The position numbers were made by a program, and so were the translations under genes. From NCBI GenBank assembly GCA_003559215.1, contig PWMF01000214.1:1-37130 (forward strand): DNA of 37,130 bases, written 5' to 3'. The DNA is from Natrialbaceae archaeon (GTDB taxonomy: Archaea; Halobacteriota; Halobacteria; Halobacteriales; Natrialbaceae). The number at the start of each line of letters is the position of its first letter. Position 1 is the stretch's first letter. Positions 1 to 37,130 of the stretch are shown piece by piece. Under the pieces are notes generated by a model. The model ran no database searches, was not told where the DNA came from, and was given only the letters and a program-made list of their open reading frames with translations.

Positions 1-277
1 CTTGTCCGATCCGGACGAGCCGCGACGGCGGGTGTGCATTCGTGCCATTGTTGAGGATAGGAACCGCACTGACCGCTCGAGCGTTCGGCAGCCGGATCTT
101 CGGCTGCCCGTGCACTTCCGCAATCCCAAGCTGCCCGAAAGGGTGGACAGCGAGTCGGATTTGCGGCCGTGCGCTTCCCATCGTCGCTACCGGGAGCAGC
201 GACTAAAGGGTTGCGTCATCGGCCGCGACGGCGGATCGCACGACGTCGTGACCACGGCCGCGAGACGAGATGCGAGA
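1..277. other. Intergenic region at window edge, no gene seen
   Basis: I see no convincing coding sequence downstream of the first acyl-CoA ligase. The open frames here are the backs of that gene extended. The one clear structure is a perfect hairpin at 87-108: 8-bp arms GGCAGCCG and CGGCTGCC around a 6-base loop. No T-run follows on either strand, so calling it a terminator would be a guess. A neighbouring gene may begin beyond the window edge. Confidence 0.5.
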
Positions 278-1891
278 CTACCCTTGCCCGACCATCGACT
301 CCTCGTCCTCCCACTCGCGCTCGCGCAGTTCGTACTTCTGGATCTTGCCCGTCGCGGTCTTCGGGAGCTCGTCGACAAACTCGACGTGGTGAACCACCTT
401 GTAGCCGGCCAGCCGTTCGCGGGTGTAGGCGGTCAGATCGTCCTCGGTAACGGGCGGGTTCTCGGGGTCGCCGTTTGCGGGCACGACGAACGCCTTCGGG
501 GTCTCGCCCCACTTCTCGCTGGGGGCAGGGATGATCGCGACGTCGCCGACGTCGGGGTGGGCAAACAGCGTGTCCTCGAGTTCGATGCTCGAGATGTTCT
601 CCCCGCCGGAGACGATGATGTCCTTCTTGCGGTCCTGGATCGCCATCAGTCCGTCTTCGTTTACGACCGCCAGGTCCCCGGTGTGGAACCAGCCCTCGCG
701 CTTGTCGTCGAACGCCTCCTCGGTCTCCTCGGGTTTCTCCCAGTAGCCCTCCATCACCTGGTTGCCCCGGACGAGGATCTCGCCGATCGTCTCGTCGTCC
801 CAGGGAACCTCCTCGCCGTCGTCGTCGACGACCTCGACTTCCGTTCCAAGCGGGGCGATCCCCTGGCGTTTCTTCAACGCGAACCGCTCCTCGCTGTCCT
901 CGTCGATCAGCCGCCGGGTCGCGGAGGTGCCGATCAGCGGCCCCGTCTCGGTCGCGCCGTAGAGCTGGCGGAAGTGCCAGCCGAACTCCTTCTCGACGGT
1001 CTCGATGATGCTCTCGGGCGGCGCGGCGCCGGCCGCGGTAACCCGCATCGGCGCGTCGCCGGTCGTCGGCACCTCGTTGTCTTCGAGGTACTCCTCGAAC
1101 AGCGTGAGGACGGTCGGCGCACAACAGAGGAAGGAGACGTCTTCCTCGCGGATCTGCTCGAGGTTCGTCTCGGCGTCGACGCCGCGGGTACAGACGTGTT
1201 TCGCGCCTATCCCCGTGATCGCGTAGATGTGGCCCCAGCCGTTGACGTGGAACATCGGCAGCGTCCAGAGGTAGACGTCGTCGTCGCTGATCTCGTGGTG
1301 GATCGTCACCAGCTGGGCGTGCAGCGACTCGGTCCGGTGGGTTCGCATGACCCCCTTGGGATCGCCCGTCGTCCCCGAGGTGTAGTTGATCGTGACGACC
1401 TCGTCCTCGCTCATCTCGGGACGATCGTAGTCGGGGTCGGCCTCGGCGATCAGCTCGTCGAAATCGTCCCAGTCACCCTCTACGGCGTCAGCGTCGGTCG
1501 CGATAAACGTCTCCGTCGGCACCTCGTCCCGGATCGCCTCGATCTGCTCGGCGTACTCGTAGTCGGCGACGACGGCGTCGACACCCGCGTCGTTCAGCAT
1601 GTACTCGTAATCATCGGGCGTCAGCCGGTAGTTCAGCGGCGTGTGGATCGCCCCCAGCTGCATGATCCCGTAGGCGGCCTCGAGCTGGTAGTGGGTGTTC
1701 GGGTCGAGCACCGCGACCCGATCGCCCTTCTCGATGCCCCGCTCCTGGAGTACCGCGGAAAGGCGGTCGGCGCGATCGCCGAGCTCGTCGTAGGTGTAGC
1801 GTTCACCCGTCGTAGCGACGACGGCCTCTTCGCCACCGTAGTACTTGCGCGCCCGGTCGAGAAAGTCCGTTACGAGGAGCGGAACGTCCAT
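278..1891 (-). CDS. AMP-dependent acyl-CoA ligase (long-chain-fatty-acid--CoA ligase family)
   Basis: This is an adenylate-forming enzyme of about 537 residues that should activate a carboxylic acid with ATP and load it onto CoA. Seen: the phosphate-binding motif YTSGTTGDPKG, the GATETGP motif of the large domain, FHTGDLA at the hinge, and ATGKIQKYEL near the C-terminus with the conserved catalytic lysine. Length and motif order are normal for the ANL superfamily. The frame can start at 1903, but the ATG at 1891 lies 27 bases from a TATA box, giving a leaderless mRNA, and starts the protein at MDVPLL. It is followed upstream on the same strand by a close paralogue. The substrate cannot be read from sequence; fatty, aromatic or short-chain acids are all possible. 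Confidence 0.93.
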   Translation of the reverse strand: MDVPLLVTDFLDRARKYYGGEEAVVATTGERYTYDELGDRADRLSAVLQERGIEKGDRVAVLDPNTHYQLEAAYGIMQLGAIHTPLNYRLTPDDYEYMLNDAGVDAVVADYEYAEQIEAIRDEVPTETFIATDADAVEGDWDDFDELIAEADPDYDRPEMSEDEVVTINYTSGTTGDPKGVMRTHRTESLHAQLVTIHHEISDDDVYLWTLPMFHVNGWGHIYAITGIGAKHVCTRGVDAETNLEQIREEDVSFLCCAPTVLTLFEEYLEDNEVPTTGDAPMRVTAAGAAPPESIIETVEKEFGWHFRQLYGATETGPLIGTSATRRLIDEDSEERFALKKRQGIAPLGTEVEVVDDDGEEVPWDDETIGEILVRGNQVMEGYWEKPEETEEAFDDKREGWFHTGDLAVVNEDGLMAIQDRKKDIIVSGGENISSIELEDTLFAHPDVGDVAIIPAPSEKWGETPKAFVVPANGDPENPPVTEDDLTAYTRERLAGYKVVHHVEFVDELPKTATGKIQKYELREREWEDEESMVGQG

Positions 1892-1914
1892 ATACAAGAT
1901 CATTGACCATCGTT

Positions 1915-1922
1915 CATTATAC
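1915..1922 (-). promoter_or_regulatory. TATA box of the first acyl-CoA ligase gene
   Basis: Read on the minus strand this is GTATAATG. Its centre is about 27 bases from the ATG at 1891, the usual spacing between an archaeal TATA box and the start site. This supports a leaderless transcript and a promoter separate from the upstream paralogue. Confidence 0.55.
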
Positions 1923-1989
1923 TCCTTGCGGATGGGTCAATCGGTGTCGAGATCGAAACCCCCCGGGACGTGGACCGATCCCATTCGGC

Positions 1990-3585
1990 CTACTGCTGGC
2001 CGACCCGGCGCTCAGCGTCGTCCCAGTACTGCTCGCGGAGCTCGTACTTCTGGACCTTGCCCGTCGCCGTCTCGGGGAGCTCCTCGACGATCTCGACGCT
2101 GGTCGGCTTCTTGTAGCCCGCGAGGTGATCCGTGACGAAGTCGACGATCTCCCCCTCGGTGGGCTCGGCGTCCCCGCCGGGGACGATCAGCGCCTTCGGC
2201 GTCTCACCCCACTGCTCGCTGGGGACGGGGATCACCGCGGCCTTCTGGACGTCCGAGTGGTCGTAGAGGACGTCCTCGAGTTCGATGCTCGAGATGTTCT
2301 CCCCGCCGGAGATGATGATGTCCTTCTTGCGGTCCTGGATCGCGACCATCCCGTCCTCGTCGATCGTCGCGAGGTCGCCGGTGTGGAAGTAGCCCTCAAG
2401 GCGCTCGGAGAACGCCCGCTCGGTGGCGTCGGGTTTGTTCAGGTAGCGATCCATCACCTGATTGCCTCGGACGACGATCTCGCCGATCGTCTCCCCGTCA
2501 CGGGGAACGTCCTCGCCGTCCTCGTCGACGACTCTGACATCCGTACAGAGTGTTTCGGCGCCCTGCTTGACCTTGAGCTCGCGTCCGCGCTGGGCGAGTC
2601 GGCGCGGCGAGTTGCTGGTCGTGATGATCGGCGCCGTCTCCGTGAGCCCGTAGATGTGGATGATTCGCCAGTCGAACTCGTCCTCGACGGTCTCGATGGT
2701 GGCGGTGGCGGGTGCACTGCCCGCGGTCGCGATCCGGACGTCGCGGTCGCCGGTCGTCTCGACGCTGTGTTCCTCGTGGTACTGGATCAGCGAATTGAGC
2801 ACCGTCGGCGCGCCACACATGAACGAGACGTCGTACTTCCGCACGCGGTCGAAGACGCCCTCGGCGTCGAAGGTGCGCTGGCAGACGTGGGTTCCACCCG
2901 TACCCGTGATCGCGTAGGTGTGACCCCAGCCGTTGCAGTGGAACATCGGCAGCGTCCAGAGGTAGACGTCGTCGTCGCGGATCTCCATGTGTTGGTTGAG
3001 CACGAGAGCGTGCCAGTGTTCGGTGCGATGCGTGCGGACGACACCCTTCGGATCCCCCGTCGTTCCCGAGGTGTAGTTGATGCTGGCGTCGTCGTCCTCG
3101 CCGATGTCGGGTCGGTCGGGTTCGTCCGTGGAGCGACCCTCGAGGAAATTCTCGTAGTCGATCCAGTCCCCCTCGATCCGGTCGGCTCGGTAGCCCACGA
3201 ACGTCTCCGCGGGGATCGACTCGCGGATCGGCTCGATCTTCTCGGCGTAGTCGAAGTCCGCGACGAGCGTCCCCGCCTCGCAGTCATCGAGGATGTACTC
3301 GTACTCGCCGCTCGTCAGTCGGTAGTTCAGCGGGACGAACACCGCACCCAGCTTGTTCGTCGCGTACAGCGTCTCGATGAAGTAGTGGCTGTTCGGCGCG
3401 AGGAGCGCCACGCGGTCGCCCTGCCCGACGCCGTTTTCCTCGAGGGCGTGTGCGAGTTGATTTACCCGGTCGTTCACCGCTGCGTAGGTGTACTCGGTGC
3501 CGTCGTGGGCGACGATACCCGTCACGTCGTCGTAGAGGTCGACGGCCCGGTCAAGGAAATCCGTGGTCCGCATTGCCGTTTTCAT
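1990..3585 (-). CDS. AMP-dependent acyl-CoA ligase, paralogue of the downstream gene
   Basis: This is a second ANL-superfamily ligase of 531 residues. Seen: YTSGTTGDPKG, the IYGLTETAP motif, FHTGDLA, and ATGKVQKYELRE carrying the C-terminal catalytic lysine. It matches the neighbour at 278-1891 over its whole length, including the stretch LPMFHxNGWGHxYAITGxG, so the pair arose by tandem duplication. Only about 100 bases separate the genes and a TATA box lies between them, so they may be transcribed both together and separately. An AATAAAAG element at 3623-3630 is a possible promoter. A second ATG at 3573 is an alternative start. Divergence between the copies suggests different acyl substrates, which is inference. 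Confidence 0.93.
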   Translation of the reverse strand: MKTAMRTTDFLDRAVDLYDDVTGIVAHDGTEYTYAAVNDRVNQLAHALEENGVGQGDRVALLAPNSHYFIETLYATNKLGAVFVPLNYRLTSGEYEYILDDCEAGTLVADFDYAEKIEPIRESIPAETFVGYRADRIEGDWIDYENFLEGRSTDEPDRPDIGEDDDASINYTSGTTGDPKGVVRTHRTEHWHALVLNQHMEIRDDDVYLWTLPMFHCNGWGHTYAITGTGGTHVCQRTFDAEGVFDRVRKYDVSFMCGAPTVLNSLIQYHEEHSVETTGDRDVRIATAGSAPATATIETVEDEFDWRIIHIYGLTETAPIITTSNSPRRLAQRGRELKVKQGAETLCTDVRVVDEDGEDVPRDGETIGEIVVRGNQVMDRYLNKPDATERAFSERLEGYFHTGDLATIDEDGMVAIQDRKKDIIISGGENISSIELEDVLYDHSDVQKAAVIPVPSEQWGETPKALIVPGGDAEPTEGEIVDFVTDHLAGYKKPTSVEIVEELPETATGKVQKYELREQYWDDAERRVGQQ

Positions 3586-3754
3586 GGTTCCCGTTCACAC
3601 CCAATGGCAGTATCTGCCTAATCTTTTATTACGGGCGCGGGTGCCCGGCGGTGATTCGGCGCGCTCGAGGACTGCAACACGATTGGAAAGACCAGCGTGG
3701 CTCGAGACCACGTCCCGTGCCCCTCCCCGCCGCTGTCGCCCGATATCGAGGGGT

Positions 3755-3760
3755 TTATAC
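3755..3760 (+). promoter_or_regulatory. TATA box of the tRNA-Ala gene
   Basis: TTTATA lies 32-37 bases upstream of the mature tRNA 5' end. This is a usual spacing for a short-leader archaeal tRNA transcript. Confidence 0.5.
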
Positions 3761-3791
3761 CGATGTGTACGAAAGTGGAGAGTGCACGCGA

Positions 3792-3863
3792 GGGCTCGTA
3801 GATCAGTGGTAGATCATCCCCCTGGCACGGGGAAGGCCCGGGGTTCAAATCCCCGCGAGTCCA
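3792..3863 (+). tRNA. tRNA-Ala (anticodon GGC)
   Basis: A complete 72-nt cloverleaf is visible. The acceptor arms are GGGCTCG and CGAGTCC, with the G3:U70 wobble pair that is the alanine identity element. The anticodon arm TCCCC-CTGGCAC-GGGGA gives anticodon GGC, which reads GCC and GCU. The T arm is CGGGG-TTCAAAT-CCCCG, with discriminator A at 3863. CCA is not encoded and must be added. A pyrimidine-rich run follows directly and may end transcription. No intron is present. I found no second copy of the 3' end that would mark an integrated element. Confidence 0.97.
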
Positions 3864-4042
3864 CTTCTTTCCGTCAGTTCGATCGTTACGTCGCTGAATC
3901 GCTGTCGCTCCGATCCCTTCGCCTCGATTTTGCGTCTACACGAGCGGAGACCGGGCTGACGAACTTCTTCCCTGGCCGAGCATGTATACAGGACCTCAAC
4001 GTATCCGACGTCACCTTCCGAACGTCTCCCGTCGATTCCCGC

Positions 4043-4930
4043 CTATTCGGCCTCGAGCTCGACGGTCAGCTCGTGGTCGCCGTCGTGGGTGTGCTCGACC
4101 GTCGTCGGCTCGTAGTCGGAGTGATCGACCTCGATCGTGTACTCGTTCTCGTAGATCAGGTTGTGATGGTACCCGTCTCCGCCGGTTATGCCGGTGAACT
4201 CGAGGGGAATATCGGCCTCGTGGGGCTCTCCCTCGCCCCTGACGACCGCCCCCTGGATCGGGTCGCCGTCGGGATCGACGGCCCTGAGGGTGAGCTCCGA
4301 ATGCTCGGGCTCCTCGGCTCCGGTCGGGTCGTCGTCCTCGGCAGGGTCGTCGCCACCGTCTACCTCGACATCGAGTTCGACCGTGACTTCGCTCGGTCCG
4401 TCGTGGGTGTGTTCGATCGTGGTCTCCTCGTAGTCGGGATGGTCGATCTCGATCGTGTACTCGTTCTCGTAGATCCGGTTATGATGATACCCCTCCGAGC
4501 CGGTGACGCCGGTAAACTCGAGCGGGATGTCGGCCTCGTGGGGCTCCCCTTCGCCGGTGACGAGCATCGCCTCGGCCGGATCGCCGTTGGCATCGACGAC
4601 CCGAAGGGTGAACTCCGACAGCTCGGGTTCCTCTGCCGCCGAGTCGTCGTCAGTCTCTTCGGACTCCGCTTCGGCGTCATCATCGTCCTCATCGGTGTCG
4701 TCTCCCTCGAGTTCGCCATCGTCATCGTCCGTCTCGTTGCCCTCGAGTTCGCCGTCATCCGCATCGCCCTCGTCGTCTCCGTCGTCAGAGCCGTCGGTTT
4801 CGTTCTCGCTGCTCGACTCCGGCTCGGATCCGTCCGTGGACTCGTCCTCCGTGCTACACCCGGCGAGGACCGACATCCCGCCCGCCAAAACCAGAACTCG
4901 CCGTCGATTCCAACGGTCTTGGGTCGCCAT
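4043..4930 (-). CDS. Tat-exported lipoprotein with a duplicated extracellular domain
   Basis: This 295-residue protein begins with a twin-arginine signal (RRR at 9-11) and a lipobox LAGC with Cys25, so it is predicted to be exported folded and lipid-anchored. Residues about 26-110 are a low-complexity D/E/S linker. Two homologous modules of about 85 residues follow, each opening with ELTLR-like strands and sharing GEGEPHEADIPLEFTG, GYHHN and YENEYTIE. They end in a THDG-V-LTVELE strand, and a second acidic linker separates them. The modules look like beta-sandwich domains of the carboxypeptidase-regulatory or PEGA-like type. That assignment is uncertain. Conserved HH and HTHDG could bind metal. 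An AACTATAGG element about 25 bases upstream suggests a leaderless mRNA. Confidence 0.85.
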   Translation of the reverse strand: MATQDRWNRRRVLVLAGGMSVLAGCSTEDESTDGSEPESSSENETDGSDDGDDEGDADDGELEGNETDDDDGELEGDDTDEDDDDAEAESEETDDDSAAEEPELSEFTLRVVDANGDPAEAMLVTGEGEPHEADIPLEFTGVTGSEGYHHNRIYENEYTIEIDHPDYEETTIEHTHDGPSEVTVELDVEVDGGDDPAEDDDPTGAEEPEHSELTLRAVDPDGDPIQGAVVRGEGEPHEADIPLEFTGITGGDGYHHNLIYENEYTIEVDHSDYEPTTVEHTHDGDHELTVELEAE

Positions 4931-5268
4931 GGTTACATCTCAATTATACCGCCTATAGTTCTGACTGTTTGTCGAGACGCGAGGGCGGCCTCTGCGGGCT
5001 CGTGCTCTCTTTGTTTCGGGGGATGGCTCTCGAGGGACCGACTCCGAACACGTTCCGGGTCGATCGTCGCTCCCCGGAACCGCTTCGAACCGGGTGGCCG
5101 CCGTCCGACTCGCGGAACTGGAGTCGGACCCGAACGTCGAATCGGGAGACGGCGGAACGGGTCGGAATCGATCCCTGTAATGTTAGAACTTTTGAAAGTC
5201 AACTCTTTCCGTAAAATGGGTTTATCCGGTTTCGCAGAAATATCTCTGCTACTGTAGTTCAGCTATAC
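4931..5268. other. Divergent promoter region between two exported proteins
   Basis: This 338-base region has no credible gene. An 89-codon minus-strand frame is arginine-rich and unlike the acidic proteins around it. TATA-like elements face the lipoprotein gene (4941-4958). Another, AAATATCTC at 5238-5246, lies about 27 bases before the CHRD gene ATG. Confidence 0.6.
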
Positions 5269-6024
5269 ATGACTGATGATCTCCGATCCAGGCGAGGGGT
5301 GCTACGGGCGACGGGTGTAACCATCGGTAGCGGACTCGCGATGGGGACTGCGGGTGCGGATACCGACGACGAGACCGATCTCGAGGATCTCCCGACGACG
5401 TTCGCTGCGGAGCTCACGGCGGGGTCTATTCCGCGGGAGGTCGAGACGGACGCGAGCGGAATCGCCACGTTTGAGGTCGATTTCGAGGAGCGAGCCGTTC
5501 ATTACGTGCTCGATGTCGACTATCTTTGTGACCCGACGAACGCATATATCGGGTACGGAGCCGAGGGCGAGACCGGAGAACAGTTCGTTCAGCTTTACCC
5601 CGGTACCGACGGTGAATCCGTCGAAGGACGGGTCGATGGGACTCTCGCCGAGGGGACCCTCACCGTCGACGAGTTACTCGAGGCGTTCGAGCGACATGAC
5701 CTCGAGACGGTCGCGGCCAAGCTGGCCGACCGAGAGATCTACGTCGGCGTGGCTACCGAGGCCCATCCGGAGGGCGAGATTCGCGGGCAGATCGTCCTCG
5801 AGGATGGTTCGTCGGAGAAACCGGATACTGACGAGACGGAGGAACTGGATGCTGCAGAACCCGATCCCGACGAGGAAGATGCTGCGGAGGCTGGTACCGA
5901 CGAAGAAGACACCGAAACGGGAGACGCGGAAGAATCTGACCCCGAAACGGAAGGCACCGACGAACCGGTCTACCGTGCACCTGCCGATCCCGATGATTCG
6001 ACGGACGACGAGGAAGCGGACTGA
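5269..6024 (+). CDS. Tat-exported CHRD domain protein
   Basis: This 251-residue protein starts with a twin-arginine signal (SRRGVL at 7-12) followed by a hydrophobic, alanine-glycine segment and no lipobox. Residues about 44-185 match the CHRD fold: an opening FAAELTAG, the pattern ATFEVD, a central AHIHxG-like strand here reading AYIGYG, then VGVATEAHPEGEIRGQIVL, which is the family signature. The remaining 65 residues are an acidic, low-complexity tail rich in D, E, S and T, perhaps a surface linker or a salt adaptation. CHRD domains occur in chordin and many microbial exported proteins, and their function is not settled. The normally conserved histidines of the central strand appear replaced. 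A TATA element about 27 bases upstream supports this start. Confidence 0.88.
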   Translation: MTDDLRSRRGVLRATGVTIGSGLAMGTAGADTDDETDLEDLPTTFAAELTAGSIPREVETDASGIATFEVDFEERAVHYVLDVDYLCDPTNAYIGYGAEGETGEQFVQLYPGTDGESVEGRVDGTLAEGTLTVDELLEAFERHDLETVAAKLADREIYVGVATEAHPEGEIRGQIVLEDGSSEKPDTDETEELDAAEPDPDEEDAAEAGTDEEDTETGDAEESDPETEGTDEPVYRAPADPDDSTDDEEAD

Positions 6025-6623
6025 CCTCTTCAGTACCTGAAAACGAGCAAATCCCCCGAACCGACTGCGTTCTCGAGGGAAACGATCGTAGAAGCCGAGT
6101 CACGAACTGTGCTCAATTCATCTATTTCCTATCGGGATCGATCCGTCCGCGACACGGGACGGTTCTCTCTTCGACACTCGACCCCTGTCTCGAGCCGAGT
6201 CGATCCGCGGGTCCGCCGTGTACGTGCCACCTACTCCGATCGAACGGGAACTTTGCCGATCGATCCCGCTCTATGACAGTACTACACGTCAGTAGAAACG
6301 AGGAGGAACGTCGTCAGCAACTACAGTTCAGGCTTCGAAAAGGGTGTTCTCCGTGTGACGTTCGCGTTACCCGTGCCCACTACGACCTCGGCGTTACACG
6401 AGAACTGTCCCGAACGTGTACAGTATCGCGGTTCGGATAGTTCGGCGCGACAAACGGGTTCCGACCGGCACGTAAGCGCCATCTATACGTCTCGGCGGTA
6501 GCGCTGTCTCGAGCGGAGACATGTAGCCTGCAGATACTTACTATCCGGTCTCTGGTTAGCTGTTCCCGTGCACCCGGTGTGTGGCGACGTCGTAGTAGCC
6601 GCTTCGGGTGTGCAGAGCTACCA
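6025..6623. other. 600-base gene-free region
   Basis: No confident gene. A 55-codon plus-strand frame at 6273-6440 is basic and has no promoter I can point to, so I do not call it. No clear TATA box lies at the expected distance from the repeat-protein start at 6624. The element CTTACTATCC near 6536-6545 is the best candidate and would imply a leader of about 55 bases. Confidence 0.45.
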
Positions 6624-7142
6624 ATGGTAAATATCTCAAAACGTTCGATCGCGCTCGTGATGGCGCTGATGATGGCGGTAGCCATCGTCAGCGGTGCCGG
6701 CGTGATTGCGACCGACGACGATTACGATGAGGAGAAAGTCGACGATGGTGTCGACAAAGAGGAGGTAGAGAAGGCCGACGACAAAGCTGACGAGGAGGCC
6801 GACGAGAAGGTCGACGACAAGGCTGACGAGAAGGCCGACGACAAGGCTGACGAGAAGGCCGACGACAAGGCTGACGACAAGCACAACGACTACGCCGACA
6901 AGAACGACGAGAAGGCCGACGACAAGGCTGACGACAAGCACGACGACTACGCCGACAAGAACGACGAGAAGGTCGACGACAAGGCTGACGACAAGCACGA
7001 CGACTACGCCGACAAGAACGACGAGAAGGTCGACGACAAGGCTGACGACAAGCACAACGACTACGCCGACAAGAACGACGACAAATACGACGACGAGGCT
7101 GACGACAAACACGACGACGTGAAGAAAAGCTACTACTGCTAA
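6624..7142 (+). CDS. Secreted lysine/aspartate-rich tandem-repeat protein
   Basis: This 172-residue protein has an N-terminal Sec-type signal (KRS, then a hydrophobic run to about residue 30). Almost everything after it is D, K, A and E. An 8-residue motif ADDKADEK comes first, then four near-identical 19-residue units of the form DDKADDKHxDYADKNDEK, then a short tail KSYYC. The alanine/lysine spacing of three to four residues predicts a long charged helix or coiled coil. The equal supply of lysine and aspartate is unusual in a proteome normally poor in lysine. The frame can open at 6579, but that adds a basic stretch before the signal peptide, so the ATG at 6624 is preferred. I do not recognise the family. 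A structural surface, ion-binding or adhesion role would be a guess. Confidence 0.75.
   Translation: MVNISKRSIALVMALMMAVAIVSGAGVIATDDDYDEEKVDDGVDKEEVEKADDKADEEADEKVDDKADEKADDKADEKADDKADDKHNDYADKNDEKADDKADDKHDDYADKNDEKVDDKADDKHDDYADKNDEKVDDKADDKHNDYADKNDDKYDDEADDKHDDVKKSYYC
6861..7088 (+). repeat. Four 57-bp tandem repeats inside the secreted repeat protein
   Basis: Units start at 6861, 6918, 6975 and 7032, and a degenerate partial copy follows. They differ at only a few bases, for example AAC against GAC for residue 9. Such near identity at DNA level points to recent expansion by slippage or unequal recombination. A shorter 24-bp periodicity (GCCGACGACAAGGCTGACGA and relatives) fills 6770-6860. 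Confidence 0.9.
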
Positions 7143-7413
7143 CCGCTGGTAGCAATCTCGATACCGCCGCTATTCTTTGGGGGAGATTCGTTCCACGAGA
7201 GACGTCTCGAGCATCGGATCGACGTTCGCTCACCGCATCGTTATCGACGTCAGCAGATCGGGTCGCGAAACGGTCCGTCCGATCCCGGGTTTGTGAGCGT
7301 TCTCGATCGGTTCAGGAACTCGAGGATCCTGACTGGTGAAACCGTCGTCCGCTGTCGGAGACCGATCGCTCGCCTCGAGCCGGTCGTCCTCGGTTGCCGA
7401 TCGAATCCGAGCG

Positions 7414-7761
7414 TTACTCGTCACCGACGGTCGTCGGATCCGGATACGCCTCGAGGTCGGTGATCGTTTCCTCGAGACACTCCTCGTCGGTTTCGTAGTA
7501 ATGGCGGCGCTGAATCCACTCGAGCCGCCGGTCGTACCTGATTTCGACTCGTTCCCAGACGTCCCCGTCGCCGTCGGGAGCCGAGCGGATCGAGACGGTC
7601 TCGAACGCCCGGAGCTCGTAGTCGCCGTCGGCGTACCCGGTCAGCTCGAGGGTCGTTCGGGCGGGCTCGAGCTCGGCGGCGGCATGCTCGAGCAGTCGGT
7701 CAGCTAACGGGTCGAGGTCTGCGAGGCGCGGCGGTCCGGGTTCGGGTTCGGGTTCGGTCAT
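7414..7761 (-). CDS. Conserved haloarchaeal hypothetical protein next to AOR
   Basis: This is an acidic protein of 115 residues, starting MTEPEPEP. The frame extends back to 7833, but the extra 24 residues are non-acidic and overlap the AOR gene, so the ATG at 7761 is chosen. The body predicts alpha-beta structure with WERVEIRYDRRLEWIQRRHYY near the middle and an acidic C-terminus, with no cysteines or membrane segments. It lies 46 bases downstream of the AOR stop on the same strand and is probably co-transcribed. I do not recognise a named domain. A helper role for AOR is only suggested by position. Confidence 0.75.
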   Translation of the reverse strand: MTEPEPEPGPPRLADLDPLADRLLEHAAAELEPARTTLELTGYADGDYELRAFETVSIRSAPDGDGDVWERVEIRYDRRLEWIQRRHYYETDEECLEETITDLEAYPDPTTVGDE

Positions 7762-7807
7762 CGGGACGATCGATACCGCAAAAAAGTCACAGCACGCGAA
7801 CCGGTCG

Positions 7808-9751
7808 TCAGTCGTCGCTCGGTGCTGCAGCACCGCTGTCGCCGGCGCTGACCCCGGTACCGGGGCCGATCTCGATCTCGAGTGCCTCGAGTTTCTCGTC
7901 GGGGACGACGCCGTCGACCCAGCCGCGGTGTTCGTAGTACTCCTCTTTCATCTCCTCGAGTTCGCAGTACTCGCCCTCGCTTGCGCCCTGACCGGGCGTG
8001 CCGCCCTCCTCGAGGAAGACCTCGGGCAGGGAGTCGTCGTCGCCGTCGAAGCCGACGAGGTTGTTGTAGTACCGCTCGAGGTTGTAGATGCGCTCGCCGG
8101 TCTCCATCAGCTCGTCCTCGGTGACGTCGAACCCGGTCATCCCGTTGTACTGGTCGACGTACTCCTCGATACCCTCGGCGAAGGCGTTGAACTTGCAGAT
8201 GTCGAACGAGTCGGAGATGGCGTGGAGGTCCTGGAACTCGGCGGTGAGTTCACCCTTGCCCTCGTGCTCGTAGGGGTCGACCTTCTCTGGGATGCCCAGA
8301 ATTTCGGCGGCGGGGGTGTAGCCGCGCAGGTGGCAGGCGCCGCGGTTCGAAGTGGCGTAGCCGATCCCCATCCCCTTCATGCAGCGGGGGTCGTAGGCCG
8401 CGATCGACTGGCCCTTGACGTCGAGCCGGCAGTCGTGGGCGTCGATCGCGTCGGCGAACCGCTCCTGGCCTTCCGCGAGCAGATCCGGAAGCTCGCCGTC
8501 GCGGTTGGCGATGCGCTCGATCATCTCGATCATCTCGTCGGCGTCGCCCCACTCCATTCCCTCGTCGACGTCGTCGAGCTTACCCTCTTCGGTGGCGTCC
8601 ATCGCCATCGCCATGATGTTGCCCGCCTCGATCGTGTCGATCCCCATGTCGTTGCAGCGATCGATCATCACCGCGATCTTGTCGCGATCATCGTTCAGCG
8701 AGTTCGTTCCGAGCGCCCAGGCGGACTCGTACTCGAACGACTCCATCCGGACGTTCATCTCCTCGCCCTTGTGCATCACGTCGACCTCGACTTCCTTCTT
8801 GCAGGCGACGGGACAGGAGTGACAGGTCGGCTCGTCGACGAGGATGTTCTCGCGGACGTTCTCGCCGCTGATGCGCTCGGCGTCGATGACGTTCTCGCCG
8901 CCCTGTTCGGCGTCGTTGTAGGAGATCGCCGAGGTGTACCGACCGTTCTTCGTCGGATGGCCGTCCATCTCCTCGGTGATGTTCATCAGGACGTTGGTGC
9001 CGTACATCGAGAGCCCGCCCTCGTTGGGCGCGGTGACGTCGGACTCGGTGATCGCCTGCATCGCCTGCTGGTGGCCCTCCTTGAACGTCTCCGGGTCGGC
9101 GGGCTGGGGCATCTTCGTGTTGGACTTGATGACGACCGCCTTGAGGTTCTTCGAGCCGGCGACACAGCCCGTGCCGCCCCGGCCGGAGGCACGGTCGTCC
9201 TCGTTCATGATGCAGGCGTACCGGACCTGGTTCTCGCCGCCGTCACCGATCGCCATGATCGAGAGGTTCTTGCCGTACTGGCCGTCGACCTCCTCCTCGA
9301 TCGTATCGCGGGTCTCGTGGACGCCCTTCCCCCAGAGGTGGGAGGCGTCCCGGAGTTCGACCTCGCCGTCCTCGATGTAGGCGTAGACCGGCTCGTCGGC
9401 CTCGCCCTCGAACAGCAGGCCGTCGAACCCGGCCCACTTCAGTCGGGCGCCCGACCAGCCGCCGTGGTGGCTGTCGGTGACCGTCCCGGTCAGCGGCGAC
9501 TTCGTACAGATGGCGATCCGACCGCTCATCGTTACCTGCGTCCCCGACAGCGGGCCGTTCATGAACGCCAGCAGGTTGTCCGGCCCGAGCGGGTCGACGT
9601 CCGTCCCCTGTTCGAAAACGTACTTTACCCCCAGTCCGCGCGCACCGATATACTTCCGCGCGTCCTCCTCGTCGATACCCTCGTAATTTACCTCGCCCTC
9701 GCTGAGGTCGATGCGTGCGACGTTGTCTTGGAATCCGCCGATCTCGGTCAT
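7808..9751 (-). CDS. Tungsten-dependent aldehyde:ferredoxin oxidoreductase family protein
   Basis: This cytoplasmic enzyme of 647 residues should oxidise aldehydes to acids and reduce ferredoxin, using a bis-pterin tungsten cofactor and one [4Fe-4S] cluster. Seen: the N-terminal pterin domain with GARGLGVKY (36-44) and GRIAICTKSPLTGT, the cluster cysteines Cys310, Cys313 and Cys317 (CxxCxxxC) with a fourth at Cys519, and the second pterin motif DPRCMKGMG...TSNRGACH around 454-473. Length fits the family (about 600-650). Haloarchaeal members are often of uncertain substrate. A small gene follows and is probably in the same transcript. A perfect 18-bp palindrome lies 57-74 bases upstream. Electrons from this enzyme and from PorAB would enter the same ferredoxin pool. 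Confidence 0.95.
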   Translation of the reverse strand: MTEIGGFQDNVARIDLSEGEVNYEGIDEEDARKYIGARGLGVKYVFEQGTDVDPLGPDNLLAFMNGPLSGTQVTMSGRIAICTKSPLTGTVTDSHHGGWSGARLKWAGFDGLLFEGEADEPVYAYIEDGEVELRDASHLWGKGVHETRDTIEEEVDGQYGKNLSIMAIGDGGENQVRYACIMNEDDRASGRGGTGCVAGSKNLKAVVIKSNTKMPQPADPETFKEGHQQAMQAITESDVTAPNEGGLSMYGTNVLMNITEEMDGHPTKNGRYTSAISYNDAEQGGENVIDAERISGENVRENILVDEPTCHSCPVACKKEVEVDVMHKGEEMNVRMESFEYESAWALGTNSLNDDRDKIAVMIDRCNDMGIDTIEAGNIMAMAMDATEEGKLDDVDEGMEWGDADEMIEMIERIANRDGELPDLLAEGQERFADAIDAHDCRLDVKGQSIAAYDPRCMKGMGIGYATSNRGACHLRGYTPAAEILGIPEKVDPYEHEGKGELTAEFQDLHAISDSFDICKFNAFAEGIEEYVDQYNGMTGFDVTEDELMETGERIYNLERYYNNLVGFDGDDDSLPEVFLEEGGTPGQGASEGEYCELEEMKEEYYEHRGWVDGVVPDEKLEALEIEIGPGTGVSAGDSGAAAPSDD

Positions 9752-9796
9752 TGTAACGTATGATCAGTACATTCGTCCCGAGGCTTGTTAGGTGTT

Positions 9797-9828
9797 GCCG
9801 TAATAGGGTAACTGATATCAGTTACGGC
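9797..9828. promoter_or_regulatory. Palindromic operator-like site upstream of AOR
   Basis: GTAACTGATATCAGTTAC at 9808-9825 is a perfect 18-bp palindrome. An outer inverted pair, GCCGTAA (9797-9803) and TTACGGC (9822-9828), overlaps it. On the minus strand a TATA-like CCTATTACGG lies directly between the palindrome and the AOR start. A dimeric regulator bound here would touch the TFB-recognition/TATA region. A half-site GTTAC recurs just before the ATG. Confidence 0.6.
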
Positions 9829-9919
9829 GGGTTGCGTGGGCGTTCCGACTGCGGCCGCCGGAGGACGGCGTAAAGACGTCTCTGGTGTACACTCGTATCG
9901 AACACGATCCGAACTCCGA

Positions 9920-10315
9920 CTACTCGTTAAGGTGAGAGCGGTATCCCTTCGGCTCGAACCCGCGCCGGCAGATCACGCGCTTCTGTCCAACCGTGATCGC
10001 GCTGACCTGGTCCTCATCCTCCATCTGTTCGACGACCTCGCGCAGGTGTTCCTCCGACCAGTTGGTCTCCTCGAGAACCGTCGATTCGTCGACGCGCCCG
10101 CCGCGTTTGACGAGCAGGCGCAACACCTTGTCGTCGTCGTGGAGCTGGCGATCGTCCGTACCGTACTCGATCTGTTCGGCGTAGCTCAGCGTTTCGTTTC
10201 GCTGCTCCTCGCTCGACTTCGTCTCCGTCTCCGTGCCGGAATCGGTGTCGTCGGCGTCGGCCGGCTCGTTCGACCAGAGCGACGAGAGCCGTGTCCAGAG
10301 CGTGTTAAATACCAT
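9920..10315 (-). CDS. Winged helix-turn-helix protein
   Basis: This 131-residue acidic protein has a poorly conserved N-terminal third (D/E/T-rich) and a C-terminal winged-helix domain at about 55-120. The pattern is DDDKVLRLLVKRGGRVDESTVLEETNWSEEHLREVVEQMEDEDQV, then a wing ITVGQKRVICRRGFEP, here given as two separated blocks. It resembles haloarchaeal MarR-like HTH proteins that end in a basic RRGFEP tail. A strong ribosome-binding site, GGAGGAGAT, lies just upstream of the ATG, so this transcript is not leaderless. It is convergent with nothing and stands alone. A role as a regulator of AOR is possible but unsupported. Confidence 0.82.
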   Translation of the reverse strand: MVFNTLWTRLSSLWSNEPADADDTDSGTETETKSSEEQRNETLSYAEQIEYGTDDRQLHDDDKVLRLLVKRGGRVDESTVLEETNWSEEHLREVVEQMEDEDQVSAITVGQKRVICRRGFEPKGYRSHLNE

Positions 10316-10625
10316 CTGTTGATCTCCTCCGCTGTAAGTACCGCTGCTTGAACGTCGGTATACCTTGCACTTGTGTTCGGTCCGTTATATACTTGGTCTG
10401 CTGTCGAGTTCGGTTTGTGCTCATGCGATCCCGGCCGAATAGCGACGGCCTTGCGAGGCGCAAGTCGGCCGAACGAGTTCGTGAGGACGGCGGAGTCCGT
10501 CGCTCCCGTCACCGCGACGGTATCGCGGTGGGTGTTCAACCCCGTGCGAGTCCCGGTCGGGTCTCGAGCGTGTCGTACGAACGAGAGGACATCGGAGAAA
10601 GAAACAGTTCCGGATCGCGCCGAGT
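10316..10625. other. Intergenic region with promoter elements and a small hairpin
   Basis: The 310 bases hold minus-strand TATA candidates for the winged-helix gene (around 10357-10364 and 10386-10396) and its GGAGGAGAT site at 10321-10329. A short hairpin CTTGCG-AGG-CGCAAG lies at 10450-10464. The rest shows no supported gene. Open frames on the plus strand are arginine-rich. Confidence 0.45.
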
Positions 10626-11432
10626 TTACCTGCTGGTCGCGGTGACCGTCTCGAGATAGGTTTCGGCCAGTGCCTCGAGCGCTTCGTGGTGGTTCGCCGA
10701 GTGCGGTGCCGTCAGCGGCGAGATGCTGATCCGGCCCTCGGCGACGGCCCGTCGGTCCGTCCCCTCGGGATCCGGGATCGTCTCCGGATCCATCGACTCC
10801 CAGATCCGGTCGGTGAGGTGAACGGCGTCGCCGTTTCGCTCGGCGTCCATCTCGTAGCGCTTCGACGGCTGCGTGATCTCGATCGGTGCGGGATCCGTGT
10901 CCGGCAGGGGAACGTTGACGTTCAGGTACGCCGCGTGATCGAAGATTCCCGCCTCGAGGGCGTGTTCGGCGAGGTAGGAGGTGACGCGGGTCGCCTCCTC
11001 GAAGTCGGTGGGCTCGACCTCGAGTTCGTCGAACGTGATGTCACCTAGCGGGACGTACAGCGAGGTCGCGATCGCTGGCACGTCAAAGAAGGCGGCTTCG
11101 ACGGCCGCGCTGATCGTCCCCGACCGGCCGAGCACGTACTCGCCGAGATTCGCCCCCTCGTTACAGCCGGCGACGACGAGATCCGGCTCGGGGCCGAGTT
11201 CGGCCAGCCCGGCGACGACGCAGTCGGCCGGCGTCCCCTCGACGGCGTAGCCGAGTTCGTGCTCTCGAACGTCGACCGCGTGCGACATCGATCTGCCGCA
11301 GGCGCTCTGATCGTTCGCGGGCGCCACGACGGTGACGTTCGCGTGCTCGGCGAGGGCGTCGTGGAGCGCTTTGATTCCCGTGCTGTCGATCCCGTCGTCG
11401 TTAGTCAGCAGGATCTCGAGGGTGTCGCTCAT
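10626..11432 (-). CDS. surE: 5'/3'-nucleotidase SurE
   Basis: SurE is a metal-dependent phosphatase that removes phosphate from nucleoside 5'- and 3'-monophosphates and some polyphosphates. Seen: the N-terminal metal site LLTNDDGID with the paired aspartates, NDQSACGRSMSH matching the serine/glycine loop, and AGCNEGANLG matching the conserved NxGxN motif. The 268-residue length fits the family. It lies 48 bases downstream of the methyltransferase gene on the same strand, so it is probably the third gene of the tyrA operon. I see nothing unusual in its active site. Confidence 0.95.
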   Translation of the reverse strand: MSDTLEILLTNDDGIDSTGIKALHDALAEHANVTVVAPANDQSACGRSMSHAVDVREHELGYAVEGTPADCVVAGLAELGPEPDLVVAGCNEGANLGEYVLGRSGTISAAVEAAFFDVPAIATSLYVPLGDITFDELEVEPTDFEEATRVTSYLAEHALEAGIFDHAAYLNVNVPLPDTDPAPIEITQPSKRYEMDAERNGDAVHLTDRIWESMDPETIPDPEGTDRRAVAEGRISISPLTAPHSANHHEALEALAETYLETVTATSR

Positions 11433-11480
11433 ACCGACAGCCTCGGACGGGGGCGCGAAAAGGGCTCCGGAAGGGGCGAC

Positions 11481-12947
11481 CTATCCGATTCGGTCGACGA
11501 TCGTCTCCTCGTCGACGACCAGGTTGTACGCCCCCTCGTCGTCGTTCCAGAGAACCAGAATCCCCTCGAAGGTGAGCACCTCGCCGTAGTCGGCCTCGAG
11601 CAGCGGCCGGTTGAGCGAACTCTCCCGCGTGAGGACCGCGTAGTGATCGACGGTCTCGCTGCCGTCGCTAATCTTGAACAGCGGGTTCGCGTCCTCGGCC
11701 GAAAGCGAGCGGCTGAGCTTCGCCGCGGCGAGGTCGACCCGGTTCGTGACGTGGCGCTCCGTTTCGGCCATCTTCGCCCAGTCGCTGGTCTCGAGGTCGA
11801 TCTCGATCCGACGCTTCCCGTCCAGACGGAGCAGCGAGTAGGAGAACTGGACGTCGACGTTGACGAACTCGCCGGGGGCGTGGTCGGCGTCGTCCTCGGG
11901 CGTCGCTTCGTCGAGCTGTCGCTGGAACGACGGCACCGCCAGATCGGGGCGGGCGTCGAACGACCAGCCCCGGTCGGTCGGCGTCGCGCCGGGCCAGAGC
12001 CGAACCGTCGGGCCGTAGACCGTGACCTCGCTGGCCGACCCGTCGCCCGCGCTCGAGGGATCGATCGTCGTCCCCTCGAGATCGCGCTCGAGCGCCCGGA
12101 GTTCGATGCTCGTGTTCTTGTCCGCGGGCGCCATTCCGAGAAGAGTACCGTCGGGCTTGAGGGCCTCGAGCGCCGAGCGGGCGACCGCCTCGGCGTCCGC
12201 CAGTTCGCTCAGGACGTTGCAGGCGAGCACGAGATCGAACCCCTCGCCGTCGCCGATCGAATCGAGGTCGACGTCCTCGACGGGTTCGCGGTGAATCGTC
12301 GGGTGGACGTTCCGACCCGTCTCCTCGAGCAGCCCGTCGAGGACATCGGCGGCCGCGCTGGGTTCGATCGCGTGGTACTCGAGGACAGCGTCGTCGGGAA
12401 GGTAGTCACAGAGCCCGAGGACGGGGCCGCCGACGCCGGCGCCGACGTCGAGCACACGAAGCTCTCGGTCTAGCAGACCCCGCTCGGCCAGATCGTCGAG
12501 CGCGTACTGGACCGCCGCGTAGTAGCCGGGCAGGTGGTAAATCGCATAGCCCGCGGCGACGTCGTCGTCGTATTCGACGGGCCGGCCCTCGAGGTAGCGG
12601 GATTTGAACCGCCGGATCGTCGACCGCAGGAGCTGTCCCGTCCCGTCGCGGTGCCAGTCGACGCCGTAGCGGTCGACGAGCAGGTCCTCGAGTCGATCCC
12701 CGTAGCGGTCGGGAAAGCCCTCGACGGGGCCGCGACGCGGGCTCACGGGCTCGTCCCCGACCGGGACGAAGGTGCCGTCCTCGCGCTCGAGCAGGCCCAG
12801 CGAGACGGCGTCCTCCCGGAGGTGCTGGCGGACGACAGCCGGATGGGGACTTCCCTCGACGTAGTCGCAGATCTCCTCGGGATCGATCGGACGGACGTTT
12901 CGCAGGTACTTCGCGTTCGAACGGATCGCCTCTCGTTGGTCGGTCAT
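11481..12947 (-). CDS. Class I SAM-dependent methyltransferase, Rsm22-like
   Basis: This 488-residue protein has an N-terminal helical domain with a winged-helix look (about 1-130) and a central Rossmann methyltransferase domain. The SAM motif VLDVGAGVGGPVLGL falls near 165-180, with LVLACNVLSELADAEAV as the motif following the fourth strand. A C-terminal beta-rich domain of about 180 residues follows, with FEGILVLWNDDEGAYNLVV. The layout resembles archaeal proteins placed in the Rsm22 family of ribosomal small-subunit methyltransferases. I do not see the cysteine cluster found in eukaryotic Rsm22, so the target is uncertain. Its ATG overlaps the TGA of tyrA by the ATGA arrangement, implying translational coupling. 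Confidence 0.85.
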   Translation of the reverse strand: MTDQREAIRSNAKYLRNVRPIDPEEICDYVEGSPHPAVVRQHLREDAVSLGLLEREDGTFVPVGDEPVSPRRGPVEGFPDRYGDRLEDLLVDRYGVDWHRDGTGQLLRSTIRRFKSRYLEGRPVEYDDDVAAGYAIYHLPGYYAAVQYALDDLAERGLLDRELRVLDVGAGVGGPVLGLCDYLPDDAVLEYHAIEPSAAADVLDGLLEETGRNVHPTIHREPVEDVDLDSIGDGEGFDLVLACNVLSELADAEAVARSALEALKPDGTLLGMAPADKNTSIELRALERDLEGTTIDPSSAGDGSASEVTVYGPTVRLWPGATPTDRGWSFDARPDLAVPSFQRQLDEATPEDDADHAPGEFVNVDVQFSYSLLRLDGKRRIEIDLETSDWAKMAETERHVTNRVDLAAAKLSRSLSAEDANPLFKISDGSETVDHYAVLTRESSLNRPLLEADYGEVLTFEGILVLWNDDEGAYNLVVDEETIVDRIG

Positions 12948-13696
12948 TCGTGATCACCCTCCTCGCGTAGCTTCCGTGCCGCCTCCGCGTACAGATCCTC
13001 GAACTCGTCGTGGTCGGCGTCGGCGAGCGCTCGAGCGGCGTCGGCGACGGGTTCGGCGCCGTCGAAGGTCTCCTGGATGTCGGCGTAGACTCGAGGCGTT
13101 CCCTCAGTCACCCGCGCCGCGAGCGCTCGCAGTTCCTCGTAGATCGGCGTCTCGAACCCGTCGGGCACGTCTCTGGCCGCCAGCGCGAACGCGAGAACGG
13201 CGGCGTGGGTCGCCGACTGGACCGTCTCCATCGCCTCGTCGTGCTCTTCGGGCGTCGTCTCGACGAGGTCGTTGCCCCGGTCCTCGAGGGCCTCGAACAC
13301 CGCCGCGGTCGTCGGTCCCGCGTTCTCGCGGACGACCGCGATCGAGCCCGGCGCCCGTTCGGGCGCAAAGAGCGGATGGAGGCTCGCACGCTCGAGATCG
13401 GGCGCGTGGCGAGCCATCGCCGCGAGCGGGTCGGCCATCGCTCCCGAGACGTCGACTATCGCCTCTCCCGCCCGCGAGGCGTGAGCGGTGATCGCCTCGT
13501 CGGCGTGGGAGAGAGGCACCGCGATACAGACGACGTCGTAGATGTCCTCGTCCTCGATGGGAACGGCCTCGCCCCCGACGGCGTCCGCGGCCGCGACGGC
13601 GGTCGCCGGATCGACGTCGGCGAAGGCGACGTCGGCGTCGACGGCGTCGCCGAACCACGTCCCCATGGCCCCCGCGCCGACGATCAATACGTCCAT
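12944..13696 (-). CDS. tyrA: Prephenate dehydrogenase family protein (TyrA)
   Basis: This 250-residue NAD(P)-binding enzyme should oxidatively decarboxylate prephenate (or arogenate) in tyrosine synthesis. Seen: the Rossmann fingerprint MDVLIVGAGAMG at the N-terminus, an acidic strand end (VAFADVDP), AVPLSHADEAI, and HPLFAPERAPGS matching the HPLFGP substrate-binding signature of TyrA. The frame runs back to 13795, but the first 33 residues there lie before the Rossmann fold and over a probable promoter, so the ATG at 13696 is chosen. The C-terminus ends in the ATGA overlap with the methyltransferase. It is the first gene of the tyrA-methyltransferase-surE operon. It is shorter than bacterial TyrA and has no chorismate mutase or ACT domain. 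Confidence 0.9.
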   Translation of the reverse strand: MDVLIVGAGAMGTWFGDAVDADVAFADVDPATAVAAADAVGGEAVPIEDEDIYDVVCIAVPLSHADEAITAHASRAGEAIVDVSGAMADPLAAMARHAPDLERASLHPLFAPERAPGSIAVVRENAGPTTAAVFEALEDRGNDLVETTPEEHDEAMETVQSATHAAVLAFALAARDVPDGFETPIYEELRALAARVTEGTPRVYADIQETFDGAEPVADAARALADADHDEFEDLYAEAARKLREEGDHE

Positions 13697-13798
13697 TGGC
13701 GTGACGTACCCGACGGCGTCGCAAAAGGCGTTCGATCGCTCGTCCGATCCCGCAAGCACGAGGGCTATCCATGTGAGTCGAGAACCTCGACGCATCCG

Positions 13799-14038
13799 AT
13801 GACCGAGGACTCACAGTTGCCCCTCGAGCGCAGAGACGCGATACAACTCACCGGCCTGGCCGCGGTCGGCTCGCTGACTGCACTGGCCGGCTGTAGCGAC
13901 GACGACGGCGAGGACGACGACCAGATCGACCACCCCGACGAGGCGAACGACTCCAACGGTGGCGGCGGCGGCCCGGTCGACGAGGAGAACGAGACCGGCG
14001 GCAGCCCCGACGAACGGGACGACGAAAACGAGAGCTGA
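13799..14038 (+). CDS. Small Tat lipoprotein with acidic tail
   Basis: This 79-residue protein has a twin-arginine signal (ERRDAIQLTG) and lipobox LAGC with Cys32. What remains after cleavage is only about 48 residues of D, E, N, G and S. The sequence suggests a lipid-anchored, unstructured surface peptide. No domain is recognisable. Its start lies about 100 bases from the divergent tyrA start, so the two promoters share this gap. Such minimal lipoproteins are common in haloarchaea; a decayed larger lipoprotein is another possibility. Confidence 0.75.
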   Translation: MTEDSQLPLERRDAIQLTGLAAVGSLTALAGCSDDDGEDDDQIDHPDEANDSNGGGGGPVDEENETGGSPDERDDENES

Positions 14039-14153
14039 CCGCTCCCCGTCGACGGCCGCGTTCGTCCGCCTCGAGGGACTGTTCAGCGGGATACAAATAC
14101 CGTCTGCGACAGACGGCATTGGTGGTATCCGCCTCGAACATCCAGTGACGGTG

Positions 14154-14363
14154 ATGCCTGACATTGGGAGCCCGTTCGGCGTGGACCTGGCGACGACGAT
14201 CTTTGGTGCAGGACTCTCGCTGGTCGTCTCGGCCGGAGCGATGACCTACGAGGAGCAGATCACCGGCTGGACGTCGGCCGAGATGATCGGCGCCACGGGC
14301 CTCGGACTCGTCGCGGTCGGTGCGGTGCTGGGGATCGTGCTGGTGCTCGCCGGGCTTCGGTAG
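14154..14363 (+). CDS. Small two-helix membrane protein
   Basis: This 69-residue protein has two predicted transmembrane segments (about 10-30 and 45-67) joined by a short hydrophilic loop, MTYEEQITGWTS. The open frame reaches back to 13959, but the extra part overlaps the preceding lipoprotein gene and is basic, so ATG 14154 is preferred. A TATA-like ATACAAATAC lies upstream. No family is recognised. It ends ten bases from the convergent regulator gene. Confidence 0.65.
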   Translation: MPDIGSPFGVDLATTIFGAGLSLVVSAGAMTYEEQITGWTSAEMIGATGLGLVAVGAVLGIVLVLAGLR

Positions 14364-14373
14364 CGTCGATCGG

Positions 14374-14724
14374 TTACCGGCCGTCGTTTCGGTCCGATCG
14401 AACCGCCTCCTCTCGAGCCCGGAGCAGCCTCCAGGCGGCGCGGGTCGCATCGTTCGTTCGGATCCTCCCGCTTTCCGAGTCGTACTCGATCACGCCCAGG
14501 TCCGCCATCTTCGGCAGGTGCCAGTGGTAGAGCGCGACCTCGAGCCTGGTTCGCTCCGACGGTCGAACGTCGTCCCCGCGCTCGGCGAGCTCCGCGGTGA
14601 CGGCCTCGAGCGTCGTCTCGGATCGCGTCCGGAGCACGCGGAGGAGCCGCCGTCGCGTCCGGTGAGAGAGGACCTCGTAGACGCCGTCGACCGCATCGGA
14701 CGCGTCGTGACCGGGTGGTATCAT
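14374..14724 (-). CDS. Winged-helix regulator, DUF7344-like
   Basis: This 116-residue protein is a single ArsR-like winged helix. It opens with VYEVLSHRTRRRLLRVL, has a recognition region TRLEVALYHWHLPKMADLG, and a wing VIEYDSESGRIR. The wording HWHLPKMADLGVIEYD is typical of the haloarchaeal DUF7344 group. It probably acts as a cytoplasmic transcription regulator. It follows the Bat-like regulator on the same strand with a 75-base gap that holds a TATTATAAAG element, so it likely has its own promoter. The target is unknown. Confidence 0.85.
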   Translation of the reverse strand: MIPPGHDASDAVDGVYEVLSHRTRRRLLRVLRTRSETTLEAVTAELAERGDDVRPSERTRLEVALYHWHLPKMADLGVIEYDSESGRIRTNDATRAAWRLLRAREEAVRSDRNDGR

Positions 14725-14799
14725 AAATCAGGATACGCTCTCGTCCCCTTTCGACTATCGGTCGGTTACGACAACCACTTTATAATACGGCGGGGCCGC

Positions 14800-15456
14800 T
14801 CACTCCGAACGGGGAACGGGAAGGACGGCCCGGAGCACCGCGTTGGCGCCGCGGCGGACGCGCTCGGAGGCGGCCTGCTGGGAGATTCCCAGCTCGTCGG
14901 CGACCGCGGTGAGATCGGTTTCCCGCGGCACCTCGAAGTAGCCGCGCCGGACGGCGAGGACGATCGCCTCCCGCTGACCGGGCGTGAGTTCGAAGCGCCG
15001 GCCCGCCCGCGAGGCCTCCGCGAGGGGGTGGACCCGGCCGACCCGAATCGAGATCGATCGTTCGGCGCAGTACTCGGAGAACCGCTCTACCTCCTCGTTG
15101 CTCGGAAACCGGACCCTAAAGTACCAGCCCTCCTCGGTCGTCATCGCCTCGAGGACGACGGCCTCGGAGTCGGCGAGTCCCTCCAGAAGGCCGTCGGCGT
15201 CGCTGGACCACACCGCCCGGTACAGCGCGGTGCCGTCGATCCGATCGATCCGGGTGATGCTCTCGATACCCGAATCCGAGCCGACGTGGCGCTCGAACGC
15301 CTCGAATCCCTCCCCGGTCGCCCAGAAGTACGGCACGACCTGTCCCCCCACGGGGACGATCGCCTCGAGTTCGATCTCCATGTGTTCGACCGTCTCGAGG
15401 GTCGAGCCGAAGACGAACTCCTCGGTTGCGATGCTGAACTCGACGATGACGCTCAT
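14800..15456 (-). CDS. Bat-like regulator with C-terminal HTH-10 domain
   Basis: This 218-residue protein is built like haloarchaeal bacterio-opsin-activator homologues. The N-terminal part begins SVIVEFSIATEEFVFG, the start of the usual sensory beta-barrel-like domain. The C-terminal HTH-10 domain covers about 165-215, with LTPGQREAIVLAVRRGYFEVPR and then LGISQQAASERVRRGAN, the recognition helix, given here as separate blocks. It has no PAS or GAF domain, unlike Bat itself. It is divergent from the E1alpha-E1beta-lipoyl operon across a 113-base gap, which makes that operon its likeliest target. That is inference from position only. Confidence 0.88.
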   Translation of the reverse strand: MSVIVEFSIATEEFVFGSTLETVEHMEIELEAIVPVGGQVVPYFWATGEGFEAFERHVGSDSGIESITRIDRIDGTALYRAVWSSDADGLLEGLADSEAVVLEAMTTEEGWYFRVRFPSNEEVERFSEYCAERSISIRVGRVHPLAEASRAGRRFELTPGQREAIVLAVRRGYFEVPRETDLTAVADELGISQQAASERVRRGANAVLRAVLPVPRSE

Positions 15457-15532
15457 GAGGTAGTATTACGAGCGGACGAGTCATACACTGTGTGCCGTCT
15501 GTTGCGACTTTGGGGGGTCGGCGGACACCATC

Positions 15533-15540
15533 TATATGAT
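15533..15540 (+). promoter_or_regulatory. TATA box of the 2-oxoacid dehydrogenase operon
   Basis: TATATGAT is centred about 34 bases before the ATG at 15570. With the usual 26-27-base spacing transcription would begin near 15563. The potential starts at 15546 (GTG) and 15552 would then lie upstream of the mRNA, which is why 15570 is preferred. Confidence 0.5.
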
Positions 15541-15569
15541 AATTCGTGTCGATGGTGACGACATGCATC

Positions 15570-16610
15570 ATGGTGGCTGGTAACGAACTACGTGGAATGT
15601 TTGAGGAGATGGTAACGGCACGGTACTACGAGGAACGGCTCCAGGAGGAGTACCTCGAGGGCAAGCAGCCGGCGTTCGATATCTCGGCTGGACCGATTCC
15701 GGGCGAGTTGCACCTCGCCGCGGGCCAGGAGGCCGCCGCCGCGGGCGTCTGTCGACACCTGCGCGACGACGACACCGTGACGGCGCCACACCGGCCCCAC
15801 CACGTCGCGATCGCGAAGGGCGTCGACCTGAAGCGGATGACCGCCGAGATCTTCGGTCGGGAGACCGGGCTGAGCAGCGGGAAGGGGGGCCACATGCATC
15901 TGTTCGATCCCGACGTGGGCTTCGCCTGCAGCGGCATCATCGCCCAGGGCTGTCCGCCCGCGGTCGGCGCGGGGCTCGCGGCGAAGAAACGAAGCGAGGA
16001 CAGCGTGGCCGTCGCCTTCCTCGGCGAGGGCGCGATCAGCCAGGGCGGGTTTCTCGAGTCGCTGAACCTCGCGGCGGTCCGCGAACTGCCCGTAATCTTC
16101 GTGATCGAGGACAACGACTGGGCGATCAGTATGCCCAAGGATCGTGTCACCGACGTCGTGGACGGCTCGCAGCGAGCCGACGGGTTCGATATGCCCGGCA
16201 CCCGCGTCGACTACGACGACGCGACGGCCGTCTACGACGCCGCGAAGGAGGCCGTCGGTCGGGCGCGAGCCGGCAACGGACCGACGCTGCTCGAGGTGCA
16301 GGTCCACCGCCGAATGGGCCACTTCATGGGCGATCCCGAGAGCTACCGCCCGGACGAGGACAAGGAGGCCGCACGGGAGCGGGATTCGATCGAACGACTC
16401 GCCGACGACCTGCGAAGCGAGGGGCTCGCCGACGACGAGCTCGAGGCGATCCGCGAGGACGCCCGCGACCGTGTCGACGAGGCGATCGAGTGGGCCAAGG
16501 AACAGCCCGAACCCGATCCGGAAGCAGCCTACAAGGACGTCTTCGTCAACCCGTCCTCAGGCGTGACGACCGAGGAACCGAACCACGAGCTCGCGGGAGG
16601 TGACGACTGA
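15570..16610 (+). CDS. 2-oxoacid dehydrogenase E1 component, alpha subunit (acetoin/pyruvate type)
   Basis: This thiamine-diphosphate enzyme subunit (346 residues) decarboxylates a 2-oxoacid or acetoin and passes the acyl group to a lipoyl arm. Seen: the thiamine-diphosphate motif opening with GEGAISQGG (152-160) and closing with EDNDWAIS (180-187). There is also SGKGGHMH, which in E1alpha binds the cofactor, and RMGHFMGDPESYR, the region of the phosphorylation loop in eukaryotic E1. The motif has GEGA where GDGA is common. The operon continues with E1beta (TGATG overlap) and a lipoyl protein. Best resemblance is to the acetoin-dehydrogenase-type alpha subunit, but a branched-chain or pyruvate substrate cannot be excluded. 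Confidence 0.9.
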   Translation: MVAGNELRGMFEEMVTARYYEERLQEEYLEGKQPAFDISAGPIPGELHLAAGQEAAAAGVCRHLRDDDTVTAPHRPHHVAIAKGVDLKRMTAEIFGRETGLSSGKGGHMHLFDPDVGFACSGIIAQGCPPAVGAGLAAKKRSEDSVAVAFLGEGAISQGGFLESLNLAAVRELPVIFVIEDNDWAISMPKDRVTDVVDGSQRADGFDMPGTRVDYDDATAVYDAAKEAVGRARAGNGPTLLEVQVHRRMGHFMGDPESYRPDEDKEAARERDSIERLADDLRSEGLADDELEAIREDARDRVDEAIEWAKEQPEPDPEAAYKDVFVNPSSGVTTEEPNHELAGGDD

Positions 16611-17638
16611 TGGCGCAGGAAGAACGACGGCAGGCGATCGAACGCGAACTGACGATGAGCCGCGCGATGGTCGAGGCGATCGCCCACGAGATGCGCGAGG
16701 ACGAGGAGGTGTTCTACATGGGCGAGGACGTCGCCGACTACGGCGGCATCTTCGACAGCACGGAGGGGCTGCTCGAGGAGTTCGGCCGCGACCGGGTGAT
16801 GGACGTCCCGATCAGCGAGACGGCCTACCTCGGCGCGGCCGTCGGCGCCGCACAGGAGGGGATGCGCCCCATCGCGGAGCTGATGTTCGTCGACTTCTTC
16901 GGGGTCGCGATGGACCAGATCTACAACCAGATGGCCAAGAACACCTACATGAGCGGCGGCGCGGTCAACGTCCCGATGGTGTTGACGGCCGCGGTCGGAG
17001 GCACGTACAACGACGCCGCCCAGCACTCCCAGACGCTGTACGGTACCTTCGCCCACCTTCCCGGAATGAAGGTCGTCGTCCCCTCGACGGCCTACGAAGC
17101 GAAGGGGCTGATGCATAATGCGATCCGGGACGACGATCCCGTCGTCTACCTGTTCCACAAGCGCCTGATGGGAATCGGCTGGATGCCCGCCCCTGACGGC
17201 CCGAAGACGCCGGTGCCCGACGAGGAGTATACGATTCCTTTCGGCAGCGCCGACGTCAAACGCGAGGGGGAAGACGCCACCGTCGTCACGCTGGGCCTGC
17301 ACGTCCACCGGGCGCTCGAGGCCGCCGAGACTCTCGCCGAGGACGGCATCGACGCCGAGGTGATCGACCTCCGGACGCTCGTCCCCCTCGACACCGAGAC
17401 GATCCGCGAGTCGGTCGCCAAAACCGGACGGCTCGTCGTCGTCGACGAGGACTACCGGTCCTACGGCGTCACCGGCGAAATAATCGCCAGCGTCGCCGAG
17501 GAGGATCTCGAGGACCTCGAGGACCTCGAGCGGGTCGCGGTGCCCGACGTGCCGCTGCCCTACGCCCGACCCATGGAGAACGAGGTGATTCCTGACGCCG
17601 AGGATATCGAGGACGCCGTTCGTTCCACCCAGTCATGA
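16610..17638 (+). CDS. 2-oxoacid dehydrogenase E1 component, beta subunit
   Basis: This is the 342-residue partner of the alpha subunit; the two form an alpha2beta2 E1. Seen: MGEDVADYGGIFDST near residue 37, the beta-subunit cofactor-binding start; SETAYLGAAVGAA; AAQHSQTLYGTFAHLPGMKV, a hallmark of this family; and the transketolase C-terminal domain with VIDLRTLVPLDTETI and VVDEDYRSYG. The ATG overlaps the TGA of the alpha gene by one base and its own TGA overlaps the lipoyl gene ATG, so translation is coupled. It is of normal length. A missing neighbour is notable: no E2 or E3 gene follows. Confidence 0.93.
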   Translation: MAQEERRQAIERELTMSRAMVEAIAHEMREDEEVFYMGEDVADYGGIFDSTEGLLEEFGRDRVMDVPISETAYLGAAVGAAQEGMRPIAELMFVDFFGVAMDQIYNQMAKNTYMSGGAVNVPMVLTAAVGGTYNDAAQHSQTLYGTFAHLPGMKVVVPSTAYEAKGLMHNAIRDDDPVVYLFHKRLMGIGWMPAPDGPKTPVPDEEYTIPFGSADVKREGEDATVVTLGLHVHRALEAAETLAEDGIDAEVIDLRTLVPLDTETIRESVAKTGRLVVVDEDYRSYGVTGEIIASVAEEDLEDLEDLERVAVPDVPLPYARPMENEVIPDAEDIEDAVRSTQS

Positions 17639-17898
17639 GCGGGAACGACGACCGCGTCGCCGTCGCCGCGAGCGACGCCTGGCCCGACGACGTCGAGGAG
17701 GAGGAAGGCGTCGTCGTCAACTGGTTCGCCCGGGAAGGACGGCAGGTCGAAGAGGGCGAGGCCGTCTGCGAGATTCAGGTCGAGAAGGTAAGCGTCGACG
17801 TGCCCGCCCCCGTCGGCGGAGAGTTGATCGCGATCGAGCGCGACGAGGACGACGAGATCACCCGCGAGGACGTCCTCGCCTACGTCGCCCTCGGTTGA
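17635..17898 (+). CDS. Stand-alone lipoyl-domain protein
   Basis: This 87-residue protein is a single biotinyl/lipoyl domain. It has EEGVVVNWFAREGRQVEEGE in the first half, the attachment turn VEKVSVDV with Lys51, and PVGGELIAIERDED in the second half. It is the size of a free lipoyl carrier, with no subunit-binding or catalytic domain. Coupling by an ATGA overlap to E1beta says it works with this E1. It could carry the acyl group as an H-protein-like shuttle, or supply extra lipoyl arms to the E2 encoded at 35 kb. The turn has EKV rather than the common DKA. Biotin attachment is less likely because no AMKM is present. Confidence 0.88.
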   Translation: MSGNDDRVAVAASDAWPDDVEEEEGVVVNWFAREGRQVEEGEAVCEIQVEKVSVDVPAPVGGELIAIERDEDDEITREDVLAYVALG

Positions 17899-17925
17899 CG
17901 CCGGGGATCGACGGGAACCGCCGCC

Positions 17926-18927
17926 TCACTCGTTGACCAAAAGCAACTTTCCGACGAAGTCGCCGTCCTCGCCCAGGCGATGGGCGTCGGCGACCGCGTC
18001 GAAGCCGAACCGCTCGTCGACGTGCGGCTCGACCGCGCCGTCGTCGACCAGCGCCGCGATATCGGCGAGTTCCTCGCCGATTCGCTCCTGACGCTCGCCG
18101 AGCAGTACCGGGAGGATCACCAGCACGACCCCCAGTTCGAGCGAGTTCATGTGCATCGGCGACAGATCCAGCTCCCCGGTCGCGCTCGACTCGGTCGTGA
18201 CGACGGTTCCGAAGGGGCGAACCGCCTCGAAGGCCGTCTCGAGGTGGTCGTCGCCGATCGGATCGAAGACGGTGTCGAAGCCGTCGCCGCCCGCGTGCTC
18301 GGCGACGTAGCGCTCGACGTCGGTCTCGGTGTAGTCAACCGTCGCGTCGGCGCCCAGCTCCGCCGCCAGTTCCAGCTTGTCGTCGCTCGAGCCCGTCGCG
18401 GTCACCTCGGCGCCGAACCACTTCGCGAACTGGACGCCGACGTGGCCGACGCCGCCGCTGGCGCCGTAGACCAGCACCTCCTCGCCGATGTCGACGGTCG
18501 TCTTGTCCGCGAGCATCTCCCAGGCGGTCAGCGCGACGACGGGCAGGGCCGCGCTTTCCTCGAGCGAAATCGCTTCGGGAGCGCGAGCGAACGTCCCCGC
18601 GTGGCCGACGACGTACTCCGCGAGTGCGCCCTGGCGGCCAGCACCGCCGGGCATGCCATAGACCTCGTCGCCCGCCTCGAAGGCCTCGACGTCCTCGCCG
18701 ACGGCGTCGACAATCCCCGAGACGTCGCAGTGTAAGATTGCGGGCATCTCGGGACCGATATCGGCGAGGTCGCCACGGCGGATCTTGTAGTCGACCGGGT
18801 TGAGGCTGGTCGCGGCGACCTCGACGCGGATCTCCTCGGGGCCGGGGTCGGGGATCTCGACGGTCGTCTCCGCGAAGTTGTCGGGATCGCCGTACTCTTC
18901 GAGCACGTAGGCGCTCATCTCGCTCAT
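17926..18927 (-). CDS. NADPH:quinone oxidoreductase / zinc-free MDR family alcohol dehydrogenase
   Basis: This 333-residue protein belongs to the medium-chain dehydrogenase/reductase superfamily, quinone oxidoreductase branch. Seen: the N-terminal GroES-like domain with ATSLNPVDYKIRRGDL and HCDVSGIVDAVG, then the cofactor domain with VLVYGASGGVGHVGVQFAKWFGAEV. The cysteines and histidine of zinc MDR enzymes are not present as a set. It should reduce quinones or enals with NADPH. It converges with the lipoyl gene, with 27 bases between the stops. A start three codons later (18918) is equally possible. Confidence 0.9.
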   Translation of the reverse strand: MSEMSAYVLEEYGDPDNFAETTVEIPDPGPEEIRVEVAATSLNPVDYKIRRGDLADIGPEMPAILHCDVSGIVDAVGEDVEAFEAGDEVYGMPGGAGRQGALAEYVVGHAGTFARAPEAISLEESAALPVVALTAWEMLADKTTVDIGEEVLVYGASGGVGHVGVQFAKWFGAEVTATGSSDDKLELAAELGADATVDYTETDVERYVAEHAGGDGFDTVFDPIGDDHLETAFEAVRPFGTVVTTESSATGELDLSPMHMNSLELGVVLVILPVLLGERQERIGEELADIAALVDDGAVEPHVDERFGFDAVADAHRLGEDGDFVGKLLLVNE

Positions 18928-19070
18928 CGTCTCCCGACGGACGGTCCCCGGACCGGAGTATCCCGCGCTTGCGGAGAGGCGTGCTGGTACGCGAAAGGGT
19001 CGTGCCCCGTCGCCGCGAGAGCTGTCGGCTCAGGAAACATTCAACCCGATCCCCATCGAACCGACAGGTA

Positions 19071-19544
19071 ATGACGCGGACTCCACTCGAACCGTTCCGT
19101 GACGGGGATGGCAACTGGGCGAGCCCGTCGGGACGGGCGGGCGAGTTCCTCGTCTTGCTCGTCGGACTTCCGCTATTCGCCTGGTTCGCATCCGTCGATC
19201 TGGGCGGTTTCGCGGCCGGCAACAGCTGGCTCGCGCTCACGGTCGGCGTCTGGGTGGGGGTCGCCTACGCTGTGTTCTTCCGGGAACGGCTGCTCGCCGC
19301 CGTCCCCGACGACCTCGGCGGCTGGACCGTCGTCTCGCTTGCTACCGGTGGGTTCGGGCTCTCCGTTCTCGAGGCTGTCCACCTCGGAGCGCCGACGGCA
19401 CTGTTCGTCCTCGCGGCCGGAACGACGGTACTGGTTGTCTCCCTGATCAGGCTCGTCTCGCCGCTCCACGAAGGGATGGAACCGCAACGCCGGGGCGTCG
19501 AACCGCCCGCGTCGGCAGCTCTCGACGATAACAGTAGATCGTAG
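19071..19544 (+). CDS. Four-helix membrane protein
   Basis: This 157-residue protein has four predicted membrane segments (about 22-40, 46-65, 77-96 and 100-121), a short N-terminal cytoplasmic part, and a hydrophilic C-terminal tail. The frame can open at 18969 but those residues are highly basic, so the ATG at 19071 is used. No motif ties it to a known transporter or enzyme. It appears to be a haloarchaeal integral membrane protein of unknown role, divergent from the quinone-reductase-like gene. Confidence 0.72.
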   Translation: MTRTPLEPFRDGDGNWASPSGRAGEFLVLLVGLPLFAWFASVDLGGFAAGNSWLALTVGVWVGVAYAVFFRERLLAAVPDDLGGWTVVSLATGGFGLSVLEAVHLGAPTALFVLAAGTTVLVVSLIRLVSPLHEGMEPQRRGVEPPASAALDDNSRS

Positions 19545-20149
19545 CACAGTTCCTTTGTTCACCCTATCGTACGAAACTCGCGTTACGTACAGGCGAAACC
19601 GAGACCGCTGCGGTGCGGTTCGAGCACAGCATCCGCGAGCGACCAACGGGAGCGAGCGGCTTTTTAGCGTGGATTTTTGGAGTCGAGCGGGACCTTCGGT
19701 CCCGCTGACCATGCGAACAGGCGCTTCCGCCCGTGAGCAGAGAGTGGTGAGCGAGCAACGCGAGCGAACCCGACGAGAAAAAGGGACGTGTGCAGCTCCA
19801 CGTAACGGAATCCAGAGAAGCCCTGTCTCTGGCAAAACGGCGACATCAACCGTAATTCTCTTGCAGTCTCTCTATGTGATCTGTCATGTTGTCAGCCGAA
19901 TATCCGAGTGCTGCAATGTTGACCGACCGATTCACTACGCTCGCTTACGAACCATGTCGCCCACGGAGCCCCTGCTAAGCAATCTCGACGTTGAGTATAC
20001 TGATGATCATAGCCGCGACCGAACGTGGCTCGAGCCAAAGCGGGTTGAGCGGTTTCGAATGCTGTTCTCGGTGGAGATCGGCACTGGGATGTTTTGATTA
20101 TTTGGGTGAAAATACTACGAGTCTTTACCCGTGAATCCTAACTAATAGT
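19545..20149. other. 605-base gene-poor region with strong hairpins
   Basis: A 180-codon frame spans most of this region but begins with basic, non-halophilic sequence and matches nothing I know. I treat it as non-coding. Structures seen: a 9-bp hairpin AGCGGGACC-TTC-GGTCCCGCT at 19686-19706, and a 7-bp hairpin CCAGAGA-AGCCCTG-TCTCTGG at 19812-19832. A preceding stretch reads GAGCGAGCGGCTTTTTAG. The style recalls the dispersed intergenic sequences of haloarchaea rich in GCGAGC words and T-runs. Remnants of a lost gene in the second half (19900-20097) are possible. Confidence 0.4.
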
Positions 20150-20452
20150 ATGGAATACGAGATCGGAGTAGACGAATCGGTGGCTACCGCTATCGTTCGC
20201 GCAGTGAGCGCCGTAGAGGGTCGTCAGCCGGGATCGATGCCGCCACTAACCCATGTCATCAATCCGGACGCACTAGATGCACTCTTCGACTCGCGGTCTA
20301 ACGGCGAACCGCGGATCGGTGGTCGCTTCTCGCTCGTCTACAGTCGCTGTCGCGTCACCGTCGACAACGGCGAATACCTTACCGTTCAGCTTCTCGAGGA
20401 CTGTCCACGGGTTACTGACGGTCGAGATCGAGACCGGACCGAATTGCAGTGA
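20150..20452 (+). CDS. HalOD1 output-domain protein
   Basis: This 100-residue protein is a single HalOD1 domain, a haloarchaeal module usually found as output of signalling proteins or alone. The order fits: an N-terminal VATAIVRAVSAVEG helix, then PPLTHVINPDALDALF, then the sheet GRFSLVYSRCRVTVDNGEYLTVQLL with the family's cysteine/valine/dyad pattern. An AAATACTAC element at about 20110-20118 may be its TATA box. It is isolated, with gene-poor DNA on both sides. The biochemical function of the domain is not established. Confidence 0.88.
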   Translation: MEYEIGVDESVATAIVRAVSAVEGRQPGSMPPLTHVINPDALDALFDSRSNGEPRIGGRFSLVYSRCRVTVDNGEYLTVQLLEDCPRVTDGRDRDRTELQ

Positions 20453-20503
20453 CAGCTGAGCCAACAGTTGTTCTGTCGGATTACAACGAACCAGCGCGAA
20501 AGT

Positions 20504-20729
20504 CCACGACTTCAGTCCTGGGATGAAGCGCGTGAGCTTGATTTGGCATCCTCCCGTACAGTTAGATGCCGAGTCCGAGGCACGCTCACTAAAGCCACTG
20601 TCTCAGTCGGGAGCCGTACTGGCTCGGCCCAAAGCCCCGGCATCCAACCGGGCAGCTCCCATACGGGGATGCCCGTCTGTGGCGGGCGCTGGTCTGTGGC
20701 CAGCAGAACCCCACGACTGCAGTCGTTGG
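20504..20729 (+). mobile_element. Possible remnant of an IS200/IS605-type element
   Basis: Two related hairpins bracket 226 bases: CCACGACTTCAGTCCTGG at 20504-20521 and CCACGACTGCAGTCGTTGG at 20711-20729. The second contains a perfect 14-bp palindrome. Subterminal hairpins of this CCACGACT-CAGTCGTGG kind are what I associate with haloarchaeal IS200/IS605 and TnpB-only elements. The sequence between them has no open transposase frame, so at most the non-coding right end, perhaps the guide-RNA region, would remain. The call rests on the hairpin pattern alone and could be wrong. Confidence 0.35.
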
Positions 20730-20734
20730 AGAAG

Positions 20735-21541
20735 TCAGTGTCCGGGGTCGTGAGCGGCTACCAGTCCCTGGGCCATGAGTCGACGAGCGATCACGACAAG
20801 TCCGTTCCCGAACCCCTCGCCAAAGATCGCCTGTTCCTCTTTCGAGCCAGGCATGATCGAACTCACCAGGATCGTCGATCGATCGACCAACAGTAACCGA
20901 CCAATGGCTGTCTCGTCTTCGGTCGCGTTTTCGCTGTGTAGCCACTCCAGGCCCGTGATGAACGTTGTGGCGTCCGGAACCTTCGTTTGAATCTGGTCTT
21001 CTAACGGCTCCGTTAGCGCACCAATGATCAGAGTGACGCCGTTACTGACCACCTCATTGAGGGAGTCAACGAGATCCGCTGTCAGGAGCGATTCATCGCC
21101 GATAACGAGCACGACCTCGTCGGTCGCTTCCTTGATGAGTTGATCCGTTCGGTTTCCGATCCCGCTTTGACCGGACAGTGCCCACACCTGTTGGATGGGG
21201 GTGTCATCGCCCTCGTCGACGATGTCGACCGTGTCGAGCGCGTTCTCGAGCCGTTCGACGCGCGCGTCGTACTGGTCACGAAGCGTTTCGGTCGCCTCCT
21301 CGAGGGAGACGGCTCGAAACTCCTGTGGGCTCGAGTGCTGGACTTCGACAAGACCCTGGGACTCTAGCACTCGGACCGCATCGTACACCCGTGTTCTGGG
21401 AACCTCGGTCATCTCGCTGAGTTTCTTTGCTGTCCCCGAATGGAGACGGGAGAGACCGACGAAGCACCGCGCCTCGTATTCTTTCAACCCGAGTTGTTGG
21501 AGGACGTCGACCGCTTCCTCCACATTGTCATTCGTATCCAT
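20735..21541 (-). CDS. TrmB family transcriptional regulator
   Basis: This 268-residue protein has an N-terminal TrmB-type winged helix (about 10-80), with LGLKEYEARCFVGLSRL, SEMTEVPRTRVYDAVRVLE and GLVEVQ. A coiled segment and a C-terminal effector domain with a PLD-like fold follow (LVIGDESLLTADLVDSLN). ATG 21541 is chosen over a TTG four codons upstream. It lacks the long sugar-binding domain of TrmB from Pyrococcus, so its effector is unknown. It is divergent from a second TrmB-family gene. An inverted repeat sits between its putative start site and its ATG, consistent with autoregulation. Confidence 0.9.
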   Translation of the reverse strand: MDTNDNVEEAVDVLQQLGLKEYEARCFVGLSRLHSGTAKKLSEMTEVPRTRVYDAVRVLESQGLVEVQHSSPQEFRAVSLEEATETLRDQYDARVERLENALDTVDIVDEGDDTPIQQVWALSGQSGIGNRTDQLIKEATDEVVLVIGDESLLTADLVDSLNEVVSNGVTLIIGALTEPLEDQIQTKVPDATTFITGLEWLHSENATEDETAIGRLLLVDRSTILVSSIMPGSKEEQAIFGEGFGNGLVVIARRLMAQGLVAAHDPGH

Positions 21542-21573
21542 GTGTCTCAACCTTCCGGAAAGCCCGGAAATTC

Positions 21574-21588
21574 ACCCAAATGTTGGGT
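21574..21588. promoter_or_regulatory. Inverted repeat before the minus-strand TrmB gene
   Basis: ACCCAA-ATG-TTGGGT is a perfect 6-bp inverted repeat 33-47 bases upstream of the ATG. A TATA-like CATAATAGG at 21614-21622 places transcription start near 21591, so the repeat would sit just past the start site as a repressor roadblock. Confidence 0.4.
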
Positions 21589-21879
21589 CCCAGAACGGAT
21601 AGGCATTGTCACTCCTATTATGACACCCCTCTTCAATAGGCCGTGAGGCGCTCGCTAACCGAGAGAATACGCGGCAGCTCACGGCTTGCTCGTCTCGTTG
21701 TAACTATCTTAGTGACTACAGTGGGATGGGACAATTCGAGAGATGAAAATCCAGAAAAAGATGAAGTTGGATAGTCACCCGATTAATCACAAAAAGAATA
21801 TACGGTGTGACGGCTGACTTCTAGACCGGTACGCAGTCCAGTACTGTGTCCCAACCACCTTACTGCTGCGTGCCGGCGC

Positions 21880-21898
21880 AGCCACCTTGCGTGGCTGG
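21880..21898. promoter_or_regulatory. Inverted repeat before the plus-strand TrmB gene
   Basis: CAGCCAC-CTTGC-GTGGCTG is a perfect 7-bp inverted repeat ending 29 bases before the ATG at 21928. It may be an operator or an mRNA hairpin. It differs in sequence from the repeat before the other TrmB gene. Confidence 0.35.
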
Positions 21899-21927
21899 GT
21901 TCGTACTGATCCAGAGCTGGTATCTCG

Positions 21928-22725
21928 ATGAGTAGTAATCCATCAAAAGACCCGGAGACCGCCGCGATCGAGCAACTCGAACGGTTCGGGTTGAGTGGAT
22001 ACGCCGCGCGGACGTTCGTCGCGCTCGCCAGCCTCGGCACGGGGACGGCCAGAGACGTGAGCCAGGTGTCGGAGGTACCACGCACTCGCGTGTACGATGC
22101 CGTCGACGAGTTACACGAGTGGGGACTCGTCGATGTCCAGCAATCCTCTCCCAAGGAGTTTTGGGTAATCTCCGCCGAAACCGCCAGCCGACGGTTCGAA
22201 CGCGACTTCCAGCATCGAACAGATACGCTCCGGACGGCACTGAGCGAACTCGAGCCGGCAGAACAGCGAGTCGAGCAACGAGGGGTCTGGACGACCGGTG
22301 GACAGAAAGCGGTCACGGATCGAGTACTGGAGTTCTTCGCCGCTGCGGAAGAGGAAATCATTTACATGACTGTCGAGGACCTCCTCACCGACGAACTGAT
22401 CGACGGGTTGAGTGAGGCCGCAGACCGTGATGTCTCGATTAAGCTTGCGGGGGTATCACCGGACGTCCAGGAGCATATTCAAGACGAGATTCCCGATGCG
22501 ACAATGTTCGAGTCGCTGTGGGTCTGGTCAGATACGTCCGCGGGCCGGCTCATGATGATTGACGGACGGAAAACGCTCGTAAGCGCGCTCGTGAACGGTG
22601 TGGAGGCAAGCGTCTCCGACCCACGCTCGGAGACTGCCATCTGGGGCGAGGGTGAGACGAACAGTCTCGTCGTGGTCCTGAAAGCAATTTTCACCTGGCG
22701 ACTTGACAGCGCTGAATGGGAGTAG
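21928..22725 (+). CDS. TrmB family transcriptional regulator, second copy
   Basis: This 265-residue protein is a paralogue of the gene at 20735-21541. Both share SEVPRTRVYDAV, GLVxVQxSSPxEF and a C-terminal domain ending in an IWGEG/IFGEG-xxNxLVVV motif. The N-terminal winged helix covers about 12-85 and the effector domain starts near IIYMTVEDLLTDELIDGL. The pair are divergently transcribed, so either protein could control both genes. Neither lies next to a transporter or sugar-kinase operon, the usual TrmB targets. A hairpin follows the stop. Effector unknown. Confidence 0.9.
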   Translation: MSSNPSKDPETAAIEQLERFGLSGYAARTFVALASLGTGTARDVSQVSEVPRTRVYDAVDELHEWGLVDVQQSSPKEFWVISAETASRRFERDFQHRTDTLRTALSELEPAEQRVEQRGVWTTGGQKAVTDRVLEFFAAAEEEIIYMTVEDLLTDELIDGLSEAADRDVSIKLAGVSPDVQEHIQDEIPDATMFESLWVWSDTSAGRLMMIDGRKTLVSALVNGVEASVSDPRSETAIWGEGETNSLVVVLKAIFTWRLDSAEWE

Positions 22726-22748
22726 TCGAGAGCAATGATACTTGACTG

Positions 22749-22766
22749 AGACGGGGATCTCCGTCT
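22749..22766 (+). terminator. Possible terminator hairpin after the second TrmB gene
   Basis: AGACGG and CCGTCT form a 6-bp stem around GGATCT, 24 bases after the stop codon. A short TTATCC follows rather than a true T-run, so this is weak. No gene is seen in the rest of the gap to 22975. Confidence 0.25.
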
Positions 22767-22975
22767 TATCCACAGTCGACGGTTCGATGAAGCGGGTCAC
22801 GGTAGCGGCGCAGTCGTCGTCCGTCCCTCCACGTCTCAGTAGAGACGGCGTCCAGCGGTGGGACTCAGAGTGTCAGGGTACTTATTCAACAACAACAACG
22901 GTCGGTTGATCGACGGGAAGAGGGAGCTACGATTCAGGGGTTCGGGTGTGGTACGGTCTCCGGGAGTGAGTTTCG

Positions 22976-24202
22976 TTACCACGCCTCCTCGAGCACGCCC
23001 TCGATTTCCTCGGCGGTCGGGTCGAGTCCCGGCGGGGCGTTGGCCATGAAGCCGTCGGCAAGGATCGCCTCCGCGACGTCGGCGAAGTCGTCGTCCCCGA
23101 CGGACTCGAGGTCCCGAAGGCGGAACGGGAGCCCGAGCTCGTCGCACAGCTCCGCGACCCGGTCGACGACCGCGGCGCCGTGGTCGGCGGCCTCGCCGAC
23201 GCCGAGGGCGTTCGCGAGCAGCCCCGCCCGCGCGTCGACGTCCTCGTGCTCGAAGAGGTAGCGGAGGACGTGAGGAACGACGACCGCGTGGGCGACCCCC
23301 TGCTGGAGGTCGTAGGCGTCCCGCAGGCCGTGGCCGAAGCCGTGGACTATCGAGAGCGTCGTCCCGTCGGGGCGGGAGATCCCGTACTGGACGAGGATCA
23401 GGCCCTCGAGCAGCGCTTCGTAGACCGCAAGGTCGCGCTCGCCCTGCCCGAACGCCTCGAGCCCGTCCTCGAATTTCTCGAGGCCGTGTCTGGCCGCCGC
23501 GTCGGTCACCGGGGTCGCGTTGGCGGCGTAGATCGTCTCGAGGCCCTTGTCGAAGCCGTTCATCGCCGACCCCACGAGGATCGAGTCGGGCGTCGTCGCG
23601 ACCAGTTCGGGGTCGTAGAACGCGGCGGTTGGCATCAGCCCGGGATCGGAGATCCCGCCTCCGAGCTCCTCGTCGACCAGGCCCGAGTCGGGGGCGGCCG
23701 TGATCCCGGCGCCCGTCGAGAGGTCAGCCCCGGCCAGCGTCGTCGGGACCGCGACGATCGGGACTAGCCCGTCGTCGGGGACGTCGATCGTCCCCGTCTG
23801 GGCGAACTCCTCGGCGACCCGGTCGCGCGAGCGGTCGCTCGCCGCGAGGACGCTGATCGCCTTCGCGACGTCGAGGCTACTCCCGCCCCCGACGCTCACG
23901 AGGACGTCCGCGTCCTCCGCTTCGAGGCGATCGAGCCCGTCGAACGCCGTTCCGAGCCGTTTGTCGGGCGTCGTCTCGTCGAAGACCCCCGCCAGCCGAT
24001 CACCCACCCCCTCGCGGACGGGATCGATCACCTCGGTCGTGCCCCCGACCGTGGAGCCACAGACGACCAGCGCGCGCTCGAGGCCCAGTGCCTCGAGTTC
24101 GGCCTCGAGGTCGTCGACACAGCCCGCGCCGAACCTGATCGTCGCCGGGTGGTACTCGAACCGGAAGGTCGGATCGCGCGTCGTCTCGTCGGGTGCGGTC
24201 AT
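22976..24202 (-). CDS. Fe-ADH / maleylacetate reductase family protein lacking most metal ligands
   Basis: This 408-residue protein has the two-domain fold of group III (iron-type) dehydrogenases. Seen: the nucleotide-binding motif VGGGSSLDVAKAI (104-116) and VPTTLAGADLSTGAGIT (152-168). In the metal region, aligned by eye to the family, the usual Asp and His become Asn215 and Lys219 (SAMNGFDKGLE), His287 is kept (VHGFGH), and the last His becomes Gln301 (LQQGVAH). Maleylacetate reductases share the Asn and work without metal, so this branch is the best guess. The next gene is an MhqO-like dioxygenase on the same strand 66 bases away, which suits a hydroquinone/maleylacetate route. Substrate is inferred. 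Confidence 0.85.
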   Translation of the reverse strand: MTAPDETTRDPTFRFEYHPATIRFGAGCVDDLEAELEALGLERALVVCGSTVGGTTEVIDPVREGVGDRLAGVFDETTPDKRLGTAFDGLDRLEAEDADVLVSVGGGSSLDVAKAISVLAASDRSRDRVAEEFAQTGTIDVPDDGLVPIVAVPTTLAGADLSTGAGITAAPDSGLVDEELGGGISDPGLMPTAAFYDPELVATTPDSILVGSAMNGFDKGLETIYAANATPVTDAAARHGLEKFEDGLEAFGQGERDLAVYEALLEGLILVQYGISRPDGTTLSIVHGFGHGLRDAYDLQQGVAHAVVVPHVLRYLFEHEDVDARAGLLANALGVGEAADHGAAVVDRVAELCDELGLPFRLRDLESVGDDDFADVAEAILADGFMANAPPGLDPTAEEIEGVLEEAW

Positions 24203-24268
24203 GACTCCCCGTAGGACGGGGCCGCAGTAAAAAGGACCAGCGGCGTCAGCCGGCCCGAGGGAGCGGGC

Positions 24269-25225
24269 TCAGTCGCTCGCGTCGACGGTCGGGTCGTCAA
24301 ACGGCGGCAGCTGCGCTTCGATCCGTTCGCGTTCGTCCTCGAGGTGGTCGGGCAGGACGAGTTCGGACCCCAGCTCCGCGGGGTCCTCGTCGACGGCGAA
24401 CCCGGGCCCTTTCGTCGCCATCTCGAAGAGAATCCCGCCGGGCTCGCGGACGTAGATCGACTGGAAGTACTTCCGGTCGATCACCTCGGTCGGCGAGAGC
24501 CCGTGGTCGGCGAAAGCCTCGCGCCACTCCGCTTGCTGTTCGACACTCTCCACGGTGAAGGCGACGTGGTGGACCGTCCCGACGCCCATCCGACCGCGGC
24601 CGACGTCGGTCTCGACGAGGTCGACGATCGATCCCGGTCCGCCGGCTGCGCTCCGGTAGCGCCGTCGGTCGTCGGCCTCGTCCTCGAGCTCGTAGCCCAG
24701 CACGTCGGTCAATACGGCCGCGGTCGCGTCGACCGAGCCGACCGCGAGCGTCACGCCGTGAAAGCCCCGCAGCTGGTGGTCGGTCGGAACCGGGCCGTCG
24801 GTCCAGGGTGTCGCGCTCGAGTCGCCGCTCGCGGCGACCAGCTCGAGTCCGATTCCGTCGGGATCGGTGAACCGGAGGGCCGTCTCGCCGAACCGCTGCT
24901 CGCGCTCGATCGCGACGTCCCGCGACTCGAGGCGATCGCGCCAGTAGTCGACCGACCCCGGCGGGATCCGGTAGGTGGTCGTCTTCGTCTGTCCGGCGCC
25001 GAACTGCCCGGGTCGACCCTCGTCGGTCCACGGGAAGAAGGTGATGTTCGTCCCGGGGGTCCCCTCCTCGTCGCCGAAGTAGAGGTGGTAGGTTCCGGGG
25101 TCGTCGTGGTTGACGGTTCGTTTGACCAGGCGCAGCCCCAGCGTGCCGACGTAGAAGTCGACGGTTCGCTGCGGGTCGCCCGCGATCGCGGTCACGTGGT
25201 GGAGGCCGGGCGTCTCGAGTGACAC
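24269..25225 (-). CDS. MhqO-like ring-cleaving dioxygenase (VOC superfamily)
   Basis: This 318-residue protein has two vicinal-oxygen-chelate modules. The first begins GLHHVTAIAGDPQ and has GLRLVKRTVNHDDPGTYHLYFGD split over residues 30-52; the second has FHGVTLAVGS and VHHVAFTVES. Predicted metal ligands are a His at 9/10, a His at 219/220 and Glu268 in ILFEMATKGPGF. The DPGTYHLYFGDE signature is that of MhqO/MhqA hydroquinone-type dioxygenases. These iron enzymes help remove quinones and hydroquinones. It lies between an OsmC gene and the maleylacetate-reductase-like gene on one strand. Annotators may also call it a glyoxalase. Substrate is not proven. Confidence 0.9.
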   Translation of the reverse strand: MSLETPGLHHVTAIAGDPQRTVDFYVGTLGLRLVKRTVNHDDPGTYHLYFGDEEGTPGTNITFFPWTDEGRPGQFGAGQTKTTTYRIPPGSVDYWRDRLESRDVAIEREQRFGETALRFTDPDGIGLELVAASGDSSATPWTDGPVPTDHQLRGFHGVTLAVGSVDATAAVLTDVLGYELEDEADDRRRYRSAAGGPGSIVDLVETDVGRGRMGVGTVHHVAFTVESVEQQAEWREAFADHGLSPTEVIDRKYFQSIYVREPGGILFEMATKGPGFAVDEDPAELGSELVLPDHLEDERERIEAQLPPFDDPTVDASD

Positions 25226-25343
25226 ACCGGTGGTAGGCGCTCGAGCCTTGAGACGTTTCGCTCACCCCGGTGTTACGGGGTGACGCTGACGTTATCGGGG
25301 GTGTGTCCCGCGCCGAAAAGAACCGATTCGGAACGGCAGCGCG

Positions 25344-25907
25344 TTACTCGACGACGAGCCGCGTCACGAGCGGCACCTCGTTCGTGACGATATCCATCAG
25401 CGGCGAGGTCGCCTCGACGCGCTCGCGCAGTTCCTCGAGACGCTCTTCCGAAGCGTCCGCCTCGATGTGGGTCGTGCAGGTGATCGATTCGTAGCCGGGT
25501 CGGACGTCCTCGTCGAGGCCGAGGAAGCCTCGCAGATCCACATCACCGGTCATCTCGAATCGGAGGTCGTCGAGTTCGATCCCCATGGCCGCGGCGTTTG
25601 CCGCGTAGCCGACGGTCAGACACGAGCCGAGCGCGCCGAGCAGTAACTCGACGGCATTGGGGCCGGTTCGCTCGCCGAGGATCTCCTCGGGTTCGTCGCC
25701 CCGAAGCGTAAACTCCTGCGTATGGATGGTTTCTCCCGCCTGATCGAACTCGTCGATGATGGTCGTCGCCTTCAGCGCGTCCTCCCACTCGGTTTCGGCC
25801 CGAAAGGTGAACGTACCGGCGGCAGCGTCGTCGTCGATCGCCTCCATCGCTCCCTCGAGGGCGGAGACGTCGACGCCGTTGACTGTGGTTTCTTCTCTCG
25901 TCGCCAT
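25344..25907 (-). CDS. OsmC family protein
   Basis: This 187-residue protein is a stand-alone OsmC/Ohr-type thiol protein. Seen: the N-terminal strand region, then GPNAVELLLGALGSCLTV with Glu87 and the peroxidatic Cys96, and a long central helix. At the usual second-cysteine position the sequence is TSPLMDIV, a serine, so this protein is of the one-cysteine type and may have a binding or transfer role rather than the two-cysteine peroxidase cycle. ATG 25907 has a GGTGA site before it; an upstream ATG at 25946 adds 13 residues. It belongs by strand and spacing with the MhqO-like and dehydrogenase genes. It differs from the OsmC domain fused to E2 at 36.4-36.8 kb, which keeps both cysteines. 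Confidence 0.9.
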   Translation of the reverse strand: MATREETTVNGVDVSALEGAMEAIDDDAAAGTFTFRAETEWEDALKATTIIDEFDQAGETIHTQEFTLRGDEPEEILGERTGPNAVELLLGALGSCLTVGYAANAAAMGIELDDLRFEMTGDVDLRGFLGLDEDVRPGYESITCTTHIEADASEERLEELRERVEATSPLMDIVTNEVPLVTRLVVE

Positions 25908-25951
25908 TGTTGACTCACCGGTTTTCCCTTCGATAACCACAATCATAGCCT

Positions 25952-25970
25952 AGCTAGCTACTTTCTAGCT
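25952..25970. promoter_or_regulatory. Inverted repeat upstream of osmC
   Basis: AGCTAG (25952-25957) and CTAGCT (25965-25970) form an inverted repeat with a 7-base gap. A 10-bp palindrome TAGCTAGCTA overlaps it. It lies before the osmC start in the divergent region shared with a winged-helix gene and is a candidate operator for that regulator. Confidence 0.4.
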
Positions 25971-26178
25971 TTCTATCCGGTCCGCCGCGACTCGCCCGAA
26001 CCAAGTCTAATGAGAATAGCTACCATTGAACAGGAGATACCCACGGACGTGACCTGTCCGCACCTCGAGTACCGTGACCGAACTCGTCCGTCCCGTCGAC
26101 GAATTCGGTCGTCCCGTCGCCACACCCGCGGAGGCGCGGTCGATCCTCGGGCTCTGATCTACTGGCGGTCGTCGAAAT

Positions 26179-26216
26179 CCTTATATTCCTTATTGCTGTG
26201 TGAGGTAATAGCACAC
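26179..26216 (+). promoter_or_regulatory. Promoter and operator-like repeat of the winged-helix gene
   Basis: CCTTATATTCC at about 26179-26189 is a TATA box centred some 33 bases before the ATG. TGTGTG (26197-26202) and CACACA (26212-26217) form an inverted repeat across the predicted start site and touch the ATG. This layout suits autorepression by the encoded regulator. Confidence 0.45.
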
Positions 26217-26432
26217 ATGCAAGGATGCTCGGATCAAGCGCTGTTGGCCACGCTTGCCGAGCGGGGGCCGGCCGAGATGGTGACCCTGGCCGACGAGTTC
26301 GGGACCCACCCGGTGACGATTACCGAACGGTGTTACGAACTCCAGATGGACGGCCACGTCCGCCAGATTTCGGGCGGCGTCTTCGTGATCACCGACGACG
26401 GGAAGGCCTACCTCGAGTCGCTCTCGGAGTGA
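26217..26432 (+). CDS. Small winged-helix regulator (PhiH1-repressor-like)
   Basis: This 71-residue protein is only a winged helix. It has ALLATLAERGPAEMVTLADEFG, then THPVTITERCYELQMDG as recognition region, then HVRQISGGVFVITDDGKAYLES as wing and final helix, in consecutive blocks. It resembles short PhiH1-like repressors of haloarchaea. The frame runs back to 26010, but the extra part is arginine-rich; the ATG at 26217 fits the TATA box. It is divergent from the osmC cluster, and I infer that it represses or senses for that cluster. It ends six bases from the convergent transporter gene. Confidence 0.85.
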   Translation: MQGCSDQALLATLAERGPAEMVTLADEFGTHPVTITERCYELQMDGHVRQISGGVFVITDDGKAYLESLSE

Positions 26433-26438
26433 TCGGCA

Positions 26439-27359
26439 CTACTCGCTGCTCGAGGCGCGCCGGCGCTCGCGCTCGATCGTCGTCACGTAGATCCCCGCGA
26501 GGACGACGAGGCCGCCGACGACGGTGATCGCGTCGGGCACCTCCGCGAGCAGGACAAGCGCCAGCAGGGTCGATCCGACTGGTTCGCCCAGCCAGGTGAC
26601 GCTGACGACGACCGACTCGAGGTGTTTCAGCGCCCAGTTGACGATCGTGTGTCCGAAGATCCCCGGTCCGATCGCCATCCCGAGAAAGAGCAGCCACTCC
26701 CGGGGAGGGTAGGCGAGGTAGGCGTGGCCCTGCGCGCCGACAAGGAGCGCGAGCGTGAGCGTACAGGCCGCATAGACGACGGTCACGTAGGGAAACAGCG
26801 AGACGCGCTGGCGGATCGACCGCCCCGCGAGCACGTAGCCCGCGACGGTGACCGCCCCCAGGACCGCGAGGGCGTTGCCGTACATCGTCGCGTCCGAAAT
26901 CGGTGCCTCGCCGGCACCGCCGAGCGACATCGCGGTCGCTCCGATCAGGGCGACGACGATGCCGACGATCGTCTCGCGGTTGACGCGCTCGCCGAGCACC
27001 AGCCCCGCGCCGAGGGCGACGAAGATCGGCTGGGTCTGGACGAGCGTGACGCTGGCGGCGACGCTCGTGTGGTTCAGGCTCTCGAACCAGGCCGCGAAGT
27101 GGACCGCGAGCGCGATGCCGGCGACGATCGCAAATCCCAGATCCCGCCGGGAGAGGCGGGCGAACTCCTCGCGGTACCACAGCAGGGCGATCGGCGCGAC
27201 GATCGCCGTCGTGAACAGCACGCGGTAGAGGGCCGCGACCGAACTCGGGGCCGCGCTCCAGCGCACCAGGATAGCGCTCGTGCTGGCGGCGAAGACGGCG
27301 AATCCCAGGGCGGCGAGGGGCGTGACCTCGAGGTCGGCAGCGTTCACGTCGGACCGCAA
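26439..27359 (-). CDS. EamA/DMT family transporter
   Basis: This 306-residue membrane protein has ten predicted transmembrane helices in two EamA repeats of about 135 residues. The first repeat includes VRWSAAPSSVAALYRVLF and SLNHTSVAASVTLVQTQPIFVALG, split across helices 2-4. The second includes WALKHLESVVVSVTWLGEPVGSTLLALVLL near the end, again in pieces. Members export metabolites such as amino acids or drugs; the substrate is unknown. It lies 53 bases downstream of the NosL-like gene on the same strand and may be co-transcribed with it. Confidence 0.92.
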   Translation of the reverse strand: MRSDVNAADLEVTPLAALGFAVFAASTSAILVRWSAAPSSVAALYRVLFTTAIVAPIALLWYREEFARLSRRDLGFAIVAGIALAVHFAAWFESLNHTSVAASVTLVQTQPIFVALGAGLVLGERVNRETIVGIVVALIGATAMSLGGAGEAPISDATMYGNALAVLGAVTVAGYVLAGRSIRQRVSLFPYVTVVYAACTLTLALLVGAQGHAYLAYPPREWLLFLGMAIGPGIFGHTIVNWALKHLESVVVSVTWLGEPVGSTLLALVLLAEVPDAITVVGGLVVLAGIYVTTIERERRRASSSE

Positions 27360-27412
27360 GACGTGACAGAACCAAACGGTTTCCGGTACCGGCGACTCGT
27401 CGGATCGGCGCG

Positions 27413-28051
27413 TCAGCCGGTCGGGAACCGACCGTCCCGGTAGATCGAGGCGACGTCGGCGTCGATCTCGTCGAAGCCGACAATATCGTCCTCAGTGAGC
27501 TCCTCGACGTCCCACTCCTCGAGATAGTCGAGGGCGTCGTCCTCGTCGGCGAACGCGCGGGGATTCAGCCCCATCACCTCGTCGTCGACGCCGTCCTCGT
27601 CGGTGACGAGCACGAAGTGGGCCGCCGTGGCGTCGATCAGCTCGCCGGTCTCGTAGTCGACGGTCCAGGCGCCAACGATCTCCGAGTCGACCGGGACGTC
27701 CGCGAGGTAGGCGGTCATACAGCCCGAGGAACAGAATATCGCCCGTTCCTCAGTCTCGTGGGCGAGCTGGCTGTGCCAGTCGGGGTAGTCCGTCGGCGTC
27801 ATCGCACAGACGACGCAGCTCTGGTCACGCTCGAACTCGAGGGGCTCGTCGCCGGGCTCCTCGAGGTGGGGGGCGTTCGGATGCTCGTCGTCCGCGTCGT
27901 CGTCGCCGCCCTCGCCGCTCTCGCCGCTCTCGGGGTCTTCGTCCGCACCGTCGTCGCCGTCCAGACAGCCCGCGACGGCGACGCAGGCGCCCGCGCCCAG
28001 CGCGCCAAGGAGCCGTCGTCGGGCAAGCGGTCGGCGATCGTGTGCACTCAT
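27413..28051 (-). CDS. NosL-like copper-binding lipoprotein
   Basis: This 212-residue protein has a twin-arginine signal (ARRRLLGALG) and lipobox VAGC with Cys29, then an acidic linker to about 70. The domain that follows has SCVVCAM with Cys79, Cys82 and Met84, and IFCSSGCMTAYL with Cys107 and Cys111. It matches NosL, a copper chaperone for nitrous oxide reductase that binds Cu(I) by Cys and Met. No nosZ, nosD, nosF or nosY gene is visible nearby, so a more general copper or thiol function is possible. ATG 28051 places the signal peptide correctly; the frame opens nine codons earlier. The C-terminal 60 residues hold LNPRAFADEDDALDYLEE. Confidence 0.85.
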   Translation of the reverse strand: MSAHDRRPLARRRLLGALGAGACVAVAGCLDGDDGADEDPESGESGEGGDDDADDEHPNAPHLEEPGDEPLEFERDQSCVVCAMTPTDYPDWHSQLAHETEERAIFCSSGCMTAYLADVPVDSEIVGAWTVDYETGELIDATAAHFVLVTDEDGVDDEVMGLNPRAFADEDDALDYLEEWDVEELTEDDIVGFDEIDADVASIYRDGRFPTG

Positions 28052-28106
28052 GCGAGGAGGTAGCGACGCCGCGATCAAAACAGACGTGGTTCGTTCGTCG
28101 ATTCGA

Positions 28107-28586
28107 TCACTCGAGTTTCTCCTTCGTCAGCCGGTGGCGAGCACGGAACATCGCCTCGAAGCCGACCCGCGAGAACGGCGTCGCCGCCCTGCCCAGCGGG
28201 CCGAACGGCAGTTCGTACTCGACGCGGTCCCGCAGGAGCGTCTCGTCGCCGTCGCCGTAGAAGGCGTGGGTGTGAACCCAGCGCTCGAAGGGACCGTCGG
28301 TCATCTCGTCGCGGAAGTAGGCCGTCCCGTCGGTTCGCTCGCGCTCGGTGATCACCGACGTCCACCGCTGACGGGGCCCCACGTCGAACGGGCGAGTCGA
28401 CAGCGTTACCCTCGAGCCGGCCTCGAGGACGCCTGGATCGGGCTCCCCGTCAGGGCCGACGACCGACTCGACGGTCAGTCCCATCCACGTCGGCGTCACC
28501 CCCTCGAGTCCCGTCACTCGCGAGTGAAACGCCCAGACGTCCTCGAGCGGGGCCTCGATCCGCGTCTGCCGTTCGTACGTCGGCAT
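28107..28586 (-). CDS. SRPBCC (START-like) family protein
   Basis: This 159-residue protein has the SRPBCC hot-dog-like cavity fold. It opens with TYERQTRIEAPLEDVWAFHS, has FRDEMTDGPFERWVHTHAF in the middle strands, and ends with a long amphipathic helix FEAMFRARHRLTKEKLE, the family's order. It should bind a small hydrophobic ligand or lipid. The frame opens at 28685 but those residues are unrelated and basic, so ATG 28586 is used. It lies 105 bases downstream of the methyltransferase gene. Confidence 0.88.
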   Translation of the reverse strand: MPTYERQTRIEAPLEDVWAFHSRVTGLEGVTPTWMGLTVESVVGPDGEPDPGVLEAGSRVTLSTRPFDVGPRQRWTSVITERERTDGTAYFRDEMTDGPFERWVHTHAFYGDGDETLLRDRVEYELPFGPLGRAATPFSRVGFEAMFRARHRLTKEKLE

Positions 28587-28691
28587 GAGAACCCGTACGG
28601 CGGCCGGATGGAAAAGCGCGAGGCCTACGTCGCGTGGTTTGCCCTCGAGCCGAGAGGGGTGACGGCGTTCGAGAGCGAGGTACAAGCGGGG

Positions 28692-29552
28692 TTACTGGAC
28701 CGGCTTCTCTACCACGCCCTGCACGACCGCGATCCGTTCGTCCTCGAGGTTTCGGACGACGTTCTTCGTCTTCGTCGGCGTCTCCGGACCCATGAGCAGG
28801 TTGAGCCCGAGCGGCGGGGGCGCGTCTGCCGGCCGAGCGGCCATCGCCTCGAGCTTTCCACGGAACCACTCGAGGGAATCGTCGGTCGCGTCGACCCACT
28901 CGAGTTCCTCGAACCCCGTTTCGGCCAGCAACTTGGAGAGCTCCTCGGCCGTGGCGAGAAAACTGATAGACGGATCGTCTGCCCACGGCACCGGGAACTG
29001 CGGTGAGCCGCCGGGGCCAGCGCAGACCTCGTGCAGTGCGAGCCGCCCGCCGGGTCGAAGGACGCGGTGAAGTTCGTCGATCAGTCGTTCCTTGTCCTCG
29101 ACGTTCATCGAAACGTGCTGGAGCCAGACGGCGTCGAACGCACCGTCGTCGAACGGCAGGTCGACGGCGTTGCCGCGTCGAACGCTCACGCGGTCCTCGA
29201 GCCCAAGTCGTTCGGTGAGGGTCTCGGCGACCCGGCAGTACTCCTCCACGAGGTCGATCCCAGTTACGCGACAGTCGAACTCGGCGGCGAGCGTTCGCGC
29301 GGGTCCGCCGATTCCGCTGCCGACGTCCAGTACCCAGTCGCCGGGACGGACTTCGGCGAGGTCCGCGAGCGCTCGCGTCGCGTCGCGCCCCTGGATGTGG
29401 AACTCGTCGAGCGCGGCGGTGTCGTCCCGGGTGAGCCGGGTGGTATCCGTCCCCGCGTTCTCGTAGGCGTCCAGGATCGTCCGCTCGAGGTCCGGTCGGC
29501 CGTAGTTGTCGGTGATCGCTCGTTCGTCCGCGTGATCGGTGTGTTCGGTCAT
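28692..29552 (-). CDS. Class I SAM-dependent methyltransferase (UbiE/GSMT-like)
   Basis: This 286-residue enzyme has an N-terminal helical part with LDEFHIQGRDATRALAD, a pattern seen in small-molecule methyltransferases related to sarcosine/dimethylglycine and UbiE enzymes. It then has the SAM motif WVLDVGSGIGGPARTLA, GIDLVEEYCRVAETL as the acidic motif, FDAVWLQHVSMNVEDK, and LRPGGRLALHEV. A C-terminal helix bundle follows. It probably methylates a small metabolite; glycine betaine precursors are a speculative option for a halophile. ATG 29552 is chosen over one four codons earlier. The neighbour downstream is an SRPBCC protein, which may bind a substrate or product. Confidence 0.88.
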   Translation of the reverse strand: MTEHTDHADERAITDNYGRPDLERTILDAYENAGTDTTRLTRDDTAALDEFHIQGRDATRALADLAEVRPGDWVLDVGSGIGGPARTLAAEFDCRVTGIDLVEEYCRVAETLTERLGLEDRVSVRRGNAVDLPFDDGAFDAVWLQHVSMNVEDKERLIDELHRVLRPGGRLALHEVCAGPGGSPQFPVPWADDPSISFLATAEELSKLLAETGFEELEWVDATDDSLEWFRGKLEAMAARPADAPPPLGLNLLMGPETPTKTKNVVRNLEDERIAVVQGVVEKPVQ

Positions 29553-29843
29553 TGGTAGTCTCACCTCCGCGTCGGATCGGGCGGAGTCGACTCGCAGGTC
29601 GATCCGACCCGGCGGACCCGGTACCGGTCCTCGAAATTACCGAGATTCCGCTCCACGGTCGCGAGAGCGGAACCGATGATCCGACGGAGTTCGCGTCGCC
29701 CTTCGGCCAGCGCGGGTTGACCACCTCGTCCGGTGTTCCGAGCGCGCGACGAGCCCGACCCTTTCGAGTGCTGACTCCGTGTCATTCGCACGCATGCATT
29801 CGTAGTAATCGTTCGGGCAGTGCAGGCGCTACCGGAACGACCG
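29553..29843. other. Intergenic region, no gene seen
   Basis: The region holds an arginine-rich minus-strand frame of 76 codons that I reject, because its composition is unlike neighbouring acidic proteins. I see no clear promoter motif or repeat. Confidence 0.45.
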
Positions 29844-30512
29844 CTACCGTCCTTCGGACGCCTCGAGGACCTCGTCCAACTCGTCGAGTCCCTCGATTTC
29901 GTACGCTGCGCCCTCCGGCAGCGGAACGTCGGCGTTGTGGGATCGTCTAAGATAGACGGCCTCGAGACCCACCTTCTCGGCGGCGAGGACGTCGGTCTCG
30001 CGGTCGCCGACGTAGAGCCCCGCCTCGATGCCTAGCTCGGCGAGGGTGTCGCGGAGGAGGTGCGGGTCGGGTTTGCGTCGATGGAACCCCTCTGGTGTGG
30101 GCCGCCGACCCCTGGCGGCCGCGAACGGGACCGGAAGGAATTCGGCGACGAACCGGGCGGTCTCGTGGCGGTTGTTGCTCACGAGCGCGAGCGTCGCTCG
30201 TTCGGCGAGCGACTCCAGGGCCGCGACGTCCCCGTAGGTCCCCCGCTCGCCCGAACGGATCCGCTCGGCCGCGAGCCGGGAGGCCCCGGTCTCCTTTCGG
30301 CGCCAGAACTCCCGGGGGTCCGCGCCGAGTTCCGAGCAGGCCGACTTGACGGTCTCGTAGCCGTGACTCCGGAGTTCGCGGCGCTGTCGGTCCGTCGGCT
30401 CGAGCCCGAGTTCCTCGGCCGCGGCGTCGGCCGCGCGGTCGTAAACCGACTGCGGAGTCCCCGGTCCCTCGAGGACGACGCCGTCCATGTCGAGCAGTAT
30501 CGTCTCGGTCAC
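29844..30512 (-). CDS. HAD superfamily hydrolase (phosphoglycolate-phosphatase-like)
   Basis: This 222-residue enzyme starts at a GTG. The first motif is LLDMDGVV with Asp8 and Asp10, the nucleophile and acid/base of HAD phosphatases. A helical cap follows, then ALVSNN as motif II, RRKPDPHLLRDTL with the motif III lysine, and YVGDRETDVLAAEKVGL as motif IV. The sequence agrees with a Cof/Gph-type small phosphatase. The only ATG within the fold falls inside motif I, which rules it out as a start. No substrate can be assigned. It follows the Lrp gene on the same strand after 107 bases. Confidence 0.9.
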   Translation of the reverse strand: MTETILLDMDGVVLEGPGTPQSVYDRAADAAAEELGLEPTDRQRRELRSHGYETVKSACSELGADPREFWRRKETGASRLAAERIRSGERGTYGDVAALESLAERATLALVSNNRHETARFVAEFLPVPFAAARGRRPTPEGFHRRKPDPHLLRDTLAELGIEAGLYVGDRETDVLAAEKVGLEAVYLRRSHNADVPLPEGAAYEIEGLDELDEVLEASEGR

Positions 30513-30619
30513 GGCGGCGGCTACGGACCGAGCGCGTATGGATCCGACGGGAGGATGGAACGGGAAGACGTAGCAGGGCGAACGGCGAAAAGCGACGGAG
30601 CCGTGGCGAATGGCGGGCG

Positions 30620-31048
30620 TTACTTCAGTCGCTCCTGGAGGAACGAGGGATGGGCGGCCGTGACGCCCTCGATCTCGAGCAGCTCCTCGGAGATGATCTC
30701 GCCGAGCGCGTCGCCGTCCTCGGCCCGGACCTCGGCCATCAGCATGTGGTCGCCGCTGGAGCTGTACAGCGCCTCGACCTCCTCGAGTTCCTTGATCGCC
30801 TTCGTCGCCTTGACGTAGCGCTCGCTGGCCACGTCGAGTCCGACCAGCGCGATCGTCTGGCTCGAGAGCTTCTTCGGATCGACGTCGGCCGAGTAGCCGA
30901 CGATGACCCCCTCCTCCTCGAGCTGGTTGATGTACTTTCGGACCGTCGGCTTCGAGACGTCCGCTCGATCCGCGATCTCGGCGTAGGACGCCTGTGCGTC
31001 CTCCTCGAGAACCGCGAGAATGCGATCTTCCGTCGCTTGCGTGCTCAT
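30620..31048 (-). CDS. lrp: Lrp/AsnC family transcriptional regulator
   Basis: This 142-residue protein has an N-terminal winged helix (ILAVLEEDAQASYAEIADRA and VSKPTVRKYINQLEEEG) and a C-terminal RAM/AsnC domain with KAIKELEEVEALYSSSGDHML and HPSFLQERLK at the end. It resembles LrpA1 of Halobacterium closely by memory, but that name is tentative. Such proteins form octamers and respond to amino acids, often repressing their own genes. ATG 31048 is chosen; the frame runs back to 31243 through DNA that carries the promoter. An inverted repeat TTCCG-AA-CGGAA stands between the TATA box and the start, which suits autoregulation. Confidence 0.93.
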   Translation of the reverse strand: MSTQATEDRILAVLEEDAQASYAEIADRADVSKPTVRKYINQLEEEGVIVGYSADVDPKKLSSQTIALVGLDVASERYVKATKAIKELEEVEALYSSSGDHMLMAEVRAEDGDALGEIISEELLEIEGVTAAHPSFLQERLK

Positions 31049-31062
31049 ACTGTACAGTTTTG

Positions 31063-31083
31063 TTCCGAACGGAAAATAACTTT
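31063..31083 (-). promoter_or_regulatory. lrp promoter with inverted repeat
   Basis: Read on the minus strand, AAAAGTTATTTTCC contains a TATA box about 27-30 bases before the ATG, so the mRNA is probably leaderless. TTCCG (31063-31067) and CGGAA (31070-31074) form a 5-bp inverted repeat next to it and are a candidate Lrp operator. Confidence 0.45.
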
Positions 31084-31156
31084 TGTATCCGAAAACGTCG
31101 ACTGCCGTGAGTGAAGGTCCGTTTTCGGTAGATGGCGACGGCGGGGAGATCGCCGG

Positions 31157-31163
31157 TTTTATT
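31157..31163 (+). promoter_or_regulatory. TATA box of the three-helix membrane protein gene
   Basis: TTTTATT is centred 28 bases before ATG 31188, consistent with leaderless transcription and with rejecting the upstream in-frame ATG at 31083. Confidence 0.45.
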
Positions 31164-31187
31164 CGCTCGCTCCGCCGAGGGCCGTCG

Positions 31188-31523
31188 ATGGTCGACGCGA
31201 ACGTCTTGCTGGGGCTGTTCTGGATCGGCTGTGGGCTCGTCATCCTCGCGCCCGCCGTCCTGATCGCGTTCGGCGGGCGGGCGGATCTCCACGTCCACTA
31301 CGATGAGGCCGTCGATCCCGAGTACGTCTCGCGGCGGGCCGGGACGACGGCCCTGCTGATGGGACTGGTGACCGTCGCCTACGGCGCCCACCAGCTGCTG
31401 TACGGGTTCTCCTCGACGGCGTTCGGCGGTCTGCTCGTCGCCCTCCTGATCCTGAGTTCGCTCACGAAGCGGTTCGCGCAGGGCTGGGGGTACGACGCGG
31501 ACGACGACGCCGCGACGGAGTGA
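31188..31523 (+). CDS. Small membrane protein (SdpI/DUF3784-like look)
   Basis: This 111-residue protein has three predicted membrane segments: near 5-26, 54-72 and 75-93. A hydrophilic segment between the first two has RADLHVHYDEAVDPEYVSRRAG. The layout recalls small DUF3784-type membrane proteins, which is a weak guess. The start is set by a TATA box 28 bases upstream. It is divergent from lrp and converges with the next small membrane gene 27 bases away. Confidence 0.75.
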   Translation: MVDANVLLGLFWIGCGLVILAPAVLIAFGGRADLHVHYDEAVDPEYVSRRAGTTALLMGLVTVAYGAHQLLYGFSSTAFGGLLVALLILSSLTKRFAQGWGYDADDDAATE

Positions 31524-31550
31524 GCGAACCGAAGCGAGACCAGAGCGTGG

Positions 31551-31811
31551 TCAGAACACCCCGAGGACCGTCCCGAGCAGGAACATCCCCGTCCCGATCG
31601 CGGCCATCGCCGCCCCGAACGCGGCGATTCCTGCGTTCTGTCTGGCGGTTTCCGGTTCCGTCTCGTCGATCCCGGTCGCGAAGGTGACGAGGGTAATGGC
31701 GCCGCCGGCGAGGAGCAGCGTTTGCCCGAGCCCCGGAATCGCGCCACCCCAGCCGTCGCTGGCGAACCCGACGCTCCCGTAGACGAGCGCACAGCTGCCG
31801 AGGACGAGCAT
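31551..31811 (-). CDS. Small membrane protein
   Basis: This 86-residue protein has three predicted membrane segments: MLVLGSCALVYGSVGF, LGQTLLLAGGAITLVTF, and AAFGAAMAAIGTGMFLLG near the C-terminus. A GTG at 31841 would add ten residues (VDPVRRYRLS) and is plausible, since it gives a positively charged N-terminus. It follows porB on the same strand after about 107 bases. No family is recognised. Confidence 0.65.
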   Translation of the reverse strand: MLVLGSCALVYGSVGFASDGWGGAIPGLGQTLLLAGGAITLVTFATGIDETEPETARQNAGIAAFGAAMAAIGTGMFLLGTVLGVF

Positions 31812-31918
31812 CGAGAGCCGGTACCGCCGAACCGGGTCCACACCCGCTCCGTCATCCTCTCGAACAGTAGTTCTGCCGGCTCGGACACGGCCGCGAAAAA
31901 GATCGCTCGAGGTCGTCG

Positions 31919-32854
31919 TTACGTGTGGCGGTCGAGCAGGTCGTAGCTGCGCTCCCACTCGGCGTCCTCGTCGAAGTAGCGCTCGGCGACCGGCTGGTCG
32001 GGCATCTCGCCGACGGCCTTCTTCTCCTCGGTGTAGGAGGGGCTCTCGTCGTCGACGTAGTACCGACCGGTGAGGACGGTGCCCTCGTTGAGGACGTCCT
32101 CGGTTTCGCGCATCATCCGGGCGGCCTCCTCGCGGTCGTTGACGTCGAACTCGTAGTCGTCGGACTCCTGAACGTCGATGTAGGGGACGTACTGCCGGGC
32201 GTCCTTGTTCCAGGTCGGACACTGGGTCAGGAAGTCGACGTGAGCGAAGCCGTCGTGCTCGATCGCTTCCTTGATGATCTCCTTGGCCTGGTTGGGGTTG
32301 ACCGCGGCGGTGCGAGCGATGTACGTCGCACCGGCGTTCAACGACGTCGAAAGCGGGCGAAGCGGCGACTTCGCGCTACCGGAGGGTTGGGTCTTGGACT
32401 TGTGACCCTTGGGGCTCGTGGGTGAGGTCTGGCCCTTCGTCAGCCCGAAGATCTCGTTGTTGAACACGATATACGTGATGTCGTGGTTCTCCCGGGCCGT
32501 GTGGATCCAGTGGTTGCCGCCGATCCCGTAGCCGTCGCCGTCACCGCCGGCGGCGATGACCTCGAGTTCGGGGTTGGCCAGCTTCGCCGCACGGGCCACG
32601 GGCAGCGAGCGGCCGTGGATCGTGTGGAAGCCGTACGTGTCGAGATAGCTGTTCAGCTTGCCCGAACAGCCGATCCCGGTGACCGTCAGGACCTCCTCGG
32701 GGGTCTTGCCGACCTCCGGGAGGGCCTGTTTCAGCGACTTCAGTACGCCGAAGTCGCCACAGCCTGGACACCAGGTCGGCTGCGGTTCGACGCCGGGCGT
32801 GAACTCGTCCCGGTCGATCTCTCGTTCCTCACCGATTGCGTTGAATGCACTCAT
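31919..32854 (-). CDS. porB: Pyruvate:ferredoxin oxidoreductase beta subunit
   Basis: This 311-residue subunit carries thiamine diphosphate and an iron-sulphur cluster in the two-subunit haloarchaeal enzyme. Seen: WCPGCGDFG with Cys29 and Cys32, IGCSGK with Cys63, and a fourth at Cys212 (QCPTWN). GDGDGYGIGGNH at 104-115 is the diphosphate-binding motif, with GLTKGQTSPTSP after it. The enzyme oxidises pyruvate with CoA and passes electrons to ferredoxin. Three bases separate it from porA. The choice of pyruvate rather than 2-oxoglutarate rests on partner length and on resemblance to Halobacterium PorB. Confidence 0.92.
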   Translation of the reverse strand: MSAFNAIGEEREIDRDEFTPGVEPQPTWCPGCGDFGVLKSLKQALPEVGKTPEEVLTVTGIGCSGKLNSYLDTYGFHTIHGRSLPVARAAKLANPELEVIAAGGDGDGYGIGGNHWIHTARENHDITYIVFNNEIFGLTKGQTSPTSPKGHKSKTQPSGSAKSPLRPLSTSLNAGATYIARTAAVNPNQAKEIIKEAIEHDGFAHVDFLTQCPTWNKDARQYVPYIDVQESDDYEFDVNDREEAARMMRETEDVLNEGTVLTGRYYVDDESPSYTEEKKAVGEMPDQPVAERYFDEDAEWERSYDLLDRHT

Positions 32855-32857
32855 GGA

Positions 32858-34762
32858 TTAGTCACCTGCAGCGGGTTCGATTCGTACCTGTGCGGACGGT
32901 TCGCGGTCCTCGTCGGCGACGTTGACCTCGTAGCCTTCAACGATCTCCGCCGGCTCGAACGGGTTGCCGTTGTACTTCAGCAGGCTGGTCATCTTGTCGC
33001 CGAAGCGGCCGAGTTCCTTCTGGATCAGGCCGCGGAACTGGGCGGTGGCGTTCATCTCGACGACCATCGCCTCGTCGACGCTCTCGAGGAACTCCGTCAC
33101 CTCGGCCTCGGCGAACGGCATCATGTCGGAGACGCTGATGCCTTTCACCGAGTGGCCGCTGTCGTTCAGCCGTTCGACGGCCTCGACGACGGCGCCCTTG
33201 CTCGAGCCCCAGGTGATGATACCGTACTCGGCGTCTTCGTCGCCGAAGTAGGTCTGGTTGGAGTCGTGTTCTTCGTCGAGCTCCTCGCGGATCGAATCGA
33301 GTTTCTCGATGCGGCGGGTCATCTGGTAGACCCGGTTGTCCGGGTCCTCGCTGATGTGCCCGACGGGCGAGTGCTCGTTCCCGGTCGCGAGGTAGCGTCC
33401 GCCCTTCTGGCCGGGCAGCGAGCGCTTGCTGACGTTCTTCTCGTTGTCCTCGTAGCCGAAGCGCTCGAACTTGCCGGAGTTGTCGTGTGCGGCCTCCTTG
33501 AGTTCCTCCTCGGTGAGGGTCGTGCCCAGTCCCGGCTCGGGCTCGCGGTCGAAGAACTCGACGTCGACGTTCTTGTTCTCGCCGGAGAGCTTCTGGTCGT
33601 AGATGATAATCGTCGGGATCTGGTACTCCCAGGCGATGTGGAAGGCGAGCCGGGTCTGCTCGTAGGCCTCCTCGATGGTTCCGGGCGCGAAGACGACCCG
33701 CGAGGAGTCGCCCTGGCTCGTGTAGAGGACGAACTCGAGGTCGCCCTGTTCGGGTTTCGTCGGCATCCCGGTCGAGGGGCCGGCGCGCATAGACTCGACG
33801 AGCACGAGCGGCGTCTCGGTCATCTCGGCGAGACCGAGCGGTTCGCTCATCAGGGCGAAGCCACCCCCGGAGGAACCGGACATGGCTTTCGCGCCGGCGT
33901 GGCTCGCGCCGACCGCGAGCGCCGCGGCGGCGATCTCGTCCTCGACCTGTTCGGAGACCCCCCCGATGTCGGGGAAGTTCTGGCTGAGGATGGTGAACAC
34001 GTCGGTCCACGGCGTCATCGGGTAGCCGGCGATGAAGCGACAGCCGCCGTCGATCGCGCCGTAGGCGATCGCGTTCGAGCCCGACAGCAGCGCCTGTTCG
34101 GTGTCGTGTTCGCCCGTCGGGACGCGGAGATCGTGGGTCGTCTCGAACTCCTCGTCGACCATCTCGTAGGCCTCGTGGAGGATCTCGAGGTTCGCCTCGA
34201 GGATGTCGTCGCTCATCGCGCCCGACATCAGATCCTCGATGTGCTCGAGCTCCATGTCGAGCAGTCCCGCCGTGATACCGACGCCGGCGGTGTTTCGCAT
34301 GACCTCGCGGCCGTGTTCCTTGGCGAGGCCGCGGAGATCGACCGGGTAGACGTGCCAGTCGTTCTCCTCGGCGCGCTCCTCCAAGTCGAGGTAGGCGACA
34401 TCGTCCTCGCTGAGCAGTCCCTCGTCGTAGACGATGACACCGCCCTCGCGGAGTTCGTCCAGGTTCTCCGAGAGGGGTTTGATCTCCTCGTTGCCGTAGT
34501 AGGCCTCCTCCTGTGGGTTCCGAGCGAAGGAGTCCCCCAACGCGAGGAGGAAGTTGTAGCCGTCGCCCCGTGACTGTACCTCGTCTGCTGCCGCCCGAAT
34601 CTCGACGTAGGTGTGGCCACCGCGGATCCGCGACGGATAGTGGCGGTGTGTGAACACGTCGAGCCCCGAGCGCATCAGCGCCTTCGCGAAATTCTGGCTC
34701 GTCGAGTCGATTCCGTCTCCGGAACCGCCTGAGACTCGCCAGATGAGTTCGTCATCGCTCAT
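32858..34762 (-). CDS. porA: Pyruvate:ferredoxin oxidoreductase alpha subunit
   Basis: This 634-residue subunit is a fusion of the gamma-type domain (about 1-190) and the alpha-type domain. The gamma part has IWRVSGGSGDGIDSTSQNFA and HRHYPSRIRGGHTYVEIR in its first 60 residues. The alpha part has FIAGYPMTPWTDVFTIL, the pyruvate/cofactor site where many enzymes read YPITPS, and SGSSGGGFALMSEPLGLAEM. Length favours PorA over KorA, which is shorter. ATG 34762 starts MSDDELIWR, the conserved haloarchaeal start; the frame runs to 34864 through non-conserved sequence. It is divergent from the E2-OsmC gene, with 257 bases between the starts, so the two may share control of acetyl-CoA formation. Confidence 0.93.
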   Translation of the reverse strand: MSDDELIWRVSGGSGDGIDSTSQNFAKALMRSGLDVFTHRHYPSRIRGGHTYVEIRAAADEVQSRGDGYNFLLALGDSFARNPQEEAYYGNEEIKPLSENLDELREGGVIVYDEGLLSEDDVAYLDLEERAEENDWHVYPVDLRGLAKEHGREVMRNTAGVGITAGLLDMELEHIEDLMSGAMSDDILEANLEILHEAYEMVDEEFETTHDLRVPTGEHDTEQALLSGSNAIAYGAIDGGCRFIAGYPMTPWTDVFTILSQNFPDIGGVSEQVEDEIAAAALAVGASHAGAKAMSGSSGGGFALMSEPLGLAEMTETPLVLVESMRAGPSTGMPTKPEQGDLEFVLYTSQGDSSRVVFAPGTIEEAYEQTRLAFHIAWEYQIPTIIIYDQKLSGENKNVDVEFFDREPEPGLGTTLTEEELKEAAHDNSGKFERFGYEDNEKNVSKRSLPGQKGGRYLATGNEHSPVGHISEDPDNRVYQMTRRIEKLDSIREELDEEHDSNQTYFGDEDAEYGIITWGSSKGAVVEAVERLNDSGHSVKGISVSDMMPFAEAEVTEFLESVDEAMVVEMNATAQFRGLIQKELGRFGDKMTSLLKYNGNPFEPAEIVEGYEVNVADEDREPSAQVRIEPAAGD

Positions 34763-34991
34763 TGAGATCAGTGGCCAGTTGGCCAGCCGTATCCAGATTT
34801 TGGTCTCACCGTGCCTAAAGCCTTTGCTATAGATTATCATGCATCTATCGTGAAGAATGTACAACCATCCAATTTAGGCCGAGAGTCTCGCGCGGTTAAC
34901 AGTAAGGACGCCGACCGATAGCGAACGATTCGGTAGCCGGTATCCGGACGGCCGGAACTCGTTTCCCCAGGGGTTCCCGCGACCGGTACGC

Positions 34992-35015
34992 TTTATTCGC
35001 TCGTCGTTAGAGGAG
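34992..35015 (+). promoter_or_regulatory. Promoter and ribosome-binding site of the E2-OsmC gene
   Basis: TTTATT at 34992-34997 is centred about 26 bases before the ATG, and AGAGGAG at 35009-35015 lies just ahead of it. Whether the mRNA is leaderless or uses the AGAGGAG site cannot be decided from sequence. Confidence 0.45.
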
Positions 35016-35019
35016 TGCT

Positions 35020-36834
35020 ATGGGGTATGTTATCAAGATGCCGAAACTCGGGCTGGAGATGGAACGCGGAGAGCTCCTCGAGTGGGCGGTCGACGAGGGC
35101 GAGACGCTCGAGGAGGGCGAACTCGTCGCCGAGGTCGAATCCGAGAAAAGTATCGGCGAGATCGAGGCCCGGGAACACGGCGTTCTCCGACGGACCTACC
35201 TCGAGCCGGGCGAGACGGTGCCGCCGGGAACGCCGATCGGAATCGTCGCCCCCGCGGACGACGACATCGGCGACCTCGAGGCCGAGGTCGACGCCGAACT
35301 CGAGGACGTCGACGCCGGTGACGCTGCCGACACGACCGCGGACGCGGGCTCGGGCTCGAGCGCCGAACCCGCGACCGACGGCGCCGCGTCGGGGACGGCG
35401 ACGGGATCGACCGACGCGGGCAAGGTCTCGCCCCGCGCACGGAAACGGGCCGAGGAGCTCGACGTCGACCCCGTGACCGTCGAGGGAACGGGCTATCAGG
35501 GGGCGATCACCGAGGAGGACGTCGAACGAGCGGCCGAGGCCGACGAGTCGGGGGCTGACGTCCAGGCCTCCCCGCGAGCCCGCAAGCGCGCCGAGGAACT
35601 GGGCGTCGACCTCGCGACCGTCGAGGGCACGGGCTATCAGGGATCGGTCACCGAGGAGGACGTCGAGGCGGCCGCCGAGTCGGCCGACGACGCCGGACGG
35701 ACCCTTCTCGAGGAGCGCCCGTTCGACGGGATGCGCCGGACCATCGCTTCGCGGCTCGGCGAGAGCTACCGCGAGGCCGTCCATGTCACGACCCACCGCG
35801 AGGCCGACGCCGAGGCGCTGTTCGACGCCGTCGACGCCGCGGACGACGCCCTCGAAGCCGACGTCTCCGTCCAGGACGTGCTCCTGCTCGCGATTTCGGC
35901 GGCCCTCGAGGATCACCCCGAGTTCAACGCGACCTTCGAGGACGATACCCATCGACTCTGGACCGAGCACAACCTCGGAGTCGCCGTCGACATCGAGCAG
36001 GGGCTCATCGCTCCCGTCCTCCGGAACGTCGACGAGAAATCGCTCGAGGCGGTCGCCATCGAGCGCCGCGAGCTCGTCGGCGCGGCGACCGAGGGCGAGT
36101 ACACGATGGACGATCTGCGAGGCGGGACGTTCACGGTGACGAACCTCGGCGTCCTCGGGGTCGAGTCGTTCGATCCGATCATCAACCCGCCCCAGGTCGC
36201 CATCCTCGGGGTCGACGCCATCGCCGAGCGACCGACGCGGGGCGCCGACGACGGCGTCGAGTGGCGCCGTCACCTCCCGTTCGATCTCTCCTTCGACCAC
36301 CGGGTCGTCGACGGCGCCGACGCAGCCAGGTTCCTCGGGACGCTAGTCGAACGCATCGAGGAGCCGTGGTCGCTGCTGCCGGACGAGGTCGCCGCTGAGG
36401 CCGGCGAGCGAGCGGACACGGCCGAAACAGAGATGCCCGGTCGAACCGTCAGCGCCTCGAATCCCGAGGGGATGGCAGGCACGATTGGGGCCGGATCCTT
36501 CGAGTGGCGCTACGACGAGCCCGAGGACGCCGGCGGGACGGAGACGGGCCCGACGCCGGTCGACGTCTTCCTCGGCGGGCTGGCCGCCTGTCTCTCGCTC
36601 TCGATTCGGTTCCAGGCCGAGAAGCGCAACGCCGCCGTCGGCGAGATCGACGTCACGACCGACGCCGATCCCGAACACGGGGCCGTCGAAGAGATCGCGG
36701 CGACGGTTCGCCTCGAGAGCGACGCCGACGACGAAACCCTCGAGCGGATCGTCGAGGTCGGCGAGCGGGGCTGTCACGTCTCGCAGCTGCTCCGCGAGGA
36801 TCTGCGGCTCGAGCTCTCCTGGGAGCGGCACTGA
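35020..36834 (+). CDS. Dihydrolipoamide acyltransferase (E2) fused to an OsmC domain
   Basis: This 604-residue protein is an E2 of a 2-oxoacid dehydrogenase complex with an extra domain. Order: lipoyl domain 1-80 with Lys43 (ESEKSIGEI), two subunit-binding domains at about 136-172 and 183-219 (both SPRARKRAEEL...GTGYQG), and acyltransferase domain about 230-455 with His427 and Asp431 in DHRVVDG. An OsmC domain follows at about 472-604, with FLGGLAACLSL (Cys524) and ERGCHVSQLL (Cys585). The frame is continuous and all active residues are present. Normal E2 ends near 455-470. Ohr/OsmC proteins are known to accept electrons from lipoylated proteins, so the fusion would put a thiol peroxidase beside its donor; that is inference. 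The matching E1 genes may be those at 15.6-17.6 kb. Confidence 0.92.
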   Translation: MGYVIKMPKLGLEMERGELLEWAVDEGETLEEGELVAEVESEKSIGEIEAREHGVLRRTYLEPGETVPPGTPIGIVAPADDDIGDLEAEVDAELEDVDAGDAADTTADAGSGSSAEPATDGAASGTATGSTDAGKVSPRARKRAEELDVDPVTVEGTGYQGAITEEDVERAAEADESGADVQASPRARKRAEELGVDLATVEGTGYQGSVTEEDVEAAAESADDAGRTLLEERPFDGMRRTIASRLGESYREAVHVTTHREADAEALFDAVDAADDALEADVSVQDVLLLAISAALEDHPEFNATFEDDTHRLWTEHNLGVAVDIEQGLIAPVLRNVDEKSLEAVAIERRELVGAATEGEYTMDDLRGGTFTVTNLGVLGVESFDPIINPPQVAILGVDAIAERPTRGADDGVEWRRHLPFDLSFDHRVVDGADAARFLGTLVERIEEPWSLLPDEVAAEAGERADTAETEMPGRTVSASNPEGMAGTIGAGSFEWRYDEPEDAGGTETGPTPVDVFLGGLAACLSLSIRFQAEKRNAAVGEIDVTTDADPEHGAVEEIAATVRLESDADDETLERIVEVGERGCHVSQLLREDLRLELSWERH

Positions 36835-36858
36835 TCGGCTCCTCGCGGTGCCGCCCGA

Positions 36859-37130
36859 TCAGTCCGGGTACGTCGCGTCGGGCTCCGGGATCGACTCGAC
36901 GTTGGCCGCGGTCTCGAATATCGTCCCGTTCAGTTCGTCAGCGGTGTCGAAATACCAGAACTCGACGCCGTCGTAGTTCCCGCTCTGGATCACCGGCATC
37001 CCCACGTCCTCGAACGTCTCGACGACCGCGTGAGGATCCTCGAACGCGAAGCAGGCGACGTGGTGGAGCCCTTCGCCGTGTTCCTCGAGGTGTTCGGTGT
37101 AGATGCTCGGTCCCTCGAGCGGCTCGATCA
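36859..37130 (-). CDS. VOC family protein, truncated by the window edge
   Basis: About 90 C-terminal codons are seen before the edge. They include EHGEGLHHVACFAFEDP with the metal-binding His, GMPVIQSGNYDGVEFWYFDT, and a final glutamate-bearing strand TIFETAANV. The pattern is that of methylmalonyl-CoA-epimerase-like or lactoylglutathione-lyase-like VOC proteins. The start lies outside the window. It converges with the E2-OsmC gene, with 24 bases between stops. Confidence 0.8.
   Translation of the reverse strand, partial: IEPLEGPSIYTEHLEEHGEGLHHVACFAFEDPHAVVETFEDVGMPVIQSGNYDGVEFWYFDTADELNGTIFETAANVESIPEPDATYPD

Follow-up and report, generated by a model that had tools for sequence, protein, structure and literature searches.

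What does an OsmC domain do at the C-terminus of a lipoyl-bearing E2 acyltransferase? A single gene near the end of a haloarchaeal contig encodes this arrangement; the window, as we call the whole stretch analysed, comprises 37,130 nucleotides of contig PWMF01000214.1 from a Natrialbaceae archaeon. An earlier note on this DNA proposed that the swinging lipoyl arm of the E2 core reduces the disulfide of a tethered OsmC peroxidase, the complex acting as an NADH-driven hydroperoxide reductase or as a guard of lipoyl thiols. Reduction of Ohr/OsmC proteins by lipoylated proteins, on which this proposal draws, is described in the retrieved excerpt of a published source (PMC8945050, citing Cussiol 2010).

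The fusion gene and its genomic context

The E2–OsmC fusion is real. The open reading frame and Pfam confirm the layout given in the earlier note, with lipoyl, two subunit-binding, acyltransferase and OsmC domains in one frame (Table 1). Biotin_lipoyl matches residues 5–74 (46.9 bits, cut-off 22.1), E3_binding matches twice, 2-oxoacid_dh covers residues 232–453 and OsmC covers residues 506–599 (60.4 bits, cut-off 27.5) of the 604-residue protein. Lys43, His427, Cys524 and Cys585 had been placed correctly and are all invariant in an alignment of 35 proteins including that of the window. With this alignment as input, an AlphaFold2 model of the fusion reached a mean pLDDT of 83.6; averaged over ten-residue blocks, values were 92–97 in the lipoyl domain and 84–96 in most of the OsmC domain.

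Table 1. Features of the window discussed in the text
Feature	Position	Strand	Basis or remark
Second E1 cluster: E1a (15546-16610), E1b (16610-17638), 87-aa stand-alone lipoyl protein (17635-17898)	15546-17898	+	
2-oxoacid:ferredoxin oxidoreductase beta subunit	31919-32854	-	
2-oxoacid:ferredoxin oxidoreductase alpha subunit (korA type), divergent neighbour	32858-34864	-	Start codon may lie further in
E2–OsmC fusion gene, 604 aa	35020-36834	+	ATG at 35020, TGA at 36832-36834
Lipoyl domain, residues 1-80; Lys43 codon 35146-35148	35020-35259	+	Pfam
First E3/peripheral-subunit-binding domain, residues ~136-171	35425-35532	+	Pfam; limits set by eye
Second E3/peripheral-subunit-binding domain, residues 181-216	35560-35667	+	Pfam (best E3_binding match)
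E2 acyltransferase, residues 232-453; DHRVVDG motif, His427 codon 36298-36300	35713-36378	+	Pfam
OsmC domain, YhfA type by residues, 469-604	36424-36831	+	Pfam and residue comparison
OsmC cysteine codons, Cys524 and Cys585	36589-36591, 36772-36774	+	
VOC/glyoxalase-like gene, truncated by contig end	36859-37130	-	Pfam score of the piece below cut-off

A search for this domain order across archaeal genomes, as the earlier note had suggested, returned full-length homologues from several haloarchaeal families. Among the matches listed, at least 21 align across residues 1–603 with 55–91% identity, and the same order occurs in Natronococcus, Natronorubrum, Natrinema, Halobiforma, Natronolimnohabitans, Halomarina, Natribaculum, Halogranum and Halegenticoccus. 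In a class-wide sample, 63 of 391 genomes carry 65 orthologous OsmC copies (matches down to E 3.1e-20, plus genome G117 at 3.1e-14 and minus a remnant in G008), a count whose thresholds may miss divergent copies; 50 of the copies lie in frames of at least 570 residues, 10 are reduced, 4 are separate and 1 consists of core plus OsmC. Combined with other fetched loci, the sample yields 73 distinct OsmC sequences, namely 57 full forms, 11 reduced, 4 separate and 1 core-plus-OsmC. Left out before counting were seven duplicates by C-terminal sequence, the decayed remnant of G008 (L050), a weak 33% OsmC match (L107), the second OsmC ORF of L122 (28% identity) and weaker OsmC paralogues.

One unbroken frame encodes this domain order in 57 of the 73 orthologues, the window included, which rules out a fusion created by sequencing error, while the class-wide distribution and the conserved OsmC cysteines rule out a decayed oddity of one strain. 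Both the lipoyl lysine and the DHRxx[DN]G acyltransferase motif are kept in all 57 full forms. We found no earlier description of an E2–OsmC fusion in the open-access literature, which misses most subscription papers.

Two further sets of sequences were seen during the survey. The remnant in G008 (L050:6593-6982 and 6315-6554) is a decayed extra copy: what is left of its OsmC is broken, has about 65% identity to that of the window, and lies beside a VOC-like piece. More distant E2–OsmC fusions (L102, L104 and L105, in G324, G141 and G320) lie beside a different E1 pair (51–57% identity) and lack AcoX.

In relatives, the VOC gene is followed by AcoX-like, E1b and E1a genes; the window genome has its own E1a, E1b and AcoX on contig C161 and its E3 (Lpd) gene on contig C97. 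Of the 56 full loci besides that of the window, 49 have E1a at 60% identity or more, 50 have E1b, 48 the AcoX-like gene and 21 VOC. The AcoX-like protein gives a NAD_kinase match in Pfam, and we take AcoX to be the name of this NAD-kinase-fold cluster protein. Eight full loci lack it, and the E1 of some of these is more distant; the fusion therefore also occurs outside AcoX clusters. The korA gene was found in 27/56 full, 7/11 reduced and 4/4 separate-OsmC loci. An E3 model was matched in all 20 genomes searched (19 above the cut-off), a lipoate-ligase-type domain in 17/17, and LipA above the cut-off in 16/17.

The protein thus has a lipoyl lysine, an E3-binding domain and the acyltransferase His/Asp motif, in a genome that encodes an E1 partner and E3. 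Given the cluster genes, E3 and the lipoylation genes, it is therefore an E2 with an added domain and not a stray fusion. It is a working-looking E2 of an acetoin-dehydrogenase-like lipoyl complex, to which we assign no substrate. The E1a of a relative scored below the cut-off for PDH models. In the excerpt available from PMC8305020, haloarchaeal oxidative decarboxylation is linked to ferredoxin, and the substrates of most haloarchaeal NAD-type dehydrogenase homologues are said to have escaped identification. The suggestion that such a complex serves redox defence more than catabolism found no support, as E1 genes lie in the cluster and the E2 motif is intact.

The window also contains a second E1 cluster (Table 1), beside which no E2 core was found. 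Its E1a occurs in 128 of the 391 genomes: a stand-alone core of this type lies within 6 kb of it in 31, the core is elsewhere in 51 (50 of them in frames of more than 440 residues) and neither is found in 46 at E 1e-60, in a survey that scored at most seven candidates per genome. None of the 31 genomes with a private core also has a long-frame core (Fisher p 7e-9, kinship ignored). The E2–OsmC core may consequently serve two E1 systems; since 46 of the 128 genomes have neither core, such sharing is not the whole story.

Residues and class of the OsmC domain

Cys524 and Cys585 are both present in all 73 distinct orthologues. The roles of the catalytic Arg and Glu of Ohr are described in the excerpt available from PMC5962072. 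When the orthologues were aligned to Ohr structures, the column of the catalytic Arg (Xylella Arg19) corresponded to Met485 in the window and held Met in 42, Leu in 17 and Arg in 3 of the 73 sequences, the three with Arg all being reduced forms (L098, L100 and L101). The column of the catalytic Glu (Xylella Glu51) corresponded to Val514 and held Val in 68, Ile in 3 and Pro in 2. One position further, at 515, Asp or Glu is found in 73/73, and Arg583 in 70/73. As 48 of the 73 sequences have an Arg somewhere within residues 480–490, a shifted catalytic Arg is possible in relatives; the window has none in this stretch.

The NCBIfam Ohr/OsmC models TIGR03561 and TIGR03562 gave 26.1 and 19.8 bits, against cut-offs of 88.85 and 85.8. 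The model NF008009 (PRK10738), which we take to be the YhfA equivalog, yielded no match to the window domain with an E of 1 or less and gave one relative 15.6 bits against 138. In a profile search of solved structures, the Ohr-named chains 6mjn, 3eer and 2bjo outscored 1ml8, presumably the E. coli YhfA structure. Among solved structures, the window domain itself matched 9wo1 best; this 400-residue OsmC chain ranked third for the profile. Its size suits the esterase–OsmC proteins of PMC5113044, to which it may belong.

Fold and cysteines thus make this an OsmC domain, and to that extent "peroxidase-like" was an apt description; the Ohr/OsmC signature fails, with Glu missing in 73/73 sequences and Arg in 70/73, among them the window, and with NCBIfam scores far below cut-off, so that the reading as a peroxidase is not supported. 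YhfA proteins, according to the retrieved excerpt of PMC8945050, lack the catalytic Arg and Glu of Ohr, keep the two cysteines and have no established function. By its residues, not by overall similarity, the domain is accordingly of the YhfA type.

The window holds a second OsmC-family gene, at 25344-25946 on the reverse strand (200 aa, Pfam 68.1 bits).

Retention of the OsmC domain and loss of the complex

Eleven loci in 11 genomes encode a lipoyl-like stub joined to OsmC and nothing else of the complex. The nine of these proteins with a clear start have 216–262 residues. E1a, E1b and AcoX are found in 0/11 of the reduced loci, and neither an E3-binding domain nor an E2 core was found there. 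An E1a orthologue is missing genome-wide in 10 of the 11 genomes, where the best match reaches at most 41% identity; the eleventh, G329, has a full cluster elsewhere. Leaving G329 and G010 aside, 0/9 of the reduced genomes are among the 82 AcoX-positive genomes. Seven reduced loci (L088–L091 and L096–L098) still have korAB and aroC next to them, as in the full locus.

Such small lipoyl–OsmC proteins could be taken to support a lipoyl–OsmC couple. This was overturned by the lysine, which is replaced in every one of them (by S, A, T, G, R or H), both OsmC cysteines being kept. Clusters of the Haloterrigena type, represented by four distinct sequences, encode OsmC in a gene of its own. Since OsmC persists where acyl transfer, E3 docking and the arm have all gone, its function needs no lipoyl group in cis, and the dependence on its own lipoyl arm implied by the earlier note is not supported.

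On the OsmC-domain tree, the reduced state takes eight changes, at least six of them forced by starred branches; the tree rests on 135 columns and has many open forks and long branches among some reduced rows. A single origin of the reduced form is rejected (AU p 7e-9 against one clade). Two-state trees alone give no direction, and we argue for loss from the vestigial stub and from nesting. Two loci look like intermediates: L122, a full form that keeps its core and lysine but has a broken AcoX and lacks a neighbouring E1, and L052, in which the lipoyl lysine is lost and the E2 motif intact. Having been kept repeatedly after loss of the complex, the OsmC domain probably serves a function in its own right.

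The stub is less conserved than the domain that it accompanies: identities in two same-genus reduced pairs are 54 and 64% for the stub but 82 and 80% for OsmC. In eight full–full pairs, by contrast, the lipoyl domain is conserved like OsmC (82–95% versus 76–93%). The dN/dS ratios of the stub (0.28 and 0.25 within a genus, 0.23 and 0.58 for two wider reduced pairs) overlap those of the full-form lipoyl domain (0.05–0.30) and do not by themselves demonstrate relaxed selection. A model of the reduced form L088, searched against solved structures, still shows a lipoyl-type barrel. Because the barrel is kept and dN/dS is not clearly above that of full-form lipoyl domains, the stub seems to be under some constraint and may have some other role.

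The complex, for its part, does not need OsmC. Of the 82 AcoX-positive genomes, 35 have no OsmC orthologue; 30 of these loci were inspected, and in 15 the E2 motif is intact. The His/Asp motif is lost from the E2 of 20 inspected AcoX clusters, and all 20 contain a gene for an HSL-type alpha/beta hydrolase; this gene is found in 0/15 intact-E2 clusters without OsmC, 0/56 full fusions and 0/11 reduced loci. The 20 dead-E2 loci count as 19 distinct ones, as the OsmC sequences of L043 and L095 are identical; in L092 and L167 the E2 frames are partly broken or masked, and the lipoyl lysine was not read in them. On the E1b tree, the dead-E2 state needs five changes, at least three of them forced.

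In two loci beside E1a, a lipoyl domain is fused to the HSL-type hydrolase (L172:11920-13539, which also has an E3-binding domain, and L167:9335-10948), and in Haloterrigena salina a stand-alone relative (L043:6971-7924) is encoded upstream of the dead E2. Bacterial AcoC proteins have a lipoyl–hydrolase layout; L172 matches PRK14875 in its lipoyl and E3-binding part only. The pairing of dead E2 and hydrolase suggests an acid-releasing version of the complex.

Possible functions and comparison with known systems

We favor, at about even confidence, a two-cysteine OsmC module that rides on the E2, is separable from it, probably performs cysteine redox chemistry and outlives the complex. It would cycle between dithiol and disulfide at Cys524 and Cys585 and would act on a small oxidized or electrophilic metabolite. 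Electrons would come from lipoyl groups and dihydrolipoamide dehydrogenase where these are present, and in cis in the fusion. The module can do without the lipoyl arm of its own chain and outlasts the complex, and the fusion would serve co-location with the lipoyl system. Delivery of electrons from lipoyl groups in trans is possible, because E3, lipoate-ligase-type and LipA genes were found in the genomes searched; cis transfer within the full fusion is likewise possible. The word "redox" is drawn from the two conserved cysteines, since the YhfA class has no known activity.

The tethered peroxidase of the earlier note retains some support: donor and acceptor share one conserved chain in 57 of the 73 sequences with the lipoyl lysine intact in every full form, the E3, ligase and LipA genes are at hand, and the domain's best matches among solved structures include Ohr chains. 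We nevertheless consider it unlikely. The catalytic residues of Ohr are missing, the 11 reduced proteins keep OsmC without the lysine, and conservation of this lysine is expected from E2 function alone, being seen also in 15/15 intact E2s that lack OsmC. In the excerpt available from PMC5113044, moreover, an esterase–OsmC protein was inactive on cumene hydroperoxide and H2O2, in an assay with DTT and not lipoamide.

The OsmC domain might instead handle a thioester or an electrophile, in parallel to the esterase–OsmC proteins and to the dead-E2 hydrolases. The rank of 9wo1 as best match of the window domain and the distribution of the HSL-type hydrolase agree with such acyl or carbonyl chemistry; however, no catalytic motif beyond the two cysteines is seen, and OsmC and hydrolase occur together only in Haloterrigena-type clusters among the loci examined, which leaves this reading rather improbable. 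Thiamine enzymes are subject to peracid side reactions, and disposal of a product of the adjoining thiamine enzymes, for instance a peracid formed from O2 and an E1 or KorAB carbanion, would explain why the domain is joined to E2 and why korAB lies divergently beside it, at reduced loci as well, and would fit the korA counts given above; we doubt it to a similar degree, since all korA-bearing loci with G handles belong to the family of the window and may reflect simple synteny, reduced loci L051 and L099–L101 lack korA, and no residue signature speaks for it.

Our preferred reading of a separable cysteine-redox module can be set in a wider, more tentative picture: haloarchaea may possess a lipoyl system with a swappable end-station, in which an acyltransferase core is the usual station, an HSL-type hydrolase replaces a dead core, and an orphan OsmC domain rides the core and is kept when the rest is lost. 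One E2 core would then be common to two E1 systems, and the fusion would offer a handle on YhfA function. A lineage in which OsmC became joined to a lipoyl enzyme and, on the OsmC-domain tree, was released again at least six times, always with loss of the lysine, tells the domain's requirements from what it can do without, and the full and reduced strains give a matched set for a direct test of OsmC function. There is also a caution here, in that two cysteines and a lipoyl domain in one chain need not mean a lipoyl peroxidase.

Compared with the E2 of 2-oxoacid and acetoin dehydrogenases, the fusion protein shares the lipoyl lysine, E3-binding, an acyltransferase with DHRVVDG, and accompanying E1a, E1b and AcoX-like genes; it differs in having two E3-binding domains and the C-terminal OsmC domain, and its E1 genes are convergent, on the opposite strand. 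With Ohr/OsmC peroxidases it has in common the Pfam OsmC fold and the two conserved cysteines; unlike them, it lacks the catalytic Glu, lacks the Arg in the window and in 70/73 sequences, falls below the NCBIfam cut-offs and is fused to an E2. The likeness to YhfA-type OsmC proteins lies in keeping both cysteines without the Arg and Glu of Ohr, whereas the fusion to E2 sets it apart, and its profile scores no closer to 1ml8, our presumed YhfA, than to Ohr. The esterase–OsmC fusions of the EstO/EstRM family, as the excerpt available from PMC5113044 describes them, likewise carry a C-terminal OsmC-like domain with the cysteines kept on an acyl-handling enzyme, but they are bacterial and their partner is an alpha/beta hydrolase, where here it is an E2.
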